Shown here: positions 1-55,252 of the stretch, in pieces
Numbering within the stretch: the first letter of the stretch is position 1
Layout of the letters: the number at the start of each line of letters is the position of its first letter
Origin: a virus
IMG/VR virus record: IMGVR_UViG_3300037258_000366
Span: 1-55,252 of that record
DNA: 55,252 nt
Direction: 5' to 3' (one strand)
Program-made: the position numbers and the translations under genes
Notes under the pieces: generated by a model
What the model was told of the DNA's origin: nothing
What the model saw: the letters and a program-made list of their open reading frames with translations, nothing else
Database searches by the model: none

Positions 1-655
1 CCTCACCTAATATTCCGAATTCGGCTGCTGTTAGCCCTCCACCAGTATTAGTTGATGACGAGCTTATAGTACTAGCAGGAATTATACTATCGGGATTCAG
101 GTAAAGACTCATGGAAAGCTGCCCTGTGCTCAGTCTTCCAGTTACAGTACCTTCTATTCTTACCCACGAATTAAGTGGAATACTTGCACTAGCAGAACCA
201 ACAGTGCTGCCAGAAGCATTATTAACAGTCAGTGCTCCGATATTACTAAGATAGACAGAACACGCTCCAACAACAGAGATAATTTCTATCGTAGACCCGC
301 TGGAGCAGTAATTTGTCAGGTACACATAAAGCCGGTACCATAACTGGTTAACCGTGCCGTCTGTTATGGATGAACTCCACGATCCATAAGTCGTATGATT
401 CGTCGCAGATGAAATTCTGGCTGAATAGTTGTTATTGCCATTATAGGTATTGTCATAAGCTAAAGTTGACCCGGAACCTAAAGTTACAGTGTCAAAGGCA
501 TTACCTGACAAGCCACCAGAATTACCGGCTGTTATTGTCGTTCCCTGAGTTCCGCCTGAAAAATTATTGACTAAGTACGCGGACGGCGTTGATGTCTTCG
601 GAACTGTATTGTGTAGAAAATGTTTTCTCCACGCTTGTCCTGAAAAAGCTGGCAT
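1..655 (-). CDS. Tail/virion surface protein, paralog of next gene (3' end off window)
   Basis: An open frame runs from an ATG at 655 to the left edge without a stop, so the C-terminus is missing. The start MPAFSGQAWRKHF and a later GGLSGNAFDTV segment closely match the neighbouring gene 661-1593 (MPVNAGQAWKKRF, GGLSGNAFTTI), so the two are tandem paralogs separated by only 5 bases. Composition is rich in Ser, Thr, Gly and Asn with few charges, as in phage adhesins and concanavalin-like beta-sandwich domains. I infer a virion surface role from its place at the end of a fibre cluster. The exact fold and ligand are not visible. Confidence 0.8.
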   Translation of the reverse strand, partial: MPAFSGQAWRKHFLHNTVPKTSTPSAYLVNNFSGGTQGTTITAGNSGGLSGNAFDTVTLGSGSTLAYDNTYNGNNNYSARISSATNHTTYGSWSSSITDGTVNQLWYRLYVYLTNYCSSGSTIEIISVVGACSVYLSNIGALTVNNASGSTVGSASASIPLNSWVRIEGTVTGRLSTGQLSMSLYLNPDSIIPASTISSSSTNTGGGLTAAEFGILGE

Positions 656-660
656 TCACA

Positions 661-1593
661 TCACCCGTACATCAAAAAGAAGTCATCGTAGTAAGATGCT
701 CCTCCTCCACCGGCTGGATTTGTCACAGAATTAGGGCTGTAAACACTCTGCTGTCTGGCCATATGCTTTCTTCTCCATGTCTTACCCGGCTGAATTATAT
801 TTGAGTGCTGTCTCGATCCTGGATTAATCGGTGAAGATTGCCCAATCACAGGCCCAATATATCCTGTCTGAGTGGCAACTGCAACATCATCGATCCATGT
901 CGGTGAATAGACTACCCCATTAAAATCCCCGAACAGTATTTCTTTAACGGTGTTTCCGTTAAAAACCTGTGCTGGAGCAGAGGTTGTCGTAGACAGTGGT
1001 GTTACAGAATCCATCGGGTTAAAAATTTTTAATTCCGCCATGCCGCCGAGTGTGCTGACCGCAACAGGGGGTGCATATACATAACCCTCTATCCTGGTCC
1101 ACTGATTAAGCAATATCGGGGCCGGTGCTGTTGCTATTGCCAACGATGAGGAGTTAGTGATCGCTATAGCACCAGTCGGAGACACCTGCAGACGAGAAAT
1201 AAAAGTAGATCCTGTCGGACCTCCATACAATTCCAGGAAGGTTGCAACAGCAGGAAACCATTGGGTCGGGTATACATAAAGCCTGAACCAGACTACAGAC
1301 GAACCATCTGAGATATACCAGTTAACTGTCTGATTGCCACTATATGAGTGAATTAATGCAGATCGATACCCATGCGCTGCTTGTACAGTATCATACGACA
1401 ATTGATTCGGAGCAGCACCATTAATAGTGGTAAAAGCATTTCCGCTCAGCCCGCCGGAATTAGCGACAGTGATAGCTGTTCCAGGAGTTCCACCTTCAAA
1501 GGAATTATACAGGCTGGTAGACTGATTCGAAGTAAGTGGTGATGGTTGACGCCAGAATCGTTTTTTCCACGCTTGACCAGCGTTAACGGGCAT
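661..1593 (-). CDS. Virion surface protein with lectin-like beta-sandwich character
   Basis: 310 residues. The N-terminus and first about 200 residues are a diverged copy of the following gene (1-655). The pattern of short beta strands with WYRLYV/WFRLYVYP, WTRIEGYVY and WIDDVAVA motifs resembles concanavalin-A/LamG-like carbohydrate-binding domains often found at phage tail tips; this assignment is by resemblance only. The C-terminal tail (after about residue 250) is basic and Gly-rich, ending SYYDDFFLMYG, and is not shared with the part of the paralog that can be seen. It sits 3' of the big tail-fibre genes in the same minus-strand series, which supports a receptor- or glycan-binding role. 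Confidence 0.7.
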   Translation of the reverse strand: MPVNAGQAWKKRFWRQPSPLTSNQSTSLYNSFEGGTPGTAITVANSGGLSGNAFTTINGAAPNQLSYDTVQAAHGYRSALIHSYSGNQTVNWYISDGSSVVWFRLYVYPTQWFPAVATFLELYGGPTGSTFISRLQVSPTGAIAITNSSSLAIATAPAPILLNQWTRIEGYVYAPPVAVSTLGGMAELKIFNPMDSVTPLSTTTSAPAQVFNGNTVKEILFGDFNGVVYSPTWIDDVAVATQTGYIGPVIGQSSPINPGSRQHSNIIQPGKTWRRKHMARQQSVYSPNSVTNPAGGGGASYYDDFFLMYG

Positions 1594-1627
1594 ACTTCAC
1601 CACACTCTCAGCTAATTCTTGTTTCTG

Positions 1628-2221
1628 TTAGTTCTCGCCGCGAACAATTACAGTGTTTACAGTCATTGTGTTGCTTGCACTGTTTGTACTGAAGGTTGCT
1701 GACAAAGTTAACCACTGATTTACAGAGAAGTCTGTAGTCTGAAGTGCTGTTGGTGCAACGACTCCCCATACCTGGCTAGCAGTAGGTCCGGCGCCGCCCA
1801 TGAACCACCCTGAAGTCTCAAGGTTTGTGGCAACTGATGAAATTCCGAAGCCTGATCCTCTGTTAAGAATGTCGGCATGAAGAACTAGTGGTGCCGATGA
1901 AAAAGAAGTAACAGTAAGCGTTGGGAAAGTCAGGATAGGAAATGTGGCTGCTAGTGTGTTAGCTGCCGTGCTCAACTGAAGGGCAAGAATAAGTGTCGTC
2001 GCTGATGACTGACCTGAAACAGTAGCATAAATATCTATTGAAGATGTCTGACCCGTTCTTCCCTGCTGCCAGAATCCGCCCGCGAAAAGCGGCTGCTGAT
2101 AATTACCTGTTGCTGGGTTAAATGCATTAGCTGCCGCTGTAGAAGAAGCTCCTACTGCTGCGTACGGAGCAGGGGGGCCAGCAAATAGAACTTCTGACTG
2201 TGTGCCTGTGTAAAAACTCAT
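1628..2221 (-). CDS. Putative virion structural protein
   Basis: 197 residues, Ala/Thr/Ser-rich, with no charged clusters, signal peptide or membrane segment. It contains alternating hydrophobic/polar strands and is sandwiched between the giant tail fibre and two lectin-like proteins, so a tail-tip or decoration role is the likely reading. No family was recognised. The upstream gap (2222-2270) is AT-rich and carries its ribosome binding site but no obvious promoter. Confidence 0.6.
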   Translation of the reverse strand: MSFYTGTQSEVLFAGPPAPYAAVGASSTAAANAFNPATGNYQQPLFAGGFWQQGRTGQTSSIDIYATVSGQSSATTLILALQLSTAANTLAATFPILTFPTLTVTSFSSAPLVLHADILNRGSGFGISSVATNLETSGWFMGGAGPTASQVWGVVAPTALQTTDFSVNQWLTLSATFSTNSASNTMTVNTVIVRGEN

Positions 2222-2270
2222 TATTAATCCTTACGTAAGAATTTTAATTTTCTGTATCCATAATATCAGA

Positions 2271-5200
2271 TTATGTAAACCCGTTAGCCACCGCCACGTA
2301 TAGCCACTGACCTATAGTAGCGTTGTAAACAAAGCCTATCAGATCAGTGTACCCCGAAGAGGTTGACAGTGAGGGTGGCGGAACGACTGACGGGAATTGG
2401 TAACCTGCTCCCCAGTTAATTAAGTATGGGCCACCGGAGCCCTGAGTTATCTGGAATAGTATTCTCTGACCGTCAGACGGACTCGATGGAGTAGCTATAG
2501 TGTGAGAATTTCCTGTGAGCGTAAGCCTGAAGTCATTTCCTAAGGCCGAATTTACGCTTATTGTCGATGCATCAGTAAGTGTTACTACATTAGGTGCCAC
2601 CGGGCTAATTGTAAGATCAATCCACGTCCCTCCCTTATAAACGGCGAGTGGTGTCATTGAGCTAACAGTATAACTGTTACTAAGATCGATGTAGTCTACC
2701 AGAACTACGTTGGCTGTACCAACAATGGAGAATCCTGATGTGTATGAATTCTGCATTGTGAAATTTGTAAACATTGCTGAAACATCAGCGCCGTTGCCGT
2801 TAAGCCGCACGAGAGGGGCATATGATGGTGACGTTCCTATAGCAAGTTTACAATTGCTGAACTCCCATCCTGCCGCACCTCCAGTGATATTGATAAGATA
2901 ATCATTAGGAGGTGCCGAAGAAGGCCACCCATTCCACAAAACATCTCGGAATGCTGTCAGTACAGTTGATGATCCGCCAGATCCGATAACAAAAATCTGA
3001 GCATTCTGAGACTGAATTGCCTGGCGGGTTTGCTGTACAACGCCAGTCTCATAGAAGTCGCAGTAATTTCCGCCAGGTTGTGCCCCGAAAAGCTGGTATC
3101 CGGAAGATGAATTGTAGTATCCGTAATAACACAGGCCAGCTGAGCAGTTAAACAGCACATGATCATACTGATTGCCTGAGATTCCATTGCCGATGTAGAA
3201 TCCGTACTGCCACGGTCCAGATGTTGTCCATGATCCTAATGTCTGTCCGCCGTTTACAACAATATCTATTAATGTTGATCCGTCAACCTGATATGCGCCG
3301 CCGATCGCACCAATTCTTATTCCTGCAGTAAAGTTCATATTTCTTACACGAATACTTCTCAGTGTGTTCCCGCTTGTTGAACGGCCAGCAGTAGATGGGT
3401 TCCATGTCAGGTAGAAAGCGTTGGGAGCAGTTCCGGTTCCCGCTATGGCGAACTTCTCGAATGTACTGTCAAGAGATCCATTTACAAATATTACAGCATT
3501 CGTGAAGCTAGTCCCTGTTGAGAAGATAGTTGTTGCCGTTGTGCCTGAACCAACTAGCTGAAAACCTAACACAGATACGATGTTAATATCTGATGAAATA
3601 TGATAGCTACCCGCACTCATATGTACCGGGCCGAGAGCATAAGCACTGCTTGTAGTCTGGTTGTATCCGATAAATGCTGACTGTGCTGAGAGATTACTTG
3701 TAGCAGCAGCAGCTACAGTATAACCGACTCCTGGTGTAACTGCAGTTATATGAGAATATCCGGTTGAGAAATTGGTGCTGTTAATATACAAACCTAGATC
3801 TGTTGACAGCGCTGAGGGATTAGTTACAGTTGTAGAGCTAGCTGTGTATCCCAGATTGTTGTAGAACCGACCGCCCAATGAAGCAGCAATTGTTTTATTG
3901 AACGCAAGCGTTGAATCTGTATTTCCTGTAGGATCAGCACCAAAAGCATCAACATCAAACCATGGCTTACCGGATTCAAAGATTTGGTTTCCTGTCCATG
4001 TGTTGGCTTCGGGCAGAAGTCCTACGTTGTTATTAACTCCTCCTATAATTACTGTATTCAGCGGAACATCAAGAAGAGGAGATCCACTCTCACCGCCAAC
4101 ATTTTCCAGTATCAGCGCTCCATAGGTTTCCGGGCAGTATACATGATATGCCCCCGTACTGAAACCCCCGCCTATGGTACCGCTATTGCGGATCGTAATG
4201 TTATTGCAGTAAAGTCCTGATCCGGTTCCCTTAAGAAGCTGAAACAAGGAACCTGTGAATGTCGTGGTATCGTAGCATTGAACATTCTCGATGACAGAAT
4301 AGCTGCATCCTGCCAGAGTGATAACTCCGGCATCACATTCTTCACAGTCGATATCCCTGAAAATGTTAGCCGCCTGCCACGCATCTCCCGTGCATTCGAT
4401 ATGGAAAAAAGTAGACGTTTGACTATGTGCCCCTTGTAGTACTAACGGCCCCCAAGTATTCGTGTTAATCGAGCTGGTCGGACCCACCATGTAAACAGCC
4501 GGGAGGGTGGCATTCCCGGCCATGTCCATGATTGTATGGCCACCAAAGTAACAGCCGATCCACGTCATACTTGTACCGTAAATGATGCAGTGACTTGAAC
4601 TATTGGACACGAACGCGCAGTTATTGACAACCCAGCCACCGGCTCCGGATGGGCCTGTTCCAAAGTCAAAAATATGACCGGCATCACACGTAAGGGAAAT
4701 ATTGGTCATCGTGAGATTGGTGATGCTCCCGCTATTTATCTGGAACATATCCGTGGTTTCATTTCGGATCTCACCGAGAGCCAAATCTCCCCCCTCAGCA
4801 GAGGCACCGAGAAAGGTGACATTGCTGTAAAGAGTCATGGGACTTGTGGTCTTAAATTTATACGTTCCCAGGTAAACGGTCCCGCCAACAGCACCGGCTG
4901 CTGTAATCGCATCTTGTACAGCGGTAGTATCATCTGTTAGGAGTGCTCCTCCAGCACCGTAATCCATCGGACTGAAAATATTACCAATGTGAGCAACGAT
5001 TAAATCTTCAGCATTAGTTCTGTTAGTCGTTTCAACAGACACTGCAGAATCTGCATAAGCAGTCGTAGCTATCTGAGTATTATTTGTCAGAGGAGAAGCA
5101 GTCGGCGCCGCAGGAATTCCTGTGAATACTGGTGAAACGATTGGTGCTGCACCTAAAGCTGTGCGAGCGGCAGATGCTGAAGTCGCAGAAGTACCACCTT

Positions 5201-8141
5201 GAGAAATTCCCAGGGCCTGTGTTACTGAAACAGGTGATCCTATAGCGCCTGTTCTGTAAACAACGTTAGGATCTAGCAGCAGTGTGCCGCTGTTATCTGT
5301 CACTGTAGCTGTTGAATATCCCCAGATTACAGAGTTGGCAATCATTACTTCAGCGGAAGTTCCAAGACTGGAGATGTGCAAACCATCGGCAGGATAAGAA
5401 GTCCCGGGAACTGATGCAACTCCAGTGAAGATTGCTGTTCCGTTGAATGACCCTGTTAAAGTAAACGCTGATCCTGAAGACTCACCGTCACTTACTGATC
5501 TTATGCCGGTGAACTGATACATTCCAGCACCTGGACCAGTCAGGTACCATCCGTCAAGATGGTTGAACTGAGAAGTACAGCCAGTAAATGCAAGCTCTCC
5601 AGTGAATCCAGAAACGGCAGTAAGGAACCATCCCTGTCCAGCACCAGAATTTTCTCCCTTGCACCCGACGTAGCGGCAGTTTCCGCAGTTGGTGATGTTC
5701 CAGTTAGAGCCAGTATTTCCTGTGGCCTCAACAGAGACGAAATATGAATCGGAAACTCCATTCATATTTACGCCGTTGCCACCCATAGATGAGAACTTAC
5801 AGTGAGCTACATCCCAGAAGTCAGGATTCTGATTTGTTCCTGGCCTCATATCCAGGCCATTTCCCCCAAGATTTGATGAGGTCCCCCCGTAAACCAGAAC
5901 GTCACGAAGCTTTACCCCAGCTACAGCATTGTAAGCCTGGATGCCGTGAATTGAGTTTGATGAAGGAGCATTCTGGCCGTCAATGGAAATCTGCTTTATC
6001 TGCTGCTGGCCTCCTTGTGCATTCCCGGTAGTAAGGTAGATTACAGCAGCACCGTTACCAGATGTTGGAGTGAATGCTGAGGAAGGCATAAGAATTGTGC
6101 CTGTTACAGGCACACCGCCAAGACCATAGTTTCCTGAAGGTTCTGCCCACCCTCCAGAGTCTCCCAGGAATGTGACTCCCTGAGGTATTGTCAGGGGCGC
6201 GGAAACTTTATAAGTACCTGCTGGAAGATAAGCAACTGATCCGTAAGCTCCTGTCACACCTTCAGCAGCAGCGTTAAGAGCAGCCTGTATAGATGCTGTA
6301 GCATCTATCGCGCCTGTATGATCAGCCGCGTATTCCTGAACGTTTATCCAGGACGGCGTTGGGTTGGATGTACTGTACGTAGGACCGGCTGATGTATCAA
6401 TAAGCCCTGCTGTTACGTTACCAAAGAACAGGACATCATTGATCACCGTGTCAGAAGAAGTCCCCTGAACAGAGATCCCGTACTTCTGCCAGTAAGAACC
6501 GTACGGTCTGTTAAATGCAAGTCCGCCAGTTATCTGCCAGTTCTTTGCCCCGTTTACCTGCCATCCACGACAGTAGGTTGAACCGCCATTCTGGCCATTT
6601 GAGTCAGCAGAGCAGTTATCGAAAGTACATCCGTAAGAACCATAAGTAGCGTCTCCGGTGTTGTCTCCGTAGAATCCTGACTGGTAGTTATCCTGAGCCT
6701 GGCATCCTGTGAAGTAGTTGTTGTATCCTACGATGTAGAATCCGTGTGTGTTACCGCCAGATGAGCCGCAGTAGAATGACTTGCAGTTTGTGAACCAGTT
6801 GTTAGCCCCGCCAATGAAGAACCCGCTGTCTCCTGTTGTATCAGCAATACAGTTAGTGAATACAGAATCTGTAACTGACGGGTAGGCCATGTAGAATCCG
6901 TTACCACCGACAGCCTTTACATGAACTCTGTTAAAGAGCATAACTCTTGTGTCAGCAGAAGCAGGAACCTGGATACCGTTGTTCGGGCATCCATTGATAT
7001 ACAGATCCTCGAATGTGTGCTGAGTATCTGTTGTACTCCACGGAGTATCGATGTAGATACCTGTTCCGTTTGAGTCTCCCGCGAAAAGCTGTATATAAAG
7101 TTTTCTTATCTTTACTTCTACTGTGCCTGTGCCAGTTATCTCTATAGCATAACTGATATCTGTTCCTTCAGGAACATTAAGCTTAGTTGAAACTCCCGTG
7201 CCCTCTAGCGAGATGCTGCTTGCTGTAATAGTAACAGGAGCGCTGATTGTGAATGTCCCTGCCGACAGTCTTACTGTTCCTCCAGCAGAAGCTACCGAGC
7301 TTATGGCGCTGTTGATTGTGTTCTGGTCATTAGTTCCTGTGCAGACATAATCAGCACCGGCCTTGATTTTAGCCGATGCGCCGCTGGCCGCAACTACTAT
7401 AGTATTTCCTGCTGCTATAGGCCACACAGTTGAGCCAGCATCAGTTAGCTGAAGTGTGGCAAGAGCAGCAGAAGATCCATTTGACCTTACATAATATCCG
7501 GAAGCCTGGGAACCTGTTATGTTCGTCAGGGCAGTTGACTGAGAAGCTACATCAGAAAGGTTTGCGGCCTTAGCTAATTTCAGTGCTTCAGCAGTTTCAG
7601 CGCGAGTTGTTTCTGTGGATACTGCAGAAGTTGCGAAAGTCTCAGCAGTTGACTGTGCTGTGGCAGCAGCACCAGCAGGATCAGCACCAACCTCAGTGTA
7701 AGTAAGGCCAGTTGGTGTTCCTGTAAAAGCCGGGGAAGCTAAAGTTTTATTGGTAAGAGTCTGAGTATCTGTTGTACCTACAACATCTCCTGTGACTCCG
7801 TGAACAGCATTGTCTGATCCAAGGTGATCTTGTGGTTCCTGGTAATCTCTGGCCGAAATTCCGTGAACTATTACTGCCCCGGAAGCATGAGTTGTTGCTG
7901 TAGTCCCATCCTCACCACGAATACACGGCAAAGAATAAGGTCCCGCTCCTGTTGGTGCTCCTGTTACATTGATGACTTCATAGGAAGCTGTATTCCAGTC
8001 AATGAGCATTGTGTACGGATACTGCTGCGGAAGTAACGTTATATTATAACTAGCGGGAATTTGTGGCTCGCTGACAGTATCCAGGTTGAATTCCAGAGTT
8101 GTACCTGGAGTTGTTGTGTCATAATATCTGTTAGGTGCCAT
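2271..8141 (-). CDS. Giant tail fibre/spike with four beta-helix (pectate-lyase-like) modules
   Basis: 1956 residues. The N-terminal about 130 residues look like a baseplate-attachment domain. A Leu-Thr-Asn-Lys-Thr-Leu segment typical of phage fibre collars follows, then coiled stretches rich in TAE/AETTR. Four beta-helix entry motifs of the kind 'D...I..AI..A...GGTVYLP.GTY' occur at roughly residues 265-300, 610-665, 1085-1115 and 1440-1480, each followed by Asn/Gly-rich rungs, as in pectate-lyase-type tailspikes that bind or cleave polysaccharide. The C-terminal about 120 residues (Asp-Gly-Gln-Arg-Ile-Leu-Phe..., ending in a Trp-Leu-Tyr-Val-Ala core) match a common fibre-tip domain. Catalytic residues cannot be assigned. 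Four modules in one chain is unusual and suggests internal duplication or fusion of spikes. Confidence 0.85.
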   Translation of the reverse strand: MAPNRYYDTTTPGTTLEFNLDTVSEPQIPASYNITLLPQQYPYTMLIDWNTASYEVINVTGAPTGAGPYSLPCIRGEDGTTATTHASGAVIVHGISARDYQEPQDHLGSDNAVHGVTGDVVGTTDTQTLTNKTLASPAFTGTPTGLTYTEVGADPAGAAATAQSTAETFATSAVSTETTRAETAEALKLAKAANLSDVASQSTALTNITGSQASGYYVRSNGSSAALATLQLTDAGSTVWPIAAGNTIVVAASGASAKIKAGADYVCTGTNDQNTINSAISSVASAGGTVRLSAGTFTISAPVTITASSISLEGTGVSTKLNVPEGTDISYAIEITGTGTVEVKIRKLYIQLFAGDSNGTGIYIDTPWSTTDTQHTFEDLYINGCPNNGIQVPASADTRVMLFNRVHVKAVGGNGFYMAYPSVTDSVFTNCIADTTGDSGFFIGGANNWFTNCKSFYCGSSGGNTHGFYIVGYNNYFTGCQAQDNYQSGFYGDNTGDATYGSYGCTFDNCSADSNGQNGGSTYCRGWQVNGAKNWQITGGLAFNRPYGSYWQKYGISVQGTSSDTVINDVLFFGNVTAGLIDTSAGPTYSTSNPTPSWINVQEYAADHTGAIDATASIQAALNAAAEGVTGAYGSVAYLPAGTYKVSAPLTIPQGVTFLGDSGGWAEPSGNYGLGGVPVTGTILMPSSAFTPTSGNGAAVIYLTTGNAQGGQQQIKQISIDGQNAPSSNSIHGIQAYNAVAGVKLRDVLVYGGTSSNLGGNGLDMRPGTNQNPDFWDVAHCKFSSMGGNGVNMNGVSDSYFVSVEATGNTGSNWNITNCGNCRYVGCKGENSGAGQGWFLTAVSGFTGELAFTGCTSQFNHLDGWYLTGPGAGMYQFTGIRSVSDGESSGSAFTLTGSFNGTAIFTGVASVPGTSYPADGLHISSLGTSAEVMIANSVIWGYSTATVTDNSGTLLLDPNVVYRTGAIGSPVSVTQALGISQGGTSATSASAARTALGAAPIVSPVFTGIPAAPTASPLTNNTQIATTAYADSAVSVETTNRTNAEDLIVAHIGNIFSPMDYGAGGALLTDDTTAVQDAITAAGAVGGTVYLGTYKFKTTSPMTLYSNVTFLGASAEGGDLALGEIRNETTDMFQINSGSITNLTMTNISLTCDAGHIFDFGTGPSGAGGWVVNNCAFVSNSSSHCIIYGTSMTWIGCYFGGHTIMDMAGNATLPAVYMVGPTSSINTNTWGPLVLQGAHSQTSTFFHIECTGDAWQAANIFRDIDCEECDAGVITLAGCSYSVIENVQCYDTTTFTGSLFQLLKGTGSGLYCNNITIRNSGTIGGGFSTGAYHVYCPETYGALILENVGGESGSPLLDVPLNTVIIGGVNNNVGLLPEANTWTGNQIFESGKPWFDVDAFGADPTGNTDSTLAFNKTIAASLGGRFYNNLGYTASSTTVTNPSALSTDLGLYINSTNFSTGYSHITAVTPGVGYTVAAAATSNLSAQSAFIGYNQTTSSAYALGPVHMSAGSYHISSDINIVSVLGFQLVGSGTTATTIFSTGTSFTNAVIFVNGSLDSTFEKFAIAGTGTAPNAFYLTWNPSTAGRSTSGNTLRSIRVRNMNFTAGIRIGAIGGAYQVDGSTLIDIVVNGGQTLGSWTTSGPWQYGFYIGNGISGNQYDHVLFNCSAGLCYYGYYNSSSGYQLFGAQPGGNYCDFYETGVVQQTRQAIQSQNAQIFVIGSGGSSTVLTAFRDVLWNGWPSSAPPNDYLINITGGAAGWEFSNCKLAIGTSPSYAPLVRLNGNGADVSAMFTNFTMQNSYTSGFSIVGTANVVLVDYIDLSNSYTVSSMTPLAVYKGGTWIDLTISPVAPNVVTLTDASTISVNSALGNDFRLTLTGNSHTIATPSSPSDGQRILFQITQGSGGPYLINWGAGYQFPSVVPPPSLSTSSGYTDLIGFVYNATIGQWLYVAVANGFT

Positions 8142-8151
8142 TAAATTTCCT

Positions 8152-10203
8152 CTAGTATGTACTTCCTGTGATCAAGTTCTTCCACGATCCTGCCGATCCT
8201 GCGCCAGATGAGATACACGGGCCAGTTCCGCAAGAAAGACCAGAATTGCTGTTGTAAGCAAGATCTCCTACTCCGGTTCGTATTATCTGGGAGAGATCCA
8301 GGGGAAGACTTATGCCTACCGCCTGAACAGACTGAGAAGCTGTCAGGTTAATCATGGTAGGTGTTCCGCCAATCCGTATCTGGTCTCCCTTCAGGATGGT
8401 TAGTGGTGCTGCTCCTGTAACCTTAATACCGTAGGTTGTTATCGAAGGGAAACTGCATCCGTCAAAATTGAACTGCTTTGTGCCAGATGCTGATACTACG
8501 ATAGCGATATACTGTGTTGCAGTACACTCAAATCCTCCCGAAAATGTTATGACAGAAGTTGCCACAGAAGTATCATTATAAAGTGCTGCTGTACCTGTGC
8601 AAGTTCCGCCTGTGATATTCAGGTAAGATAATGTCGCGCCAATAGCAACCTGCACCAGATCACAGGAAGTATTCATCGAAACTGTGCATCCTATTACATC
8701 ACACACAGAGACTACTGCACCAGAAGTATTAACCTGAAGAAGGAAACCTGAGCCTGAAGGACGCTGGAATGTAACATGGTCAAACACCAGATGCCCAATT
8801 GTAACATCAGCAGTACCGTGCGTTACAACAGATGCCATGTTAGCAGTGCCCGTAACAATCAATTTACTTATCGTCACAACGCTGGTGCCTGTTACATAGA
8901 TAGCTGAAGTATTTCCGTTGCCTGCTGTCTGAGCCAGATTTATGCGGATTTCCTCGGCTGCCGGGGACTGCAGCGTCATAGCATAATTTGTTCCTAGCTG
9001 GCCAACGTGGCCAAAGTTGAATTTGCCATACGTTCCCCCGACCATCCATGCATCCGCCGCGTAATCTCCTATATAAATACCAGCAGAAGACCCGAAGATG
9101 TAATCCACATTAATCTTGTCCATCGTCATGCTTGCTCCCCCGACGATACGGACAGAATAATCGTGGGTAGACGTTCCGTAGATATAACGCACGTCAATAT
9201 TTTTCACGTTTCCGGATGACTGTACTCCACCAACATTATCTGCTCCCGACAGACAGCAGAAGTCATCATAGGTTAGTCCCGTAGCTCTGTTAACTACGAG
9301 ACCATAAACAGGCCCGACCGCGTAAATACCGGCAAGCTCAATGACATTTCCGTACAGGTTAGGTGCGTCTACATAACCATCTGTTGTATCATACTGCAGA
9401 ATACAGCGCCCAGAAGATGCTGTAGTGAGGCTCTGTATCTCTGCTGAGTAATGATCACAGTGACCGAATACGATCTCATAGTTAGCAAATGTAACTCCGC
9501 CTAAACCTGATGGGATGTTCCAGTTCCCGCCTTTTACATGAACATTGCTGTCCCTTGTGTAAAGAGAAATTGCTGCAGAGGAAACAGTAGCAGAAGCTGT
9601 AAGTGCAGAGCCGTCAAGATTAGTTATTGTGATCGTATTTGATGTTTGCGCTGACACATATCCAGTCAGGACTACATCACCACCCGGACCAGCACCTGCT
9701 ACTGTAACTGACTGCCCGGCAACAGCCACATTTCCCAGCGAACTTGTTATTACTGACTGCCCGCTCGTTATTGAAGCATCACTGGCTGTTGCCGCTGGAT
9801 TCACCGCTGCATAGTTCCTGGTTAACGCCCCAGTTCCAGGTGAAACAAGGTTGACTGTACAATCTCTCATGTCCAAGGTGCAATTAGAACCTATGACAAG
9901 ATATGTTTTCAGGTAATAAGTACTTCCTGCCACACCTTGCACACGGCCGCCTCCTGCAGTTTGCGCCGCAGTAAGAGCGGCTTGCAGTACAGTGACATCC
10001 GTCGCTCCTGTTGTGTCATTAGAAGCGGATACAAGACCAGCACTGCCACTAGCCCCAGTTTGCCAAGACGGAAGAACTCCCTGACCATTACTCGTGAATA
10101 CCTGACCGGCTGTTCCAGTTGAGTCACTTTGCTGTGTCGTTGTCTGCTGAGATACCCAGCCTTGCCTGATGACAGTACATCCATCTGTTTGTGCTGACTG
10201 CAT
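8152..10203 (-). CDS. Tail fibre/spike protein with one beta-helix module
   Basis: 683 residues. A short N-terminal attachment region (about 1-55) contains GTAGQVFTSNGQG, a motif common just after phage fibre N-termini. From about residue 65 the pattern 'TDVTVLQAALTAAQTAGGGRV' begins a right-handed beta-helix that continues to about residue 620 with Thr/Val/Gly-rich rungs. The C-terminal 40 residues (LAYNSNSGLSCGTGPCISSG) contain two cysteines. It lies 10 bases from the giant fibre gene and shares its last base with the preceding gene (10203), so the tail-tip genes are translationally linked. It is probably a second receptor- or polysaccharide-binding spike; enzyme activity cannot be judged. 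Confidence 0.8.
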   Translation of the reverse strand: MQSAQTDGCTVIRQGWVSQQTTTQQSDSTGTAGQVFTSNGQGVLPSWQTGASGSAGLVSASNDTTGATDVTVLQAALTAAQTAGGGRVQGVAGSTYYLKTYLVIGSNCTLDMRDCTVNLVSPGTGALTRNYAAVNPAATASDASITSGQSVITSSLGNVAVAGQSVTVAGAGPGGDVVLTGYVSAQTSNTITITNLDGSALTASATVSSAAISLYTRDSNVHVKGGNWNIPSGLGGVTFANYEIVFGHCDHYSAEIQSLTTASSGRCILQYDTTDGYVDAPNLYGNVIELAGIYAVGPVYGLVVNRATGLTYDDFCCLSGADNVGGVQSSGNVKNIDVRYIYGTSTHDYSVRIVGGASMTMDKINVDYIFGSSAGIYIGDYAADAWMVGGTYGKFNFGHVGQLGTNYAMTLQSPAAEEIRINLAQTAGNGNTSAIYVTGTSVVTISKLIVTGTANMASVVTHGTADVTIGHLVFDHVTFQRPSGSGFLLQVNTSGAVVSVCDVIGCTVSMNTSCDLVQVAIGATLSYLNITGGTCTGTAALYNDTSVATSVITFSGGFECTATQYIAIVVSASGTKQFNFDGCSFPSITTYGIKVTGAAPLTILKGDQIRIGGTPTMINLTASQSVQAVGISLPLDLSQIIRTGVGDLAYNSNSGLSCGTGPCISSGAGSAGSWKNLITGSTY

Positions 10204-10931
10204 TACCTAAGCTCCATAGTTCCTGTTTCGGGCGAGCCAAACGTTACCGTAACTGCGCTGGATATAAGTCCTGGAGTATAAACCACAGTGCCGAATATCT
10301 GCTCACCTGAAGAATCTGTAGTTATGACTGCTGGCTCATACGGAAACGTATACGTCATCGTCCATGTTGTTTCCGCAGTAAATGTCTGGGAGATTGGGCA
10401 GTTGCTCACGTTTGAATCCTCAGAAGTAATAAGACTGTGTATATCAACGGGGCTGTTACTGGCAGACGGAACAGTTATGTCATATTCCTGGCCACGGAAG
10501 AAGTGCTCTTTTACATGATACGTAAATGAAGAAGGCACCATATTGACACCAGCATTGTCTGTAGCGAGAAGGTTCACCAGGAGATTGCCATTTCTGAGGT
10601 ACATCTTTCCTGTACCCCAGTACGCTCCTGCCTCATCCCACAGATTCATTCCCGCGCGTCTTTGCGGAATTGACGTAGTTATACCGTCAACTGTGAACAG
10701 CAGAGCGCTGCTAGGCCAGAAGCTGTAATAACCTGCTATAGGATCTCCGTCAGTATCAAACTGATTTGCTGTGACAGTTACATACAGCGCTCCAGCCGGA
10801 AATCCGGGTATGCTGAACTGACTCTCAGGAACAACCTGGTAATCAGGATCTTGAGAGGTCCAGCCTGGAGTATACCACGGATTTGCTAAAGGCTCGCCCG
10901 TAGTTTGCTGCTGTATGTAAGGATAGCTCAT
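10203..10931 (-). CDS. Minor tail protein (putative)
   Basis: 242 residues, aromatic-rich, with beta-strand periodicity and no membrane segment. Phrases such as YHVKEHFFRGQEYDITVP and a C-terminal Thr/Ser-rich beta region are of the type found in proteins next to actinophage fibres. Its stop overlaps the start base of the spike gene 8152-10203. The position between terminase and spikes suggests a connector or adaptor for the fibres; no family was recognised with certainty. Confidence 0.6.
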   Translation of the reverse strand: MSYPYIQQQTTGEPLANPWYTPGWTSQDPDYQVVPESQFSIPGFPAGALYVTVTANQFDTDGDPIAGYYSFWPSSALLFTVDGITTSIPQRRAGMNLWDEAGAYWGTGKMYLRNGNLLVNLLATDNAGVNMVPSSFTYHVKEHFFRGQEYDITVPSASNSPVDIHSLITSEDSNVSNCPISQTFTAETTWTMTYTFPYEPAVITTDSSGEQIFGTVVYTPGLISSAVTVTFGSPETGTMELR

Positions 10932-10971
10932 TAATATCCTGCCCGCTGAAAAATATTCTGCTTTTACTATA

Positions 10972-12570
10972 TCATCTTTCGCGGCGGGATCTGTAAAGGA
11001 AGTTATCGTATTGCTCTACCTGATCTGTATTTTCCTCAGTCATCATAGACAATACGCAGGCCATAGATAATGAATCAGGATAATCATCATGAGCATCCAT
11101 TTCTTTAGGTGCTTCTGCCAGAAGATAAGGTCCCTTAAACAATATTTCCAGGTCTTCCATTTCCTGGCGGAATCTTCTGTAAACTTTAAGCTGCCGTACC
11201 TTAGCTCCTGCTGGCCATGATATCTGCCCTCTGTCTAATAGCTGCTTAAGATACTTCCACCTTACTGTCTGGTCAGACTGAGCAGCACCAAGCTCAACTA
11301 TCTCCGCATGAGGCATCATCAGCTTAAGTCTCTGAGCTACTACATCACCCAGGCCGCCAACATCAATGCCGATTTTCCACACATTGTAATTGGACAGGAA
11401 TTCAGTAATCCTGAAGTACTGTACTTCCCAGTCCTGTCCCTCAAGGTCAAGCCAGTTAAGTACATGATGATGGTAGAAGCCGAAAGGATCAGGATTGTTC
11501 CAGTCAACATAGAGAACCGTGACAATAGTCCTGTCCTGCTTTCTTCCGCAGTCTATCCCGGCAACTACAGGAGTCTGATGCCATGCGTGTACTACTGACT
11601 GCATAGACTTGTCCCCCAGATCATCAAGTCTTTCTGAGGTTGTGAACATACCCTTGTCGAGCAGCCACTGAATTCTGTAGGACAGCCTGAACTCATCAGA
11701 GTCCTCACCAAGACGGAGAAGCTCATTGTTAACGAATTTCTTGTATTCAGGATTAGCCTTAGCTGCTACTCGCCAGTCTATTTCGAAATGACTGTTCCTG
11801 TGTCCTGTCTTCGTGGCGTTTCTTTTGTTCCTCTGGATTTCCCGGTAGAAGACACCCTTATTATAAGATGGTGTCCCGGTGAATACCTTAGTTGCATTGG
11901 TGGCAGCGCCCATAGGCGAAACTCTGGCGTCAATTGTGTATGTGTCAGCAAACTGGCACTCATCAACTAAGATGATGTGATAGGTACGGCCTTCTATGGT
12001 CGCCCTTGGATGGCAGGTAGTCTTTCTTACTTCTGATTTACTGTTCTTCAGGACGAGTAATTTTCCTCTGCCGATAACTTGCTCATTGATCTCAGGATCG
12101 CTCATGATAACTTTAGCTGACTCAGAAGTAAGTCTTGCCACGATCCTGCCGTAGAGATTATCAGCCTGCTCCTCAACAGGAGCGAAAGCACCAACCTTTA
12201 CTCCCTCTTTAAACTTCCCGAGCCTTTCAGGGAATACCTTTGCGAGTCTCGGCATCATGATCATAGCTGTGGCTACAACATTAGATACAGTCTCAGTCTT
12301 TCCTGACTGCCTGGAGAACAGTGCAGTGATAGTAGCACCATCACCGATGATCAGAGACTCGAAGAATCTTCTGGCAAAGGGTTTCTGGTAGTCATAGAAG
12401 TTGTGCCCGCAGATGGCATCACATACAATCATCAGCCTGTCTGTCAGGTTGTCCACGAAGACTTTGCTGTTCTCATCAAGAACAACTTCTGATGAAAGTC
12501 TCGCTTCCCTCTCTGTCGCTGTCTCGTCAGCGAATTCCTCGTTATAGCCTTCCAGAATCGTGTCCATCAT
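10972..12570 (-). CDS. terL: Terminase large subunit
   Basis: 532 residues, a normal length for TerL. It shows the DNA-packaging ATPase: a Walker A-like loop SRQSGKT at residues 86-92, Walker B IILVDECQF at 199-207 with catalytic Glu, and a motif III-like TGTP near 232. The RNase-H-like nuclease follows, with GIDCGRKQDRT (Asp340) and a second acidic strand KIGIDVGGLGD near 402; a late Asp in HDDYPDSL fits the third metal ligand. The protein cleaves concatemeric DNA and drives it into the prohead. A transcription terminator lies just upstream (12581-12620), so it is probably expressed with the tail genes. No small terminase subunit is visible next to it. Confidence 0.95.
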   Translation of the reverse strand: MMDTILEGYNEEFADETATEREARLSSEVVLDENSKVFVDNLTDRLMIVCDAICGHNFYDYQKPFARRFFESLIIGDGATITALFSRQSGKTETVSNVVATAMIMMPRLAKVFPERLGKFKEGVKVGAFAPVEEQADNLYGRIVARLTSESAKVIMSDPEINEQVIGRGKLLVLKNSKSEVRKTTCHPRATIEGRTYHIILVDECQFADTYTIDARVSPMGAATNATKVFTGTPSYNKGVFYREIQRNKRNATKTGHRNSHFEIDWRVAAKANPEYKKFVNNELLRLGEDSDEFRLSYRIQWLLDKGMFTTSERLDDLGDKSMQSVVHAWHQTPVVAGIDCGRKQDRTIVTVLYVDWNNPDPFGFYHHHVLNWLDLEGQDWEVQYFRITEFLSNYNVWKIGIDVGGLGDVVAQRLKLMMPHAEIVELGAAQSDQTVRWKYLKQLLDRGQISWPAGAKVRQLKVYRRFRQEMEDLEILFKGPYLLAEAPKEMDAHDDYPDSLSMACVLSMMTEENTDQVEQYDNFLYRSRRER

Positions 12571-12580
12571 TTATGCCCCA

Positions 12581-12620
12581 AATAAAAATAGCCTTGAATA
12601 CTTGTACGTATTCAAGGCTA
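12581..12620 (-). terminator. Rho-independent terminator
   Basis: A perfect 13-bp stem (TAGCCTTGAATAC / GTATTCAAGGCTA) with a 6-base loop is followed on the minus strand by TTTTTATTT. It ends the transcript of the small genes 12637-13956 before the terminase. Confidence 0.85.
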
Positions 12621-12636
12621 TCATAAATCTATTCGG

Positions 12637-12810
12637 TCAGTGGTTCCACTTCTTCGCATTCTCTGCGAAGATTATCTGCCTCTTTGTTGACTCTGAAGGA
12701 TGAGGACCAGGATTACTCTCATATGCTGAGAGAGATTTGCCAGCCGCTTTTGCTTTAGCAGTCAGCCTTCCCCTGTGAGACGGCTTGATATGAATTCCGC
12801 TATTCGACAT
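12637..12810 (-). CDS. Small basic conserved phage protein
   Basis: 57 residues from the ATG at 12810, preceded by GGAAGAA; the longer frame starting at 12861 is rejected because it would overlap the upstream gene by 62 bases and has no ribosome site. The sequence (IHIKPSHRGRLTAKAKAAGK ... IFAENAKKWNH) resembles a short Lys-rich family seen in many phages, with KPS+RG near the start and an AKKW end. It is probably nucleic-acid-binding by charge; the function is unknown. It is the last gene before the terminator. Confidence 0.75.
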   Translation of the reverse strand: MSNSGIHIKPSHRGRLTAKAKAAGKSLSAYESNPGPHPSESTKRQIIFAENAKKWNH

Positions 12811-13141
12811 TTTCTTCCAGCTTTCTCTGCTTCCTGAATTTGAACTGCGTCTTGACCACAAGCCACAAGTTCCATAGTGAGATACATCCTACAAACGCGA
12901 CTGCCCCAACCTGAAACCAGTACGTGCTGAGACTATTTGCAAAACTGAGACCGAAGACCCTGTTAAGTACGACTGGACTCAAAGCCAGTGCAATACCAAA
13001 ATCAAGTGAGATTCTGGCCCACCCTATTTCTCTCTTCCACCACGGTGTAAGGGCGGTGTATCCTATCATGAACAGGATAGCGGCAAAGAAAGCAAACTCC
13101 ACGATATTCGTGGAAAAACTAATTTCTGACGGGGTGACCAT
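12800..13141 (-). CDS. Membrane protein, three predicted TM segments (possible holin)
   Basis: 113 residues. Hydrophobic stretches at about 12-32, 45-62 and 72-95 and a basic C-terminal tail (KTQFKFRKQRKLEE) make an integral membrane protein with a cytoplasmic tail. It overlaps the next gene by 11 bases. It sits in a group of three small membrane/coiled proteins next to the terminase, a place where actinophages sometimes carry holins. That role is inference only. Confidence 0.7.
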   Translation of the reverse strand: MVTPSEISFSTNIVEFAFFAAILFMIGYTALTPWWKREIGWARISLDFGIALALSPVVLNRVFGLSFANSLSTYWFQVGAVAFVGCISLWNLWLVVKTQFKFRKQRKLEENVE

Positions 13142-13322
13142 GTGCTTGTTTCCTTGCCTGAGTTAAAATTAGATCTTCCAGTTCATCAGCTATGTGATTT
13201 ACCCTGCGGATCTGATGAATATCTGCCAAAATTTGCTGAGACCTTCCAAGTCTTATCTCAGAAATTTCGCGCTGCTTTCTGGCCTCTATCAAATCAGGGC
13301 TAATCTTTCTTCTGGGCCACAT
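13119..13322 (-). CDS. Small helical protein
   Basis: 67 residues if the start is the ATG at 13322 (MWPRRKISPDLIEAR...); the longer frame from 13394 would overlap the upstream gene by 95 bases. The sequence is almost entirely amphipathic helix with many Arg/Glu (REISEIRLGRSQQILADIHQ), so it is probably a cytoplasmic coiled coil that could partner the neighbouring membrane proteins. It overlaps the membrane gene downstream by 23 bases. Function unknown. Confidence 0.6.
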   Translation of the reverse strand: MWPRRKISPDLIEARKQREISEIRLGRSQQILADIHQIRRVNHIADELEDLILTQARKQAHGHPVRN

Positions 13323-13554
13323 CTGAACTCCTGGTTTGAAGAGCGAAGAGAACGTCTCTGGTTGTTGCTGCAGCAGCAGTAGCGGTATCCCCACGTTGTC
13401 TCTCTATTTCCAGTGCTCTCTTAAGCTCTTCGCATTCTTTCTTCTTATCGTCGTACACCCAGCCTGGCACAAGAATCTTGGTCAGGGTCATGATGTACAC
13501 CAATAGGGCAAGACCACCACCCGCCACGTAAGGCCAAAGTTCTTCAGTTCCCAT
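13300..13554 (-). CDS. Single-pass membrane protein with coiled-coil tail
   Basis: 84 residues. One strong TM segment at about residues 8-28 (YVAGGGLALLVYIMTLTKIL) is followed by a Lys/Glu-rich helix (DDKKKECEELKRALEIERQRG). This is the shape of many small holin-like or holin-associated phage proteins. It is the first gene after the candidate promoter at 13594-13622. Function is inferred only from topology. Confidence 0.65.
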   Translation of the reverse strand: MGTEELWPYVAGGGLALLVYIMTLTKILVPGWVYDDKKKECEELKRALEIERQRGDTATAAAATTRDVLFALQTRSSDVAQKKD

Positions 13555-13593
13555 TTAATCCAGCCTTTACATTACAAATGGCAGTACTCTACC

Positions 13594-13622
13594 AGTGTAC
13601 ATGAAATTCAGTATTGTCACAA
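13594..13622 (-). promoter_or_regulatory. Candidate promoter TTGTGA-17-TACACT
   Basis: On the minus strand TTGTGA is followed after 17 bases by TACACT, in the non-coding gap 13555-13647. It differs by two bases from the TTGACA boxes elsewhere in the window, but the spacing is identical. It would drive 13300-13554 and the small genes down to the terminator. Confidence 0.5.
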
Positions 13623-13647
13623 ACTAGTATAACATTTTGTAATTCGG

Positions 13648-13956
13648 TTAAGATGACTGCTTCTCTTCCAGTCTTTCCACGAGAGCCTGAAGACCTGACA
13701 CAGCGGTTTTAAGTTCTATAATGCTCACGGGATTTGCATCATGCCTGTAGTCATCTATGGCTTTTTCTATTCCGCTGGCTGCTGTACTTGCCCATTCCAG
13801 CATGTCGTGAATACTCATCTTCCTGGAATTAGTGACTGCTCTCCTGTAGTCAGGAGTGTCCCACAACTTCTCTATCCGCTCGTAAGTTTGCAGGGTCTTC
13901 TCTAGTTCCAGGATCTTCGCCCTCTGCCCGAAAAGTGCCGCCCTTGTCGCCTTCAA
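13648..13956 (-). CDS. Helical protein of unknown function
   Basis: 102 residues beginning at a TTG codon supported by AGAGGAAAA about 7 bases upstream; no ATG fits. The first about 30 residues form a coiled coil (GQRAKILELEKTLQTYERIE), and later helices contain MLEWASTAASGIEKAIDD and a Glu-rich C-terminus. The start region overlaps the preceding gene by up to 107 bases in another frame, which is a lot even for this compact genome. Function unknown. Confidence 0.6.
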   Translation of the reverse strand: MKATRAALFGQRAKILELEKTLQTYERIEKLWDTPDYRRAVTNSRKMSIHDMLEWASTAASGIEKAIDDYRHDANPVSIIELKTAVSGLQALVERLEEKQSS

Positions 13957-14176
13957 TTATTTTTCCTCTCATTGCAAACAGAAGCTGCTGTTCCTCAGTG
14001 AGCTTGCTCTCTCGCCATATACCTATCAGCAGGGCTTTGTTCCACCAGAAATGTATCATAACTGAGTGCAGGCATATCCTCCACGGATGCTCTATCTCTG
14101 TTACTGATGTTATCCACAATGGAGGAGTATACCATTTGACTTGCTGGAGTCCTGCGAACAGCTTATTTCCGTGCAT
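13850..14176 (-). CDS. Hypothetical protein with Trp-rich core
   Basis: About 108 residues if translation begins at MHGNK (14176); the ATG at 14185 (MAQMHGNK) is an alternative. It has a Trp/His-rich core (WYTPPLWI, HPWRICLHSVMIHFWWNKALLIGIW) and an acidic tail. The last about 35 residues overlap the TTG-started gene 13648-13956 and may reflect overlap coding. No family was recognised. Confidence 0.5.
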   Translation of the reverse strand: MHGNKLFAGLQQVKWYTPPLWITSVTEIEHPWRICLHSVMIHFWWNKALLIGIWRESKLTEEQQLLFAMRGKIIEGDKGGTFRAEGEDPGTREDPANLRADREVVGHS

Positions 14177-14396
14177 CTGCGCCATGTGGCATGTCTTCCC
14201 ATTCCATTTTCTTTCCGTCTGCATCAAATATCCAGGTGTCTCCATTCGGAGCTAAGACCAGTTTCCATCCATTACTCAGTTCAAGCATTACTCCCGAGTC
14301 TTCATTAAGATACAAACCTGGGATAACTATATCTCCGTCAAGACTTTTGTGAACTCCTGTGAAAATCTTCATTCCTTTTTCAGTTGATCCGCTCAT
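14163..14396 (-). CDS. Small hypothetical protein
   Basis: 77 residues, mixed alpha/beta, with a Gly-Leu-Tyr-Leu-Asn-Glu turn and repeated WKLVLAPNGDTWIF-type strands that suggest a small beta barrel. It overlaps its neighbours on both sides by 14-17 bases, typical of the tightly coupled genes here. Function unknown. Confidence 0.6.
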   Translation of the reverse strand: MSGSTEKGMKIFTGVHKSLDGDIVIPGLYLNEDSGVMLELSNGWKLVLAPNGDTWIFDADGKKMEWEDMPHGADARK

Positions 14397-14793
14397 ATCC
14401 GTATGCCTCCAGTGTTGTATTTATAAAACGCCCCGGACTATTAGCTCTGCGAAAAGCCATAGCAATATTAGGAGGAACAGGCTTAGAAGTACCATAATCA
14501 TACAGCGCTCCGTCAGTATAGAACTCTACCCTGAGTATTCCCCTCCTCTTGTCATATCCAGCAGCGGCAGTTCTTCTGTGATTGTACCCATTCGCTGGCC
14601 ATGAGGTATGAGTAGGATCATATGTTAAAGGTATGAACTCATCTTCAGCCTCAAACGCAGCGAATCTTTTGGGCTCAATTTTCTGGGATACCTTTTGCTC
14701 AGTATACCCGTACTGCTTAGGATTACGCCTTTTTACTCGCTGCTGTTCTGCTGCGATGTTAACGTTGCCTGCTGAGTTTCTTTTTCTAGCCAT
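14380..14793 (-). CDS. KTSC-domain protein
   Basis: 137 residues. The C-terminal 60 residues match the KTSC domain: a Gly-Tyr-Asp start (AAGYDKRRGILRVEFYTDGAL), YDYG, VPPNIAMAF and the closing SPGRFINTTLEAYGYERI. KTSC is a small domain found alone in phage proteins or at the C-terminus of some lysyl-tRNA synthetases; its function is unknown but nucleic-acid binding is suspected. The N-terminal half is basic (KRRNPKQYGYTEQK). It overlaps the preceding small membrane gene by 61 bases. Confidence 0.8.
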   Translation of the reverse strand: MARKRNSAGNVNIAAEQQRVKRRNPKQYGYTEQKVSQKIEPKRFAAFEAEDEFIPLTYDPTHTSWPANGYNHRRTAAAGYDKRRGILRVEFYTDGALYDYGTSKPVPPNIAMAFRRANSPGRFINTTLEAYGYERIN

Positions 14794-14900
14794 TTCTTCC
14801 TCTTAAGATACTTCCAGGGCTCCCAGCCGTGAAGCATTGCTCCACCAGCCATAGCTATAAACGCTTGTACTATAAACCATATCCAAGTTTCCTTTATCAT
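14733..14900 (-). CDS. Small membrane protein
   Basis: 55 residues. The ATG at 14900 overlaps the previous stop as ATGA and has GGAGGAAG as ribosome site. One TM segment (WIWFIVQAFIAMAGGAML) is followed by a basic region KYLKRKKW and a Gln/Thr-rich tail. The tail overlaps the KTSC gene in another frame. Confidence 0.65.
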   Translation of the reverse strand: MIKETWIWFIVQAFIAMAGGAMLHGWEPWKYLKRKKWLEKETQQATLTSQQNSSE

Positions 14901-15100
14901 TTCTTCCTCCATCGCTTGGGTAGTCTGACCTGTTCGGCTTCTCTGGAAGATTTATAATTATCTTTCATTTTCTTGTACCGATTTCTTATCCCGAATCCTG
15001 CGGCAGCAAGACCTGAGTTGACCAAGGTGGCTTGTATATAGCTTGGCCACTTGAAGACATTCCACCAAGGATTATCCGGTGGTGGTATGTGTTTATGCAT
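14897..15100 (-). CDS. Small basic hypothetical protein
   Basis: 67 residues with a Pro-rich N-terminus (PPPDNPWWNVFKWP), a weak hydrophobic stretch (ATLVNSGLAAAGFGI) and a strongly basic C-terminus (RLPKRWRKK). It may be membrane-peripheral. It is translationally coupled to 14733-14900. No family was recognised. Confidence 0.55.
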   Translation of the reverse strand: MHKHIPPPDNPWWNVFKWPSYIQATLVNSGLAAAGFGIRNRYKKMKDNYKSSREAEQVRLPKRWRKK

Positions 15101-15102
15101 TT

Positions 15103-15384
15103 TTAACCTCCTTGTGCTGTCCAGCCCTTCCTTATATTCTTTCCCATCTCATCTTCATAGTCAAAATGCGGGCAGTTCTTGGCCATAGATGTATGCTCAC
15201 CATCAGGACCGAATCTGCAAACCTCAGTGTACAGTCTCTGAGGAGGACCCACATAAGATCCTCTTTCTACTGCCTCTTCCCAGAATTTCTCTTTAGGATC
15301 TGATGGCTCCTCATCAAGGTTCTCTATCTCAGCCAATTTCGGGGGAAGTGTTTTCTCCCACGGATCTTCTACCCAGCCGCTCAT
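15103..15384 (-). CDS. Small acidic protein
   Basis: 93 residues, rich in Glu/Asp in the first half (LAEIENLDEEPSDPKEKFWEE). The second half has cysteines spaced as a possible metal site (CRFGPDGEHTSMAKNCPHF). It overlaps the 3' end of the ParB-like gene by 56 bases. Function unknown. Confidence 0.6.
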   Translation of the reverse strand: MSGWVEDPWEKTLPPKLAEIENLDEEPSDPKEKFWEEAVERGSYVGPPQRLYTEVCRFGPDGEHTSMAKNCPHFDYEDEMGKNIRKGWTAQGG

Positions 15385-15727
15385 ACCACAACCTGTAGTA
15401 TTCCTTTCCTATATCAGAAGTGTTCCAGTCCTGGAGAATAACTCTCTCAGTACTTAATTCTATGGTACGCCATCCCAGATCAGAAGCTACAGCTACTCTG
15501 TGGATTCCGTCTTTCAGCCGCTCTTTGTCTTTTGACACATGAAGTGGGGCAAGCTGCCCGTAGTACTTCATGGAGTCTTTCAGCATATGATACTGATCTG
15601 TCTTGCAGGACAGGATCTCCATGTATATATCAGGCAGCTTGTCGCTTACAGAAAACCTCACCTGATCAGGGTTGCAGAACATGCTTCCCAAATCCATTAC
15701 TTCTTTCATGCTTACTGTATAAATCAT
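15329..15727 (-). CDS. ParB-like nuclease/N-terminal-fold protein
   Basis: 132 residues. The central part fits the ParB/sulfiredoxin fold: MLKDSMKYYGQLAPLHVSK (helix then strand, as in 'I..yG...P..v') followed by the box LKDGIHRVAVASDLGW, which corresponds to the DGhHR...a motif of ParB-like proteins. Phage proteins of this type occur near replication or modification genes, with functions ranging from DNA binding to nuclease and CTPase activity; which applies here cannot be read. Its start overlaps the exonuclease stop (ATGA type), so the two are coupled. Confidence 0.6.
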   Translation of the reverse strand: MIYTVSMKEVMDLGSMFCNPDQVRFSVSDKLPDIYMEILSCKTDQYHMLKDSMKYYGQLAPLHVSKDKERLKDGIHRVAVASDLGWRTIELSTERVILQDWNTSDIGKEYYRLWYERLGRRSVGENTSPEIG

Positions 15728-16752
15728 CCCGCTACTTCTGTAATACCTGTCCCGAAATCTCTCTTGTTACTCCTGCTCCACTTACCGCAATTTCTGCACA
15801 CGAATCTCTGGAACCTGGATACTGTAGTATACGCGTATCCTCTTCGCTCAATGTTCTTGCTGCCGCAATTAGGGCAGGAGAACATCTGTCCAGTATATGT
15901 ACCCATTCCAGGATGCTGCTGTATCCACGGCTGGAGTTTATAGTAAAGTTCTTTTAATATTTTGGTGTCATTTACATTATAGTCCCTGAATATATCCCAG
16001 TAATAAGGACTATTATCCATTACACCTAACCACGTTTCAGATCCTACAGAACCCTTTGACGGGATTTTTAACTGTTCGGTGACATAAGACAGCTTGTTAG
16101 ACGGGAACCCGAACTTCTTAACCGCAAGACACAAGTCAATCTGCTTGAACGGAGAAGGTGGCAAATCACCACGTTTCAGGAATTCTGTATTTATATTTGG
16201 CACATCAAAAGCCTTGCCGTAATAATGTATTACTACATCAGCTTCGTCTAGTAGCTGCCACAGGGCATCCATCATAGCTGGCCTGCCATTATGATACTCG
16301 GACGCGAAGATTATCTTATCTTCATCAATCCAGTTTGCGGAGAAGCACAGCATTTTAGTTGGCTTCACAATATACTGCGGCCATATCTCAGCGTCATGTA
16401 TCTTCCATGTCCATGCCAGATTAGGACTCATCTCGATATCTAAGAGGAGTATTCTGGGACGCGCTGAGACGGCCTCTGCCGGTTCTGGTTTGGCCGTCCA
16501 TGTTGGTAGTCGGACAGGAGCAGGAAGCCTCTCAGGTTTGCTCTCAGGGCCGTCTAGGGCTACTCTGGATTCTCTCCACCTGCGTACGCTGTGACGGGTT
16601 GTTGTAAAGTTAAGATGATCTTTATGCACGTTCTGCAAGTTTTCGCAGTAAGAACTAATTCCTTCTGCTGCTTCTGTGTTAGTGATACTTAAATCTTCAA
16701 GCACTTCCCTGACTTCGAAATTTGCTTCAGAGAGTTCTTTCAGTGTTGTCAT
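15724..16752 (-). CDS. DEDD-type 3'-5' exonuclease with C-terminal zinc ribbon
   Basis: 342 residues from the ATG at 16752 (GGAAAAC upstream); an ATG at 16788 lies inside a terminator and is unlikely. Residues 1-60 form a helical, HTH-like N-domain ending RHSVRRWRESR. From residue 100 an RNase-H-like exonuclease follows: LLLDIEMSP (Asp105/Glu107), IHYYGKAFDVPNINTEFL (Exo II) and a final YNVNDTKILKELY (Exo III), like the predicted YprB/RNase_H_2 group. A zinc ribbon CPNCGSKN...CRNCGKWS closes the protein. It could act in DNA replication or recombination, or as a proofreading subunit. A ribbon of this sort on a DEDD nuclease is less common. Confidence 0.75.
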   Translation of the reverse strand: MTTLKELSEANFEVREVLEDLSITNTEAAEGISSYCENLQNVHKDHLNFTTTRHSVRRWRESRVALDGPESKPERLPAPVRLPTWTAKPEPAEAVSARPRILLLDIEMSPNLAWTWKIHDAEIWPQYIVKPTKMLCFSANWIDEDKIIFASEYHNGRPAMMDALWQLLDEADVVIHYYGKAFDVPNINTEFLKRGDLPPSPFKQIDLCLAVKKFGFPSNKLSYVTEQLKIPSKGSVGSETWLGVMDNSPYYWDIFRDYNVNDTKILKELYYKLQPWIQQHPGMGTYTGQMFSCPNCGSKNIERRGYAYTTVSRFQRFVCRNCGKWSRSNKRDFGTGITEVAG

Positions 16753-16774
16753 GTAGTTTTCCAATTGGTAGACA

Positions 16775-16808
16775 AATAAAAAAGGCACTTCCTTAAGGAA
16801 GTGCCTTT
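16775..16808 (-). terminator. Rho-independent terminator after the tRNA array
   Basis: The perfect 12-bp stem AAAGGCACTTCC / GGAAGTGCCTTT with a 4-base loop is followed on the minus strand by TTTTTTATTT. It lies 20 bases beyond the last tRNA and would end the tRNA transcript that comes from 18.7 kb. Confidence 0.85.
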
Positions 16809-16827
16809 GAGAGGAACGTCTTCCTCA

Positions 16828-16901
16828 GTAGACCGAGGGAATTTTGAAATCCCGACTTCTGCTTTGTAGGAGCAGCGCTCTGCCTCTGAGCTACCGATCT
16901 A
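16828..16901 (-). tRNA. tRNA-Val(TAC), atypical
   Basis: Acceptor TAGATCG/CGGTCTA, D arm GCTC/GAGC, anticodon stem CTGCT/AGCAG and a GGGA/TCCC T stem around TTCAAAA. The anticodon loop CCTACAA gives TAC, but position 33 is C instead of the near-universal T, so the identity is provisional. Its first three bases are the stop codon of the LAGLIDADG gene upstream. Confidence 0.65.
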
Positions 16902-17240
16902 TAGTGGCAAATATAGCCTGCCAGAGATGTTAAGCAAATTTGACACGTTTTCTTTTTTGACGATTAAAAGATCCTCTACAGAAGACAGAAAGAATCTTGC
17001 TTGTCTGTATGCAAAGACAAGATAGTGATTTATGCCATGATCTGCTACTTGTGGTTTAGCATAAATTTTTCCAAATCCGTAGAGTTCCTGTATCCAGACT
17101 AGCGGCTTAGTGTCGTTCTGATATATTTTAGCCGACAGTCTAGGATATCTTATTCCATTAGACGCTTTGACGTTGCTTAGATATGCACTTCCTTCACCAT
17201 CAAAAAATCCTGCTATATATGCAAGTTCTGTGTCGTTCAT
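16899..17240 (-). CDS. LAGLIDADG homing endonuclease (free-standing)
   Basis: 113 residues, a single-motif member: YIAGFFDGEGSAY at residues 8-20 is the LAGLIDADG helix with the catalytic acidic residue, followed by the alpha/beta region (SAKIYQNDTKPLVWIQELYGFG). Single-motif enzymes act as homodimers and cut long DNA sites, spreading their own gene. It lies between tRNA-Val and tRNA-Glu at the 3' end of the array and has a weak ribosome site. No intron is evident, so it is probably an intergenic homing gene. Confidence 0.85.
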   Translation of the reverse strand: MNDTELAYIAGFFDGEGSAYLSNVKASNGIRYPRLSAKIYQNDTKPLVWIQELYGFGKIYAKPQVADHGINHYLVFAYRQARFFLSSVEDLLIVKKENVSNLLNISGRLYLPL

Positions 17241-17275
17241 ACATCTATTATATCATATCTCACAAACAGATACGG

Positions 17276-17346
17276 CGCCTCTTAGGGGGATTGAACCCCT
17301 GCCGTCTGGCTGAGAACCAGATGATCTGCCATTAATCTAAAGAGGC
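17276..17346 (-). tRNA. tRNA-Glu(CTC)
   Basis: Acceptor GCCTCTT/AAGAGGC, anticodon stem TCTGG/CCAGA with loop TTCTCAG, and T arm GGGG-TTCAATC-CCCC. CCA is not encoded. Confidence 0.93.
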
Positions 17347-17350
17347 TTGA

Positions 17351-17366
17351 CCGGCATTTCTGCCGG
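17351..17366 (-). terminator. Hairpin after the secreted-protein gene
   Basis: CCGGCA/TGCCGG stem with a 4-base AAAT-type loop directly after the stop of 17374-18075. There is no U run, so it is a weak terminator or an mRNA-stabilising hairpin. Confidence 0.45.
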
Positions 17367-17373
17367 GTTAAAC

Positions 17374-18075
17374 TTAAACTGCTGGACCGAAATGAACACG
17401 AACTTCCTGGCTGTCTACAGCAGAACCACCGTTGAATACGGCAGTCTCTACCTTAGGCTGAGTTGCTGAAGCTGCTGTTGCAACTAGCGGATTGGAAAAG
17501 TTATTACTTCCTCCGTTAATTGCCCATGTTGTTCCTGATGAAGTGTTTCCGCCTGGCAGAGTGCTTGAAAGAATCCACACTGTGTCAGCAGCTACACCAC
17601 AAGGCTCTAGTCTCAGCTTCCATCCTGAAACAGCATTATCGTTGTTCCATGTGCCTACGCACATTGACTCGTCGCCGCCCTTATTTGGGTTAAACGCTAT
17701 CTCGTAAGTATCCGCGTTCATAAGACCGGCGATCTTCATTGCATGGCACTGGTTGTTGGTGAAAAGTGATCCTGTGTAAGCTGTTCCATTGATTGGATCA
17801 CAGTAAAGATCCTTAACCTCACCAACATTCTCCGGACTGAAATCTTCCTTCGATGCGGCATTACTTGCCGGGCGAAGATAGATCGCATTATTCGAATTTG
17901 TCAGTCCTGAGTGATCAGCCAGAATATCAGAGCGACCCTGGCTCACGAAACTTACATCAACACAAGCAGGTCCGCAAGCTGTTGTTGCAGCACTGGCGCT
18001 AGTTACGCCGAGTGCTACAGGAGCAAGTACGAGCGCAAGAGCACCAACACCTGCTGCAAATCTTTTTCCAATCAT
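17374..18075 (-). CDS. Secreted protein of unknown function
   Basis: 233 residues. A textbook actinobacterial Sec signal peptide is present: KR, then GVGALALVLAPVALGVTSA and a likely signal-peptidase site after ASA (about residue 29). The mature part is Asn/Ser/Thr-rich with cysteines at about 34, 38, 93, 110, 141 and 161 that could form disulphides, and repeated W-containing strands suggest a beta-rich domain. It lies among tRNA genes with its own ribosome site. A phage gene for an exported protein might alter the host surface or block superinfection; that is conjecture. No family was recognised. Confidence 0.75.
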   Translation of the reverse strand: MIGKRFAAGVGALALVLAPVALGVTSASAATTACGPACVDVSFVSQGRSDILADHSGLTNSNNAIYLRPASNAASKEDFSPENVGEVKDLYCDPINGTAYTGSLFTNNQCHAMKIAGLMNADTYEIAFNPNKGGDESMCVGTWNNDNAVSGWKLRLEPCGVAADTVWILSSTLPGGNTSSGTTWAINGGSNNFSNPLVATAASATQPKVETAVFNGGSAVDSQEVRVHFGPAV

Positions 18076-18135
18076 TTTATCTCCGTATATCTATATAGAT
18101 TGCGAGGGACAAAATGCCCTCTTTATTTTACTGCG

Positions 18136-18208
18136 TACGTCCTATAGGATTTGAACCTATGATCCATCGGGTAAGAGCCGATTGCATTAACCACTGTGCT
18201 AAGGACGC
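18136..18208 (-). tRNA. tRNA-Lys(CTT)
   Basis: Acceptor GCGTCCT/AGGACGT (one G-U), anticodon stem ATCGG/CCGAT with loop CTCTTAC, T arm ATAGG-TTCAAAT-CCTAT. No encoded CCA. Confidence 0.93.
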
Positions 18209-18223
18209 TTGGTGGGCAGTGCC

Positions 18224-18301
18224 TTATTCCCCGATTAGATCATAAGGACCGGCAGACATGATCACATCTGTTATTCCGGCACGCCTTTCTTCAAGGGGCA
18301 C
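18224..18301 (-). CDS. Possible 25-residue peptide between tRNA genes
   Basis: A GTG-started frame encodes MPLEERRAGITDVIMSAGPY and five more residues before TAA. The codon use looks coding-like, but there is no clear ribosome site and the piece lies in a tRNA spacer, so it could be a remnant or chance. Confidence 0.25.
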   Translation of the reverse strand: MPLEERRAGITDVIMSAGPYDLIGE

Positions 18302-18308
18302 TACCACG

Positions 18309-18395
18309 CGGAAGATGAGAGATTCGAACTCCCAGAGGCTCATTACTTCCTCTACGGTTTTCAAGACCGCTACACGCACCAATGTTAGATCTTCC
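18309..18395 (-). tRNA. tRNA-Ser(TGA)
   Basis: Acceptor GGAAGAT/ATCTTCC, anticodon stem GCGGT/ACCGT with loop CTTGAAA, a long class II variable arm (AGAGG...CCTCT) and T loop TTCGAAT. Confidence 0.93.
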
Positions 18396-18456
18396 ATTTA
18401 TGCTGCATGCCCGGCCCTCAAGTGGCGCGGTTAGGAGATGGCAGCCTCATCTCTTG

Positions 18457-18543
18457 CGGAAGTTACAGGATTTGAACCTGTGAGAGTGTTACCTCTGGCA
18501 GTTTAGCAAACTGCTGCCATAAACCTGACTAGGCGAAACTTCC
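18457..18543 (-). tRNA. tRNA-Ser(GCT)
   Basis: Acceptor GGAAGTT/AACTTCC, anticodon stem GCAGT/ACTGC with loop TTGCTAA, class II variable arm, T arm ACAGG-TTCAAAT-CCTGT. Confidence 0.93.
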
Positions 18544-18604
18544 ATTAGAGAGAAATTCGTTTCTTTATCCGGACTCGACTAGGCCATTCGAGCGAATTTC
18601 TCAG

Positions 18605-18675
18605 AGCGCTATGCCAGGATTGAACTGGCGACATCAGATTGGAAGTCTGAAGTTTTACCACTAAACTAATAGCGC
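18605..18675 (-). tRNA. tRNA-Gly(TCC)
   Basis: Acceptor GCGCTAT/ATAGCGC, anticodon stem TCAGA/TCTGA with loop CTTCCAA, T arm GCCAG-TTCAATC-CTGGC. It is the first gene of the promoter-proximal group. Confidence 0.93.
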
Positions 18676-18698
18676 ATGTTTGGGTGTCACACAGAACC

Positions 18699-18727
18699 AG
18701 TCTAGCATGACACCCACATCTTGTCAA
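18699..18727 (-). promoter_or_regulatory. Promoter TTGACA-17-TAGACT
   Basis: Consensus -35 with a 17-base spacer and TAGACT -10, pointing into tRNA-Gly(TCC), tRNA-Ser(GCT), tRNA-Ser(TGA), tRNA-Lys(CTT), the secreted-protein gene and tRNA-Glu(CTC). This is a vegetative sigma-70/HrdB-like promoter. Confidence 0.85.
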
Positions 18728-18741
18728 GCCTTACTTAATGC

Positions 18742-19098
18742 TTACTTCTCTGGCGGGAAAATCCGCTTATTCAGAATCGGGAAGCCAGCATTGTCATAAC
18801 GAGAATCACCATTAGCCTGAACGGCAACTAATGACCGTGCTCTGCTCGTATGAAGCCGCAGGAACCACTGAGTACCACAGACATCTTCCCAGACTTCACC
18901 AGCCTTAGGAGCCTCCTTAATCAGGGTCACACCCACTGGGGGATTACCTTCGCCAACATAAAACAAGTGATAGAGTCCAGATTCCGTGTTCCTAATCTGA
19001 GCCCAGTTATGCGGGACTAACATCCTTGACGGATAGCCTCCCCAGCCTGGATCATCCATAACACCATCGAATTCAACATGTACTTTCTGAGTCTTCAT
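18742..19098 (-). CDS. Small beta-rich protein, member of a four-copy family
   Basis: 118 residues. It shares with 28328-28666, 32422-32781 and 52342-52692 a start KVHVEFDGV (the others have VRVTFEG, IKVSFTG and VHVEFDG), a middle 'G.VW' (AGEVWEDV) and a final hydrophobic strand. The pattern suggests a small SH3/KOW-like barrel plus a second barrel. No known name was recognised. It has a clear AGGAGGG-type ribosome site. Confidence 0.7.
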   Translation of the reverse strand: MKTQKVHVEFDGVMDDPGWGGYPSRMLVPHNWAQIRNTESGLYHLFYVGEGNPPVGVTLIKEAPKAGEVWEDVCGTQWFLRLHTSRARSLVAVQANGDSRYDNAGFPILNKRIFPPEK

Positions 19099-19107
19099 TT
19101 TCCCTCC

Positions 19108-19404
19108 TTACGGATTTGCTCCTACTTTGATTGTGAAAGGTGCGCTGCAACTGCTCTGTATCGCCCACCATCCCAGATATCTCTGGGAATTTGCAGGAGG
19201 ACCATCAGGATAGTACTTGGCAATCCACGCACCATTTTCCCACATTATGGAACTAGGAAGATCATAAGACGGGCAATGGTACGGTGAGAGCTTATCGAAT
19301 ACCTGAAAGCCTGCATGAGATGAGGCTACTGGCCCGATTCCCTCGTATGTTAATCCCGCACATATGATCAGTATTACTGCTAATGTTCCTAATAGTTTCC
19401 TCAT
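19108..19404 (-). CDS. Small secreted or membrane-anchored protein
   Basis: 98 residues. An N-terminal hydrophobic segment (LLGTLAVILIICAGLTY) could be a signal peptide or anchor. The remainder is Trp/Tyr/Pro-rich with two cysteines (CPSY and SSCS) that may pair outside the cell. The ribosome site is poor, so it may be translated by coupling to the upstream 39-residue gene, which ends 3 bases before. No family was recognised. Confidence 0.6.
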   Translation of the reverse strand: MRKLLGTLAVILIICAGLTYEGIGPVASSHAGFQVFDKLSPYHCPSYDLPSSIMWENGAWIAKYYPDGPPANSQRYLGWWAIQSSCSAPFTIKVGANP

Positions 19405-19407
19405 AGG

Positions 19408-19527
19408 CTACTTCTTTTTAGAAGGAGCAACACCAGCCAGCCCGAAAACCAGCAGAATGACACCGAGAATGGAAATAACAACCTTGGCAGCCTTGCTGCC
19501 GTGAACCTTAGTGCGTAGAGCCTTCAT
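19408..19527 (-). CDS. 39-residue membrane peptide
   Basis: ATG with AAGGAGGA upstream. Basic N-terminus (KALRTKVHGSKAAK), one TM helix (VVISILGVILLVFGLAGV) and a KKK tail. A typical phage micro-membrane protein; function unknown. Confidence 0.7.
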   Translation of the reverse strand: MKALRTKVHGSKAAKVVISILGVILLVFGLAGVAPSKKK

Positions 19528-19564
19528 TTTTCCTCCTTATTAGTGGTTAACTGTTAACCTGCAA

Positions 19565-20077
19565 TTACTGAGTGCTTCCTGTCTGGCAGGCGGTAACACT
19601 TACTGACTGTGCCAGGTCAACACCCTTGAATGTCGCACCCGTCTGAACCTTACGCGAATCCTGGTTAAACGCCTGAGCGGCAGAAATACATATTTGCTGT
19701 GATCCTGTAACTGCTGCCTGATCCTGTCCCTGCAACTGTGTCAAATTGCCTGTAGGATCTGCTGAAATCTGCGCTGGAGTGTACTCTTTCTCAAATGCCT
19801 TCAGCATGTTGATGTTTGTCTTAACAGCACCAAGATCGGTCTCATAAGTTCCGTACTCATTGTAGAACTTGTCATATTGCGCGATTCTGTTCTGTGCTGT
19901 GTTAACCTGCGACTTTTCCTGAAGCTTGCTTACCGTAGGTGACAGGGATGCATTAAGGAAGAGTCCTCCCAGATGCAGTCCAACGCCAAGAGCAACCAGA
20001 AGGATAAGACCAGCAATTGAGAAGCCGGTGATCTTTCCTCCGCGAATGCTTCCGTCCGCTCTAGTGAAATTAAACAT
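19565..20077 (-). CDS. Single-pass membrane protein with helical exterior domain
   Basis: 170 residues. A short basic N-terminus (FTRADGSIRGGKITG) precedes one TM helix (about 18-40), followed by an about 130-residue helical, Gln-rich domain with two cysteines (QQICIS, TACQ) near the end. The layout loosely recalls LemA-like proteins. It has its own consensus promoter at 20116-20144 downstream of the Ro gene, so it is controlled separately from the Ro operon. Confidence 0.65.
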   Translation of the reverse strand: MFNFTRADGSIRGGKITGFSIAGLILLVALGVGLHLGGLFLNASLSPTVSKLQEKSQVNTAQNRIAQYDKFYNEYGTYETDLGAVKTNINMLKAFEKEYTPAQISADPTGNLTQLQGQDQAAVTGSQQICISAAQAFNQDSRKVQTGATFKGVDLAQSVSVTACQTGSTQ

Positions 20078-20115
20078 TTATTACCTCCGATGTGGCCGTG
20101 TCTCTGATACCGTCA

Positions 20116-20144
20116 AGGCTACCAGAGACACGGGCCGTTGTCAA
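20116..20144 (-). promoter_or_regulatory. Promoter TTGACA-17-TAGCCT
   Basis: Located between the end of the Ro gene and 19565-20077, with perfect -35 and 17-base spacing. It serves 19565-20077 and the small genes down to 18742. Confidence 0.8.
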
Positions 20145-20160
20145 GGGTCAATCTTCCCCG

Positions 20161-21750
20161 CTAGTCTTCCCAGGGCCAGCGAGCCTCTCTGCCGCGCTCT
20201 ATCAGCGGAATCATGCTGAATGTCGCATCGGACAAACCGCCCAGTTCATGCCTTGTCCCGACACCCGAAGGCATCATCGACTTGGAATAACCGCCAAGAT
20301 TGAATCCGTATAGATAAGTGTTCTTAGGAACAACATTATCTACTGATCCATGCCAGTCAAAGAAAGCCTGGCCATCTGTGAAAATAACTACCCTCTTTGC
20401 ATCCGCTCCAAGAGTACGACGCACTGAAGCTACTGTCTGAGTACCGTAGCCAACTTCACCATTTCTGCTGTAGAAGTGTGCTACTGCCTTAAGGACAGAA
20501 GAACCAGTTGGTATTACATACTCAAATACACCGTCAGCGTACCCGAACAATCTCACTCTTCCCTGATTCTTCCTGGCAAGAGCTACACCGAACAATCCGG
20601 CAGCCTCATGACAAGCCAGTTTGCTCTTGTCAGAAACGCGAGACTGCATGGAACCAGAAGTATCCACATAAATATAGGTTATTCCTGGCAACTCTGGGAT
20701 ATTCTGGGTTGAGTAATCAAGCGCCTTCTCCAGAGCCTTGCCGTAGTTAAGGCTGTTCAGTTCCTTGTAGGCAGAAACAAACCTGAAAGGGAACTGTCTT
20801 GACTTAGCCACGATCTCCGGGTTGGACAGCTTCTCGCAAACAGCCTCAACTGAAGCGTCAGAAATTCCCGCCTCATCGAAGTTACGAAGGTTTCTCAGAG
20901 TAGCCATATACCCCATTGAAGGTATCATAGCTTCCCATAGATCATCCTTAGGAACTCTTGATCCTGCCAGGGAAAGAGCATCTTCCCATGTCATTCCTGC
21001 TGCCTTCAGGTTCTCTGCGTCCAGAAGAGCCTCAGGATGATTTACTGCCTTCAGGCGAAGACCTTCATTAGCAGAAATCATAGGAAGCTGATGTCCAGAG
21101 CCTTCCCAGACATTATTGAATCTCCTGGCCTGAGAGAAACTGTAAACAGCAGCCTGATTCTCACCAACTGGTGATGCATGTACCATGTTCAGTACATCAG
21201 CGAATCTCCAGCCATGAGAAGCTGTGTCATACTTCAGCAGCGAATACTCGTTGTAGAGTCTTGCACATGCATCAGAAAGACCGCGCTTAACAGGCATTGG
21301 AAGAGGCTTGCCATACTTGGAAACCCAGTAAGCAAGAAACTCTCCTGGCTCATCCGCTCTCTGGCATACAGCCCTGATAAACTTCCTGTTCCATCCTTCG
21401 GTGCCCTGCATATTATCAGTCAGTCTTGCACGTACGGCAATTGCTGCTCCTGTGATAGAAGCAGTACGTATGTTTCCTGTACCACGCAGCCAGTTAAGGA
21501 ACCCAAGCATCCACTTAGGATCTTCTCTTGCTACAGCAGTAATCAGCTTCTCCCAGCGCACTTCTCTCTGGCTTGCTGACTCGTAGAAAGTCTGCTCACC
21601 GAAGAAATAGTTCACGCCCAGAAGGAATAGCTCGGACTTAGTCTCGCGGTCAAAAGCAATGCCACCCTCACAAGTGACTGAGCTTCCTGCTATTGACTTA
21701 ACTGGCGAGCGTCCTGCTGGTACTGTCCCTGGAGTGTTTAGCTTAGACAT
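20161..21750 (-). CDS. rsr: Ro60-like TROVE-domain RNA-binding protein
   Basis: 529 residues from the ATG at 21750 (AAGGAG 11 bases upstream; a GTG 9 bases earlier is too close to it). Residues about 20-350 form the TROVE HEAT-repeat ring (for example WEKLITAVAREDPKWMLGFL, then NWLRGTGNIRTASITGAAIA). A vWA domain follows with a complete MIDAS motif DTSGS at 363-367 and a later TDGQAFFD. Ro60 orthologs bind Y RNA on the outer ring and the 3' ends of misfolded RNA in the central hole; in bacteria they can tether PNPase and assist rRNA maturation and stress survival. The upstream leader carries a series of Y-like RNAs (see 21779-22713), strongly supporting this function. The gene lies at the end of the transcript starting at 22.9 kb. 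Confidence 0.93.
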   Translation of the reverse strand: MSKLNTPGTVPAGRSPVKSIAGSSVTCEGGIAFDRETKSELFLLGVNYFFGEQTFYESASQREVRWEKLITAVAREDPKWMLGFLNWLRGTGNIRTASITGAAIAVRARLTDNMQGTEGWNRKFIRAVCQRADEPGEFLAYWVSKYGKPLPMPVKRGLSDACARLYNEYSLLKYDTASHGWRFADVLNMVHASPVGENQAAVYSFSQARRFNNVWEGSGHQLPMISANEGLRLKAVNHPEALLDAENLKAAGMTWEDALSLAGSRVPKDDLWEAMIPSMGYMATLRNLRNFDEAGISDASVEAVCEKLSNPEIVAKSRQFPFRFVSAYKELNSLNYGKALEKALDYSTQNIPELPGITYIYVDTSGSMQSRVSDKSKLACHEAAGLFGVALARKNQGRVRLFGYADGVFEYVIPTGSSVLKAVAHFYSRNGEVGYGTQTVASVRRTLGADAKRVVIFTDGQAFFDWHGSVDNVVPKNTYLYGFNLGGYSKSMMPSGVGTRHELGGLSDATFSMIPLIERGREARWPWED

Positions 21751-21778
21751 ATTATTCACATCTCCTTACATAGAAAAA

Positions 21779-21870
21779 CCGCCTGAGGATAAGTCGTAAG
21801 TCAGTGTTTTTATCTGAACTGTTATTTAATATAACTATTAGAAGTAACTGACTAACCTCGCATCAGGCGG
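21779..21870 (-). ncRNA. Y-RNA-like element E0 in the Ro leader
   Basis: 92 nt. Ends CCGCCTGA and TCAGGCGG pair perfectly and the 3' end is followed by TTTTT. It carries the family 5' signature GTCAGTTACTTC and 3' signature CTTATCCTC just inside the stem. No tRNA-like arms are evident; the middle is AU-rich (TAATAGTTATATTAAATAAC). It ends 29 bases before the Ro start codon, so it may work as a terminator or as an autoregulatory Ro-binding leader. Confidence 0.65.
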
Positions 21871-21882
21871 CGGTTAAAAATC

Positions 21883-21975
21883 ACCAGAGAACGAGGTGAG
21901 GACGGTTGGGGCCTTCTCGGACCCCTGATTGTGTTTCTTGGCGAGAAGAAGTATCCGTCACTCTTCACAACTGGT
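21883..21975 (-). ncRNA. Y-RNA-like element E1 with a possible pseudoknot
   Basis: 93 nt. Ends ACCAG/CTGGT pair (extended by AAAA/TTTT outside). 5' signature TGTGAAGAGTGACGGATACTTC (shared, split here as TGTGAAGAG and CGGATACTTC); 3' signature CGTTCTCTGG. Inside, TTCTCG pairs with CGAGAA while GGGG in its loop can pair with downstream CCCC, an H-type pseudoknot. No T or D arm is seen. Confidence 0.6.
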
Positions 21976-21994
21976 TTTAAGTATTAAGTTTTAC

Positions 21995-22134
21995 GATGCT
22001 AGAGAATAATTCGGAAGCAGAAATTTTAGCGCTCTGCCGTTGAGCTACATCCCGAAGAAGCCGGGATGATAGGAGTCGAACCTATAACCTCTCGTTCCAT
22101 AGACGAAGTAACTGATTCCTGCACATCTAGCATC
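21995..22134 (-). ncRNA. Y-RNA-like element E2 with full circularly permuted tRNA module
   Basis: 140 nt. The 9-base ends GATGCTAGA/TCTAGCATC pair perfectly; 5' signature TGTGCAGGAATCAGTTACTTC (shared part TGTGCAG and CAGTTACTTC), 3' signature CCGAATTATTCTC. Between them, in order: an anticodon arm TTCGT-CTATGGA-ACGAG, variable AGGTT, T arm ATAGG-TTCGACT-CCTAT, acceptor 3' strand CATCCCG, loop GCTTCTT, acceptor 5' strand CGGGATG, TA, and D arm GCTC-AACGGCA-GAGC. That is a tRNA opened at position 26 and closed at the acceptor. YrlA-type bacterial Y RNAs are known to mimic tRNA in this manner. Confidence 0.82.
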
Positions 22135-22145
22135 TTAAGTTTTTA

Positions 22146-22222
22146 AGGGCGCACTAAACCTTAGTGCTATACCGTCCGTTCCCAGGCAGCTATCAGGACT
22201 TGAACCTGAAATCTCCCTCGCT
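22146..22222 (-). ncRNA. Additional permuted tRNA-like module (unresolved)
   Basis: A good T arm (TCAGG-TTCAAGT-CCTGA) is followed by TAGCTGCC, a 7-base loop, GGACGGTA, TA and a D-arm-like hairpin GCAC-TAAGGTTTA-GTGC. The two 8-mers pair only with two single-base bulges. The order T arm, acceptor, D arm again is permuted. No conventional tRNA can be drawn. The Y 5' signature is missing, so it may be part of E3 or a degraded copy. Confidence 0.45.
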
Positions 22223-22225
22223 TGT

Positions 22226-22360
22226 GTACCAGAGAATCGTTTTGATCGCGGAGTTTGTATTCATAACCTCCGGGTTTTGAGCCCGGCGCTCTATTGTTGA
22301 GCTATAATCACTATTTTTGGTGTAATTAATGAAGTAACCGTGATCATTCACATCTAGTAC
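22226..22360 (-). ncRNA. Y-RNA-like element E3 with tRNA-like arms
   Basis: 135 nt. Ends GTACTAGA/TCTGGTAC pair with one G-U; 5' signature TGTGAATGATCACGGTTACTTC (shared part CGGTTACTTC), 3' signature CGATTCTC. Inside, TAATTAC pairs with GTGATTA across a loop that begins ACCA; then come TA, a D arm GCTC-AACAATA-GAGC, and an anticodon-type arm CCGGG-CTCAAAA-CCCGG (anticodon CAA). A canonical T arm is not visible. It cannot be folded as a linear tRNA because the 3' acceptor strand is upstream of the 5' one. Confidence 0.65.
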
Positions 22361-22363
22361 TAG

Positions 22364-22434
22364 AGGCACTTACTGGATTTGAACCAGCGTAAACGGTTTT
22401 GCAGACCGTCACCTTGCCACTCGGTCAAAGCGCC
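22364..22434 (-). tRNA. tRNA-Cys(GCA)
   Basis: Acceptor GGCGCTT/AAGTGCC, anticodon stem ACGGT/ACCGT with loop CTGCAAA, T arm CTGG-TTCAAAT-CCAG. It sits between Y-like elements E3 and E4, only 3 and 6 bases from them. Confidence 0.93.
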
Positions 22435-22440
22435 ATATTT

Positions 22441-22547
22441 GTACTTGAGAATAAGATGAACTCCGGAATAGTGTGCCTTTACAGCATCTATTTCTAGATG
22501 CCTTGGAATCGAACCAAGAAGTAACCGTTGTTCTTCACATCAAGTAC
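22441..22547 (-). ncRNA. Y-RNA-like element E4 with GAAA-capped acceptor
   Basis: 107 nt. Ends GTACTTGA/TCAAGTAC pair perfectly; 5' signature TGTGAAGAACAACGGTTACTTC (shared part CGGTTACTTC), 3' signature CTTATTCTC. The core is a minimal tRNA mimic in permuted order: T arm CTTGG-TTCGATT-CCAAG, then GCATCTA-GAAA-TAGATGC, a 7-bp acceptor stem closed by a GNRA tetraloop, then a short D-like arm TGT-AAAGGC-ACA. No anticodon arm. This is exactly the design expected for a YrlA-like Y RNA. Confidence 0.85.
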
Positions 22548-22550
22548 TAG

Positions 22551-22627
22551 TAGCGGTGGCCGGATTTGAACCGAGCGATCTCTTGCTTATGAGACAAGCG
22601 AGGACAACCGAACTCCTCTACACCGCA
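22551..22627 (-). tRNA. tRNA-fMet(CAT), initiator
   Basis: Acceptor TGCGGTG/CACCGCT leaves T1-T72 unpaired, the hallmark of an initiator. D arm GAGG/CCTC, anticodon stem CTTGT/GCAAG with loop CTCATAA, T arm CTCGG-TTCAAAT-CCGGC. The three G-C pairs usual in initiator anticodon stems are absent. No elongator tRNA-Met was found. Confidence 0.85.
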
Positions 22628-22637
22628 CCGAAAGGAT

Positions 22638-22713
22638 AGAGAGCTAGAGAATAATTCGGGAACGGTGTCTATTCGCTGTAAGAAGTATCCGTACCCTGCA
22701 CAACTAGCACTCT
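22638..22713 (-). ncRNA. Short Y-RNA-like element E5
   Basis: 76 nt. Ends AGAGTGCTAG/CTAGCTCTCT pair over 10 positions with one T-T mismatch; 5' signature TGTGCAGGGTACGGATACTTC (shared part CGGATACTTC), 3' signature CCGAATTATTCTC, identical to E2. The loop (about 25 nt) has no tRNA-like arms, so this is the minimal form of the family. It is the first of the series to be transcribed. Confidence 0.7.
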
Positions 22714-22747
22714 TTTTAAGGAGGAAAAATGATGCGCTTCCCTGATG

Positions 22748-22822
22748 TACCGCCTGCGGGAATCGAACCCGCGACAACCAGATTGAAAGTCTGGGCACCA
22801 ATACCATCATAGTAAAGGCGGC
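22748..22822 (-). tRNA. tRNA-Glu(TTC)
   Basis: Acceptor GCCGCCT/AGGCGGT, anticodon stem CCAGA/TCTGG with loop CTTTCAA, T arm GCGGG-TTCGATT-CCCGC. It opens the Ro/Y-RNA transcript. Confidence 0.92.
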
Positions 22823-22825
22823 ATG

Positions 22826-22879
22826 TTGCCGATGAGATTGGAGCAGACTGTGCATGCATATCGATTCCCTCACCGGCAA
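22826..22879 (-). ncRNA. 5' leader hairpin of the Ro/Y-RNA/tRNA operon
   Basis: TTGCCGGTGAG at 22879 pairs with CTCATCGGCAA at 22826 over 11 positions (one G-U). The 5' strand begins about 6 bases after the -10 box, so the transcript should start with this stem. Confidence 0.55.
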
Positions 22880-22884
22880 GTACT

Positions 22885-22913
22885 ACTGTACCACAAGGCC
22901 GACTCTGTGTCAA
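22885..22913 (-). promoter_or_regulatory. Promoter TTGACA-17-TACAGT for the Ro/Y-RNA operon
   Basis: Perfect -35, 17-base spacer, TACAGT -10. It drives leader stem, tRNA-Glu, E5, tRNA-fMet, E4, tRNA-Cys, E3, E2, E1, E0 and the Ro gene; no other promoter is visible in between. Confidence 0.88.
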
Positions 22914-22935
22914 GCCCTTTCTGAAATTTCTTTTT

Positions 22936-23946
22936 CTAGCCCAGAACCAGAAGACGTGTGCCTTTTATAAGCTTGCGGTTAATACTAGTTGACTGCACGA
23001 AAATAGTGTAGTCTCTGTAGTCTTCTGGCTTAACATCAACCTTCTCATCAGGGAGACCGAGCAACTGCCTGGCATTTCCTGTGTATACTGTCCCAGTTGA
23101 GTTAACCATGATGGCTAGCTGCTTCTGCGGCTGAATTGTTTCCTTCTTCATTAGCTGATAATAGCCAGTTCCTACCTTGTAAGGCATTCCTAGCCTGTCT
23201 GTGAAGAAATCATCAATCCTTCCGTCTGCCATAACGTTCTGAAGCGAGTAAAGATAATTCGGCAGGGGTGTAAGACTGCCTATAATCTCTGAAACAGACA
23301 CTTTGCTGAGCTTGAACAGGCTTCTGGTGCCTCTTATACCCTTAGTTCTGTTGACCATGAAGGTTTCAGAGGTTCTTCTGATGGTTTCTCCTACTTCAGC
23401 GAGACCATCAGTAGCAGAAGTGTTCCATACTGCTATGTTTTCTGCGGGAAAACCGAACTTTTTGGCCTCATGAACCCCAATTTGGTCAGGAACAAAGCCT
23501 GCAAGGGTCCAGTGATCAGGCAAACCCGCAATTTCAGCCGCTAGCTTGCCTGGTTTGGCCCTGCTATCGTTTTCTTTGCCGTCCGTGAGCACATAAACGA
23601 GAAAGGAATGCTCCCCATACTTCTCTGGAGTCATCTTCAGGTCCGAAATAGCCAGTAAGGTAGCGTCTATGAGCGCTGTAGTGCCGTATGCTTTGTACAA
23701 TCCGGCAATGCTTGGCATTCTCAGAACGTCTTTGTCGTAAATCAGGCACTGGATATTGTCCGGGTAGTCAAATGTGTATACTGTTATCCGTGTTTCCTGA
23801 TCTAGCTCCTTAGATCTCTGTGCTAAGTACTTAATCTGATTGTCCGCCACCTTTACAACGTCATCGGTGCGGTAATACATGCTTCCTGAGCCGTCAAGAA
23901 CTAATACAATGTGATTAATGTAGTTCGGGATTGCCGTGCTTGTCAT
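22936..23946 (-). CDS. vWA-domain protein
   Basis: 336 residues. A von Willebrand A domain occupies about residues 10-200: LVLDGSGSM (MIDAS DxSxS at about 17-21), GTTALIDATL (the Thr of MIDAS motif 2) and YVLTDGKEND (motif 3 Asp). The C-terminal 130 residues are unassigned, with a possible second fold. vWA proteins bind divalent metal and partner proteins. It lies just upstream of the Ro operon promoter, giving two vWA proteins side by side, though transcribed separately. It overlaps the next small membrane gene by 4 bases, suggesting a membrane-linked complex. Function unknown. Confidence 0.85.
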   Translation of the reverse strand: MTSTAIPNYINHIVLVLDGSGSMYYRTDDVVKVADNQIKYLAQRSKELDQETRITVYTFDYPDNIQCLIYDKDVLRMPSIAGLYKAYGTTALIDATLLAISDLKMTPEKYGEHSFLVYVLTDGKENDSRAKPGKLAAEIAGLPDHWTLAGFVPDQIGVHEAKKFGFPAENIAVWNTSATDGLAEVGETIRRTSETFMVNRTKGIRGTRSLFKLSKVSVSEIIGSLTPLPNYLYSLQNVMADGRIDDFFTDRLGMPYKVGTGYYQLMKKETIQPQKQLAIMVNSTGTVYTGNARQLLGLPDEKVDVKPEDYRDYTIFVQSTSINRKLIKGTRLLVLG

Positions 23947-24191
23947 TTTCCCTCCTCAAACTCTGGAACTGCCGGTACTCTTACCTGATTTTGCGCCTTA
24001 ATCATCTCTTCAGCATTGGTGCGGGCGATATAATGTGTTCCGCTTTTGTAGATATGTACGCCTACTCTGAAGACTCCATACCAGAACCAGCAGATCGCCG
24101 CGATAAACAATCCTGCGATGTGCAGGAAGATAAGAGCCAGTAGTGTCAGCACTCCAGCTATTATCAGTCTGGTTTTCCTGTTATTATGCAT
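23943..24191 (-). CDS. Small membrane protein coupled to the vWA gene
   Basis: 82 residues, two TM segments (about 9-27 and 28-45: LIIAGVLTLLALIFLHIAG, then FIAAICWFWYGVFRV), with a charged C-terminal tail. It overlaps 22936-23946 by 4 bases (ATGA) and 24164-24598 by 28. Confidence 0.7.
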   Translation of the reverse strand: MHNNRKTRLIIAGVLTLLALIFLHIAGLFIAAICWFWYGVFRVGVHIYKSGTHYIARTNAEEMIKAQNQVRVPAVPEFEEGK

Positions 24192-24598
24192 TTTTCCTCC
24201 TTAGAAGCATAGTGGATAAGTCCATACAGCATCCAGCACGCTGGGAGGATGGCCGCCAGCCAATAGAGAAGATTTTTCTGGTTATCTATGATGTTCGACA
24301 AGTACAGCGCAGAGATCACGACGACATTAAGGCAGTATATAAACCTCTTTAGCAGTCTCATCTTCTCCAACATCTCTTTTTTTGGCTTCAGTGTAACTTC
24401 TCCCGTGCGCGGATTTATTTTCCCTTGACGTGCTTGAGTATGACTGTCAATATAGCTCTTCAGTTTCCTTAAGCCGTTTCTTATCGCCTTAAGAGCTTCA
24501 CGAATTGGCAGAAACAATGCTCCCAGAGTTATCAGGAGCAGTTTTATGCTGGTGAAAAACTTAACTATCTCGTTTACATGATGCTGATGATGTGCCAA
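24164..24598 (-). CDS. Membrane protein, three predicted TM segments
   Basis: 144 residues. Hydrophobic stretches at about 18-33, 86-103 and 108-128 flank a basic cytoplasmic middle (KLKSYIDSHTQARQGK...KPKKEMLEKMR). The His-rich start is MAHHQHHVNE. Part of the small-membrane/vWA operon. Function unknown. Confidence 0.65.
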   Translation of the reverse strand: MAHHQHHVNEIVKFFTSIKLLLITLGALFLPIREALKAIRNGLRKLKSYIDSHTQARQGKINPRTGEVTLKPKKEMLEKMRLLKRFIYCLNVVVISALYLSNIIDNQKNLLYWLAAILPACWMLYGLIHYASKEEKCIITGKPD

Positions 24599-24618
24599 TT
24601 TCCCTCCTTGGTTATTTA

Positions 24619-24765
24619 TCAGACGTATGTTCCGCCCGTAGCTATGTCAATAGCTGATGTTGCTGCTTGCTGTACTGTCCAGCCTGTCTGTGACCAGCCT
24701 GTATACGGGCCGACAATTGTGTCCAGTGCGCTTACGTTTGGGTAGGGATCTTGTGTAGCCATCAT
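24619..24765 (-). CDS. 48-residue hypothetical protein
   Basis: Starts at ATGATG (24765) after AAAGGAAAA; a longer frame from 24849 runs into tRNA-Gly and is rejected. The sequence is polar, Thr/Ala-rich with two Trp (GWSQTGWTVQQAATSA). No family was recognised. Confidence 0.55.
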   Translation of the reverse strand: MMATQDPYPNVSALDTIVGPYTGWSQTGWTVQQAATSAIDIATGGTYV

Positions 24766-24782
24766 TTTTCCTTTCTTTGCGA

Positions 24783-24852
24783 GCGAATGACGGGACTTGA
24801 ACCCGCTCTGGCACCATGGCAAGGTGCAGTGCAGCCAGTAACACTTCATTCA
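24783..24852 (-). tRNA. tRNA-Gly(GCC)
   Basis: Acceptor TGAATGA/TCATTCG, anticodon stem GCACC/GGTGC with loop TTGCCAT, T arm CGGG-TTCAAGT-CCCG. Confidence 0.88.
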
Positions 24853-24921
24853 CGTGCGGGAAGTCTTTCCGAACACCCAGCCGATTTAGGTTCTTCCCTA
24901 GTTCTCTCTGTGGACCGGCAA

Positions 24922-25536
24922 TTAGTAAGCAGTTGTTGATGTAATGATGCAAGCTGACATGGAAACCTGGAACACCATTTCCGGCTGAGGCATGTTACCC
25001 GAAGGCGATGCTGTTGTATACCCGGGAACCTGCACTAAAACTGGCTCAGAAGGATACTGAGTTACTGGCGCTGTCTGGCCAGTTTCTGTAAGCACTGCTC
25101 CTGAAGGATTACCAGCAGAGCCTGTTAGCGAGTTAGGAGTAATTACTACCTTGTAACCGCCATATTCTGTTGTTCCGTCCCAGGCTGTCGTCTGAAGCTG
25201 GATAATGTAATCTAGTGTAGGCAGAGCTTGTGCTGTTGATGATACATAACTTCCCGTGCCATTGTTCGCGCCGAAAATTCGCGCTGGAACGACACCCTCT
25301 TTGTCAAGAATGGCTGCTATATAAAGCGTAGAGCCTGGAGTGTACACGTACTGCCCGTTAGTCGGGAAAGTAGTACTCAGTGTGTATGAATACGGTGCAG
25401 CATTAGTAGGAACAGGGCTGTTAGATCCGCTAGTTGTCAGACCTGTAGGGTAAAAACTTGGCACTTTCGTTGACTGGAAGGCGGTATTCGCTACTGGCCA
25501 GCCCGAAAGGAAAATAGCTGTTAGTGTTGATGACAT
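24922..25536 (-). CDS. Beta-rich hypothetical, possibly virion-associated
   Basis: 204 residues with an actinophage structural-protein flavour: Thr/Ser/Pro-rich, few charges, short strands, no membrane segment after the first hydrophobic 15 residues. It resembles 27090-27467 in overall style (both begin with short strands and contain LDKEG/LDGES turns: YIAAILDKEGVVPARIF versus YVAGYLDGESRAKLYY, and both end in STTAY/STAYG). This suggests the two are distant paralogs, both isolated within the tRNA array. Possible head fibre or decoration protein; inference only. Confidence 0.6.
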   Translation of the reverse strand: MSSTLTAIFLSGWPVANTAFQSTKVPSFYPTGLTTSGSNSPVPTNAAPYSYTLSTTFPTNGQYVYTPGSTLYIAAILDKEGVVPARIFGANNGTGSYVSSTAQALPTLDYIIQLQTTAWDGTTEYGGYKVVITPNSLTGSAGNPSGAVLTETGQTAPVTQYPSEPVLVQVPGYTTASPSGNMPQPEMVFQVSMSACIITSTTAY

Positions 25537-25577
25537 GAGACAAAACCTTTCGTAAAAAATATTCTGTCTCTAGTTTA

Positions 25578-25757
25578 TCATAAAGGTACTTTGAATGGGC
25601 ATGCTCTTCCGGCTAGATGATCTGGCTGGCATTCAAGCGGAAGTGGTGCATACGGATGATCCCATACCCATGAAGGGAAACAGTCATCACAAAGATAACC
25701 TATACCTTTTAGTTTCTGCGGAACATTCCTCCGTTCGCAGCAATCACATTCATACAT
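25578..25757 (-). CDS. Small putative zinc-binding protein
   Basis: 59 residues: MYECDCCERRN...GYLCDDCFPSWVWDH...CQPDHLAGRAC. The CxxC pairs plus later Cys/His could bind one zinc. AGGAG lies 5 bases before the ATG. It sits in the spacer before tRNA-Leu(TAA). Confidence 0.65.
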   Translation of the reverse strand: MYECDCCERRNVPQKLKGIGYLCDDCFPSWVWDHPYAPLPLECQPDHLAGRACPFKVPL

Positions 25758-25770
25758 GAAACTCCTAAGG

Positions 25771-25843
25771 TAGCGCTACTGGGGGTCGAACCCAGACTGA
25801 AACCCTTTTAAGGGGTCGTCCTCTGCCATTGGGATACAGCGCC
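25771..25843 (-). tRNA. tRNA-Leu(TAA) by anticodon, class I shape
   Basis: Acceptor GGCGCTG/TAGCGCT (with two G-U), anticodon stem ACCC/GGGT with loop CTTAAAA, short variable loop, T arm CTGGG-TTCGACC-CCCAG. TAA reads TTA codons, but the long variable arm of leucine tRNAs is missing. Confidence 0.8.
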
Positions 25844-25919
25844 GTGGCCTGCTTGGGATTTGAACCCAAACTGTACACTTTTTGAGAGTGTCTTCTCTGC
25901 CGATTGGAATACCAGGCCA
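25844..25919 (-). tRNA. tRNA-Leu(CAA) by anticodon, class I shape
   Basis: Acceptor TGGCCTG/CAGGCCA, anticodon stem ACACT/AGTGT with loop CTCAAAA, 5-base variable loop, T arm TTGGG-TTCAAAT-CCCAA. It directly abuts tRNA-Leu(TAA). Confidence 0.82.
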
Positions 25920-25926
25920 AGAATTT

Positions 25927-26029
25927 GGTGAGGTGATTATTTCAGAATAGCGCCTGTAGCCTATTTCAGCTATCCGAGTATGCGTTGTGCTTTATAGACC
26001 TCACACACAACTTTTTCATGTCCCTCACC
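25927..26029 (-). ncRNA. Structured spacer S1
   Basis: Minus-strand GGTGAGG (26029) pairs with CCTCACC (25927) to close a 103-nt loop containing the hairpin TAGC-TGAAATAG-GCTA and competing GATAGC/GCTATT. A separate hairpin CTAACAG/CTGTTAG precedes it. It lies between tRNA-Phe and tRNA-Leu(CAA). Confidence 0.45.
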
Positions 26030-26053
26030 CTAACAGGAGCGACCTGTTAGTTT

Positions 26054-26127
26054 GTGTGTCCTGTAGGTAACGATCCTACCTTCTCGGTTCTTCAGACCGA
26101 CGCTAATCCATCTCAGCTAAAGACACA
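26054..26127 (-). tRNA. tRNA-Phe(GAA)
   Basis: Acceptor TGTGTCT/GGACACA, anticodon stem TCGGT/ACCGA with loop CTGAAGA, T stem GTAGG/CCTAC. The T loop ATCGTTA is non-canonical. Confidence 0.88.
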
Positions 26128-26207
26128 TGGTGCGGGTTTTTATAGTGGTTTTCCCGCTGCCACAAAGTAAAAATCTTTTACTTTCCGGTTAATCCGGAAT
26201 TCTTTGA

Positions 26208-26576
26208 TCAGCTAGTTGGTGCTGCTGGAACTAGTGCAGTAACGCTTGTAACTGCTGAATCCAGCGCAGTGTCTGCGCTTTCTACAGATGTCTGTAGTGT
26301 TGCAGCCTGTGCCGCTAGAGCATCAATTGCTGATGTGTCTACAGGCTGACCATTAGCAAGAGCGGCAGCAATTGCTGTCACTGCTGTGTTAATGTCAGTT
26401 ACCTGAGTAGCCACATCTGTAAGAACTGTCTGTACCTCAGTGAAGAGGCCAGAAATTGCTGTAGCATCTGCTGCAAGATCTGTCTGAACTGTCATGATTT
26501 TATCAACTTTCTCGTCTATAGACTTTACAATTTCTAGAATTTGGCAGAGTTCATCATGATTACGCCGATTTCTCAT
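26208..26576 (-). CDS. Coiled-coil Ala/Thr-rich protein
   Basis: 122 residues. The charged N-terminus (NHDELCQILEIVKSIDEKVDKI) begins a continuous amphipathic helix with heptad spacing (VQTVLTDVATQVTDINTAV, AALAAQAATLQTSVESADTA). Such proteins trimerise and are common as short fibre shafts or head whiskers. It lies alone between tRNAs. Role not determined. Confidence 0.65.
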   Translation of the reverse strand: MRNRRNHDELCQILEIVKSIDEKVDKIMTVQTDLAADATAISGLFTEVQTVLTDVATQVTDINTAVTAIAAALANGQPVDTSAIDALAAQAATLQTSVESADTALDSAVTSVTALVPAAPTS

Positions 26577-26599
26577 AATCTCCCTTTCTTATAGAACTC

Positions 26600-26675
26600 G
26601 TACCTATAGAGGGATTCGAACCCATCACTGTCATGTTCCTAAGACATGTGCCTCTGCCGTTGGGCTATATAGGTA
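26600..26675 (-). tRNA. tRNA-Leu(TAG) by anticodon, class I shape
   Basis: Acceptor TACCTAT/ATAGGTA, D stem GCC/GGC, anticodon stem CATGT/ACATG with loop CTTAGGA. The T stem has only three good pairs (GGG/CCC) around TTCGAAT. No long variable arm. Confidence 0.75.
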
Positions 26676-26679
26676 TAGC

Positions 26680-26807
26680 GCCCTGACTAAGTTCCTTCAT
26701 CGACTCAGGGCTTTATACTGCATCTTCATGACAGTGAAGATAAGGAACGCAGTATCCGGCCTCTACGGGATATACCGGATCAGTAATGAGACTGTCATCT
26801 CTCCCGT
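26680..26807 (-). ncRNA. Pseudoknotted structured spacer RNA
   Basis: Four stems are perfect: GCCCTGA/TCAGGGC, TACTGC/GCAGTA, ATCTTCA/TGAAGAT and ATCCGG/CCGGAT. Three further 6-7 base matches join loops: GTTCCTT with AAGGAAC, loop CTGTCA with TGACAG, and TCCCGT with ACGGGA. That is too many independent matches to be chance in 130 bases. No open frame of note. Confidence 0.6.
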
Positions 26808-26879
26808 CTGCTTCTTTTGGGTTATTGACTAATAGGACATCAGCTATTTACCCGTATAGTCTAGCAGTGAAAGACTGCG

Positions 26880-26963
26880 TGCCAGCACTTGGATTCGAAC
26901 CAAGGAAGGATATTTCCAACAGTTTTACAGACTGCCCGCTTTGAGCCGCTTGCATATACTGGC
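26880..26963 (-). tRNA. tRNA-Tyr(GTA)
   Basis: Acceptor GCCAGTA/TGCTGGC, anticodon stem GCAGT/ACTGT with loop CTGTAAA, class II variable arm (GGA...TCC), T arm CTTGG-TTCGAAT-CCAAG. Confidence 0.92.
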
Positions 26964-26967
26964 AAGT

Positions 26968-27034
26968 ACAGAGCGCGAGATCTTCGGAGGGAGGAGGAAA
27001 ACTCACCAGTGTTAGCTGGTGTCCCGCGCTCTGT
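26968..27034 (-). ncRNA. Leader stem S2 at a transcript start
   Basis: ACAGAGCGCG (5') pairs with CGCGCTCTGT (3') over 10 perfect bases; inside are the hairpin CACCAG-CTAACA-CTGGTG and a CU-rich strand TTTTCCTCCTCCCTCC. Its 5' base falls 7 bases after the -10 box of the promoter at 27041-27069, so it should be the transcript's 5' end, just before tRNA-Tyr. Confidence 0.6.
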
Positions 27035-27040
27035 GTGACT

Positions 27041-27069
27041 AGCCTACCATGAGGCCAGCCGTTTGTCAA
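27041..27069 (-). promoter_or_regulatory. Promoter TTGACA-17-TAGGCT
   Basis: Perfect -35 and spacing. It transcribes S2, tRNA-Tyr, the pseudoknotted spacer, tRNA-Leu(TAG), 26208-26576, tRNA-Phe, the two Leu-anticodon tRNAs and beyond. Confidence 0.87.
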
Positions 27070-27089
27070 GGGATTTTATTCCCTAAATT

Positions 27090-27467
27090 TTAGCCGTAAG
27101 CTGTTGATGCCAGAAGGATTATAGCCATCTGGTCCAGGTAAATCTCACTATTTGCTGAAGGTGTATCGGGTGATCCTGCTGCCCATGAACCAAGAGTGAT
27201 GTAGAATCCGCCAGTCTTTGTGTTACCGGCTGCATCAACAATTGATACCTGCGTAACTTTTACAAGCTTGGGCAGGGCAATCGTTGATCCATCTGTGTAG
27301 TACAGCTTAGCTCTTGACTCACCATCAAGATATCCGGCTACGTACTGTGTACCAGACTGAGTGTAAACTCCGCTGGTGAACGCAAAAGAAGCCGCATCTA
27401 CATCAGTCAGTCCTGCTGTTGAGCCGAACTGAGGATAGTTAGACAAGTTAGCAACTGTTAGTGCCAT
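27090..27467 (-). CDS. Beta-rich hypothetical protein
   Basis: 125 residues, Ala/Ser/Thr-rich: ASFAFTSGVYTQSG, then YVAGYLDGESRAKLYYTDG, and a C-terminal hydrophobic strand ending LASTAYG. The middle resembles 24922-25536, so it is possibly a shorter paralog. No membrane or signal features. Perhaps virion-associated; no family recognised. A short hairpin (AGGGA/TCCCT) follows its stop. Confidence 0.6.
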   Translation of the reverse strand: MALTVANLSNYPQFGSTAGLTDVDAASFAFTSGVYTQSGTQYVAGYLDGESRAKLYYTDGSTIALPKLVKVTQVSIVDAAGNTKTGGFYITLGSWAAGSPDTPSANSEIYLDQMAIILLASTAYG

Positions 27468-27497
27468 AATCTTACCTTTCGAAAGGAAATATTTCTA

Positions 27498-28010
27498 TCA
27501 GTATTCTACCATAGTAGCGAAATGCTGTCTAGCTATCTCTATGTGTTCTGGCTGGAGTCCATTATTTGGATGGACCTTGATGTGCTTCACGATTTTTCTT
27601 CCTTTCGGGCCTAACCAGTAGTCTATTCCTGGTTCATCATCAAACCAGACCGATCCTGTGACTCCCCATTGCTTACAATGGTCTATAACTCCCCTGGATT
27701 TCACTTCAGACACTGATTGTTCGCGTGTGTAAGGCTCAAAATGCACTACAGGAAGCTTTGGGAGACCAATTTTGGCGCCAATCTCTGCGTCTGCATCATC
27801 TTGCCATGTCGTTGCCCATGCCAAATTGGCTCCAGTTGAGGCAGATAGCCCTAAAAGCCACTTTGCATGTTCTTTATTGAGTGTCAGAGAGTAAAATATT
27901 CCATCGTACTCAGATTTACTCGATTTTCCCTTAGCCGGAAAGTAATCCGGCCCTGGATTGGAACCTAAAGCGTTGAGTACGCCGTCTACATCAATAAATA
28001 TGTATCTCAT
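27498..28010 (-). CDS. HAD-family phosphatase of the RNA-repair-associated type
   Basis: 170 residues. Motif I IFIDVDGVLN has nucleophile Asp7 and acid Asp9. WATTWQDDA (about residue 66) fits the segment of the 'HAD in Swiss-army-knife RNA repair' group, and WFDDEPGIDYW (about 124) supplies the acidic metal ligands of motif IV. In that group related domains remove phosphates during RNA end repair; free-standing phage members are common but uncharacterised. Lying within a tRNA array near a Ro gene makes an RNA-end role attractive. AGGAGGA precedes the ATG. Confidence 0.75.
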   Translation of the reverse strand: MRYIFIDVDGVLNALGSNPGPDYFPAKGKSSKSEYDGIFYSLTLNKEHAKWLLGLSASTGANLAWATTWQDDADAEIGAKIGLPKLPVVHFEPYTREQSVSEVKSRGVIDHCKQWGVTGSVWFDDEPGIDYWLGPKGRKIVKHIKVHPNNGLQPEHIEIARQHFATMVEY

Positions 28011-28035
28011 ATCATCCTCCTAGTTACTATGAACC

Positions 28036-28111
28036 GTCTGGATAGCAGGATTCGAACCTGCGATCTCATGCTCCCAAAGCATGTGCCTTACCAAGCTGGG
28101 CTATATCCAGA
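28036..28111 (-). tRNA. tRNA-Pro(TGG)
   Basis: Acceptor TCTGGAT/ATCCAGA, anticodon stem CATGC/GCATG with loop TTTGGGA, T arm GCAGG-TTCGAAT-CCTGC. Confidence 0.93.
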
Positions 28112-28118
28112 TACTGGC

Positions 28119-28210
28119 GGGCGTGTTCCGTTAAGAATCTCCCAGCATTATCAGTTTCGCTACTGTCGCACGTCTTCTTAATGCCGTTTCAGATAAATAT
28201 ATCTACGCCC
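28119..28210 (-). ncRNA. Structured spacer S3
   Basis: GGGCGT/ACGCCC closes the element between tRNA-Ala and tRNA-Pro; inside, hairpin AGATA-TATT-TATCT and a second stem TTAAGAA/TTCTTAA give a three-way-junction-like fold. Confidence 0.5.
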
Positions 28211-28212
28211 TG

Positions 28213-28285
28213 TGGAGCACAAGGGATTCGAACCCTCATGAACTTGCTTGCAAAGCAAGCGCCTTACCTGTCGTGCCAATGCCCC
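28213..28285 (-). tRNA. tRNA-Ala(TGC)
   Basis: Acceptor GGGGCAT/GTGCTCC, anticodon stem CTTGC/GCAAG with loop TTTGCAA, T arm GAGGG-TTCGAAT-CCCTT. Confidence 0.92.
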
Positions 28286-28297
28286 ATGCTGCTATCT

Positions 28298-28326
28298 AAT
28301 GATAGCAGGTTAAACTTTTACTGTCA
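28298..28326 (-). promoter_or_regulatory. Promoter TTGACA-17-TATCAT
   Basis: Consensus -35 inside the last bases of 28328-28666, 17-base spacer, TATCAT -10, about 13 bases before tRNA-Ala. It drives tRNA-Ala, S3, tRNA-Pro and the HAD gene. Confidence 0.8.
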
Positions 28327-28327
28327 A

Positions 28328-28666
28328 CTACTCAGGCGAGAAAATTAGTTCTGCCTCTGGGTAGAGTCTGAAGAAAGTTTCTGCGCTGTGCTGAAGGGTG
28401 TCGTATGTAGCTTCCATTGTATAAAATTTCGGAATGCTGTTGTAACTTCTGTAGACAAACAGCGTCTTGCCTGCTTTCCATACCTGGCCAATTCTGACTT
28501 CTGGCTGAAGAACCTCAATGCTCTTTGCTGAACTAAGAAAGGTCTTCAAGGTGCAGTTACCATCAACAACGATCTTGTGAGGTGGACCGCCCCAGCTATC
28601 ATCAGCCTTCTGGTAAGTACCCTCGAATGTAACTCTTACCTTGTCTCCTGGCTTCGGTGCTCTCAT
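28328..28666 (-). CDS. Small beta-rich protein, four-copy family
   Basis: 112 residues. Same plan as 18742-19098, 32422-32781 and 52342-52692: GDKVRVTFEGTY near residue 8, WGGPPHKIVVDG, then PEVRIGQVWKAGKTLFVYRSYN and a final acidic LIFSPE. The closest relative is 32422-32781 (PEVKIGQIWETASGDKYVV). The conserved 'GDKV.V.F.G' start is reminiscent of SH3-like barrels. AAGGAGGA ribosome site. Function unknown. Confidence 0.72.
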   Translation of the reverse strand: MRAPKPGDKVRVTFEGTYQKADDSWGGPPHKIVVDGNCTLKTFLSSAKSIEVLQPEVRIGQVWKAGKTLFVYRSYNSIPKFYTMEATYDTLQHSAETFFRLYPEAELIFSPE

Positions 28667-28678
28667 TTTTCCTCCTTG

Positions 28679-28756
28679 TTAGTTTCTTCTTATCTGAACT
28701 AGAACCCATATCACTATCAGAATTACTACCACACTGCCTATAATTGCTGCTGGCAT
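28679..28756 (-). CDS. 25-residue membrane peptide
   Basis: MPAAIIGSVVVILIVIWVLV followed by QIRRN: one TM helix and a basic end. AAGGAGGAGAA precedes the ATG, an unusually strong ribosome site for so short a frame, so it is probably real. Confidence 0.6.
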   Translation of the reverse strand: MPAAIIGSVVVILIVIWVLVQIRRN

Positions 28757-28775
28757 TTCTCCTCCTTAGTTGTGG

Positions 28776-28849
28776 TTGGCCGTGCTGGACTTGAACCAGC
28801 GATCTTTCGTTTATAAGACGCCTGCATTAACCAACTATGCTAACGGCCA
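28776..28849 (-). tRNA. tRNA-Ile(TAT)
   Basis: Acceptor TGGCCGT/ACGGCCA, anticodon loop CTTATAA with only three firm stem pairs (CGT/ACG), T arm GCTGG-TTCAAGT-CCAGC. Confidence 0.88.
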
Positions 28850-28850
28850 G

Positions 28851-28924
28851 TACCCCCTACAGGACTCGAACCTGTAACCCGCTGATTAAAAGTCAGCAAC
28901 TCTAGCCAATTGAGTTAAGGAGGC
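28851..28924 (-). tRNA. tRNA-Lys(TTT)
   Basis: Acceptor GCCTCCT/AGGGGGT (with wobble), anticodon stem GCTGA/TCAGC with loop CTTTTAA, T arm ACAGG-TTCGAGT-CCTGT. One base from tRNA-Ile. Confidence 0.92.
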
Positions 28925-28927
28925 TTG

Positions 28928-29134
28928 TTACTCAGTTAAATCGATTCCGCATTTCTTCTGATACCTTATCCAGCTTTCCCTGGAAGTCTTTCTCTCATTC
29001 TTATACCCGAAAGGCATTATGCCTAAGCCCTTAAAGTACTCAGTTCCTACGCCATGCTCTGGGCAATTCTCATGCCAGCTACGGTTTTCAAGAGTTTCCA
29101 TTCCCAGCATTACATGAGGACATTTGCAACTCAT
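28928..29134 (-). CDS. Small Cys/His-containing protein
   Basis: 68 residues: MSCKCPHVMLGMETL...WHENCPEHGVGTEYF with CxCPH...CPEH, a plausible zinc site, and a basic C-terminus. GGAGTT lies just before the ATG. No family was recognised. Confidence 0.6.
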   Translation of the reverse strand: MSCKCPHVMLGMETLENRSWHENCPEHGVGTEYFKGLGIMPFGYKNERKTSRESWIRYQKKCGIDLTE

Positions 29135-29244
29135 TGTAACTCCTGTTCTTTGCCAGCCTAAACCCTCACCTGCTGACTGATGCGCTCCCTTTCCGTTGAC
29201 GCACTAGGTTCCCAGAGTACTCATTTTTCGCTGGTGACTGTAAT

Positions 29245-29336
29245 CTAGAATAATAGTCCCTGTAGCGCGGCGGGAATATACGGAGTCCGTGACCCTGATC
29301 AGCCGCCGAAGATCAGTTCTAGCTATTTAAGGACTC
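29245..29336 (-). ncRNA. Pseudoknotted spacer upstream of tRNA-Asp
   Basis: Paired blocks are GAGTCC/GGACTC, CTAGAA/TTCTAG, TGATC/GATCA and GGCGG/CCGCC; the first two pairs cross, giving a pseudoknot. It fills the gap before tRNA-Asp; the remainder of 29135-29244 shows no gene. Confidence 0.45.
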
Positions 29337-29337
29337 G

Positions 29338-29412
29338 CGGTGAATACGGGATTTGAACCCGTGGCTTCTACCTTGACAGGGTAGCACTCTAACCTAGCTG
29401 AGTTAATCCACC
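29338..29412 (-). tRNA. tRNA-Asp(GTC)
   Basis: Acceptor GGTGGAT/ATTCACC, anticodon stem CTACC/GGTAG with loop CTGTCAA, T arm ACGGG-TTCAAAT-CCCGT. Confidence 0.93.
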
Positions 29413-29418
29413 ATTGCA

Positions 29419-29508
29419 GCTATTATCTGGCTCAGTTTGATTCTTCCTGCTCCATTTAAAGTTGCGCAACTTTGTGTGCAGGCGTGCTGTACCGTTACAC
29501 TAAATAGC
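29419..29508 (-). pseudogene. Degenerate tRNA with palindrome in the anticodon loop
   Basis: GCTATT (5') pairs with AATAGC (3'), a D arm GTG-TAACGGTACAG-CAC follows, then CCTGC/GCAGG as anticodon stem. Its loop is 27 nt and contains the palindrome AAAGTTGCGCAACTTT. No T arm can be drawn. The 5' half resembles tRNA-Gln/Gly types. It is probably a decayed tRNA or a tRNA interrupted by an insertion. Confidence 0.45.
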
Positions 29509-29511
29509 TCG

Positions 29512-29583
29512 TACGAGTATCAGGATTCGAACCCGAATTTAGTGGTTAGGACCCACTTGCTCTATCCGTTGAACTATACCCGC
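29512..29583 (-). tRNA. tRNA-Arg(CCT)
   Basis: Acceptor GCGGGTA/TACTCGT, anticodon stem AGTGG/CCACT with loop GTCCTAA, T loop TTCGAAT. Confidence 0.9.
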
Positions 29584-29584
29584 A

Positions 29585-29797
29585 TTACTCTTCATCTCTG
29601 AAGATGTTTCTTAACCAGGTCCAGTGCTGCAAACCTGTTTCTATCTTCTGTGAAGTTCCTCTGGTTCTCTTGAAGTACCTGAGTGTTCCTAAACACTCTG
29701 CAATTCTTTCCCTGCGTATCTGCATCATCTCTGCTCTGGCATTTTTTCTTCTGTAAAAATTATGATTCATCTTACCGACGAGATGTGCCGTTACCAT
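29585..29797 (-). CDS. Small basic protein
   Basis: 70 residues from ATG 29797 (MVTAHLVGK...); the longer frame to 29932 overlaps tRNA-Arg(TCT) and is rejected. Arg/Lys-rich helices (NFYRRKNARAEMMQIRRERI, then LGTLRYFKRTRG) suggest nucleic-acid binding. An internal ATG at 29770 is an alternative start. No family was recognised. Confidence 0.5.
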   Translation of the reverse strand: MVTAHLVGKMNHNFYRRKNARAEMMQIRRERIAECLGTLRYFKRTRGTSQKIETGLQHWTWLRNIFRDEE

Positions 29798-29833
29798 TCT
29801 TTTCTGCGCCACGTAACCTCCGATTTTACAGTG

Positions 29834-29905
29834 CGCCCCCAGAAGGAGTCGAACCCTCATTGCAAGATTAGAAGTCTCGCGTCCTATCCATTGAACGATA
29901 GAGGC
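29834..29905 (-). tRNA. tRNA-Arg(TCT)
   Basis: Acceptor GCCTCTA/TGGGGGC (several G-U), anticodon stem CGAGA/TCTTG with loop CTTCTAA, T loop TTCGACT. Confidence 0.9.
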
Positions 29906-29992
29906 ATGAAGCGATAAACGAACCAGTGACACCTCTGAACTCTGGCCTTCTATCCGGTTTTCAGGTGCCCTATACCGGATATTTTACCGCAG

Positions 29993-30066
29993 TTGGCCTT
30001 ATAGGACTTGAACCTATTACCTCTTGTGTATCAGACAAGTGCTCTGACCAGGTGAGCTAAAGGCCA
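29993..30066 (-). tRNA. tRNA-Ile(GAT)
   Basis: Acceptor TGGCCTT/AAGGCCA, anticodon stem CTTGT/ACAAG with loop CTGATAC, T arm ATAGG-TTCAAGT-CCTAT. Confidence 0.93.
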
Positions 30067-30071
30067 TTGTG

Positions 30072-30131
30072 GTGAGGACGGCAAAAGCCTCTGGGTTTTC
30101 ACCAGCTAGAACATGTTCGGTCTATCCTCAC
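30072..30131 (-). ncRNA. Structured spacer S4
   Basis: GTGAGGA/TCCTCAC closes a 60-nt element between tRNA-Arg(ACG) and tRNA-Ile(GAT), with palindrome GAACATGTTC and small stem TGG/CCA inside. Confidence 0.45.
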
Positions 30132-30134
30132 GCG

Positions 30135-30206
30135 CACACCTACCAGGATTTGAACCCGGAATAAATCGTCCGTAGCGACTCGTGATATCCGTTTCACTAT
30201 AGGTGC
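30135..30206 (-). tRNA. tRNA-Arg(ACG)
   Basis: Acceptor GCACCTA/TAGGTGT, D arm GTGA/TCAC, anticodon stem AGTCG/CGATT with loop CTACGGA, T arm CCGGG-TTCAAAT-CCTGG. A34 suggests TadA-type modification to inosine. Confidence 0.9.
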
Positions 30207-30209
30207 TTG

Positions 30210-30270
30210 TGTATTAGATTAAGCGAATAAGACGTTTCCATTGCTGATTCTTTATGCAGGCCCTAATACA
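30210..30270 (-). ncRNA. Structured spacer S5
   Basis: TGTATTAG/CTAATACA, 8 perfect pairs, closes a 61-nt element between tRNA-His and tRNA-Arg(ACG). Confidence 0.45.
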
Positions 30271-30277
30271 GTGCCGA

Positions 30278-30351
30278 GGGTGAATACTCAGATTCGAACT
30301 GAGATGGACTTGGATCACAACCAAGCGCTTTGCCATTAAGCTATACCCACC
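30278..30351 (-). tRNA. tRNA-His(GTG)
   Basis: Acceptor GGTGGGT/ATTCACC, anticodon stem CTTGG/CCAAG with loop TTGTGAT, T arm CTCAG-TTCGAAT-CTGAG. The base before the acceptor is T, so the G-1 identity element is not encoded as G. Confidence 0.88.
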
Positions 30352-30462
30352 ATGAGCCAGTTATACTCTGGCAAGAGTACCAGGATTCACAGCTTCTGGT
30401 CTGCTGCTTGATAAGCGATGCCCTCGCAAATCTCCGGACACTAGTTTTGGATGCCTCAGCAT

Positions 30463-30497
30463 CTTGTCTGCCTATTTCATCCGTCTTCCCAGACAAG
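30463..30497 (-). ncRNA. Stem abutting tRNA-Trp 3' end (S6)
   Basis: CTTGTCTG/CAGACAAG hairpin starts one base after the tRNA. The rest of the gap 30352-30462 also holds the hairpins GATGC-TGAG-GCATC and TACTCT-TGCC-AGAGTA and no gene. Confidence 0.4.
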
Positions 30498-30568
30498 CAG
30501 ATCGTTAAGGACTCGAACCCTAGCTAAGAGGTTTGGAAGCTCTTGTGCTACCACTACACCAACGACCT
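30498..30568 (-). tRNA. tRNA-Trp(CCA), or Gly(TCC)
   Basis: Acceptor AGGTCGT/ACGATCT, D arm GTGT/GCAC, T arm TAGGG-TTCGAGT-CCTTA. By standard numbering the anticodon loop is TTCCAAA (CCA, Trp) with a C31-C39 mismatch. Sliding one base gives CTTCCAA (Gly TCC) with a poor stem. Trp is favoured because no other Trp tRNA is present. Confidence 0.75.
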
Positions 30569-30821
30569 ATAGGTTAAACTCATTATTCTTAACGCCTTTT
30601 ATGAAAGCGTCCCATTCTTTTTCAGTAAAGCTCAGTACTGGCCCATCGGGATCTTTTGAATCCCTTACCTGACAGCCAGCTACTTCAACACAATTACCAT
30701 TTTCCGCGCTCCAAGAGCTTTTCTTCCACTCAACACAAGAACCATTATAACTGCTAAGTGAACTCTTCTTCCACTCAACGCAGTTACCGTTGTAACTGCT
30801 GTACGAACTCTTCATCCACAT
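30567..30821 (-). CDS. DUF397 protein with tandem repeats
   Basis: 84 residues from ATG 30821 (AGGACAG upstream). DUF397 is an actinomycete family, usually encoded beside XRE-type regulators and implicated in toxin-antitoxin-like or developmental control. The family core W+KSS.S...NCVEVA..VRDSKDPDGPVLSF and W.AFI.GVK is all present. Here the first strand unit is repeated three times (KSSYSSYNGNCVEWK, KSSLSSYNGSCVEWK, KSSWSAENGNCVEVA). No partner regulator is adjacent, so the phage may titrate or mimic a host system. It follows a structured leader of about 180 nt from the promoter at 31005-31033. Confidence 0.88.
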   Translation of the reverse strand: MWMKSSYSSYNGNCVEWKKSSLSSYNGSCVEWKKSSWSAENGNCVEVAGCQVRDSKDPDGPVLSFTEKEWDAFIKGVKNNEFNL

Positions 30822-31004
30822 CTCTGTCCTAACTGAATGACCAGACCTACCTAGCGCCCTACAACTTACCCCTGCCACAGTTTCTGCCGCAATAAGCGCT
30901 ATCCACCTTCTTAGCCTACCTCAGAAGCTAGCATTCAGGTAAGCCCCGAACCCTCGGACTGGTCAAGCTCTTAACAGTGTGACTGTCTCTCACTGTCTAC
31001 GACT

Positions 31005-31033
31005 ACTGTACCACGCTGACGGCCTGTTGTCAA
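31005..31033 (-). promoter_or_regulatory. Promoter TTGACA-17-TACAGT
   Basis: Perfect -35 and spacing, pointing at the DUF397 gene and the downstream tRNAs. The about 180-nt leader holds ACAGTG/CACTGT at the expected start and CTTACC/GGTAAG further on. Confidence 0.87.
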
Positions 31034-31056
31034 GCCCTTTTTATTACGAATTAAAG

Positions 31057-31128
31057 CTGGAGAAGCAGGACTCGGACCTGCACCATCGTGATCCAAAGTC
31101 ACGCGTCCTACCATTAGACTATTCTCCA
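31057..31128 (-). tRNA. tRNA-Gln(TTG)
   Basis: Acceptor TGGAGAA/TTCTCCA, anticodon stem CGTGA/TCACG with loop CTTTGGA, T arm GCAGG-TCCGAGT-CCTGC (T54 replaced by C). Confidence 0.92.
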
Positions 31129-31133
31129 TTGTG

Positions 31134-31205
31134 CTGCAAGACCTGGATTTGAACCAAGATCAAAGGATTCAGAGTCCTTCGTGTTACCGATTACACCATC
31201 CTGCA
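31134..31205 (-). tRNA. tRNA-Gln(CTG)
   Basis: Acceptor TGCAGGA/TCTTGCA, anticodon stem AAGGA/TCCTT with loop CTCTGAA, T loop TTCAAAT. Confidence 0.92.
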
Positions 31206-31246
31206 ATGTTAGGCAGTTTATCTGGTGATTGCCCGGCACCACGTAC

Positions 31247-31275
31247 AGTGTATCATGCTGCTACTGAGATGTCAA
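31247..31275 (-). promoter_or_regulatory. Promoter TTGACA-17-TACACT
   Basis: Lies within the last codons of 31253-31432 and points to tRNA-Gln(CTG) and tRNA-Gln(TTG). Confidence 0.83.
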
Positions 31276-31432
31276 GACCTTTATTTCTTTTTCTCAGCGG
31301 ACTGTCTTCTGGCAATTCTGCATCTCTTAGCTCAGCATCAAGCCTTTTCTGCATTTTATTCGCGGCGGCTACTCCCTTGTTTCTGGTCCTTACATCTTTT
31401 CTGCCAACGTAAGGACCACTGAATGCGCTCAC
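31253..31432 (-). CDS. Small basic protein
   Basis: 59 residues from GTG 31432, overlapping the previous stop as GTGA. Highly charged: SAFSGPYVGRKDVRTRNKGV, a helix NKMQKRLDAELRDAELPEDS, then LRKRNKG. Its last codons contain the -35 box of the next promoter. Function unknown. Confidence 0.6.
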   Translation of the reverse strand: MSAFSGPYVGRKDVRTRNKGVAAANKMQKRLDAELRDAELPEDSPLRKRNKGLDISVAA

Positions 31433-31668
31433 ACGTCACTACAGGAAATCATACCTTGAAGATGCTTATAATGGAAGAGAGGCTGACGAACACCAATATC
31501 TTCAAGAGCTTCGTATACTGAATCGTTATACTTCCTGTACTCTCCTTTACCGCTAACGTAACAATATGCAATTGCCATGAGATATTTTGCCTCATCAATC
31601 GTCAGGGTAAGCTCTACATCCCTTATATCTTCTTCCATACCTTGTGTAACTCTTCTTGCTGTGGCCAT
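31429..31668 (-). CDS. Small helical hypothetical protein
   Basis: 79 residues: an acidic/alpha region EEDIRDVELTLTIDEAKYLM and a cysteine-containing helix IAYCYVSGKGEYRKY. The first gene of the set has a GGAGAG site. Resembles small phage proteins of unknown role. Confidence 0.6.
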   Translation of the reverse strand: MATARRVTQGMEEDIRDVELTLTIDEAKYLMAIAYCYVSGKGEYRKYNDSVYEALEDIGVRQPLFHYKHLQGMISCSDV

Positions 31669-31678
31669 TTTTCTCTCC

Positions 31679-31852
31679 TCAATCCAGGTAGGTTACTTCT
31701 GCGTCATGACCTAAGCCGTAAGTATTCTTTATAGCTGCCATTGTTTCTTTTTTATTCTCGCATTCAACAACAATGCCTTCTTTAAATACCCATCTCAGGT
31801 CATCTTCTGGCCATGTTATGGTGTCGAAAACCACCTTAACTTGTGTTCTCAT
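31679..31852 (-). CDS. Small alpha/beta protein
   Basis: 57 residues, MRTQVKVVFDTITWPEDDLR...VVECENKKETMAAIKNTYG. The pattern of a strand, a helix and a strand resembles a ferredoxin-like half. It overlaps the metallophosphoesterase gene by 17 bases. Function unknown. Confidence 0.6.
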   Translation of the reverse strand: MRTQVKVVFDTITWPEDDLRWVFKEGIVVECENKKETMAAIKNTYGLGHDAEVTYLD

Positions 31853-32420
31853 CGATCAACTCCAGTATCGTATTAATCTCTACTGGCATAAGATTCCATG
31901 CATCCAGTCCTACGTGTACCTGAAGAGTATTCACTCCAGCGAAAGAAATTATCTCATCTGAATGCGTGTGACCATGCAGAAGTGTGTTGCCAAAATTCTT
32001 CAGGCGGCATTCATCGTATCTGTCGTCTGCGGAATGATCTCCTGTGTACGGGAAATGGGATAGCATCACTGTTTTGTGATTCATCTTTCTTCGCGCAAAA
32101 TCATTTGCGGCCATGACTCCCATATAATAATACTCGTCTCCATACTTGTACGCGTCTCTGTTGAATCCCCACCCGTAATCATGGTTACCCCAGATGACAT
32201 ACTTGTTCCCGTTCAGCCTGGAAAACAGGTGACCGAATACTGCTGGCTTCTTCAGAGACAGATCACCAAGAATCCACAGAGCATCGTCTTTTTTCACGCA
32301 GCTATTTATGTTTTCTATAAGTGCTTCGTCGTGTTCTTCGATACCTGAGAATCCCCTGATATCTTCAGCCAGCATTTTGTGCATGAAATGAAGATCTGAG
32401 GTAAACCATGCAGTGCTCAT
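31836..32420 (-). CDS. Metallophosphoesterase (calcineurin-like)
   Basis: 194 residues, complete motif set: TSDLHFMHK (D..H), ILGDLSLKK (GD), IWGNHDYGW (GNHD), LSHFPYTG and LLHGHTHSD (GHxH). These bind two metals and hydrolyse phosphoesters. This short form with an N-terminal SDLHF is common in phages and bacteria; substrates may be cyclic phosphates, nucleotides or RNA ends. It is in an operon with a copy of the four-member family downstream. A second enzyme of the same superfamily lies at 37083-37835. Confidence 0.88.
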   Translation of the reverse strand: MSTAWFTSDLHFMHKMLAEDIRGFSGIEEHDEALIENINSCVKKDDALWILGDLSLKKPAVFGHLFSRLNGNKYVIWGNHDYGWGFNRDAYKYGDEYYYMGVMAANDFARRKMNHKTVMLSHFPYTGDHSADDRYDECRLKNFGNTLLHGHTHSDEIISFAGVNTLQVHVGLDAWNLMPVEINTILELIDENTS

Positions 32421-32421
32421 A

Positions 32422-32781
32422 TTAACCTCCGAAAATTACCCTGGCACCCTTGCCCTTACCTGAGAAGAATTTATCCTTCTCTACCATGCGGTCGTAAGTA
32501 TCCTTTCCTTTTACCTGGTAAAAGGAAAGTGTTCCATTGTATCTCTCAAGAACAACGTACTTGTCTCCAGACGCTGTTTCCCAGATCTGCCCTATCTTAA
32601 CCTCTGGAGGTACTATCTCAACTCCATCAGGCAGACCATCAACCCAGGTGAAGCCTTCGAAAATCTTGTACATCATTCCGTCAACCGTATTCCTGACGAA
32701 CATCCACGCGCCATCGAGTTTTTCAACCTCACCTGTGAAGCTGACCTTAATCTGGTCTCCTACTGCTACTTTTGCACTCAT
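32422..32781 (-). CDS. Small beta-rich protein, four-copy family
   Basis: 119 residues, with GDQIKVSFTGEVEKLDGAWM, then PPEVKIGQIWETASGDKYVV and LSFYQVKGKDTYDRMVEKD. It aligns with 28328-28666 along its length and with 18742-19098 and 52342-52692 at the two ends. Probably two small beta barrels. AAGGAGGAA ribosome site. Function unknown; multiple copies imply an expanded accessory family. Confidence 0.72.
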   Translation of the reverse strand: MSAKVAVGDQIKVSFTGEVEKLDGAWMFVRNTVDGMMYKIFEGFTWVDGLPDGVEIVPPEVKIGQIWETASGDKYVVLERYNGTLSFYQVKGKDTYDRMVEKDKFFSGKGKGARVIFGG

Positions 32782-32790
32782 ATTTCCTCC

Positions 32791-32994
32791 TTAGTTATGT
32801 GTATGTTTTTTCTCAAACTCTGATGGTGCTTTTGTATCACTTGTTACCTTCAGAGCGCCGCAGACACAGGACATGAAGAACTGCTCTCCGGACCTGAGAA
32901 TTCTGTTAGTGCCTCTTATTGTGTCGAGCAAAGCATTATTTGCCTTTGCAATTTCTCTTTCCGGTGGAATCGCCGGATCTATTGGATGTCTCAT
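32791..32994 (-). CDS. Small hypothetical protein
   Basis: 67 residues if it starts at the internal ATG 32994 (MRHPIDPAIPPER); the upstream ATG at 33003 lies inside tRNA-Thr. Two cysteines CVCGALKV form a CxC pair. A helical middle (IAKANNALLDTIRGTNRILR). No family was recognised. Confidence 0.55.
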   Translation of the reverse strand: MRHPIDPAIPPEREIAKANNALLDTIRGTNRILRSGEQFFMSCVCGALKVTSDTKAPSEFEKKHTHN

Positions 32995-32995
32995 G

Positions 32996-33068
32996 AGCCT
33001 CATGTACGATTTGAACGCACGACCTGAGCTTTACAAGAGCCCTGCTCTATCCACTGAGCTAATGAGGC
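32996..33068 (-). tRNA. tRNA-Thr(TGT)
   Basis: Acceptor GCCTCAT/ATGAGGC, anticodon stem GGGCT/AGCTC with loop CTTGTAA, T arm GTGCG-TTCAAAT-CGTAC. Confidence 0.93.
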
Positions 33069-33095
33069 GTGTGCCCTTTCGGGCTTTTAATTATA

Positions 33096-33563
33096 TCACG
33101 ACGGGCACTGACCTACTTCAGCACCTTTCTGAACTGTAACCCAGATATACCATCCCTGATGTTTATACAGGTAAACTGCTTCTCTTGCATTATCTATCGG
33201 TATGAACAGATTACTGGAACTGTCATGAACACTGTTAATCTGCCATAATCCTCTGTCTTCAGTTCCGTTACTGTCCATGTCAACATCACTCGGACCTGGA
33301 TTTCCGCCAGATTCTGCCATAGCAACTTCTGCCGCCATAAATCTCTGGGATACCGGGCCGCCTGCTCTGTCCCATAATCTTTCTAGCCTGGCGCATCCTA
33401 TGTTAGAAGATATAGGCTGAGCCGCTGCTGCTACCGGCAATTTAGGAAAATGGAATTTAGGAATCTTACCGTGACCGAAGAAGAGATAACTCACTACTAC
33501 TAGTGCTATCAGAAATGAGGCGACGTTTTCGAAAGTTTTATCTTTCTTTTTTTCTTTCGCCAT
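33096..33563 (-). CDS. Membrane-anchored lysozyme-like transglycosylase
   Basis: 155 residues. Basic start (KEKKKDKTF), a TM or signal-anchor helix (ASFLIALVVVSYLFF), then a Cys-containing mature domain. AAEVAMAESGGNP has the catalytic Glu of SLT/goose-type lysozyme-like enzymes, and GTEDRGLWQIN is their second conserved block. C...C may form a disulphide. It would cut peptidoglycan from the outside face, either for lysis (signal-arrest type) or DNA entry. Two small holin-like genes lie directly upstream, suggesting a lysis cassette. Confidence 0.8.
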   Translation of the reverse strand: MAKEKKKDKTFENVASFLIALVVVSYLFFGHGKIPKFHFPKLPVAAAAQPISSNIGCARLERLWDRAGGPVSQRFMAAEVAMAESGGNPGPSDVDMDSNGTEDRGLWQINSVHDSSSNLFIPIDNAREAVYLYKHQGWYIWVTVQKGAEVGQCPS

Positions 33564-33578
33564 TTCCCCTCCCCAGGT

Positions 33579-33740
33579 TTATGCTATTCTCCACCACCAG
33601 ATCGCTGCGATGATGGCACATGCTATTTCTAATAGTTCAGCAGGACCGAGCGGCAAGATAAACGCTCCCAGAACTCCTGGAATAAGCGCTAATGCTCCTG
33701 GTCCTAAAATGCTTCTCTCTCTGCTTACTTTCTCAGCCAT
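33579..33740 (-). CDS. Small membrane protein, holin-like
   Basis: 53 residues; AAGGAGGAAG site. Two hydrophobic segments (LGPGALALIPGVLGAFILPL and LLEIACAIIAAIWWW) and a charged N-terminus. Adjacent to the lysozyme-like gene; holin role is inferred from topology and location only. Confidence 0.65.
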   Translation of the reverse strand: MAEKVSRERSILGPGALALIPGVLGAFILPLGPAELLEIACAIIAAIWWWRIA

Positions 33741-33749
33741 ACTTCCTCC

Positions 33750-33926
33750 TTATTCTTCAGGCTTCTTTCTGTTATGTGCTATTCTCTCACCGGCATAAAT
33801 TAATCCTGCGAAGACAATAGTTATTGCTGTCCAGTCTCCTGTGCTTCCGCTTACTGTGACATACACCACAAACGCGGCAATAACCGCACAGACAAGAAGT
33901 ACAAGATCTTTCATATCAAGTAACAT
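33750..33926 (-). CDS. Small membrane protein, holin-like
   Basis: 58 residues with GGAGGTG site. Two TM helices (LVLLVCAVIAAFVVYVTV and WTAITIVFAGLIYAG) and a basic tail (RIAHNRKKPEE). With 33579-33740 and the lysozyme it forms a plausible lysis unit. Confidence 0.65.
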   Translation of the reverse strand: MLLDMKDLVLLVCAVIAAFVVYVTVSGSTGDWTAITIVFAGLIYAGERIAHNRKKPEE

Positions 33927-33961
33927 ATTTCACCTCCAGACTAAAGCTCCCCCGGCTGGAA

Positions 33962-34432
33962 TCATGAGAGCTTACGATAATGATTTAGTACAGTTACCTG
34001 ACTCACATGAAACCTTTTTGCCAATTGCCTTAAAGTGCCCTCACCATTTTTATAGGCCGCACCAGCTAACTTTCCTGGAATGGTTTTTTCATCTGCTCTC
34101 TTTGCAACAGCCTCACTGTGCTCTAAATGAAGATCTATCATGTTCTCTATTCTGCTCTTGCGGCGGCTAAACATAAAAGATTTTATAACCCTAGCTAGTT
34201 CTACTGCTTTATCTCCATTGAGATACCAGATGAATATTGGCTTCCAGTGCTCTTTGACTGCTTTCTGTCTGCAAATCTTTCCTTCGCAAAGACTTTGAAG
34301 TCGCAAAATAACATCTTCATCAGTCATTGCACAGGAAATTCTAGCATACCCACTTTTGGTGGAAAGAAAACAGCCTTCCCCTTCGAGAAGACCAGCAATC
34401 CAGTTTACTTGTGATTCAGTTAAAGTGTTCAT
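33962..34432 (-). CDS. LAGLIDADG homing endonuclease with C-terminal HTH
   Basis: 156 residues. The LAGLIDADG helix is WIAGLLEGEGCF (residues 11-22, catalytic Glu/Asp region), followed by the typical alpha/beta half (YARISCAMTDEDVILRLQSL) and KPIFIWYLNG. The C-terminal 45 residues, GTLRQLAKRFHVSQVTVLNHYR, are an HTH that probably adds DNA binding. It lies at the promoter-proximal end of the tRNA array just downstream of tRNA-Asn; no intron is evident. Confidence 0.87.
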   Translation of the reverse strand: MNTLTESQVNWIAGLLEGEGCFLSTKSGYARISCAMTDEDVILRLQSLCEGKICRQKAVKEHWKPIFIWYLNGDKAVELARVIKSFMFSRRKSRIENMIDLHLEHSEAVAKRADEKTIPGKLAGAAYKNGEGTLRQLAKRFHVSQVTVLNHYRKLS

Positions 34433-34466
34433 GCGTTTAATTATAGCACGTAATTAAATACAAAAG

Positions 34467-34539
34467 CTGTCTAGATTGGACTCGAACCAATGACAGTCAC
34501 TTTAACAGAGTGCTGCTCTACCAACTGAGCTACTAGACA
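34467..34539 (-). tRNA. tRNA-Asn(GTT)
   Basis: Acceptor TGTCTAG/CTAGACA, anticodon stem CACT/AGTG (outer G-A mismatch) with loop CTGTTAA, T arm ATTGG-TTCGAGT-CCAAT. Confidence 0.92.
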
Positions 34540-34583
34540 TTAAGTGGGACAGATTGCGCGCACCTCACTGCCCCACAACCAAC

Positions 34584-34612
34584 AGACTACCACAGCGGCG
34601 GCCCGTTGTCAA
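34584..34612 (-). promoter_or_regulatory. Promoter TTGACA-17-TAGTCT
   Basis: Perfect -35 and spacing, about 40 bases before tRNA-Asn, in the gap after 34630-35412. Confidence 0.86.
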
Positions 34613-34629
34613 GACTTCTTTTTAATTTT

Positions 34630-35412
34630 TTAACTTGACGAATTACTCAGTTCATTAAAGTCTGCCTGAAGCTGAGTGTAGTTGAACCCGTTAACATCAC
34701 TGCCCTGAACTGACAGCCAGTCTTCTGAAAGGCAGATCCATGCTTCTTCCACGTAGTTCCTGACGAATTCTCCGTTCATCTTCTGAAGTGCTCCCCACGT
34801 TATAACAGATTCCCCGTTCATAAGTGAGGAAGCTGAGTACTGCAGGCAAATAGCATGGCCCCCTTCTATTGGGGAATCTGGATCATATGTCCAGGGCAGT
34901 CCTTCAGAGAATTCCTGCTGAGCAGACTGAGGGCAGTTTATTCCCAGGTATACTGTACCGAACAGGTACAGTATCTGCTTCAGCGCTTTCGGGTTAGCAG
35001 GATAAGCCATTGATGCGAAAGCGGAAATCTTGTGCCCGCCTACACCTGTCTTATTCCAGTACCCGCAAACATCCTGAAGGTTCGCGCCATTATCAGTTGA
35101 GGGATTTCCTGGTACGTAACCTCCCACAGCCTCATACAAAGACAGGATGTCACTGTTAGGAAGAGTTACCTCATTTCCCGCATATGCTGTCCAGCCCTGA
35201 ATCATGTGCCCTACTGCCGCACAAGTGCAGTCTCCTAGCTGATCATTGTAATACATTGGCCATGATGATACTAGTGATGCTCTGTCTACTACTCCCGGTG
35301 CTGCTGGCAGAGCGGAAAAATCTACATACTTCTCCAGAGTTAGCCTCGGATGAGTTTCCTGTGGATGAGGAGCCGTTCTTCCTAGCTTCCCTGGTGTCCT
35401 GTTACTGTTCAT
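34630..35412 (-). CDS. Cysteine-peptidase-like (papain/C39-fold) protein
   Basis: 260 residues. NDQLGDCTCAAVGHMIQGW at about 56-74 resembles the Gln...Cys block of papain-like enzymes (GDCT-AA.G), and EGGHAICLQY at about 186 supplies the His. A later GALQKMNGEFVRNYVEEAW fits the third strand region. Proteins with this 'N.Q.GDCT.AA' start occur in many actinobacteria and their phages, mostly uncharacterised; some may be isopeptidases or inactive. A perfect 10-bp hairpin (TATACTATTG/CAATAGTATA) lies immediately before its ribosome site, which may regulate it. Confidence 0.65.
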   Translation of the reverse strand: MNSNRTPGKLGRTAPHPQETHPRLTLEKYVDFSALPAAPGVVDRASLVSSWPMYYNDQLGDCTCAAVGHMIQGWTAYAGNEVTLPNSDILSLYEAVGGYVPGNPSTDNGANLQDVCGYWNKTGVGGHKISAFASMAYPANPKALKQILYLFGTVYLGINCPQSAQQEFSEGLPWTYDPDSPIEGGHAICLQYSASSLMNGESVITWGALQKMNGEFVRNYVEEAWICLSEDWLSVQGSDVNGFNYTQLQADFNELSNSSS

Positions 35413-35423
35413 GATTCTCCTTA

Positions 35424-35449
35424 TACTATTGATTTACCAATAGTATAGC
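35424..35449 (-). promoter_or_regulatory. Inverted repeat before the peptidase-like gene
   Basis: TATACTATTG and CAATAGTATA flank a 6-base loop just upstream of AAGGAGA. It could be an operator or an mRNA hairpin; TATACT could also serve as a -10 box. Confidence 0.45.
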
Positions 35450-35454
35450 AAGAA

Positions 35455-35886
35455 TCACCACATTCTGCGAAGCTCCAGGTTATCCATGAAGTCTCTCGTC
35501 ATCAGTCTTTCCGCGATTCTGTCCACCCTGGCCCAGTGCTTCTTCAGCATCTTCTCAGCATTCTCAAAAGCGTCAAATACGAAATCCTGATTATAGTATT
35601 CCTCAAGATAAAGAAGATCTTGTGATCCTTTGAACATGGAAGGAACGACATACAGAGCTTCAATGGTTTTTACAACATTCTGCCCACCAAGTTCCATCGT
35701 CTCACATGTAGTCCCGGCAATAGTTACGGCTGCATCCTGACCTTCAGTCTCAATCTCTCCTATCCGTGTCATGCCAAGATCACATAGAGGCGGCATCTTT
35801 ATAAAAAGAACATCTAACCCTAATGCGATAGCTGATACAGCATGACCTGCTTCATGATAGGCAGTTTCTTTTCTTTCTCTGCTCAT
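35455..35886 (-). CDS. M41 (FtsH-type) peptidase domain protein
   Basis: 143 residues. YHEAGHAVSAIALG (His11, Glu12, His15) is the HExxH zinc site of M41 peptidases in the context typical of FtsH, followed by TIAGTTCETMELGG (the conserved gAae.. helix) and a possible third ligand in the DLLYLEEYY region. The AAA+ and membrane parts of FtsH are absent. Free-standing M41-like proteins exist in phages and bacteria; targets unknown. It overlaps the upstream gene by 4 bases. Confidence 0.8.
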   Translation of the reverse strand: MSRERKETAYHEAGHAVSAIALGLDVLFIKMPPLCDLGMTRIGEIETEGQDAAVTIAGTTCETMELGGQNVVKTIEALYVVPSMFKGSQDLLYLEEYYNQDFVFDAFENAEKMLKKHWARVDRIAERLMTRDFMDNLELRRMW

Positions 35887-36359
35887 GACAGGTATTCCTC
35901 CACTCCTCTTGATATGAGTCTTACGTTGAGTCCTTCAGCATCCTCGAAGAAAAATTCCTCCCCCGAATTTCTGTCGGTTACAGACCATGTTACTTTCTTG
36001 TCTGCCCCGCACTGCGGGCACTCCTCTTCATAGACACCTACCTCACCTACAAGCAGAACTTCAACGATGTCATTTTCTGCTGGCTCATACTCTTCGCTGA
36101 TTAAAGATATCCCTCCTCTGAGTTCTTCTGCGAAAAGTTCGAGAGCACTTATGGCTTCATCTGACGGAACATCATCTTTGGCCATGTGTCCTGCTAAAGC
36201 TTCTGCTGCTAAGGCTATACGTTCAGTGACCCTTTCCTCTAACCGAGCCTGAACAGCCATGATCGCCTTTTCGAGCGAATAAGGATTTGGCTCAATCATC
36301 TGCTCAAGTTCGTATACTTCATTAGCTGCTCTTAATAGATCTTCGTCAACTAAATTCAT
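35883..36359 (-). CDS. Hypothetical acidic protein
   Basis: 158 residues. An acidic helical first half (LVDEDLLRAANEVYELEQMI, AVQARLEERVTERI) and a C-terminal part with CPQCGADKKVTWSVTDRNSG, a CxxC knuckle. It ends ATGA-coupled with the M41 gene, so the two may act together. No family was recognised. Confidence 0.6.
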   Translation of the reverse strand: MNLVDEDLLRAANEVYELEQMIEPNPYSLEKAIMAVQARLEERVTERIALAAEALAGHMAKDDVPSDEAISALELFAEELRGGISLISEEYEPAENDIVEVLLVGEVGVYEEECPQCGADKKVTWSVTDRNSGEEFFFEDAEGLNVRLISRGVEEYLS

Positions 36360-36360
36360 G

Positions 36361-36639
36361 CTACCTCCTTCTCCACCATTTTCTCTTATCCTCCAGAGTA
36401 TTCCACGCCGTCTTTACAGACGCAGAAACTCTCTGAACCGACTTTTTCGCTTTTTTCGCGGCATCTCTGGAAGCTTTCCATGATTTATAGACCCTCTTAA
36501 GCAAAGATTCGGCAGCATTCATAATTTTCTCAAAATAATGCTGAACTAAAGCCGCGAAAAGAACGGCGCCAATACCTAAGTCACGAAATCTTCTCCAGAG
36601 ATTCTCTGTCTCTGGCGGTTTCGCTGGTGGATGTGGCAT
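36361..36639 (-). CDS. Basic membrane-associated protein
   Basis: 92 residues from ATG 36639 (GGAGGAAG site). Pro-rich start, a hydrophobic stretch (LGIGAVLFAALVQHYFEKI) and a long Lys/Arg-rich helix (KRVYKSWKASRDAAKKAKKS). Probably binds membrane and nucleic acid or phospholipid. It overlaps the next membrane gene by 59 bases. Confidence 0.6.
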   Translation of the reverse strand: MPHPPAKPPETENLWRRFRDLGIGAVLFAALVQHYFEKIMNAAESLLKRVYKSWKASRDAAKKAKKSVQRVSASVKTAWNTLEDKRKWWRRR

Positions 36640-36910
36640 CGTACTTCCTCCCCGCCCGAATGAATTCATACATAGCTGTAATCTCAGTTATACTCACTAC
36701 AGTAAGCCAGAACGGACTCCATGAAGACTGCGGATAAAACTCTGAAAGGATGAAAAGTCCTCCTATAAGCATCAGCACAACTAAGATGGCTCTCCTGACA
36801 TACTTTTTTGCCCTGTTAGTTTTTATCCACACCGGCCACCCTCTTGAGTAGTAGCCAGAACTGTAGGCGATAAGCCAAATTATAAAAATGTACCAATTTA
36901 TTCCTTGCAT
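36581..36910 (-). CDS. Membrane protein, three TM segments
   Basis: 109 residues: WYIFIIWLIAYSSGYYS, then a basic loop (KTNRAKKYVRR), ILVVLMLIGGLFILS and FWLTVVSITEITAMY. The C-terminal end is polar. Ribosome site GGAGGT. No family was recognised. Confidence 0.65.
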   Translation of the reverse strand: MQGINWYIFIIWLIAYSSGYYSRGWPVWIKTNRAKKYVRRAILVVLMLIGGLFILSEFYPQSSWSPFWLTVVSITEITAMYEFIRAGRKYDATSTSETARDRESLEKIS

Positions 36911-36921
36911 AAACTACCTCC

Positions 36922-37083
36922 TTAACTACGGCATGCTCTGAGACCTTCTTCCGCTGCGTGTGATATCTCATCTAGCGCATCTAAAAGTTCTTCTCTTTCA
37001 TCTTCAGTGATCTCAGCGTCGTTTATCTCATCAAGCATATCTTCCGATAAATCTAAAATATACCTGAAATCATCTTTTAACAT
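36922..37083 (-). CDS. Small acidic protein
   Basis: 53 residues from ATG 37083, overlapping the upstream stop as TAATG. Extremely acidic (DMLDEINDAEITEDEREELL), in the style of DNA-mimic or antirestriction proteins, but without specific evidence. Confidence 0.6.
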   Translation of the reverse strand: MLKDDFRYILDLSEDMLDEINDAEITEDEREELLDALDEISHAAEEGLRACRS

Positions 37084-37835
37084 TATTCTCCATAGACCCA
37101 CTCCATTGTTTCTGTGTCCAGTATCCCCCAGTTTCCAGGACATCCATCACAGTTAAATCCGTTAACCCTTACCGGGCCATACCCAAAATCATATACGTCT
37201 TCCAGAGCCATGTGCTCATGACCATGCATCAGGAATGCTGGCTTTACATGATCAACAATGTCCTGCAGTTTTTCCATGTGAGCTTGTGATATGGCAAGAT
37301 CTTTGTCTGGCCAGTTTGAGTGCGGGAAAGTAATAGGAGCTTTAGACGGCCTGTCATGAGTCAGCATTACATCAGCATGACCACCTGCAATAGCGTAATC
37401 TCTCTGCTCATCTGTGATCAGTTCCTCAGGAAACCAGGACACATTTTCCTCGCGGTAAGATTTATCAACAGACGCTGCTCCTCCCATGATCAGCCAGACT
37501 TTACCGTCAAGAGTAAACCGGTAACCTCTTCTCATCCAGTAGATGTGATCGGATATAGTTACCAGCATATTACAGTCATTCTCTGCCTGCTTTATAAGCA
37601 GCTTGTGATTTTCATGATTACCGTCCAGAAATTGTAACTCCGCGTCGTTCTCAGCAAGAATCTTCTCCAGCCGTACTCTGTATCCCTTCCCAAACTTCCC
37701 CGGCCAGTACCCAAAATCCCCTAGATGGTAAATGACACGGAATGGCTGATCTTCTAGCTGAGCCGCGATTTTGGGTACTGTGATTTCTGCCCAGTAAGCG
37801 TTTCCGTGCCAGTCACCTGCAATCGCGACCTTCAT
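37083..37835 (-). CDS. Metallophosphoesterase
   Basis: 250 residues with AGDWHGN (Asp8, His10), YHLGDFGYWPGK (GD), FLDGNHENH (GNHE), LTHDRPSKAP and FLMHGHEHM (GHxH). The long insert GGAASVDKSYREENVSWF after the core resembles phage/bacterial phosphodiesterases that act on nucleotides or cyclic phosphates. It differs from the shorter 31836-32420 enzyme, so the phage carries two metallophosphoesterases. It is coupled to the small acidic gene downstream. Confidence 0.87.
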   Translation of the reverse strand: MKVAIAGDWHGNAYWAEITVPKIAAQLEDQPFRVIYHLGDFGYWPGKFGKGYRVRLEKILAENDAELQFLDGNHENHKLLIKQAENDCNMLVTISDHIYWMRRGYRFTLDGKVWLIMGGAASVDKSYREENVSWFPEELITDEQRDYAIAGGHADVMLTHDRPSKAPITFPHSNWPDKDLAISQAHMEKLQDIVDHVKPAFLMHGHEHMALEDVYDFGYGPVRVNGFNCDGCPGNWGILDTETMEWVYGE

Positions 37836-37844
37836 GTTATTCTC

Positions 37845-38033
37845 CTAAGCTGCTGCGTGCAATGGCCTCAAAGGCATTATGCCTACTCCTGCCATTACTT
37901 CTGTATCCTCAACATCCTTCCAGTAGAGTCTCTGTAACAGATCGAGATGGAACTCATGGTCATCTTGCCTGTCACACACGAGTTCCACCTCACCGTCTAC
38001 GTCAAACAGTTCTTTCCTTGCCCGGCACAACAT
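37845..38033 (-). CDS. Small acidic hypothetical protein
   Basis: 62 residues, Cys near the start and Asp/Glu-rich (LFDVDGEVELVCDRQDDHEF). Pattern of two or three strands. AAGGAGGA site upstream. Function unknown. Confidence 0.6.
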   Translation of the reverse strand: MLCRARKELFDVDGEVELVCDRQDDHEFHLDLLQRLYWKDVEDTEVMAGVGIMPLRPLHAAA

Positions 38034-38042
38034 TTTTCCTCC

Positions 38043-38462
38043 TTAACTGATTAACTCCCTGACATACTTTTCAGCCTCATAATCTGAGGCGGTTGCGACA
38101 TGTACACCGCCGTGACCACGGTGGTGGAATTCACAGAGCCAGAGAAGATTGTCAGCAGACTCCACCCACGACCCAACATGATCTGGATCACTGATTCCGG
38201 GATAGTCTGCTTCAAGCCACTTGAGATCCACTCCGTTTTGCAAGCTGAATTCAATGTGCGCGTGATGGAGTTCAAGTCCTCCTGAGCACTCGGAGTAATC
38301 GTTTCTGTGTTCCCCGATTGCGCATTTTGCTTCTGTTTTTGTCTTTTTCCTGTACGCTTCAAAGTCCACATAATGCGGATCATCCTTTCTCGCGGGATGT
38401 TCTGGGTAATGCATGAGATATTTGTGCGAAGATACCTGAGTATGTGCTGCTACTTCAGTCAT
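38043..38462 (-). CDS. HNH-type endonuclease
   Basis: 139 residues. LELHHAHIEFSLQNGVDLKW gives the first His pair of an HNH beta-beta-alpha-metal site, NLLWLCEFHHRGHGGVHV the Asn and last His residues. CAIGEH and CSGG before it could bind a structural zinc. HNH enzymes act in packaging, homing or restriction. It is far from the terminase and within accessory genes, so homing or accessory DNA cutting is more likely. Confidence 0.8.
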   Translation of the reverse strand: MTEVAAHTQVSSHKYLMHYPEHPARKDDPHYVDFEAYRKKTKTEAKCAIGEHRNDYSECSGGLELHHAHIEFSLQNGVDLKWLEADYPGISDPDHVGSWVESADNLLWLCEFHHRGHGGVHVATASDYEAEKYVRELIS

Positions 38463-38470
38463 AATGACTC

Positions 38471-38668
38471 CTAAAGAGGTTTTGGCATTCCTCTCTTTAT
38501 CGTAGCATTATTCCTCGCCCTTCTTGCTCCTTCTTTGTCGCCGTTTCTGTTTCTGATTTTTGCGACGATTTCCCATAAAGCAGCAATAGTTGGGTCTTTA
38601 TCCTGATAGGCAGCAGCAGCCGGAAATGGCGGCTTGTATCTTTTCCTTACGTTCAACAGCAAAACCAC
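38471..38668 (-). CDS. Small basic protein
   Basis: Up to 65 residues. The start is uncertain: GTG at 38668, or TTG at 38656 that overlaps the preceding stop as TTGA. Basic (RKRYKPPFP, KIRNRNGDKEGARRARN). Probably nucleic-acid-binding. Confidence 0.5.
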   Translation of the reverse strand: MVLLLNVRKRYKPPFPAAAAYQDKDPTIAALWEIVAKIRNRNGDKEGARRARNNATIKRGMPKPL

Positions 38669-38778
38669 CAGTCACAATTTTTATTGCTGCATTGCACTCC
38701 TGACCACAGCGCATCTATAGCACTGCCGCAATCAGGGCACATGTCAGTCTGGTCTGCATCATCGTACAGGTCATCCAT
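38653..38778 (-). CDS. 41-residue zinc-ribbon-like protein
   Basis: MDDLYDDADQTDMCPDCGSA...CSNKNCDWWFCC: CxxC plus CxxxxC, a treble-clef/ribbon pattern. It starts after an in-frame TGA region with GAGTA upstream. Probably a metal-binding adaptor. Confidence 0.6.
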   Translation of the reverse strand: MDDLYDDADQTDMCPDCGSAIDALWSGVQCSNKNCDWWFCC

Positions 38779-38781
38779 TAC

Positions 38782-38916
38782 TCAGTCACCTCGCCGCTTC
38801 TTTCCGCGATCTATGGACCTTATCATTCCCCGGCCCATTCTTGCTGATGCTGTTCTCTTCCATATGAAGACCAGCACTGCAATGATTATGATTACGGCGG
38901 CAACAGCTATTAACAT
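38782..38916 (-). CDS. 44-residue membrane protein
   Basis: AGGAGGAG site. One TM helix (LIAVAAVIIIIAVLVFIW) and a basic tail (KRTASARMGRGMIRSI). Confidence 0.65.
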   Translation of the reverse strand: MLIAVAAVIIIIAVLVFIWKRTASARMGRGMIRSIDRGKKRRGD

Positions 38917-38924
38917 ATCTCCTC

Positions 38925-39245
38925 CTACTCTATTTCCCAGCCCCACGAGAGAGCCGCAAAAGCTTCCTGAGTCATCATTACAGAAGTTCCTCTTCCAGCA
39001 TTAACGACCATAACTTTACGCGGAGGATTATCTCCTGTTGCCTTGCCTTTTATCTTTGCTCTGTCGTTGTTATCAGAATGCTTATTCTGCCTTGGTGCAG
39101 TAAGCCATCCTGGGCTGTGCTTTCTTCTCAGAGGAATTTCCACTGGCTCTCCGGGCTGGCCTACATGAGGATCACTCTTGTAGAACCTCATACCGTTAGA
39201 GTCTATATAACCTGGACCTTCATATCTCCCGAAATTCTGCTTCAT
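38925..39245 (-). CDS. Hypothetical basic protein
   Basis: 106 residues, rich in Pro, Gly and Lys (KSDPHVGQPGEPVEIPLRRK, RAKIKGKATGDNPPRKVMVV). The C-terminal part has RGTSVMMTQEAFAALSWGW. Its low complexity suggests a flexible nucleic-acid-binding or scaffolding protein. No family was recognised. Confidence 0.55.
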   Translation of the reverse strand: MKQNFGRYEGPGYIDSNGMRFYKSDPHVGQPGEPVEIPLRRKHSPGWLTAPRQNKHSDNNDRAKIKGKATGDNPPRKVMVVNAGRGTSVMMTQEAFAALSWGWEIE

Positions 39246-39247
39246 GA

Positions 39248-39691
39248 CTATACCCTCCTTATTCCTCTCTTTATTTCTGCCGCACCTTTTTTCTTGTTTA
39301 CTTCTACTCTCGGGCCACGGTCTGATCCCACGATTCTTCTTATCATGCTGTGTTCCCTGTTTTTGTCCGACTCAAGCTGGCTCAGTTTATCCCGTGCCTG
39401 GATGAATTTCCCGACGAGGTGCAGTGGTGGTTCCCTGCCAGTTTCTATTCTGTTCTGCATGACAATATCAGCACTGTGCATACGGGACATCCATTTCTTC
39501 AGCGGCTTGCGGTATTCCCCGTCTATTTTTGCATCTTCGTGATTAATCTGGTGCTGAATTCTGGCTCCCTGACTTATATCAGTTCGCCTGTTCAGGGAAA
39601 ATACCCTCAGTATGAGAATGACCACTACCGCAATAACCAGGTAGATAACCGCATGCTCAGCGTCATCGAAGAGTACCACTAAGGCGTGCAT
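39248..39691 (-). CDS. Membrane-anchored coiled protein
   Basis: 147 residues. One TM segment near the N-terminus (VIYLVIAVVVILILRVF), then charged helices (QHQINHEDAKIDGEYRKPLK, IQARDKLSQLESDKNREHSM) and a basic C-terminus. Cytoplasmic domain attached to the membrane. Function unknown. Confidence 0.6.
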   Translation of the reverse strand: MHALVVLFDDAEHAVIYLVIAVVVILILRVFSLNRRTDISQGARIQHQINHEDAKIDGEYRKPLKKWMSRMHSADIVMQNRIETGREPPLHLVGKFIQARDKLSQLESDKNREHSMIRRIVGSDRGPRVEVNKKKGAAEIKRGIRRV

Positions 39692-39694
39692 GAC

Positions 39695-39874
39695 TTACCC
39701 CTTTACTTTAGGCGGAGTCACCTTTGGGCCATGCAGTCCTGATGTGTGCCACCAGGTGGATACATCCGTAATAACATCATGCGTTAGATGACCAGCCGAG
39801 ACAGCACTGATCAGCATCAGTATAACCAGTCCTGCGAATATCCTGATTATCCATTTTTTCATTGAAGAAAACAT
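39695..39874 (-). CDS. Small membrane or exported protein
   Basis: 59 residues, basic start (MFSSMKKWIIRIF), TM helix (AGLVILMLISAVSAG) that could be cleaved at ASA-like VSAG, and a His/Trp-containing exterior (HDVITDVSTWWHTSGLHG). AAGGAG site. Confidence 0.6.
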   Translation of the reverse strand: MFSSMKKWIIRIFAGLVILMLISAVSAGHLTHDVITDVSTWWHTSGLHGPKVTPPKVKG

Positions 39875-39890
39875 TTACTTCTCCTTCCTG

Positions 39891-40106
39891 TTAATCTGCC
39901 TCTTTACCCGAGAATACCTGTTTAAAGAGGTGGCGCACAGGAGTATCCGTCGTTCCGAGTTTTTCATCAGCCTTACCGGCTGCTTTCCTGATGCCGACGA
40001 ACACGGCAACAACTGCCGCGAGAAACACGATCACGAGTACCGCAGTAAGGTAACTGCTGAGATGAGCAGTGGAAATTCCTGTGAAATTATTAGCTAAGTT
40101 ATTCAT
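39891..40106 (-). CDS. Small membrane protein
   Basis: 71 residues. One TM segment (YLTAVLVIVFLAAVVAVFV) and a basic C-terminal region (IRKAAGKADEKLG). First gene of the leftward transcript from the promoter at 40162-40190. Confidence 0.65.
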   Translation of the reverse strand: MNNLANNFTGISTAHLSSYLTAVLVIVFLAAVVAVFVGIRKAAGKADEKLGTTDTPVRHLFKQVFSGKEAD

Positions 40107-40161
40107 TTTACCCCCTAAGTTTAGATGGCTGCATCCCGGCAGCCCTGTCTCTGCTGGTCAC

Positions 40162-40190
40162 AGCCTACACTGTGCGGAGGCAGTTGTCAA
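40162..40190 (-). promoter_or_regulatory. Leftward promoter TTGACA-17-TAGGCT
   Basis: Perfect -35 and spacing. It drives 39891-40106 and the minus-strand genes to about 34.6 kb. It is back-to-back with the rightward promoter at 40220. Confidence 0.87.
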
Positions 40191-40219
40191 GCCCCCGCGA
40201 AGATTTTTCCGCCTGCCCC

Positions 40220-40248
40220 TTGACAAGCCGGTCGCAGGCGTGTACAGT
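40220..40248 (+). promoter_or_regulatory. Rightward promoter TTGACA-17-TACAGT
   Basis: The only plus-strand copy of this promoter type found. It drives 40353-44314. The about 100-base leader contains an inverted pattern (TAGCTCTTACAGG...CTTACATAG) and ends in AAGGAGG. Confidence 0.87.
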
Positions 40249-40352
40249 GGTACATGTAGCTAAGGGGTAGGGGATAGGCTGTAGCTCTTACAGGCTCCGC
40301 TTACGCTTCGCCTTACATAGCAGACAAGCCGGATGATGAGAAGGAGGATGAT

Positions 40353-40673
40353 GTGAGATTAAGATTCTGGAGAAATGATGATGCTGATGAAATTAAGGTT
40401 CTTCAAAGAGCAAAAAATTCACTAACTGAAGAAACCTGGGCTAAGGGAGAAGACCTAAACGCTTTAGCTAGTCCGCCAAGAATGTGCATCATCACAGCAG
40501 TATCGATTGAGTCAATGAAGTTCACCAACCCAGGACTGTACGGAAGAACAATACAGAGGATCAGGCAAGTTCTTCCTGAAGGTCAGGATATTATCATCAG
40601 ATTTAATGATGATTCATCAACAACACTTACTGATATACATGAAGTATTTGATAAAGCCATAGCGCTGAAGTGA
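40353..40673 (+). CDS. Hypothetical protein
   Basis: 106 residues from GTG 40353 (AAGGAGG 5 bases upstream). Basic N-terminus MRLRFWRNDDADEIK and alpha/beta remainder (IITAVSIESMKF, RIRQVLPEGQDIIIRFNDD). It is the first gene of the rightward operon and its last codon overlaps the next as GTGA. No family was recognised. Confidence 0.65.
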   Translation: MRLRFWRNDDADEIKVLQRAKNSLTEETWAKGEDLNALASPPRMCIITAVSIESMKFTNPGLYGRTIQRIRQVLPEGQDIIIRFNDDSSTTLTDIHEVFDKAIALK

Positions 40674-40879
40674 CACAGATAGGAAAGAGACTGAGGTGGC
40701 CGTATGTATGCTGCTTATGTGGCAATGGATTTGGGGAGACGGGTAAAGTTACTCGTATGGCCATTGCTCTGCCCGTTAATAAACCAGAAAGGTTTACTGC
40801 AGATGTAGTTATCTGCACACAATGCAAGGAACACACAATAGGTATGCTGATAACATACCTCGAAAACATGGAGGAATAA
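40670..40879 (+). CDS. Small zinc-finger-like protein
   Basis: 69 residues from GTG 40670. CCLCGNGFG and VICTQCKEH give two CxxC units about 35 apart, a probable zinc ribbon. A C-terminal helix (TIGMLITYLENMEE) follows. Confidence 0.65.
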   Translation: MTQIGKRLRWPYVCCLCGNGFGETGKVTRMAIALPVNKPERFTADVVICTQCKEHTIGMLITYLENMEE

Positions 40880-40880
40880 A

Positions 40881-41357
40881 ATGAGAACCTTATCGAGAAG
40901 TCTTTCCGAACTTGCGGGCTCTGCCCGCAGGGCAGTTGAAACATACGTTCAGATCTTCAGGAACCCTCAGACATTCAATCAGGGGTCGTGGAGAAGTGCC
41001 AGCAGGTGTAACACTACCTTCTGCTTTGCCGGGCATGTTGCTAACAATGCTGGCGGCAAGTGGCTCGGCGGTCCTGAGTCAGACGTGTCTTCATCACTTC
41101 TGTATGATCCCGCAGTTGATACTAATCCAGTTGAGATTGAGGCCGATTACTTCGGCACTCCGATTAAAGTTGAGATAGTCTCAGCTTCAAACAGGGCAAA
41201 AGATCTTCTTGGGCTTAGCGAATATGACGCATATAGCTTGTTCTCAGGCGCGAATTCGCTGGACAAGATCAGGAGCCTGATCACTGAGTACTTCGGTGCT
41301 GATCCTCACGATTACCTGTCAGGCACAGAACTGGCCGAGCGGGGATACTACAGCTAA
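40881..41357 (+). CDS. Phage accessory protein with Cys-Gly-His core
   Basis: 158 residues. Helical start (RRAVETYVQIFRNPQTFNQGSW), then CNTTFCFAGHVANNAGGKW and a C-terminal GLSEYDAYSLFSGANSLD. It shares order and motifs with 41399-41983 (HPETWDQSTW, AKLCFFGHIAEGEGGRW, ENELEDLRDKI), so the two are tandem paralogs. Small proteins of this type (HPE.WDQ.W...C...A.L.G) are common in actinophages, function unknown. Confidence 0.7.
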   Translation: MRTLSRSLSELAGSARRAVETYVQIFRNPQTFNQGSWRSASRCNTTFCFAGHVANNAGGKWLGGPESDVSSSLLYDPAVDTNPVEIEADYFGTPIKVEIVSASNRAKDLLGLSEYDAYSLFSGANSLDKIRSLITEYFGADPHDYLSGTELAERGYYS

Positions 41358-41398
41358 GATTTTTCCGGAAAAAGGTTACTAAACTAAGGAGAAGAAAA

Positions 41399-41983
41399 AT
41401 GACTACTCTGACAAAAGAGCAGGCAATAGCTGTTAAGTACTACCAGATCATCCGTGATCATCCTGAGACGTGGGATCAGTCTACCTGGAGAAACCTGGAT
41501 TCTGCGGCGGAAGAATATCCCCGTCCAGGTTCTTCCTGCCCGAAAAACAGGTGCGGCGCTAAACTCTGCTTCTTCGGGCATATTGCTGAAGGTGAAGGAG
41601 GAAGATGGGTTTCGGATAACGCTCTTTCTTCTTTTGCATCATCTCTTTTCGCTGAATCCGCAGATCCCTCTGACAGCGTGCAGATGTTTGATGTAAATCA
41701 GGACAGCTATCCCGGTCGCACGATCAGCATTCCTTATGTTTCTGTTGAGGTCCGGGTAGCGCGCCTCCTGGGTTTTGATGACCCAGAAGATGATGCTGTG
41801 ATGGATCTCTATGATGGCGAAAATGAGCTTGAGGATCTCCGGGATAAGATCATGGATTATCTCGGTGTTGATCCTGATTCCGGGGAACTTGTGGATGATG
41901 ACTGTAAATACTGCTGTGACCCGTTTATTTCAGACTTCAGCGATGGGTGGACAGACGGGTGGGATTTTGCCATTATTAACTAG
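41399..41983 (+). CDS. Paralog of 40881-41357
   Basis: 194 residues; GGAGAAG site. Motifs as above, plus a Cys-rich insert (GSSCPKNRCGAKLCFFGH) and an acidic C-terminus with CKYCCDPF that could bind metal. The paralogous core runs through GRW...VRVARLLGFDD, comparable to KDLLGLSEYD. Function unknown. Confidence 0.68.
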   Translation: MTTLTKEQAIAVKYYQIIRDHPETWDQSTWRNLDSAAEEYPRPGSSCPKNRCGAKLCFFGHIAEGEGGRWVSDNALSSFASSLFAESADPSDSVQMFDVNQDSYPGRTISIPYVSVEVRVARLLGFDDPEDDAVMDLYDGENELEDLRDKIMDYLGVDPDSGELVDDDCKYCCDPFISDFSDGWTDGWDFAIIN

Positions 41984-42050
41984 AATCTGTAAACGCATCT
42001 GCATAATCTTCCGGGGTTTCTGCTCCTTGATCTGGAGTCAGGTAAAAATC

Positions 42051-42143
42051 ATGTTCCAGGAAACCAGAGAGCAGAGGCTCCGTAAGATTGCGGAGCACAG
42101 CAGAAAACGTGAAATATACATAAGAGGAAAAACCATAGTTTAG
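42051..42143 (+). CDS. 30-residue basic peptide
   Basis: MFQETREQRLRKIAEHSRKR then EIYIRGKTIV; a basic amphipathic helix. Start is 7 bases after AGGTAAAA, stop 7 bases before the next gene's ATG. Plausible but small. Confidence 0.4.
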   Translation: MFQETREQRLRKIAEHSRKREIYIRGKTIV

Positions 42144-42150
42144 GAGAGAT

Positions 42151-42570
42151 ATGTTATATCCAGAAGAACTTCAGCCGCAGATAAATAAGATCAGGAATTT
42201 GCGGGCAGAGTGGGTCAAATGGCTGGACAGCGGGGAGCTTGAGCAGACAACAAGCCAGTTAGCTGAATATGACTACGCCTCTTACTGCTGCTTAGGTGTA
42301 GCAGAGGAAAAGGTTGGCTACGTCTGTGATATTACGAGGGGTGCCGGTGGCGGGTACACAATGCCAGATCCTGATACTTACCGCAATTATGAAGACACGC
42401 TGTATGAGGATTCAGAGCTTCATAGTGCGCTCAGAGAAGCTCTTGGCCTGAGTGAGTCACAGCAGGATATACTTATCAGCCTCAATGACGAAGGAGCAAG
42501 TTTCGGGATGATTGCCAATGTGATCAGGCGGCTGCCGGTTTACGTCAATGGCAGTTACTACGACGTTTAA
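42151..42570 (+). CDS. Phage protein of the 'YCCLGV' family
   Basis: 139 residues. RAEWVKWLDSGELEQTTSQL...YASYCCLGVAEEKVG matches a widespread phage family with the pattern 'al+sG.Y.Q....L......YCCLGV', then a G-rich strand and LGLSESQQDILISLNDEGAS (the 'd..gksF..ia..i' end). Function unknown, distantly like 40881 and 41399. Its last 16 codons are partly duplicated just downstream (42572-42631). Confidence 0.72.
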   Translation: MLYPEELQPQINKIRNLRAEWVKWLDSGELEQTTSQLAEYDYASYCCLGVAEEKVGYVCDITRGAGGGYTMPDPDTYRNYEDTLYEDSELHSALREALGLSESQQDILISLNDEGASFGMIANVIRRLPVYVNGSYYDV

Positions 42571-42571
42571 G

Positions 42572-42631
42572 ACTATTGGTGACGCTATCAGTATGCTCCC
42601 GTTTTACATTGACGGGCAATATTACGACTAG
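42572..42631 (+). pseudogene. Duplicated 3' fragment of 42151-42570
   Basis: The frame encodes TIGDAISMLPFYIDGQYYD before a stop, which aligns with the upstream gene's C-terminus (MIANVIRRLPVYVNGSYYDV). It has no good start signal. It appears to be a leftover of a tandem duplication. Confidence 0.5.
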
Positions 42632-42688
42632 AGGGAGGTGATAGCCATACCTGACGGGACACATCCCAGACCATGGAAATTAAAACCA

Positions 42689-42725
42689 GGCCCCTGATAC
42701 GGCAGTTAATGTATCAGGGGCCTTT
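42689..42725 (+). terminator. Hairpin terminator in the rightward operon
   Basis: 12-bp perfect stem GGCCCCTGATAC/GTATCAGGGGCC with a 10-base loop and TTT after it. It probably attenuates expression before 42742. Confidence 0.7.
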
Positions 42726-42741
42726 GGCATAAGGAGAGAAA

Positions 42742-42879
42742 ATGAGCAAGGCTACGGGGGCAAAAAAGATAAAGCTCAGGGTGAGGATACGTATACTGGA
42801 AGCGCAGGTAGACGCTGAGAAGAGAAGAAATATCATCCTGAGAATTCTTCTGAGAGACAGGCACGAGGGAAATGAATGA
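42742..42879 (+). CDS. 45-residue basic protein
   Basis: AAGGAGAG site. Very basic helix (KKIKLRVRIRILEAQ and EKRRNIILRILLRDR). Overlaps 42876 as ATGA. Probably nucleic-acid- or membrane-binding. Confidence 0.6.
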   Translation: MSKATGAKKIKLRVRIRILEAQVDAEKRRNIILRILLRDRHEGNE

Positions 42880-43103
42880 GATCACTCTCATGCTGGTTTG
42901 GCCATGCACTTCCCTCTCTTCATGTATTCTGCACTCTTGATGACTGCGGGTGCTTCTGCCATATGGGCGGGGAAAATCTTAAGTACAGGAAGTACACTGG
43001 CTCAGAACTGAAAGGTCATGTGAAACGGATGAAAAGAAGCAGGTTCTACGTACCAGGAAAAGGCAGTTCAATTATGCGGAGGAAAGACGATGCAGACGAC
43101 TGA
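42876..43103 (+). CDS. Small Cys/His-rich protein
   Basis: 75 residues, with CWFGHALPSLHVFCTLDDCG and CFCHMGG as candidate zinc ligands, then a basic C-terminus. Its end overlaps the next gene by 14 bases. Confidence 0.62.
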   Translation: MRSLSCWFGHALPSLHVFCTLDDCGCFCHMGGENLKYRKYTGSELKGHVKRMKRSRFYVPGKGSSIMRRKDDADD

Positions 43104-43403
43104 AACCATAACAAAATACTTTTGCGATCTTTGCGGGGAAGAGCACCTGAAAGAAGATCTTAAAGAGTTCTCAAGGCATTACACTGATACAAGCTATTCA
43201 GGAGCTTTTACGTAGTTTCCGCAGGAAACTACGTAAAAGCTGATGTATGCAGAAGATGCAGGCTGATCAAGTTCATGCAGCGACTTGATGATTTTCTGGA
43301 CAGCAAAATTTCTGGGAGGGAAATGCCAGCAAAGATATACGGAACAGGTGCAGACAGGATTATACCTGTATCTGTTCCCCCGCAATGGGAGGAGATAAGA
43401 TGA
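43090..43403 (+). CDS. Zinc-finger-like protein interrupted by a hairpin and frameshift
   Basis: From ATG 43090 the frame encodes MQTTETITKYFCDLCGEEH (CxxC) and stops at TAG 43213. In the -1 frame the reading continues ...NYVKADVCRRCRLIKFMQRL (second CxxC) to TGA 43401, which overlaps the next start. Together the parts make a sensible four-Cys protein of about 104 residues. The junction is an 18-bp perfect inverted repeat (43203-43220 and 43224-43241, loop GCA) including a TTTT run where a -1 slip from GCT TTT keeps perfect pairing. GGA codons flank the stem as well. It is either expressed by recoding or is a fresh pseudogene. Confidence 0.6.
43203..43241 (+). repeat. Perfect 18-bp inverted repeat inside the split gene
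   Basis: AGCTTTTACGTAGTTTCC and its exact complement GGAAACTACGTAAAAGCT separated by GCA. It contains the in-frame TAG stop and is coding in the -1 frame, which rules out a simple terminator role. Confidence 0.9.
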
Positions 43404-43564
43404 GCGGGAAAGATAAGGGCATGACATCATGGCTGTGCTATGTGAACGTTCACATTATCTGCCGGGGAAAGCACTGCCAGTGTGAGTGTCATGATGAAAG
43501 CAGAAAAACAAGAAACGGTATAGCATACCCTGATCCGTGGCACAAGACTAAGAATATAAAATGA
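43400..43564 (+). CDS. 54-residue Cys-rich protein
   Basis: ATG overlaps the previous stop; WLCYVNVHIICRGKHCQCEC followed by H is a dense Cys/His cluster likely to bind zinc. It ends ATGA-coupled with 43561. Confidence 0.6.
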   Translation: MSGKDKGMTSWLCYVNVHIICRGKHCQCECHDESRKTRNGIAYPDPWHKTKNIK

Positions 43565-43752
43565 AACTGAAAAGCCACGACTGGATATGGGGCTCCCTTG
43601 CATCAAGATGTGCCAATTGCGGCCTGCCGTGGTTTGCTGACAGCAGCAGGGAAACGGCGGTAAGAAACCTGTCCAAAACATGTGAAGGAGCTAAAGGATC
43701 ATGGGAGCGGCTCCAGAAGAAAATAAGGAGGGATAATGAGCGGAACGTCTGA
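43561..43752 (+). CDS. Small CxxC protein
   Basis: 63 residues, SRCANCGLPWFAD then CEGAKGSWERLQKKIRRDN: one CxxC, a third Cys and a basic tail. Member of the string of small Cys proteins in this operon. Confidence 0.6.
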   Translation: MKLKSHDWIWGSLASRCANCGLPWFADSSRETAVRNLSKTCEGAKGSWERLQKKIRRDNERNV

Positions 43753-44038
43753 ATTCTGGCTTGGGATAATAATTTCGGCAGTAATAGCATTACTGATAAG
43801 CGCATACTTTTATTCTCGCGGCAGAAAAGATCTTGATAAGTCAGAGATACGGACAAGGAAACATACAGGTCTGCTGATGCGGGTCATACAGAGGGAACAG
43901 GTTTCCAAAGGCGCTGCAGAAGGGAAAACAAGAGTTTCAGCTGAAGTAAATTCTGAGTGGAATATTCTGAAGAAGGTGTTCCCCTGGACGATGATAGCAC
44001 TTATAATTATACTGGCACTGCTACTTTTCATACGATAG
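43736..44038 (+). CDS. Membrane protein, two TM segments
   Basis: 100 residues: FWLGIIISAVIALLISAYFY near the start, basic centre (RKDLDKSEIRTRKHTG), and WTMIALIIILALLLFI at the end. AAGGAGGG lies just before the ATG. No family was recognised. Confidence 0.68.
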   Translation: MSGTSEFWLGIIISAVIALLISAYFYSRGRKDLDKSEIRTRKHTGLLMRVIQREQVSKGAAEGKTRVSAEVNSEWNILKKVFPWTMIALIIILALLLFIR

Positions 44039-44047
44039 GAAGACAAA

Positions 44048-44314
44048 ATGAACCCGTACACTTTTCTGGGGCTGTTCCTGGTGACAGGAATAGTCCTGAG
44101 TATATTTCATGCCCAGGCAGTTAACAGGGCGCAAAGATCAGCAAATCGCCACCTGGAAGATGCTATCTATGCAGAATGGGGTAAGAGGATGGCATACATA
44201 GAAAAACTGATGCTAGATCCGGATGCTGTAGAGAACATAGTAGAGAATATGAAAACTATGAATCCTTCAGATGGGAGGATAGACAGGATGGGTAAAAGTT
44301 ATAAGAAAGACTGA
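44048..44314 (+). CDS. Single-pass membrane protein
   Basis: 88 residues. TM near N-terminus (YTFLGLFLVTGIVLSIF), then a charged helical domain (AEWGKRMAYIEKLMLDPDAV). Last gene of the rightward operon. Confidence 0.65.
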   Translation: MNPYTFLGLFLVTGIVLSIFHAQAVNRAQRSANRHLEDAIYAEWGKRMAYIEKLMLDPDAVENIVENMKTMNPSDGRIDRMGKSYKKD

Positions 44315-44709
44315 TACTGTCAGGGTAAGCTATGTAAATATCTGTAATTTTTATCTGGCGTCCCCATATATGCCCATATGCCCGTTTAACTATGGGGGTG
44401 CCCGATTTATCATCATTTTACCCTCCACTGGCTGGCATAACGGACATGTGATGCTATTGTGGGTCATGTCCAGGAAGTGGAGGGTAAATCATCATAGAGC
44501 ACTAACTAGGAGGAAGTGGGGGATATCAGAGTCATGGGGAGTAACTGAGGAAATATGTGGTATGCAGCCATAGAGCACTAACTACGGTACTATGACAGAC
44601 TATGGGGGACATAGGGTGTTATGTCGTTGTATCTAGTACTATGTTCATCTATGTAATCTTCATTGCACTTCTTTCCCGCGAAAATGTGTTATGTCCTTTG
44701 ATAGTCATA
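44315..44709. other. Convergent non-coding region with repeats
   Basis: No credible gene. A 13-bp stem TTTACCCTCCACT/AGTGGAGGGTAAA (about 44417-44488) encloses GGACATG/CATGTCC. CATAGAGCACTAACTA occurs at 44493 and 44569, GTGTTATGTC occurs twice (about 44617 and 44686), and CTATG/CATAG pentamers are dense. It could be an origin, a repressor array or a bidirectional terminator. Confidence 0.5.
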
Positions 44710-44736
44710 AAAATACCCCAGGCTGGCTGCCTGGGG
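44710..44736 (-). terminator. Terminator for the right-hand minus-strand operon
   Basis: CCCCAGGC/GCCTGGGG stem with 5-base loop followed on the minus strand by TATTTTTA. It lies 14 bases after the stop of 44750-45190. Confidence 0.8.
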
Positions 44737-44749
44737 CGGGATGTCCTGG

Positions 44750-45190
44750 TTAGAGGCTGTTTGTGTGGTCTATGTATCCTGCGAGGTAGTATGTGTAGTA
44801 TTTCTTCTTATTGTCCAGAGCCTGGCTGATTTGCAGGTGATCAGCCAGAATAGGCCATGATCGCACGGGTCCATCGCTTTTGACTGTTTGCTCAGCAATG
44901 AAGTCAATTCGCTCCATTATCGTCTTTTCAGCCGATTTCTTCGCTTCAGCGTCTTTGCGCACTTTGAGTGTTCCGAGGCTTTGGGCGGTTATGTCCAGTA
45001 TGGTCGATATGGCCCATTCACCCTCACTTGTGAGATCCGCCACATAATGGTACCGATCTGCCTCTATGAGACTGAATGCGACAGGCCAGTTGCTTCTGAT
45101 GTCCTTTGCGGTCTTTTGCGACTCATCGTCACCATTGGCCAGTTCCTTCATGTTTGAGCTGATATTGGCGATTGACTCATTGATGTACAT
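44750..45190 (-). CDS. Helical protein, member of a three-copy family
   Basis: 146 residues, AAGGAGAC site. It shares with 45243-45671 and 49865-50320 an N-terminal helix ending in TAKDI/TAQDAL-like residues, a middle helix with basic/acidic alternation and the C-terminal signature NKKKYYTYYLAGYID (others LKWYGYYISLLIEGKK, LQKWYVYYLNEWKKAY). Function unknown; probably cytoplasmic. Confidence 0.65.
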   Translation of the reverse strand: MYINESIANISSNMKELANGDDESQKTAKDIRSNWPVAFSLIEADRYHYVADLTSEGEWAISTILDITAQSLGTLKVRKDAEAKKSAEKTIMERIDFIAEQTVKSDGPVRSWPILADHLQISQALDNKKKYYTYYLAGYIDHTNSL

Positions 45191-45242
45191 GATTGTCTCC
45201 TTTTGTGTTATTTTGCGGCTTTTGGGTGCTGGCGCGGCTGGG

Positions 45243-45671
45243 CTAGTCCTTTTTGCCCTCTATGAGGAGGCTGATGTAGTATCCGTACCACTTAAGCTGA
45301 TTTGCGAGCAGGCAGTATCTTTCGCGCATTTCAGCACAGAACTCGGCGAATTCGTAAGGATGACCAGAAAATCTGTTTTCATCGGTCATGCCCCTGATTG
45401 CCGCCTTGATCCCGGAATCAGGGTCTTTGCGGTCTTCGTACTCCTTGACCTTTCTGAGCAGTTCGTCTCTTAGTGCCCGGATTGTAACATCACAGTCATT
45501 ATAGACTGATTCGACCCATCCGCTCATTACGAGGGTTATGACCTGATTTGAGTACTTCCAGAATTCTTCGGCTCGCTTCAGGGCATCTTGTGCCGTTTTG
45601 TCACCTTTGGCCAGGTTTGCCTTGAGTCTGGTGATTTCATCAGCTATGAGGTTAAGCTCTGACTTCTTCAC
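45243..45671 (-). CDS. Helical protein, three-copy family
   Basis: 142 residues from GTG 45671 (AAGGAGCA). All-helical, with KVKEYEDRKDPDSGIKAAIRG, matching EWQERKDPDKSLKDQIAE in 49865-50320, and a late LKWYGYYISLLIEGKK. It sits directly before its paralog 44750-45190. Function unknown. Confidence 0.65.
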   Translation of the reverse strand: MKKSELNLIADEITRLKANLAKGDKTAQDALKRAEEFWKYSNQVITLVMSGWVESVYNDCDVTIRALRDELLRKVKEYEDRKDPDSGIKAAIRGMTDENRFSGHPYEFAEFCAEMRERYCLLANQLKWYGYYISLLIEGKKD

Positions 45672-45718
45672 GTTATGCTCCTTTTATGCTGTTTTGCGCG
45701 GATTTACGTGGTCTTGGG

Positions 45719-46117
45719 CTAAATCTCCTGGTACCAGCGGTATGTCTCCAGTTGATCCGTTGTGATCTTCTCGTCCAGCATTGTCATGGCGTCATCCATT
45801 TTGTCCAGGTTTGCTATGATCAGTTGCTGCTTCTCCACATCTGTCATGCTGAAGGCGAAATCTGCCTTCATCTCCCACATGTCCCGCTTTGCGTATGAAT
45901 GGGAGTAATATGCGTCTCTGCTGCTTTTCTGGTATGTGTCCGCCAGGTCCGCGTGTGAGAGGAATGCACCCATGAAGACATGTTCGAGGACAATTGCCTC
46001 CTTTGGATCCAGAACAGCACCCATGAACATTAGGCCGTCCTTGCCCTGATTTGACGGGTGAGCGGCATATGAGCGGAAGAAGTCCTGCTTGTCCTGAGTT
46101 GTCATCTTGAGAGACAT
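45719..46117 (-). CDS. Hypothetical protein
   Basis: 132 residues, helical, with several Met-rich segments (LMFMGAVLDPKEAIVLEHVF) and a Tyr/His-rich loop (RDAYYSHSYAKRDMWEMK). AAGGAGAA lies 13 bases before the ATG. No family was recognised. Confidence 0.6.
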   Translation of the reverse strand: MSLKMTTQDKQDFFRSYAAHPSNQGKDGLMFMGAVLDPKEAIVLEHVFMGAFLSHADLADTYQKSSRDAYYSHSYAKRDMWEMKADFAFSMTDVEKQQLIIANLDKMDDAMTMLDEKITTDQLETYRWYQEI

Positions 46118-46123
46118 TTTGTC

Positions 46124-46222
46124 TTAGTTCTCCTTGCTTGCGTCGTTTGCCAGGAATATCCTGTGCCTGCCCTTTTCGCGCCCCAGTGAGGCGATCAGGT
46201 AGCTTATGAGTGTTTTGATCAC
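46124..46222 (-). CDS. 32-residue peptide
   Basis: GTG start with GGAGGTAAA; a hydrophobic helix (IKTLISYLIASLG) followed by REKGRHRIFLANDASKEN. Small but with strong translation signals. Confidence 0.5.
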   Translation of the reverse strand: MIKTLISYLIASLGREKGRHRIFLANDASKEN

Positions 46223-46223
46223 T

Positions 46224-46310
46224 TTACCTCCAGATTGCGATGATCAGGACGGCTGCGGGGAAAATGGCTGCCAAGGTGAAACTTATGGCATTTGCCACCT
46301 TTGCTCCCAT
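46224..46310 (-). CDS. 28-residue membrane peptide
   Basis: MGAKVANAISFTLAAIFPAA then VLIIAIWR: one TM helix. Its stop lies inside the ribosome site of the next small gene. Modest evidence. Confidence 0.5.
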   Translation of the reverse strand: MGAKVANAISFTLAAIFPAAVLIIAIWR

Positions 46311-46311
46311 T

Positions 46312-46569
46312 TCAGTAACTTATGCTCGCTTGCCCCGCTTTGCCCTCATTGAGGAAGTCCATAACGCTTGTCATCTCATATCCTGTTATGAAAACGCAGG
46401 TGTCCTTTTCTCCCTCATTCTTGATGAATATGAACACATTTCCGTGCTTGGTACGCTCGAAGATGAGTTCTGACGTTTTGCCCTTAGTTATGATGCTCAC
46501 GTCCCTTTTGCCCGCCAGCGCGGCATCCATAGGGTGATCTGCTGCGGTTGGGGTGAAATGAGGTACCAT
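46312..46569 (-). CDS. Small hypothetical protein
   Basis: 85 residues from ATG 46569, chosen because GGAGG is 8 bases upstream (a GTG at 46605 has no such site). Beta-rich: VSIITKGKTSELIFERTKHG and VFIFIKNEGEKDTCVFITGY. Its upstream sequence resembles that of 49362-49763 (GGAGGAAACGGGC). Confidence 0.6.
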   Translation of the reverse strand: MVPHFTPTAADHPMDAALAGKRDVSIITKGKTSELIFERTKHGNVFIFIKNEGEKDTCVFITGYEMTSVMDFLNEGKAGQASISY

Positions 46570-46779
46570 GCCCGTTTCCTCCGTAAGTCCGTTTTGATCC
46601 TTCACCCGCTAGAACAAAGACTAGCGCGGGTGTATTCCCGCCGTTACATGATTGTTACATGATCATGGTTCGCGGCTCTGAGAGCGATTCTAACAAGATC
46701 AACAACAGACCCTTACTCAGGTATGCAGACGGCTCTGTTTGGCCCGTACGCTGCATCGCTGCAGGTCACAGCCCTATGC

Positions 46780-46817
46780 AGACAGGCTGCCATCCTGGCC
46801 AGGATGGCAGCCTGTCT
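46780..46817 (-). terminator. Strong hairpin after the SNF2 gene
   Basis: Perfect 19-bp inverted repeat (AGACAGGCTGCCATCCTGG and its complement) with no loop bases. There is no U run; it may stop transcription or protect the mRNA end. Confidence 0.6.
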
Positions 46818-46838
46818 TTGACCGGTTTGATATAGTTT

Positions 46839-49127
46839 TTACCTTCCGTACCTGTCTAGTGTCCTTTCGAGCAACTGGTTAAATATGTTCTCTTCCTCAT
46901 CTTCAACCTTTATGCCGCGATTGACAACCTGCGTCACCTTGCGCTTGGCTTCCACCAGTTCATACATGTCCTCGTCTATTGTCTCCATCCCCACCATGTA
47001 CCACGCGGTGACTGCATTGTCCTGGCCTATCCTGTGTGCCCTGTCTTCTGCCTGATTTTGCTTTTCGGCGTTCCAGTACTGCTCTGTGAACAATACGTCA
47101 CTTGCGGCGGTTAGTGTGTGTCCTTCCGCTCCGGCCATGAATGAGACGACTATGACGTTTGACTCTTTTGCCTGGAAACGCTGCTTATGCTCATCAATGC
47201 TCTTTGAATCCTGGCCTCCGAGGATATGAGTTACATTGTGTCCCGCTGCCCGCAATCCGTTAATCATTGCGGTTTGCACATTCTTGTGAATTGCGAACAC
47301 AATTAGGCTGTTACCAGACTCCAGAAAGTCATTTGCCCATTCTAGGGACTGTTCGATCTTTGCCGTCCCTACTGCGCCCCTGAGAGCGTTAAGGTAGACA
47401 ATGGCCTCTGCCTTTGTCTTTGCGGCCTTTTCTGCTCCTTCACGTGCCATGCGCACGTATGTGCTCATTGCTGACGACGTGAGAGCTATGAACTGCGCTG
47501 ACCGTGTTTTGGGGGGAAGTTCCCTGAGTACGTCTGTTTTGGTCCTTTGCACCATACACGTCTGCCTGAGCCATATGTGCAGTTCTTCTGTATTTGTCGC
47601 ACCATTGAATGACATCCACTTTGCGTTGCCGTTTTTCGCTTCTGGCTTGCAATAGCGGTATTTGAACCAGCTTACGGAACCTTCACCCTTTGTGCGGGGG
47701 TTTAGCACACCTAGCACCACTAGCTGCTGTACTAGCTCAATTGGCCTGTTAAGCACTGGAGTGCCCGTTAGCTCCATAACAAGAGCATTATCGGCAAGCA
47801 TGCACTCACTGCGGCGCTTTGTCTTATTTCCGTATGCATCCTGCTCTTCTATGGTGAGATTACCCGTAAGCTCCAGGATTGCCTTGGTTCTGTCTGCTTT
47901 CTCGTTTTTGATGTAGTGTGACTCATCACACACCAGCGCGCGAAGTTTGGGCAGGTAAGGTATGTATGAGGCCACTATGTTATAGCTCATGATGAGAATG
48001 TCCGCTTTCATGAGCCTTTGCCCTGTATTCTTGCTTCCGTACACATGTACGGTCCTGTGAGGGATAAGAGCCTTGATTTCCCTTTCCCACACGAATTTAA
48101 GGTTTGACGGGCACACGACCAATGCCGGGTAAGCCTCTTTTGTCTCAAGTGCTGAGATTGCCTGTCTTGTCTTGCCAAGACCCATGTCATCCGCATTCAG
48201 GCAACCAATGAATGGTGTGTCCTCATTGCGGCGTGTGATCATGTATGCCACGCCTGCCCGCTGATATGGCCTAAGGTCATCCATGATAGCTACATCCACA
48301 TTTGTGTCATGTGCCTTGGAATCAGCTATTGTGGCCTCTATTGCAGCGGCTTTTACCTCTTCATCCGCTCTGCCCTTTTCGATAAGAGCGCGTGCCTCGC
48401 CCGAAATGGTCAGCTTGTACTCTTCTGCCAGTTTGTACAGGTAAACTGACGTGCTGACATGATTTATCTTGTTTGGCCCGTCCCATCGCCTGCCAGGTAT
48501 TGCGCGGGTGACATGCAGAGGGATTTGCCCGAAAAACTCCTCCTTGATGATGATATGACCATCCATCACCTGAATGTGCGCCTCTTGTGCGGTTTGCTCA
48601 GGAGGTGTGTAATTTGCCGCGAGTGCCTGCATTTCCTGCTCCTGTGCAGCGGTGAGGCTTATATCCAGACCAAGGATAGTTGATGCTGCTTTCCCGTTAA
48701 GCTCTGAATCCCACGATTTGCCCGCATATGTGAACTCAAAGTCATTTCGCTTAAGCTCATTCTTAATTGAGAATGAATTGAAGACTTTGACCACATTGCC
48801 CGTTATCTTAACGTAAGGAGCATTCTTGCGCTTGTATTCCGCTTGCCGTGCTATGTCCCTTGCGCTGTAAACATCATGACTTTCGCTGATTGGTGCCAGT
48901 TTGATGGTTCCCAGATCGATATCGTGATCCATAAGCTGATTGCGGTAAGTTGGCAGCATACGCGAAACTTCAGCAGCTAGTTCTGCATTCCACTCACTTA
49001 CTGGCATTGCTGCTACTCTGCGCCCGAATTTGGCGTCCTGCCCGTTAAACCCGACAAAATCCCTTGCCAGTGCGCCATCACAGACAGCAGCAAGAGCGCT
49101 GACCGCTTTGTGCAGATCTTCGTACAT
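46839..49127 (-). CDS. SNF2-family DNA helicase/ATPase
   Basis: 762 residues. An N-terminal domain (1-280) has YAGKSWDSELNG and a strand-rich stretch like the HARP/SMARCAL1-type region. The ATPase follows: LRPYQRAGVAYM, Walker A ADDMGLGKT (313-320), LVVCPSNLKFVWERE (Ia), DESH box (401-404), MELTGTPVLNRP (III), VVSFMAGAEGHTLTAAS (V) and AEDRAHRIGQ (VI, about 715). SMARCAL1-like enzymes anneal or remodel forked DNA. In phages they assist replication or recombination. AAGGAGG lies 12 bases before the ATG. The about 200 bases upstream share a repeated element with the region before 46312. Confidence 0.9.
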   Translation of the reverse strand: MYEDLHKAVSALAAVCDGALARDFVGFNGQDAKFGRRVAAMPVSEWNAELAAEVSRMLPTYRNQLMDHDIDLGTIKLAPISESHDVYSARDIARQAEYKRKNAPYVKITGNVVKVFNSFSIKNELKRNDFEFTYAGKSWDSELNGKAASTILGLDISLTAAQEQEMQALAANYTPPEQTAQEAHIQVMDGHIIIKEEFFGQIPLHVTRAIPGRRWDGPNKINHVSTSVYLYKLAEEYKLTISGEARALIEKGRADEEVKAAAIEATIADSKAHDTNVDVAIMDDLRPYQRAGVAYMITRRNEDTPFIGCLNADDMGLGKTRQAISALETKEAYPALVVCPSNLKFVWEREIKALIPHRTVHVYGSKNTGQRLMKADILIMSYNIVASYIPYLPKLRALVCDESHYIKNEKADRTKAILELTGNLTIEEQDAYGNKTKRRSECMLADNALVMELTGTPVLNRPIELVQQLVVLGVLNPRTKGEGSVSWFKYRYCKPEAKNGNAKWMSFNGATNTEELHIWLRQTCMVQRTKTDVLRELPPKTRSAQFIALTSSAMSTYVRMAREGAEKAAKTKAEAIVYLNALRGAVGTAKIEQSLEWANDFLESGNSLIVFAIHKNVQTAMINGLRAAGHNVTHILGGQDSKSIDEHKQRFQAKESNVIVVSFMAGAEGHTLTAASDVLFTEQYWNAEKQNQAEDRAHRIGQDNAVTAWYMVGMETIDEDMYELVEAKRKVTQVVNRGIKVEDEEENIFNQLLERTLDRYGR

Positions 49128-49320
49128 TGCCCGGTTTCGCCTCCTTGATTACGTTGTGGTCTAACGGGACTAGTAACAGTGCTGGCCTGGTGAGTATTCC
49201 CGTTACCCGTGAGTAATTTTCTAAGCCATTCTGACAAGATCATTTAGCTACCCTCACTGAGGTATGGCTAGCCTGCTGTTTGCCTGTCAGCGTTGCCCTG
49301 AGAGACGCCTAGACACAAAC

Positions 49321-49349
49321 ATGCCCCGTGGCCACTGGCCACGGGGCAT
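49321..49349 (-). terminator. Perfect hairpin after 49362-49763
   Basis: 14-bp stem ATGCCCCGTGGCCA/TGGCCACGGGGCAT with one-base loop, then GTTTGTGTC on the minus strand. Probable terminator without a strong U tract. Confidence 0.65.
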
Positions 49350-49361
49350 GTCTGGTTTGTT

Positions 49362-49763
49362 CTAGTATGGGCGAGGTGAACCGTAATCCTTGCCCGTAAC
49401 TGCATACCAGTAGTTTTCCACCGCCTTCTTAGCTTCTAGCAGACTTGAGTGGGTTGCCTGCCGGTATTCCTTGATTGCGCAGATTTTGTTGCCAGCGAGC
49501 ATTTCACGCACACATGCAGGGATCTGTGAGGGATTGGACCATCCAGGCGGAGTTACCGGGGGAACAGCCGAAGCCTTCACCTCTGGGCGCATTGGCGCGA
49601 AATTGCTGAACACATCGGTTCGGTCTATGACGTAACCGCCGTCCGAAATTACCTGCACCCATTCCACATTGTCCATTGTGAGAAGCTTCTCACCATCGCT
49701 GGAATGGGTGAGTGCAAACAGGGTAGGGAAGTTCTGACCTGAAAACTGCACGACTGCGATCAT
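49362..49763 (-). CDS. Protein with C-terminal ribosomal L7/L12-like domain
   Basis: 133 residues. The first about 55 are a small beta domain (MIAVVQFSGQNFPTLFALTH). The C-terminal 40 residues, GNKICAIKEYRQATHSSLLEAKKAVENYW, match the L7/L12 CTD signature 'KI.aIK.vRe.Tg..LkEAK..Ve'. In bacteria L7/L12 CTD recruits translation factors; free-standing copies in actinobacteria and phages have unknown roles. A phage version could tune host translation, consistent with the phage's large tRNA set; this is inference. Confidence 0.72.
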   Translation of the reverse strand: MIAVVQFSGQNFPTLFALTHSSDGEKLLTMDNVEWVQVISDGGYVIDRTDVFSNFAPMRPEVKASAVPPVTPPGWSNPSQIPACVREMLAGNKICAIKEYRQATHSSLLEAKKAVENYWYAVTGKDYGSPRPY

Positions 49764-49864
49764 TTGCCCGTTTCCTCCGATTTTCTCGATTGTGCCTAAC
49801 GCTATGAAGAACCAGAGACCAAGATCATTTATTCCCGTGATCCTGAAAGTTTTTCAAGATCTTT

Positions 49865-50320
49865 TTACCTGCCCGAATAATCCGGGTAAGCCTTCTTCCA
49901 CTCATTCAGGTAATAAACATACCATTTCTGAAGATTGTTCAGGGTGTGAGGAATGTCCAGCTTGTCTTCAAGAACAGTTCTGCTCGAAAATGGGCCAATA
50001 TCTACAGAAACCGACTCCTTGCGAATTATTTCCGCAATCTGATCCTTGAGACTTTTGTCCGGGTCTTTCCTTTCCTGCCATTCTGCGACGATCTTTTCCA
50101 GTTCGTTACGAATCTTCTGCAAGCTACGAATTGAGTAATCAGCCCTCGGACCCACGGAAAGAATAACAGTACCAAGATGGAGATAATGCGCAAGAGGGTA
50201 AGTTACATCGTAAGCATTCCTGAGTTTGGCAAGAGCGACATCAGCCTCAATATCACCGCAATCGGCAATCTGATCTGAAGCCATGTAAATATAAGTTGCG
50301 TTTTCCTTAACGGTTGGCAT
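49865..50320 (-). CDS. Helical protein, three-copy family
   Basis: 151 residues from ATG 50320, with GGAGGGAAAA upstream (ATG at 50341 is too early). All-helical; EWQERKDPDKSLKDQIAEII and LQKWYVYYLNEWKKAY align with 45243-45671 and 44750-45190. Function unknown. Confidence 0.65.
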   Translation of the reverse strand: MPTVKENATYIYMASDQIADCGDIEADVALAKLRNAYDVTYPLAHYLHLGTVILSVGPRADYSIRSLQKIRNELEKIVAEWQERKDPDKSLKDQIAEIIRKESVSVDIGPFSSRTVLEDKLDIPHTLNNLQKWYVYYLNEWKKAYPDYSGR

Positions 50321-50376
50321 TGTTTTTCCCTCCGCTTTCATTTAGGTCTCAAAATTGTTTACGAATTTTATTTCAT

Positions 50377-50559
50377 TTAACTAATCTTGCTTTTGCTGTG
50401 CTCTGCATTCAGGAGAATTACCGCGCTGACTGCCAGGCCGATGATTCCGAGAATAAATCCGAGAAAGAAGCCTAGCCACGCGGATTTACCTGCTTTCATT
50501 GTGCAATACGCGCTGGCAACTCCAATCACACACCATATGAATATCCAGATAACTATCAT
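50377..50559 (-). CDS. Small membrane protein
   Basis: 60 residues with two TM helices (VIWIFIWCVIGVASAYC, LGFFLGFILGIIGLAVSAVI) and Gly-rich turns. The AT-rich stretch on its downstream side has no gene. Typical phage micro-membrane protein. Confidence 0.65.
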   Translation of the reverse strand: MIVIWIFIWCVIGVASAYCTMKAGKSAWLGFFLGFILGIIGLAVSAVILLNAEHSKSKIS

Positions 50560-50775
50560 TTAAATCATCACGCTTTCAAGATTGTCTGTGTCATCATACA
50601 AATCATAATCCGCGCAGTCCTCAGCATTTTCCTGAATGAACCTGACCCGGTCACTACGCTGGACGTGCCCGCCATTGCCCTTAATTCTGCGGTATGCTCT
50701 GCGCTCGTCCCTTTCAGAAGCAATAGCGTCTTGCCTGCGAACCTTCTTGCTGTTGAGTCTTGCCGTGGCGCTCAT
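50560..50775 (-). CDS. Small basic protein
   Basis: 71 residues. Highly charged (KKVRRQDAIASERDERRAYR, then KGNGGHVQRSDRVRFIQEN) and an acidic end (DYDLYDDTDNLES). Probably nucleic-acid-associated. AGGAGGAG ribosome site. Confidence 0.55.
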   Translation of the reverse strand: MSATARLNSKKVRRQDAIASERDERRAYRRIKGNGGHVQRSDRVRFIQENAEDCADYDLYDDTDNLESVMI

Positions 50776-50813
50776 TTCTTTCTCCTCCTCGTTCCTGGTA
50801 AGCTTTCACAGCT

Positions 50814-50841
50814 AGCTTACCAGGATTCCCCGCGTTGTCAA
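50814..50841 (-). promoter_or_regulatory. Promoter TTGACA-16-TAAGCT
   Basis: -35 perfect, spacer 16, -10 TAAGCT, 40 bases before 50560-50775. GTAAGC/GCTTAC overlaps the -10 as a possible operator. Confidence 0.72.
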
Positions 50842-50850
50842 GAGCTAGTT

Positions 50851-51192
50851 TTAGCTGAAGTAGTAATAGGTCGTGTCTCCTATTTCCACCTCATCAGTAT
50901 CTTCTGTCCGCTTCTCTGTTACGTCATCCCAGTTAATGCAGGAATAAGGCAGTTCATCAAAATCAACACCGTAAACGATTTCAGTAAACTCCCCCTTAAT
51001 ATATTCATTAAGGTGAGTTCCCCGGACAAGTTGGCCATCTATGTAATAAGGCTCCAGATTCTGGAAAACCTCCGCAAGCTGCTTCAGTTCCTCCATAGCA
51101 CCAGCATCTGTGACATCATCCACAATCTCAGACATTCTCTCCGCCATGTCCTCAAGGTACAGAATATCAGCGGTAAAATTAGTGGTGTTCAT
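50851..51192 (-). CDS. Phage accessory protein, ArdA-like C-terminus pattern
   Basis: 113 residues, acidic. Helical first half (LEDMAERMSEIVDDVTDAGAM). The second half RGTHLNEYIKGEFTE...LPYSCINWDDVTEKR...VEIGDTTYYYF matches a common phage pattern '.eYa.e.a.digai...WP...IDW..aa..l..dy..v...g..YyvR', which some annotations label antirestriction-like. I cannot prove that function here. AGGAGG ribosome site. Confidence 0.65.
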   Translation of the reverse strand: MNTTNFTADILYLEDMAERMSEIVDDVTDAGAMEELKQLAEVFQNLEPYYIDGQLVRGTHLNEYIKGEFTEIVYGVDFDELPYSCINWDDVTEKRTEDTDEVEIGDTTYYYFS

Positions 51193-51229
51193 TTTATCCT
51201 CCTAAATAGATTTATTTACTGTAAACGCC

Positions 51230-51261
51230 TGTTGGCGGGCCGGATATCCGGCCCGCCAACA
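51230..51261 (-). terminator. 32-base palindrome
   Basis: TGTTGGCGGGCCGGAT and its exact complement, no loop, 12 bases after the stop of 51274-51609. GC-rich stem; terminator or mRNA cap. Confidence 0.65.
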
Positions 51262-51273
51262 TTTTGCGGGGAT

Positions 51274-51609
51274 TTACTCGGCAGGTGACTGCTCCAGCCA
51301 CGCGTTACGGCTAACGGCCTGCGACTCGTCCACAACCGGAGCCGTGAACTTGACCATAAGACCCTTCTCCTTAGCCCAAGTGCGCATCTTGGTCTGAGCA
51401 CTCACGTCAGCAGCCTTGTTAGGGCTGGAGAAAGGAAACAGAAGCTCAGGATCACGCAGCGTGGCCAGAAGACCAGTTTCCATGTTCGGGATTTCAGCAG
51501 CCTTACGACCGCGCTTGCTCTCCTCACGAACACCCTTCACACAAATGCCATTCAGCAGCGTGGGGTCGGCAGTCTGGACAGCGCCACGGCCTGAGGTCTT
51601 AGTAGTCAT
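51274..51609 (-). CDS. Hypothetical protein
   Basis: 111 residues, mixed composition. VKGVREESKRGRKAAEIPNM, ATLRDPELLFPFSSPNKAAD, KMRTWAKEKGLMVKFTAP. A small DNA-binding or regulatory protein is possible. It is served by the promoter at 51680-51708, and the strong palindrome after it suggests a single-gene transcript, hence probably an abundant product. Confidence 0.6.
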   Translation of the reverse strand: MTTKTSGRGAVQTADPTLLNGICVKGVREESKRGRKAAEIPNMETGLLATLRDPELLFPFSSPNKAADVSAQTKMRTWAKEKGLMVKFTAPVVDESQAVSRNAWLEQSPAE

Positions 51610-51679
51610 TTTGAACCCTCCATTTTTCGGTCTGTGTTTTTATCTGTGAGGCTTGGTGCCTCCCTCGCTTTCAAGAGCA

Positions 51680-51708
51680 ACACTACCTGGTCACGCAACC
51701 GCTGTCAA
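51680..51708 (-). promoter_or_regulatory. Promoter TTGACA-17-TAGTGT
   Basis: Perfect -35 at the 3' end of 51705-52133, 17-base spacer, about 70 bases before 51274-51609. Confidence 0.8.
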
Positions 51709-52133
51709 GATGTTTTCTCAAAATCTTTTACACGGCGCTGTTCCAGCGTTACTGCATACCCAACTACCCCTGTAAAGAAGACAGCTAGCAGCACGATAGC
51801 AACCACAACCGCGTTGTTGTAGAGGCTGACAAAGATGCTGACACCTACAGCTAGCAAGGCAGCAACCCACGCGCGCATAAGCCTTACATCAGGCTTCTTA
51901 TTCATGCCCAGTTTTTCCCTCAATTGCTCGAAATCTTGTGGCTTGATGTCAAATCCGGTAAATGCCCGGTCTGGCAGGTGAGAGACCAGAATAGCCGAGG
52001 AAGCCACAGCCCTCTGATAATCAGTCATATTGTAGGCTTCCACGTCCATATGGCCAAATGTCACCTCAACGTTGCCGTTTGACATTTTGTGCACTCTTAC
52101 TGCTTTACGCGGCATCTCACTCTGCATTGTCAT
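51705..52133 (-). CDS. Membrane protein with soluble N-domain
   Basis: 142 residues. The first about 75 are soluble (VRVHKMSNGNVEVTFGHMDV and a helix DFEQLREKLGM). Two TM helices follow (WVAALLAVGVSIFVSLY and AVVVAIVLLAVFFTGVVGYAV), then a basic tail. Function unknown. Confidence 0.65.
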   Translation of the reverse strand: MTMQSEMPRKAVRVHKMSNGNVEVTFGHMDVEAYNMTDYQRAVASSAILVSHLPDRAFTGFDIKPQDFEQLREKLGMNKKPDVRLMRAWVAALLAVGVSIFVSLYNNAVVVAIVLLAVFFTGVVGYAVTLEQRRVKDFEKTS

Positions 52134-52290
52134 TTTGCACCTTCTTATGAGTGCTTATTACGATGTGTGCCATCTGAAGCCATTGTGCCTGAGATTTTGC
52201 TGAAGTGTCCTCCCATTTCAGGCCCTTATAACGATTTACCCTGGCGAAATGATCGAATGCAGCCTTTGCGGCTGCTTCTATAGGTGTCAT
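52117..52290 (-). CDS. Small helical protein
   Basis: 57 residues, GGAGGCG site. Helices AAAKAAFDHFARVNRY and SQAQWLQMAHIVISTHKK. It overlaps the next gene by 17 bases. Not recognised. Confidence 0.62.
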   Translation of the reverse strand: MTPIEAAAKAAFDHFARVNRYKGLKWEDTSAKSQAQWLQMAHIVISTHKKVQNDNAE

Positions 52291-52341
52291 ATTTTCGCCT
52301 CCAAAATTACGATTTATGCTGGTAAATCAGTTTTCTTCTGC

Positions 52342-52692
52342 TTATGTCCTGAACTTCAGCACAATGTCAGGATAATTGCGCAGTACAACGTCTTCATGAA
52401 TAACTGTACCGCCCATACCAGTTCTCCGGATAACTCCTGCAGTGAACACATGGAACCAGTCATGTGTCTTTTCGCTGTACCACACATCATTTGCCTTTGG
52501 TGGCCAGTTGGCCGGGTCTGTGCGGGCAATGACTGAACTAGACAGGCTGTTGTCAAAAACCTCGTGATAGTTGTGATTCCTGTCATCTGTCACAATATAC
52601 CCGCACCGGTAACTCTCACTCGTTCCGGGCAGGTGTTTAACAACACCATCGAACTCTACATGAACCTTGTCGCCAACGCTAAACCTGTTCAT
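52342..52692 (-). CDS. Small beta-rich protein, four-copy family
   Basis: 116 residues. GDKVHVEFDGVVKHL at the start matches VHVEFDGV of 18742-19098 and GDKVRVTFEG of 28328-28666; PPKANDVWYSEKTHDWFHVF in the middle corresponds to GEVW/GQVW of the others. Probably two small barrels. It lies over 19 kb from its nearest paralog. Function unknown. Confidence 0.7.
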   Translation of the reverse strand: MNRFSVGDKVHVEFDGVVKHLPGTSESYRCGYIVTDDRNHNYHEVFDNSLSSSVIARTDPANWPPKANDVWYSEKTHDWFHVFTAGVIRRTGMGGTVIHEDVVLRNYPDIVLKFRT

Positions 52693-52746
52693 TTTTCCTC
52701 CAGATTTCGTTTAAGTTTCGTTTATGATTACGAGTTTTATTTCGTT

Positions 52747-53052
52747 TTACTCCGGGTTATTTTCCGGATGATCTGCTGTGTTGGGCAGAGGGTTAAAATA
52801 CAGCGTGCCTCTATAGTCACTATTCACAAGAGTATTGCATGCTGAAGTATCATCTTCTGAAGAATAACCAGCATCAGCCAAAGCAGTCTTCACACGGTTA
52901 GTGTATCCTCTGGCAGACCTGCCGTAATCTCCGCCAACGTAATAGAAAAGCGCTGCAAGAGCCTCAGCCTCATAATCAGAAAGCTCAAGAACAACTCTCT
53001 TAACTTCAACTGGCCTCTGCTCAGTAACCTTCTTAACTGTTGCCTTTGCCAT
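52747..53052 (-). CDS. Hypothetical protein
   Basis: 101 residues. A Lys/Glu-rich start, then VVLELSDYEAEALAALFYYVGGDYGRSARG and a C-terminal TSACNTLVNSDYRGTLYF. The 'L+.eEa.aL..ll..v+GD....R' pattern is widespread in actinophage proteins of unknown function. GGAGAG site. Confidence 0.62.
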   Translation of the reverse strand: MAKATVKKVTEQRPVEVKRVVLELSDYEAEALAALFYYVGGDYGRSARGYTNRVKTALADAGYSSEDDTSACNTLVNSDYRGTLYFNPLPNTADHPENNPE

Positions 53053-53094
53053 TTTTTTACTCTCCTTAAAAGGTCATGGATACTGCAGTTGTCT

Positions 53095-53319
53095 TTACTC
53101 AGCTTCCCTGAACTCAACTTTCTGAATAGTCCAGTCCGGATGATGGTTCATCTGACCAGTCCAGTTAATCATTTGCGGCTGAATCTGACCCCAGCCTGAG
53201 TGAGTACCATCCACATAATGGAACCTGAATTCCATTCTCTTAACTTCTGGCTTGACTTCTGGCTTAACTTCTGGTGCAGAATCAGTAACCTCAGTAATTT
53301 CGATGAGGTACTTCGTCAT
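53095..53319 (-). CDS. Small protein with EVKP repeats
   Basis: 74 residues: an N-terminal EITEV strand, three copies of PEVK (residues 16-27), then a beta domain FRFHYVDGTHSGWGQIQPQM. PEVK repeats are coded by nearly identical 12-base units, a sign of slippage. Function unknown. Confidence 0.6.
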   Translation of the reverse strand: MTKYLIEITEVTDSAPEVKPEVKPEVKRMEFRFHYVDGTHSGWGQIQPQMINWTGQMNHHPDWTIQKVEFREAE

Positions 53320-53395
53320 TTTTCCTCCTTAAGAATTCTGGATAATATATTAACGGCCCCCGCCAGCCGCTAACATGTCAAGTCCCCGCACCACT

Positions 53396-53572
53396 CTACT
53401 CAGGAAATGACTCCCATACAGTGAAAGCTAGATAAACATGCCTTCCTCCCAGAATTGGGTACAGTTCTCCTAAACTATTCACATTCGCAATGTTACCTAT
53501 TCTTCCAACCTGAATATCATTAAAGCTCTCAGATCCCTTTGCCTTGCGAAAATTAAAAATCTGGGCTGACAT
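53396..53572 (-). CDS. 58-residue hypothetical protein
   Basis: MSAQIFNFRKAKGSESFNDI...IANVNSLGELYPILGGRHVY then LAFTVWESFPE. Downstream of the promoter at 53665-53693 with a leader of about 85 bases. The ribosome site is weak. Confidence 0.55.
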   Translation of the reverse strand: MSAQIFNFRKAKGSESFNDIQVGRIGNIANVNSLGELYPILGGRHVYLAFTVWESFPE

Positions 53573-53664
53573 TCAGTAACCTGGCAAATGCTGTCCTTGG
53601 CGCAGCGAATGGCAGATTTTACCAGCTATCCTCCGAGGGAGCCGTTCCGCTCCGTCTGAGAACT

Positions 53665-53693
53665 ACTCTACTCGCTGGCATGCTCCGTGTCAA
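53665..53693 (-). promoter_or_regulatory. Promoter TTGACA-17-TAGAGT
   Basis: Perfect -35 in the last codons of 53668-53919; points to 53396-53572 and the small genes beyond. Confidence 0.78.
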
Positions 53694-53919
53694 GACCTGT
53701 ACCAAGGTCTTTCGGAACTTCTTTCGCTGGCAGTGCTGCGAGCGTTGTCACAACGTCCGACATGTCCTGTCTTAGCAGCTTATGGCTTTCCAGCAGTACA
53801 TCAGTTTGCGCTTTATTTTTAAAATGTATCCATGTTGTTATTACAACTGCTGCGGCTAAATTAGGCCACACAGGCGTCCAGAAATCCCTGATGAACAAAT
53901 CATGCCAGAAAAATAACAC
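53668..53919 (-). CDS. Single-pass membrane protein
   Basis: 83 residues. One TM helix (WPNLAAAVVITTWIHF) followed by a charged helix (QTDVLLESHKLLRQDMSDVV). Not recognised. Its end overlaps a promoter. Confidence 0.6.
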   Translation of the reverse strand: MLFFWHDLFIRDFWTPVWPNLAAAVVITTWIHFKNKAQTDVLLESHKLLRQDMSDVVTTLAALPAKEVPKDLGTGLDTEHASE

Positions 53920-53935
53920 GGATAACTGCCAGAAG

Positions 53936-53971
53936 TCAGGGGATATAATCTCACTTAATTATATCCCCTGA
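53936..53971 (-). terminator. Hairpin terminator after 53979-54539
   Basis: 14-bp stem TCAGGGGATATAAT/ATTATATCCCCTGA with 8-base loop, 8 bases after the stop. No clear U run. Confidence 0.7.
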
Positions 53972-53978
53972 CAGTTAA

Positions 53979-54539
53979 TCAGGCAGTTTCCTCAATTGCC
54001 TGACGTACAGCCTGTCCCCACGGTACCTGACGATCCTGGTGACGCTGAGCCTTTTCCAGCAGATTCAGTGCATCAGGTCCAATGTACTTCTGAAGCACCT
54101 CATGACGGGAAATAGGCACAGTATTTCCGCTTGATGTGAATCCTCTGACGGAATCATGTGTCGCGCCTGACATTTCACTTAGCGGAATTCCCGCAAGATG
54201 AAGCATCCATCCTATCAGGCAAGAAGGAGCACCATCCTCCACATAAACACAGCTAGGTCCGCCACTAGGAGCCTTGTAAACAAATTCTTCCTTTGCATCT
54301 ACAGCGCGGCCAAGATAATAAATAGCTATTTCTCTTGACATACGAGTCTTAAGAAGTTCCTGCCTTCTGGCTTCTGCCGCCTTTGCTGCCTGCTTTTCCT
54401 CTTCAGCAGCCTTCTGCTCTCTTAACTTCTTTACCCTCAATTCAGCCTCCTTGACCTGCTCATCAAGACTAAGACTTTTCTCAACTGGCGGTGGCGAGTC
54501 ATAACTAATCACCATGCCGTAACTATCGTAACCATACAT
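53979..54539 (-). CDS. Coiled-coil protein with C-terminal globular domain
   Basis: 186 residues. Residues 23-65 form a long charged coiled coil (SLDEQVKEAELRVKKLREQK, EEEKQAAKAAEARRQ). The C-terminal about 120 residues contain SCVYVEDGAPSCLIGWMLHL, similar to small phage proteins with a Cys-Leu-Ile-Gly core ('..P.CliG..l...G'), and IPISRHEVLQKYIGPDAL. Function unknown. Confidence 0.62.
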   Translation of the reverse strand: MYGYDSYGMVISYDSPPPVEKSLSLDEQVKEAELRVKKLREQKAAEEEKQAAKAAEARRQELLKTRMSREIAIYYLGRAVDAKEEFVYKAPSGGPSCVYVEDGAPSCLIGWMLHLAGIPLSEMSGATHDSVRGFTSSGNTVPISRHEVLQKYIGPDALNLLEKAQRHQDRQVPWGQAVRQAIEETA

Positions 54540-54580
54540 TTTTATTATCTCCTTTTTCTGTTTTATTTTTCCGGAAAATC

Positions 54581-54613
54581 AGTCAGGACTGGTCATCTGG
54601 ACCAGTCCTGACT
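54581..54613 (-). terminator. Hairpin terminator after the LysM/Rpf gene
   Basis: 14-bp stem AGTCAGGACTGGTC/GACCAGTCCTGACT, 5-base loop, then GATTTTCC on the minus strand. Confidence 0.72.
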
Positions 54614-54631
54614 CATACAGTAAAGCTTAGT

Positions 54632-55252
54632 TTAGCAACCATCATATGGTGCCCAGTTATTCTCACCTCCTGGAGCAGCCATAGCAGCGTCAAATACCTG
54701 ATTTTGCTCAGAAACAGAGGCATCCCCGAAATCTCCGGGATTTCCTCCGTATGCTGCCCAGGTAGACGCGCTGAACTGATAAAGACCATAGTGGCCGCTT
54801 GAATTCATTACCTGAGGATTTCCGCCCGATTCGCGTGAAATAACGCACTGCTGAAATCCGCTGCTTCCACTGTAAGTTGAATCCAGTGGAGTAGCATGCT
54901 CAACCGGCTCAGTCTCTTTGACTGATCTAGGTAACGGCTGAGATTTTACATAGGCAACCGGAGCCACATAGGGCTCTAAATTAGCCGGTTGCGCTGGGAT
55001 CTGACGCGGTAGTGGTGGTATACTGAGAGTTTCGCCTGTGCTGATCTCGTCAGCCCATTTGATATCGTTCGCGTAATAGATAACTGGCCAGTCAGCCGCG
55101 TTACCATATACATCCTCAGCAATCTGGGATAAATTCTGACCTCGCTGCACAATATACTGACCGGGTGACATCTTAGATGTCAGGCCCATGAGATAATATC
55201 TCGGGTCATGCTGTGCGTGGTTAAAACTAACACTACTTACAGAAACAGTTGG
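54632..55252 (-). CDS. LysM + Rpf/transglycosylase-like protein (5' end off window)
   Basis: At least 206 residues; the frame stays open to the edge (upstream of MGLTSK are FNHAQHDPRYYL and more) and no ribosome site precedes that ATG, so the true start is outside. A LysM domain (YIVQRGQNLSQIAEDVYGN...SIPP) binds peptidoglycan. A Pro-rich linker leads to an Rpf-like lytic domain CVISRESGGNPQVMNSSG (Glu catalytic), GLYQFSASTWAAYGG, and a final Cys pairing. Such enzymes open the cell wall during entry or serve as tail lysins. The missing N-terminus may carry a tail-attachment domain. Confidence 0.85.
   Translation of the reverse strand, partial: PTVSVSSVSFNHAQHDPRYYLMGLTSKMSPGQYIVQRGQNLSQIAEDVYGNAADWPVIYYANDIKWADEISTGETLSIPPLPRQIPAQPANLEPYVAPVAYVKSQPLPRSVKETEPVEHATPLDSTYSGSSGFQQCVISRESGGNPQVMNSSGHYGLYQFSASTWAAYGGNPGDFGDASVSEQNQVFDAAMAAPGGENNWAPYDGC

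What the first reader, a model, noticed from the sequence alone, without database searches (positions are those of the whole stretch)
20161..22913. Phage Ro60 operon with a battery of about six Y-like RNAs interleaved with tRNAs
Directly seen: one consensus promoter (22885-22913), then tRNA-Glu, E5, tRNA-fMet, E4, tRNA-Cys, E3, E2, E1, E0 and a TROVE/vWA protein gene with intact MIDAS. E0-E5 share a 5' signature (TGTGnAG...CRGWTACTTC, reduced in E0), a 3' signature (TTATTCTC or close) and ends that pair with themselves. Known: Ro60 orthologs bind Y RNAs made of a terminal stem, a conserved bulge and variable modules, and bacterial Ro genes often have a Y RNA nearby. Inference: a single Ro protein may be loaded with alternative Y RNAs, each bringing a different module, to handle tRNA or rRNA during infection. 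A six-member Y family in one phage operon is not something I know of.
Basis: partly seen in the sequence, partly recalled or inferred. Interest (0 to 1): 0.95.

Follow-up and report, generated by a model that had tools for sequence, protein, structure and literature searches.

The report
Phage Ro protein with tRNA-mimic Y RNAs
This bacterial virus carries one Ro60-like RNA-binding protein and six different Y RNAs, a set-up that turns out to be common in viruses of actinobacteria, and many of these Y RNAs contain a rearranged tRNA, often with its anticodon loop, so the Ro particle probably presents a set of tRNA look-alikes during infection.

Summary
E0-E5 are six genuine Y RNAs upstream of one phage Ro60 (TROVE/vWA) gene. 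Their 5' signature occurs six times in the window and never in 40 shuffles. Covariance models built only from other phages recover all six and no seventh. The outer stem covaries in relatives, and the 3' Ro-binding signature varies by locus while stem sequences do not, as expected if all Y RNAs of a locus bind the same Ro.

The uniqueness does not hold. Arrays of 2-7 Y RNAs beside Ro are usual in actinophages; Arthrobacter phage Atuin has about six, Alone3 five. E2 and about 100 relatives carry a circularly permuted tRNA (T arm, acceptor, D arm). Many relatives keep the anticodon arm too: at tRNA-exact spacing, 31/36 have U33, 36/36 a purine at 37, 34/36 A38. E3 belongs to a second permutation class (acceptor strand with NCCA, D arm, anticodon arm).

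Best reading: one Ro ring with alternative Y adaptors that present different tRNA-like surfaces, in a tRNA-rich phage with a candidate RNA-repair phosphatase. Identity is nearly certain; function is inferred. Novelty against the primary Y RNA papers could not be checked because they are not held here.

The parts
22885..22913 (-). sigma-70-like promoter of the tRNA/Y/Ro transcription unit
   Evidence: TTGACA-17-TACAGT with TG before the second hexamer, 10/12; consensus match only
22747..22822 (-). tRNA-Glu(ttc)
   Evidence: ARAGORN, Rfam 45.3 bits
22639..22712 (-). E5: minimal (class I) Y RNA; apical hairpin TTC-TTACAGC-GAA with a 7-nt anticodon-like loop
   Evidence: CM R1 43.7 bits, E 6.6e-8; 5' signature 18/19
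22550..22627 (-). tRNA-Met(cat), initiator-like
   Evidence: matches phage tRNA-Met genes
22439..22549 (-). E4: compact class II Y RNA; T arm CTTGG-TTCGATT-CCAAG, acceptor-like hairpin GCATCTA-GAAA-TAGATGC, reduced D region, no anticodon arm
   Evidence: CM R1 E 7.7e-5, R2 E 6.9e-8; fold z -4.2
22363..22434 (-). tRNA-Cys(gca)
22224..22362 (-). E3: class III Y RNA; permuted tRNA reading TAATTAC-A-CCA-AAAATA-GTGATTA (acceptor), D arm, anticodon arm with loop CTCAAAA; T arm lost
   Evidence: CM R2 full length E 1.6e-3; same order as in seven to eight other class III Y RNAs; fold z -4.65
22185..22215 (-). isolated T-arm/acceptor-3' remnant just downstream of E3; together with part of E3 it scores as a tRNA with a long insertion
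   Evidence: Rfam tRNA 22185-22311, 40.4 bits; role unexplained
21994..22135 (-). E2: class II Y RNA; permuted tRNA: anticodon arm TTCGT-CTATGGA-ACGAG (inferred), T arm, acceptor, D arm; un-permuted it is called tRNA-His(atg), 72 nt
   Evidence: CM R2 98 bits, E 3.7e-24; Rfam YrlA 29.8 bits, below gathering 69; ARAGORN on the un-permuted sequence
21879..21979 (-). E1: Y RNA with two small hairpins and no tRNA arm
   Evidence: CM R1 E 2.3e-4; similar two-hairpin modules at L021 4581 and L019 5821
21777..21872 (-). E0: Y RNA with an 8-bp GC-rich outer stem followed by TTTTT, directly upstream of the Ro ribosome-binding site
   Evidence: CM R1 E 1.5e-5; fold z -5.1
20161..21750 (-). Ro60/Rsr (TROVE + vWA) protein, 529 aa
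   Evidence: Pfam TROVE 3.8e-19; PDB Ro sequences; AlphaFold pLDDT 85.7, best Foldseek hits are Ro structures
27498..28010 (-). HAD-family phosphatase of the Swiss Army Knife RNA-repair type, inside the same tRNA cluster
   Evidence: Pfam PF18143 HAD_SAK_2, 1.9e-10

Best explanation
A single phage Ro60 ring is encoded downstream of, and probably expressed with, six Y RNAs that share a Ro-docking end and differ in the module they carry. Each Y RNA docks on Ro through the outer stem plus the conserved internal signature (conservation and covariation shown here; binding itself inferred from Ro orthologs). The module presents a tRNA-like surface: an anticodon-arm-like hairpin (E5), a permuted tRNA with an inferred anticodon arm (E2), a T-arm/acceptor fragment (E4), or an acceptor + D + anticodon-arm permutation (E3), plus non-tRNA hairpins (E1, E0). 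Most likely the Y RNAs act as interchangeable adaptors that bring tRNA-recognising host or phage proteins (modification enzymes, PNPase-like nucleases, tRNA-damaging or tRNA-repairing enzymes) to Ro, so that structured or damaged RNA, tRNA above all, is handled in the phage's favour. Shown: identity, architecture, covariation, per-locus signature matching, recurring mixed repertoire, tRNA homology of the modules. Inferred: co-transcription, simultaneous loading on one Ro, the partner proteins, and the RNA-handling role. Identity alone I would put at 0.95; the number below is for the whole statement.
For: Models from relatives only recover all six. The outer stem pairs in 96-100% at the five inner positions with all four Watson-Crick types, against 44-99% when partners are swapped, with the 3' end located by sequence motif and not by pairing; whole-structure covariation 0.51 and 0.59 against 0.14 and 0.16 shuffled. 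The 3' Ro-binding signature is more alike within a locus (1.51 differences) than between loci (2.85; permuted minimum 2.62) while stem sequences are nearly as different (3.20 against 3.45), as expected for RNAs that co-evolve with one local Ro. In the 104 loci with both, 284 Y RNAs lie upstream of Ro, 23 downstream, 0 on the opposite strand; the last one ends a median 50 nt from Ro. Repertoires are structured: 67 of 97 independent arrays have exactly one minimal Y RNA (permuted mean 41, maximum 59) and 78 have a minimal plus a T-arm-bearing one (mean 56, maximum 68). Anticodon arms: 46 perfect 5-bp/7-nt hairpins starting at UUC against 3 expected; where UUC to T arm is 22 nt as in tRNA, U33 31/36, R37 36/36, A38 34/36 without conditioning on pairing. 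RNA-repair families in the same phages: HAD_SAK_2 in this window and 9/30 others, RNA ligase 6/31, RtcB 2/31.
Against: No expression, binding or infection data. The RNA-repair genes are not adjacent to Ro in this window and occur in only part of the relatives, and no matched control phages were counted. The anticodon arm is perfect in only 44 of 100 class II modules, and in E2 the predicted minimum-energy fold uses an overlapping pairing instead of the anticodon arm. E1 and E0 have no tRNA feature, so tRNA handling does not explain every member.
Confidence: 0.5

Rival explanations
1. Decoys against host defence: the anticodon-bearing Y RNAs are baits for anticodon nucleases or other tRNA-targeting toxins, held by Ro and unable to be charged because the acceptor end is closed.
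For: Real anticodon loops with many different anticodons; the phage has 30 tRNA genes and a candidate RNA-repair phosphatase; a competitive-inhibitor role for the YrlA tRNA-like domain was proposed in PMC7790460; phage tRNAs that evade tRNA-targeting defences are described in PMC10264068 (listed).
Against: Class III loops are often scrambled (GGAA tetraloop in L293), E4 and the Rfam YrlA consensus have no anticodon loop, minimal Y RNAs have weak stems; Salmonella YrlA was not cut by the anticodon nuclease.
Confidence: 0.2
2. A phage version of RYPER: Y RNAs tether Ro to PNPase (or a similar host nuclease) and gate decay of structured RNA such as host rRNA or damaged tRNA; several Y RNAs merely tune dose or nuclease choice.
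For: The only bacterial Ro/Y function described as worked out biochemically (Deinococcus RYPER, as told); Ro fold and family membership met.
Against: Does not explain why anticodon loops and distinct permutations are kept, nor the one-minimal-plus-tRNA-mimic repertoire.
Confidence: 0.2
3. Neutral duplication: Y RNAs multiply and pick up tRNA arms by recombination inside tRNA clusters without a separate role for each copy.
For: E3 and the T-arm remnant at 22185-22215 look like partial recombination; E4 is reduced.
Against: Stem sequences within an array are nearly as different as between phages while pairing and signatures are kept; structured repertoire; recurrence in unrelated phages.
Confidence: 0.08
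4. The tRNA-bearing Y RNAs are permuted tRNA genes that mature into working tRNAs, the Ro stem being a removable insert.
For: Un-permuted modules are called tRNA in 73/100 cases, and 11/100 class II modules keep NCCA at the acceptor end.
Against: Shuffling the anticodon segment still gives 61/100 calls, so the calls are weak evidence; most acceptor ends are closed by short loops without CCA; E3 and E4 lack parts; the Ro signature is conserved.
Confidence: 0.04
5. The signatures are ordinary tRNA leader/trailer sequence or chance.
For: Several elements abut tRNA genes in the window.
Against: 0 sites in 40 shuffles; same signatures beside Ro in loci without neighbouring tRNAs; covariation.
Confidence: 0.01

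Closest known systems
YrlA Y RNAs of bacteria and mycobacteriophages (Chen et al. 2014, not held; Rfam RF02553; structure 6CU1)
   Same: Ro-binding outer stem and permuted T arm - acceptor - D arm; E2 aligns to the tRNA-like core of RF02553 (E 0.0013)
   Different: E2 and a class II relative score far below the Rfam cut-off (29.8 and 21.8 against 69 bits). The Rfam consensus has about 4 nt between Ro stem and T arm, so no anticodon arm; class II has 20-22 nt there, often a canonical anticodon arm
Deinococcus radiodurans Y RNA (RF01053) and RYPER
   Same: Y RNA with a modular apical part, partner of an Rsr protein
   Different: Only a weak full-length match of E3 (23.2 against 80 bits); no tethered nuclease shown here
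Salmonella rsr-yrlBA-rtcBA RNA-repair operon
   Same: Ro plus more than one Y RNA, with RNA-repair functions
   Different: Two Y RNAs rather than six; no RtcB in this window
Circularly permuted tRNA genes (Cyanidioschyzon, Thermofilum; PMC3978253)
   Same: 3' half precedes 5' half, joined through the acceptor end, sometimes with encoded CCA
   Different: The opening point carries a Ro-binding Y stem instead of a splicing motif; no evidence of maturation to tRNA
Actinophage Ro loci (Streptomyces phages Alone3, BRock, GiJojo; Arthrobacter phage Atuin; Gordonia phages VanLee, Neville)
   Same: Related Ro (39-43% identity) with 3-6 Y RNAs mostly just upstream, found here with R1, R2 and the scanner
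   Different: Their Y RNAs are unannotated or annotated as tRNAs

Membership tests
Ro60/Rsr (TROVE) protein | TROVE domain sequence | tested here: met
   PF05731 3.8e-19, PHROG 850 7e-40
Ro60/Rsr (TROVE) protein | HEAT-repeat ring plus vWA fold | tested here: met
   AlphaFold pLDDT 85.7, pTM 0.84; Foldseek to Xenopus Ro 1yvp TM 0.77, D. radiodurans Rsr 2nvo 0.62
Ro60/Rsr (TROVE) protein | vWA MIDAS motif | tested here: met
   D362, S364, S366, T436, D458 (numbering without Met) invariant in 20 sequences
Ro60/Rsr (TROVE) protein | binds Y RNA | not testable with these tools
   needs binding experiments
Y RNA (Ro-associated) | paired 5' and 3' ends forming a Ro-binding stem | tested here: met
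   all six; covariation in relatives
Y RNA (Ro-associated) | conserved internal Ro-binding signature on both strands | tested here: met
   GRTGYGNAG..CRGWTACTTC and the TTATTCTC/TTGATCTC-type 3' motif
Y RNA (Ro-associated) | discrete stable RNA bound to Ro in cells | not testable with these tools
   needs RNA-seq and pull-down
YrlA (RF02553) | score at the curated cut-off | tested here: not met
   E2 29.8 bits, the other E elements no hit; cut-off 69
YrlA (RF02553) | permuted T arm - acceptor - D arm domain | tested here: met
   E2 fully, E4 in part; not E0, E1, E3, E5
YrlA (RF02553) | no anticodon arm, Ro stem in its place | tested here: inconclusive
   Not met in the class II relatives: 20-22 nt with anticodon-arm statistics between Ro stem and T arm. 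For E2 itself the sequence is there but its predicted fold prefers another pairing
Deinococcus Y RNA (RF01053) | score at the curated cut-off | tested here: not met
   E3 23.2 against 80 bits
RYPER (Ro-Y RNA-PNPase) | Y RNA tethers PNPase | not testable with these tools
   needs pull-down from infected cells
Circularly permuted tRNA gene | 3' half before 5' half, un-permuted sequence forms a tRNA | tested here: met
   E2 un-permuted is called tRNA-His(atg) by ARAGORN; such calls tolerate a shuffled anticodon segment
Circularly permuted tRNA gene | matures to a functional tRNA | not testable with these tools
   needs tRNA-seq and a charging assay

The most novel reading that the evidence does not exclude
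Actinophage Ro particles are displays of anticodon stem-loops: complete circularly permuted tRNAs opened at about 26/27 (class II) or within the acceptor 3' strand near 67/68 (class III), and in minimal Y RNAs only an anticodon-like hairpin, are docked on one Ro as baits or handles for enzymes that read the anticodon loop, with a bias to U36A37 and G36G37 loops (from general knowledge, the sites of t6A37 and m1G37).
Probability: 0.3. Interest if true: 0.92.

Novelty: new variant of a known kind. Interest (0 to 1): 0.8.

Why it matters
The role of bacterial and phage Ro/Y particles is open. Finding that phages carry structured sets of Y RNAs, built from permuted tRNAs that can keep real anticodon loops, gives a direct hypothesis (tRNA-like surfaces presented by one ring protein) and cultured phages to test it in, with laboratory hosts and single-Y deletions. 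It also shows that some annotated phage tRNA genes are probably Y RNAs, which matters for studies that count phage tRNAs.

Tried and rejected
DNA search with the region found only tRNA-sized matches in named phages. Rfam at gathering score finds none of the six Y RNAs. My first class III collection scan (TACTTC..CCA..TAGCTCA) was too loose and returned mostly chance hits; two tighter scans followed. These scans required CCA, so the presence of NCCA in every class III case is partly by selection. ARAGORN calls on un-permuted modules looked like strong proof (73/100), but the control with the anticodon segment shuffled still gave 61 on average (41 against 65 with an ordinary isotype), so I rely on loop statistics instead. 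E0 as terminator or attenuator of Ro: its outer stem is followed by TTTTT, but a T run after the Ro-proximal Y RNA occurs in 1 of 104 loci, so it is not a family trait. E3 read as a real tRNA with an insertion: the acceptor pairs perfectly with the upstream strand carrying ACCA and only imperfectly with the downstream strand, and the D loop lacks GG (read from the sequence). No paper on multi-Y phage arrays was found in the held library; the primary Y RNA papers are not held. No paper for the Thermus phage phiLo Ro60 structure was found, and R1 and R2 find no Y RNA beside that gene.
Full report
OBSERVATION. The window is a 55,252-base virus record with 30 ARAGORN tRNA genes on one strand. On the minus strand, after a promoter-like site at 22913-22885, lie tRNA-Glu, E5, tRNA-Met, E4, tRNA-Cys, E3, E2, E1, E0 and a 529-codon gene with TROVE and vWA matches. 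The 5' signature is found six times at 18-19 of 19 and not again above 16; 40 dinucleotide shuffles gave none. Each element pairs its ends; exchanging 3' ends among the six does as well in only 2 of 720 arrangements, the true one included.

RELATIVES. The Ro protein has relatives in 92 phage records, 19 viral contigs and 7 actinobacterial contigs. In most loci from the viral contigs and actinophages the same signature appears upstream of Ro, often more than once. Pattern scans of viral contigs plus a two-part scanner gave 354 candidate Y RNAs. After merging loci that share a Y RNA there are 118 independent arrays: 21 with one Y RNA, 40 with two, 30 with three, 17 with four and 10 with five or more. 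Six is high but not unique. In cultured phages the models and the scanner give five in Alone3, about six in Atuin, four each in BRock, GiJojo and Neville, and three in VanLee and Quantum. The loci were partly found with the signature itself, so these sizes describe signature-bearing loci and are not a census of all Ro phages.

IDENTITY TESTS. To avoid circularity I located the 3' end in relatives by sequence motif only and then asked whether the ends pair: 136 distinct cases, 96-100% at the five inner positions, against 44-99% with swapped partners, with C-G, G-C, A-U and U-A pairs all present. Alignments of 44 minimal and 39 tRNA-bearing Y RNAs show covariation scores of 0.59 and 0.51 against 0.16 and 0.14 shuffled and about 0.1 when slid. 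Models built from these alignments, without window sequence, recover all six window elements and no seventh. Within an array the 3' signature is shared (1.51 differences against 2.85 between loci) although the stem sequences are nearly as different as between phages. Co-evolution with one Ro would give this; recent duplication would not.

MODULES. About a third of the Y RNAs are minimal; about a third carry T arm, acceptor and D arm in permuted order, the YrlA arrangement; the rest have a T arm only or other hairpins. Arrays are mixed in a regular way: exactly one minimal Y RNA in 67 of 97 arrays, and a minimal plus a T-arm-bearing one in 78, both above every permutation. The stretch between the conserved UUC of UACUUC and the T arm is mostly 20-22 nt, about the length of tRNA positions 27-48. 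Among modules with exactly 22 nt, and without selecting for pairing, U33 is present in 31/36, a purine at 37 in 36/36, A38 in 34/36, and the five stem pairs form in 83-89%. Perfect 5-bp/7-nt hairpins starting at UUC number 46 against 3 expected. So many class II modules are complete tRNAs opened between D arm and anticodon arm. Window E2 has the corresponding sequence TTCGT-CTATGGA-ACGAG, but its minimum-energy fold uses an overlapping pairing, so its anticodon arm is inferred from the family. Minimal Y RNAs show a weaker form of the same thing: 41 of 109 have a 7-nt apical loop, 34 of these with U33. A second permutation (class III) begins with the acceptor 3' strand, N-CCA and a linker, then acceptor 5' strand, D arm, anticodon arm and T arm; predicted folds of L125 and L293 show all four arms. 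Window E3 has this order with a 7-bp acceptor but no T arm.

RO PROTEIN. The window Ro models with high confidence and matches Ro60 structures: Xenopus Ro (TM 0.77), D. radiodurans Rsr (0.62) and the Ro60 of Thermus phage phiLo; sequence search agrees. The MIDAS residues are invariant in 20 sequences.

CONTEXT AND MECHANISM. The same tRNA cluster holds a HAD_SAK_2 phosphatase, a family named for RNA repair. HAD_SAK_2 occurs in 9 of 30 Ro phage records, RNA ligase in 6 of 31 and RtcB in 2 of 31; without matched control phages this is context, not a test. Bacterial Y RNAs are described as tethers between Rsr and PNPase and as tRNA mimics modified by DusA and TruB, and a nuclease-inhibitor role for the YrlA domain has been proposed. 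I therefore favour interchangeable adaptors that present tRNA-like surfaces on one Ro, with anticodon-nuclease decoy and RYPER-like decay as the main rivals; these are not fully exclusive of each other.

KNOWN AND NEW. Y RNAs in phages are known (Chen 2014 as cited in PMC12282133), and TROVE proteins of jumbo phages have been placed with RNA repair (PMC7824862). YrlA as a circular permutation of tRNA is known from its structure (PMC11472068). What I did not find described is the regular multi-Y array in actinophages, the anticodon arm in the permuted module, and the class III permutation. The primary Y RNA papers could not be read here, so this novelty claim is provisional. Class II Y RNAs also occur in 24 of 198 sampled genomes of one actinobacterial class, so the feature is not confined to phages.

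Noticed in passing
class II Y RNAs in L008-L140 and window 21994-22135: In 32 distinct canonical anticodon loops the 36-37 doublet is UA (19) or GG (11), with one UG and one CA; ordinary tRNAs in the same loci have A36 or C36 in 39% of 357 cases. This restricts the mimics almost wholly to anticodons for ANN and CNN codons.
   Followed up: partly
L020 4771-4844, L022 4698-4769, L024 4727-4801, L027 5742-5832, L029 4805-4875: Annotated phage tRNAs (Ser-gct in Alone3, Arg-tct in VanLee, Arg-cct in GiJojo, Pro-tgg in Frankenweenie, Cys in JustBecause) overlap Y RNAs found here by R2 or by the signature, so some GenBank phage tRNAs are probably Y RNAs.
   Followed up: partly
window 22185-22215: A T-arm and acceptor-3' remnant follows E3 and makes part of E3 plus the remnant score as a tRNA with a 56-nt insertion (40.4 bits). 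Not explained.
   Followed up: partly
L009, L013, L039, L051 just upstream of the Ro start codon: Many relatives have a GC-rich hairpin that pairs the purine-rich GGAG stretch before the Ro start (for example GGCTCCTCC...GGAGAGGAGCC TTTT then ATG), suggesting translational or terminator-type control of Ro.
   Followed up: no
window 21762-21778: The outer stem of E0 is followed by TTTTT immediately before the Ro ribosome-binding site; a T run after the Ro-proximal Y RNA occurs in 1 of 104 loci.
   Followed up: partly
window 22936-23946: A second vWA-like protein (PHROG 26613, 1.4e-107; Pfam VWA 1.5e-4) is encoded directly upstream of the Y/Ro promoter.
   Followed up: no
window 16899-17240: LAGLIDADG endonuclease-like gene beside tRNA-Val at the end of the tRNA region.
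   Followed up: no
L006 5683, L013 5716, L016 5688: A recurring non-tRNA module (GCCAGGGCGCAAG...GGCCAGC...GCTGGCA or CTGGCA...CACC..GGGTGG) appears in Y RNAs of three phages, possibly a different partner-binding module.
   Followed up: no

What the first reader, a model, noticed from the sequence alone, without database searches (positions are those of the whole stretch)
22226..22360. E3: permuted tRNA-like RNA whose acceptor loop begins with ACCA and which has a CAA anticodon arm
TAATTAC pairs with GTGATTA through a loop ACCAAAAATA, so the base after the 3' acceptor strand is A followed by CCA, the standard mature tRNA end. No linear tRNA gene in the array that I checked encodes CCA. The D arm and an anticodon arm CCGGG-CTCAAAA-CCCGG follow in normal order, but I could not draw the T arm. 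Breakpoint therefore differs from E2, suggesting independent permutations.
Basis: seen in the sequence. Interest (0 to 1): 0.75.

Follow-up and report, generated by a model that had tools for sequence, protein, structure and literature searches.

The report
Phage Y RNA mimicking permuted tRNA
The "permuted tRNA" is one of six small RNAs (Y RNAs) that a phage encodes beside its own copy of the Ro60 protein; its outer stem should bind Ro60 and its inside imitates a rearranged transfer RNA, including the CCA that normally ends a tRNA.

Summary
The sequence described is real and not chance, but it lies on the minus strand and is most likely not a tRNA gene. It is one of six Y RNAs (22710-21779, minus strand) among tRNA genes, just upstream of a phage Ro60 (TROVE) gene at 21750-20161. 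The RNA is a Ro60-type stem carrying a tRNA mimic in permuted order: acceptor hairpin, D arm, anticodon-like arm. The "missing" T arm is where the Ro stem sits. The ACCA after the acceptor 3' strand looks conserved: N-CCA occupies that place in all nine relatives with the same arm order, found without using CCA as a criterion, but in only 5 of 72 Y RNAs of the commoner order. Phage Y RNAs with tRNA-like domains are known; this arm order, the anticodon arm and the conserved CCA make it a new variant. What the CCA does is untested.

The parts
22226..22360 (-). The finding: Y RNA copy R3, Ro stem plus permuted tRNA mimic
   Evidence: Top hit of the class III Y RNA model in the window, 22361-22225, 52.7 bits, E 8.2e-12; full-length though sub-threshold match to Rfam Deinococcus_Y_RNA, 23.2 bits; fold z -4.1
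22353..22360 (-). P1 5' strand GTACTAGA, pairs with 22233-22226 TCTGGTAC
22226..22233 (-). P1 3' strand TCTGGTAC
22338..22345 (-). P2 5' strand GATCACGG; with the following TTACTTC it forms the conserved core CGGTTACTTC (22340-22331)
   Evidence: pairs with 22251-22244; 4 double changes kept against L039; P2 covaries in 40 relatives
22244..22251 (-). P2 3' strand CCGCGATC
22329..22333 (-). inferred T-stem 3' strand TTCAT
   Evidence: pairs with ATGAA 22264-22260; 4 of 5 pairs kept in L039 through double changes; absent from the minimum-energy fold
22260..22264 (-). inferred T-stem 5' strand ATGAA
22322..22328 (-). acceptor 3' strand TAATTAC
   Evidence: 3 double changes against L039
22318..22321 (-). 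A-CCA at the start of the acceptor loop (loop 22321-22312)
   Evidence: N-CCA at the same place in all nine class III relatives
22305..22311 (-). acceptor 5' strand GTGATTA
22288..22302 (-). D arm GCTC-AACAATA-GAGC
22270..22286 (-). anticodon-like arm CCGGG-CTCAAAA-CCCGG (CAA)
   Evidence: 3 double changes against L039
22641..22710 (-). Y RNA copy R5 (no tRNA-like insert)
   Evidence: Ro-stem model, 40.5 bits, E 5e-7
22441..22547 (-). Y RNA copy R4 (T arm and acceptor hairpin inside)
   Evidence: Ro-stem model, 34.4 bits, E 1.2e-5
21995..22134 (-). Y RNA copy R2, class I (anticodon, T, acceptor, D)
   Evidence: YrlA 29.8 bits, E 3.5e-4; class III model 41.4 bits, E 7.2e-9
21881..21977 (-). Y RNA copy R1
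   Evidence: Ro-stem model, 30.0 bits, E 1.2e-4
21779..21870 (-). Y RNA copy R0; its P1 is followed by a run of T
   Evidence: Ro-stem model, 36.9 bits, E 3.3e-6
20161..21750 (-). Ro60 (TROVE) gene
   Evidence: Pfam PF05731 69.6 bits, cut-off 23; solved TROVE/RO60 chains E down to 4.6e-26; annotated Ro-like proteins of phages, about 42% identity

Best explanation
The element is a phage-encoded Y RNA. Its outer helices P1 and P2 and the conserved core are taken to bind the phage's own Ro60 (inferred from homology and gene order). The other end of the RNA is a tRNA mimic in permuted order: acceptor hairpin with A-CCA in its loop, D arm, anticodon-like arm, with the Ro stem attached in place of the T arm. 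It starts 2 nt after tRNA-Cys, so it would probably be transcribed with the tRNAs and released by tRNA-processing enzymes, bind Ro60, and show the tRNA-like face to a tRNA-binding host protein such as PNPase or a tRNA-processing or tRNA-modifying enzyme, changing which RNAs Ro60 or its partner handles. Shown by sequence: the fold, family membership, the neighbouring Ro60 gene, the arm order, and conservation of N-CCA. [quoted passage not shown]
For: Ro60/TROVE gene adjacent. Six copies of one stem motif in the window; motif 4 exact matches against 0.01 expected. Ro-stem model made without the window finds R5, R0, R4, R1 as the top four hits. Class III model made without the window finds R3 first, E 8e-12. 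Rfam Deinococcus Y RNA and YrlA align to R3 and R2, below cut-off. Same RNAs lie upstream of Ro60 in many phages and in actinobacterial chromosomes. Permuted helices covary in class III: 23 of 36 pairs with double changes, 100% of cells paired. N-CCA 10 of 10 (class III plus R3) against 5 of 72.
Against: No expression or binding data. Rfam scores are below the curated cut-offs (23.2 against 80; 29.8 against 69). R3 itself has only one close structural relative (L039), which lacks CCA. The T-stem is not in the minimum-energy fold. The class III model also scores class I Y RNAs at a similar level.
Confidence: 0.88

Rival explanations
1. A true circularly permuted tRNA-Leu(CAA) gene: the precursor is cut and re-ligated at the Ro-stem junction, the acceptor loop is removed, and a working tRNA results, as in red and green algae.
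For: 21 of 21 template pairs; ARAGORN calls the rotated sequence tRNA-Leu(caa) when a T loop is supplied.
Against: The T loop had to be supplied; D loop AACAATA lacks GG; a linear tRNA-Leu(CAA) exists; relatives have anticodon loops of 6 to 12 nt; flanks are a conserved Y RNA stem next to Ro60; no ligation junction is evident.
Confidence: 0.03
2. A linear tRNA with a large insertion in its variable region, using the T arm and acceptor half at 22225-22185.
For: cmscan 40.4 bits, above the cut-off of 29.
Against: Insert of over 50 nt; acceptor stem with a mismatch and several G-U pairs, against 7 of 7 pairs in the permuted hairpin; the insert is the 3' half of the Ro stem, which pairs upstream; in class III relatives the linear acceptor shows no double changes and 75% pairing.
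Confidence: 0.03
3. It is a Y RNA, but its job is to act as a decoy or inhibitor of tRNA-cutting host defences (anticodon nucleases) rather than as a Ro60 tether or gate. This is a rival on function only.
For: An intact anticodon-type arm in a tRNA-rich phage; the same idea has been raised for Salmonella YrlA (PMC7790460).
Against: The anticodon arm is variable or absent among the six copies, while the Ro stem is the part that is kept.
Confidence: 0.2
4. Degenerate tRNA debris with a chance resemblance.
For: An orphan tRNA 3' half follows directly at 22225-22185.
Against: Kept double changes against L039, full pairing against shuffles, and the conserved Ro-stem core.
Confidence: 0.02

Closest known systems
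Bacterial and phage YrlA Y RNAs (Rfam RF02553; Salmonella YrlA, PDB 6CU1)
   Same: Ro60-binding stem plus a tRNA-like domain, gene next to Ro60; T arm, acceptor and D arm in permuted order in R2 and the class I relatives
   Different: R3 has acceptor, D and anticodon arms with the Ro stem where the T arm should be, and CCA in the acceptor loop. The review read here lists only D, T and acceptor arms for YrlA (PMC8394870).
Deinococcus radiodurans Y RNA (Rfam RF01053)
   Same: Aligns to R3 from end to end; shares the core CACGGUUACUUC, and its consensus reads CuuC-UCCAAC
   Different: Score 23.2 against a cut-off of 80; its third arm has a T-type loop (UUCGAUU) where R3 has CUCAAAA
Circularly permuted tRNA genes of algae and archaea (review PMC3978253)
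   Same: Acceptor 3' strand, intervening loop, acceptor 5' strand order; breakpoints at various places in the cloverleaf; CCA encoded in two Thermofilum cases
   Different: Those are re-ligated into a working tRNA; here the junction is a Ro60-type stem and no T loop remains
Two-piece (permuted) tmRNA
   Same: tRNA domain encoded in permuted order; functions in two pieces (PMC3978253)
   Different: No tag-peptide part; loop removal here is only a proposal

Membership tests
Bacterial Y RNA | Encoded next to a Ro60/TROVE gene | tested here: met
   Gene at 21750-20161, PF05731 69.6 bits
Bacterial Y RNA | 5' and 3' ends pair into a long stem with the conserved Ro60-type motif | tested here: met
   P1 8 bp, P2 7 of 8 bp, core CGGTTACTTC; models from other phages
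Bacterial Y RNA | tRNA-like effector domain | tested here: met
Bacterial Y RNA | Binds Ro60 | not testable with these tools
   Needs purified protein
Rfam YrlA (RF02553) | Covariance-model score at the curated cut-off | tested here: not met
   R2 29.8 against 69; R3 has no match listed. Undoubted Y RNAs of other Ro60 phages also fail it
Rfam Deinococcus_Y_RNA (RF01053) | Covariance-model score at the curated cut-off | tested here: not met
   R3 23.2 against 80, full length
Circularly permuted tRNA gene | All tRNA elements present, T loop included | tested here: not met
   No local T arm; T loop had to be supplied for ARAGORN
Circularly permuted tRNA gene | Junction cut and re-ligated | not testable with these tools
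   Needs RNA sequencing
Linear tRNA | Contiguous cloverleaf with a sound acceptor stem | tested here: not met
   Score passes (40.4 against 29) only with an insert of over 50 nt and a weak acceptor

The most novel reading that the evidence does not exclude
Phage Y RNAs are modular: one permuted tRNA ring onto which the Ro60 stem is attached at different cloverleaf junctions, and in the acceptor-first forms such as R3 the conserved N-CCA lets RNase P and 3' trimming open the acceptor loop, giving a two-piece, CCA-ended tRNA mimic held together by the Ro60 stem.
Probability: 0.3. Interest if true: 0.8.

Novelty: new variant of a known kind. Interest (0 to 1): 0.55.

Why it matters
What the tRNA-like half of Y RNAs is for is still open. 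A set of natural Y RNAs that differ in where the Ro stem joins the tRNA body, and in whether CCA is kept, is a ready-made test of which tRNA face the Ro60 partner reads. It also explains some phage "tRNAs" and "permuted tRNAs" as Y RNAs.

Tried and rejected
Nucleotide similarity of 21700-22900 to phage records finds essentially tRNA matches only. At gathering level Rfam gives only tRNA hits in the window, so no intron, ribozyme or tmRNA family. Third arm read as a T arm (loop CTCAAAA, as the Deinococcus alignment puts it): considered, but the class III model aligns it to the anticodon arm, and the 1-nt linker and 5-nt variable region fit an anticodon arm. Chromosomal Ro60 loci were searched for the R3 arm order: none convincing in 179 elements. 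MAFFT misaligned R3 with L039, so pairs were compared element by element. A Ro-stem model could not bridge the long inserts of R2 and R3. The papers of Chen 2014, Wang 2018, and Sim and Wolin are not held, so prior description of this arm order could not be checked.

Full report
Observation. The bases named are present, on the minus strand, and fold as described: acceptor hairpin TAATTAC-ACCAAAAATA-GTGATTA, D arm, and arm CCGGG-CTCAAAA-CCCGG. The fold of 22360-22226 is much more stable than shuffles (z -4.1). Adding TTCAT/ATGAA as T-stem gives 21 of 21 tRNA pairs with canonical spacing (7-bp acceptor, 2 nt, 4-bp D, 1 nt, 5-bp anticodon, 5-nt variable, 5-bp T). None of 20,000 dinucleotide shuffles exceeds 17, and ARAGORN, once given a T loop, reads the rotated sequence as tRNA-Leu(caa). 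The T-stem is not in the minimum-energy fold, so I treat it as inferred.

What it is. The flanks of the element recur in six copies between 22710 and 21779, all on the minus strand: P1, a TG(T/C)G-type box, P2 ending in C(G/A)G(T/A)TACTTC, insert, P2', a TTATTCT-like box, P1'. The core motif occurs 4 times exactly where 0.01 is expected. The next gene downstream, 21750-20161, is a Ro60 protein: TROVE 69.6 bits, matching solved TROVE and RO60 structures and annotated Ro-like proteins of Streptomyces, Gordonia and Arthrobacter phages. Rfam aligns R3 to the Deinococcus Y RNA from end to end and R2 to YrlA, both below cut-off. So these are Y RNAs. The window is a 55,252-base IMG/VR virus record.

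Independent tests. From the Ro60 loci of other phages I collected Y RNA-like elements by motif and pairing. P1 and P2 covary in 40 simple copies (P1, and P2 in part, had been selected for pairing). A model of those 40, none from the window, finds R5, R0, R4 and R1 as its top four hits in 55 kb, E 5e-7 to 1e-4; the next hit has E 1.2. It does not bridge the long inserts of R2 and R3. A second model, from six Y RNAs of other phages with acceptor-first order, returns 22361-22225 as best hit in the window, 52.7 bits, E 8e-12, aligning acceptor hairpin, CCA, D arm and anticodon arm and leaving out the T arm. That model also scores the commoner class at similar levels, so the class assignment rests on the alignment, not on the score.

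Arm order. In these loci the tRNA ring (acceptor closed by a loop) carries the Ro stem at different junctions. Class I is the majority and the kind found on actinobacterial chromosomes: the stem lies between D and anticodon arms, giving anticodon, T, acceptor, D; R2 belongs here. Class III (L015, L018, L126, L129, L130, L031, L032, L133 and the truncated L030) has the stem between T arm and acceptor, giving acceptor, D, anticodon, T. R3 and L039:2769-2900 look like class III without a local T arm, with the stem in the place of the T loop. L087:3202-3340 and L081:3198-3337 have D, anticodon, T, acceptor, with the stem between acceptor and D (sequence and fold).

Permuted or linear. In six aligned class III Y RNAs every pair of the permuted structure forms and 23 of 36 pairs show double changes, 5 of 7 in the acceptor hairpin. 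The linear alternative acceptor forms in 75% of cells with no double change, although cmscan calls a linear tRNA inside several of them. R3 and L039 differ by kept double changes in P2 (4), T-stem (4), acceptor (3) and anticodon arm (3). The linear tRNA call over R3 (40.4 bits) needs an insert of over 50 nt and a poor acceptor stem.

CCA. N-CCA follows the acceptor 3' strand in all nine class III members and in R3; the searches that found them did not use CCA. In class I it is 5 of 72; Fisher p 1e-9, or 3e-7 for 7 of 7 when close relatives are merged and R3 is left out. Shared descent may inflate this, since CCAAC is common to several, but the acceptor stems differ. L039 lacks it. The linear tRNAs of the window almost never encode CCA (1 of 30).

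Function. Known Y RNAs bind Ro60 by the stem and offer the tRNA-like part to PNPase; tRNA-modifying enzymes also act on it (PMC8394870 and PMC7790460). I expect the same division of labour here. The Y RNAs sit tightly between tRNA genes (R3 begins 2 nt after tRNA-Cys), so tRNA processing could cut them free. The conserved N-CCA could serve RNase P recognition, because bacterial RNase P reads RCCA (own knowledge), and would open the loop as in permuted tmRNA; this is a proposal. A decoy role against anticodon nucleases is possible and has been suggested for YrlA (PMC7790460).

Known or new. Phage Y RNAs with tRNA-like domains have been reported (PMC7765460 citing Sim and Wolin 2018; from memory, Chen et al. 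2014 lists many bacteria and phages). I could not read those papers, so whether the acceptor-first order, the anticodon arms or the conserved CCA were noted there is open. On what I could read, it is a new variant of a known kind.

Noticed in passing
window 22225-22185 (-): An orphan tRNA 3' half (T arm CAGGTTCAAGTCCTG and ATAGCTGCC) follows R3 directly; it is what makes cmscan call a linear tRNA here.
   Followed up: partly
window 28773-28849 (-): tRNA-Ile(TAT) appears to be the only linear tRNA of the array with an encoded CCA.
   Followed up: yes
window 21870-21775 (-): Y RNA R0 has a G+C-rich P1 followed by a run of T, so it may double as an intrinsic terminator just before the Ro60 gene.
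   Followed up: no
L087:3202-3340 and L081:3198-3337: Y RNAs with order D, anticodon, T, acceptor hairpin: a further attachment point of the Ro stem.
   Followed up: partly
L008, L013, L022, L062 and many other class I Y RNAs: Class I Y RNAs often carry canonical anticodon loops of the form CTnnTAA, formed with the conserved CTTC of the Ro core.
   Followed up: partly
L022:5704-5775 (VanLee tRNA-Arg) and L026:5745-5835 (Frankenweenie tRNA-Pro): Annotated tRNAs just upstream of the phage Ro60 gene overlap Y RNAs and are probably misannotated.
   Followed up: partly
L133:5051-5192 (+): An acceptor-first Y RNA (86.7 bits, GCCA in the loop) on a 54-kb virus contig with no TROVE match; the contig may be incomplete.
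   Followed up: partly
window 22936-23946 (-): A von Willebrand A-like protein gene just upstream of the Y RNA cluster.
   Followed up: no
window 16899-17240 (-): A LAGLIDADG endonuclease-like ORF between tRNA genes.
   Followed up: no
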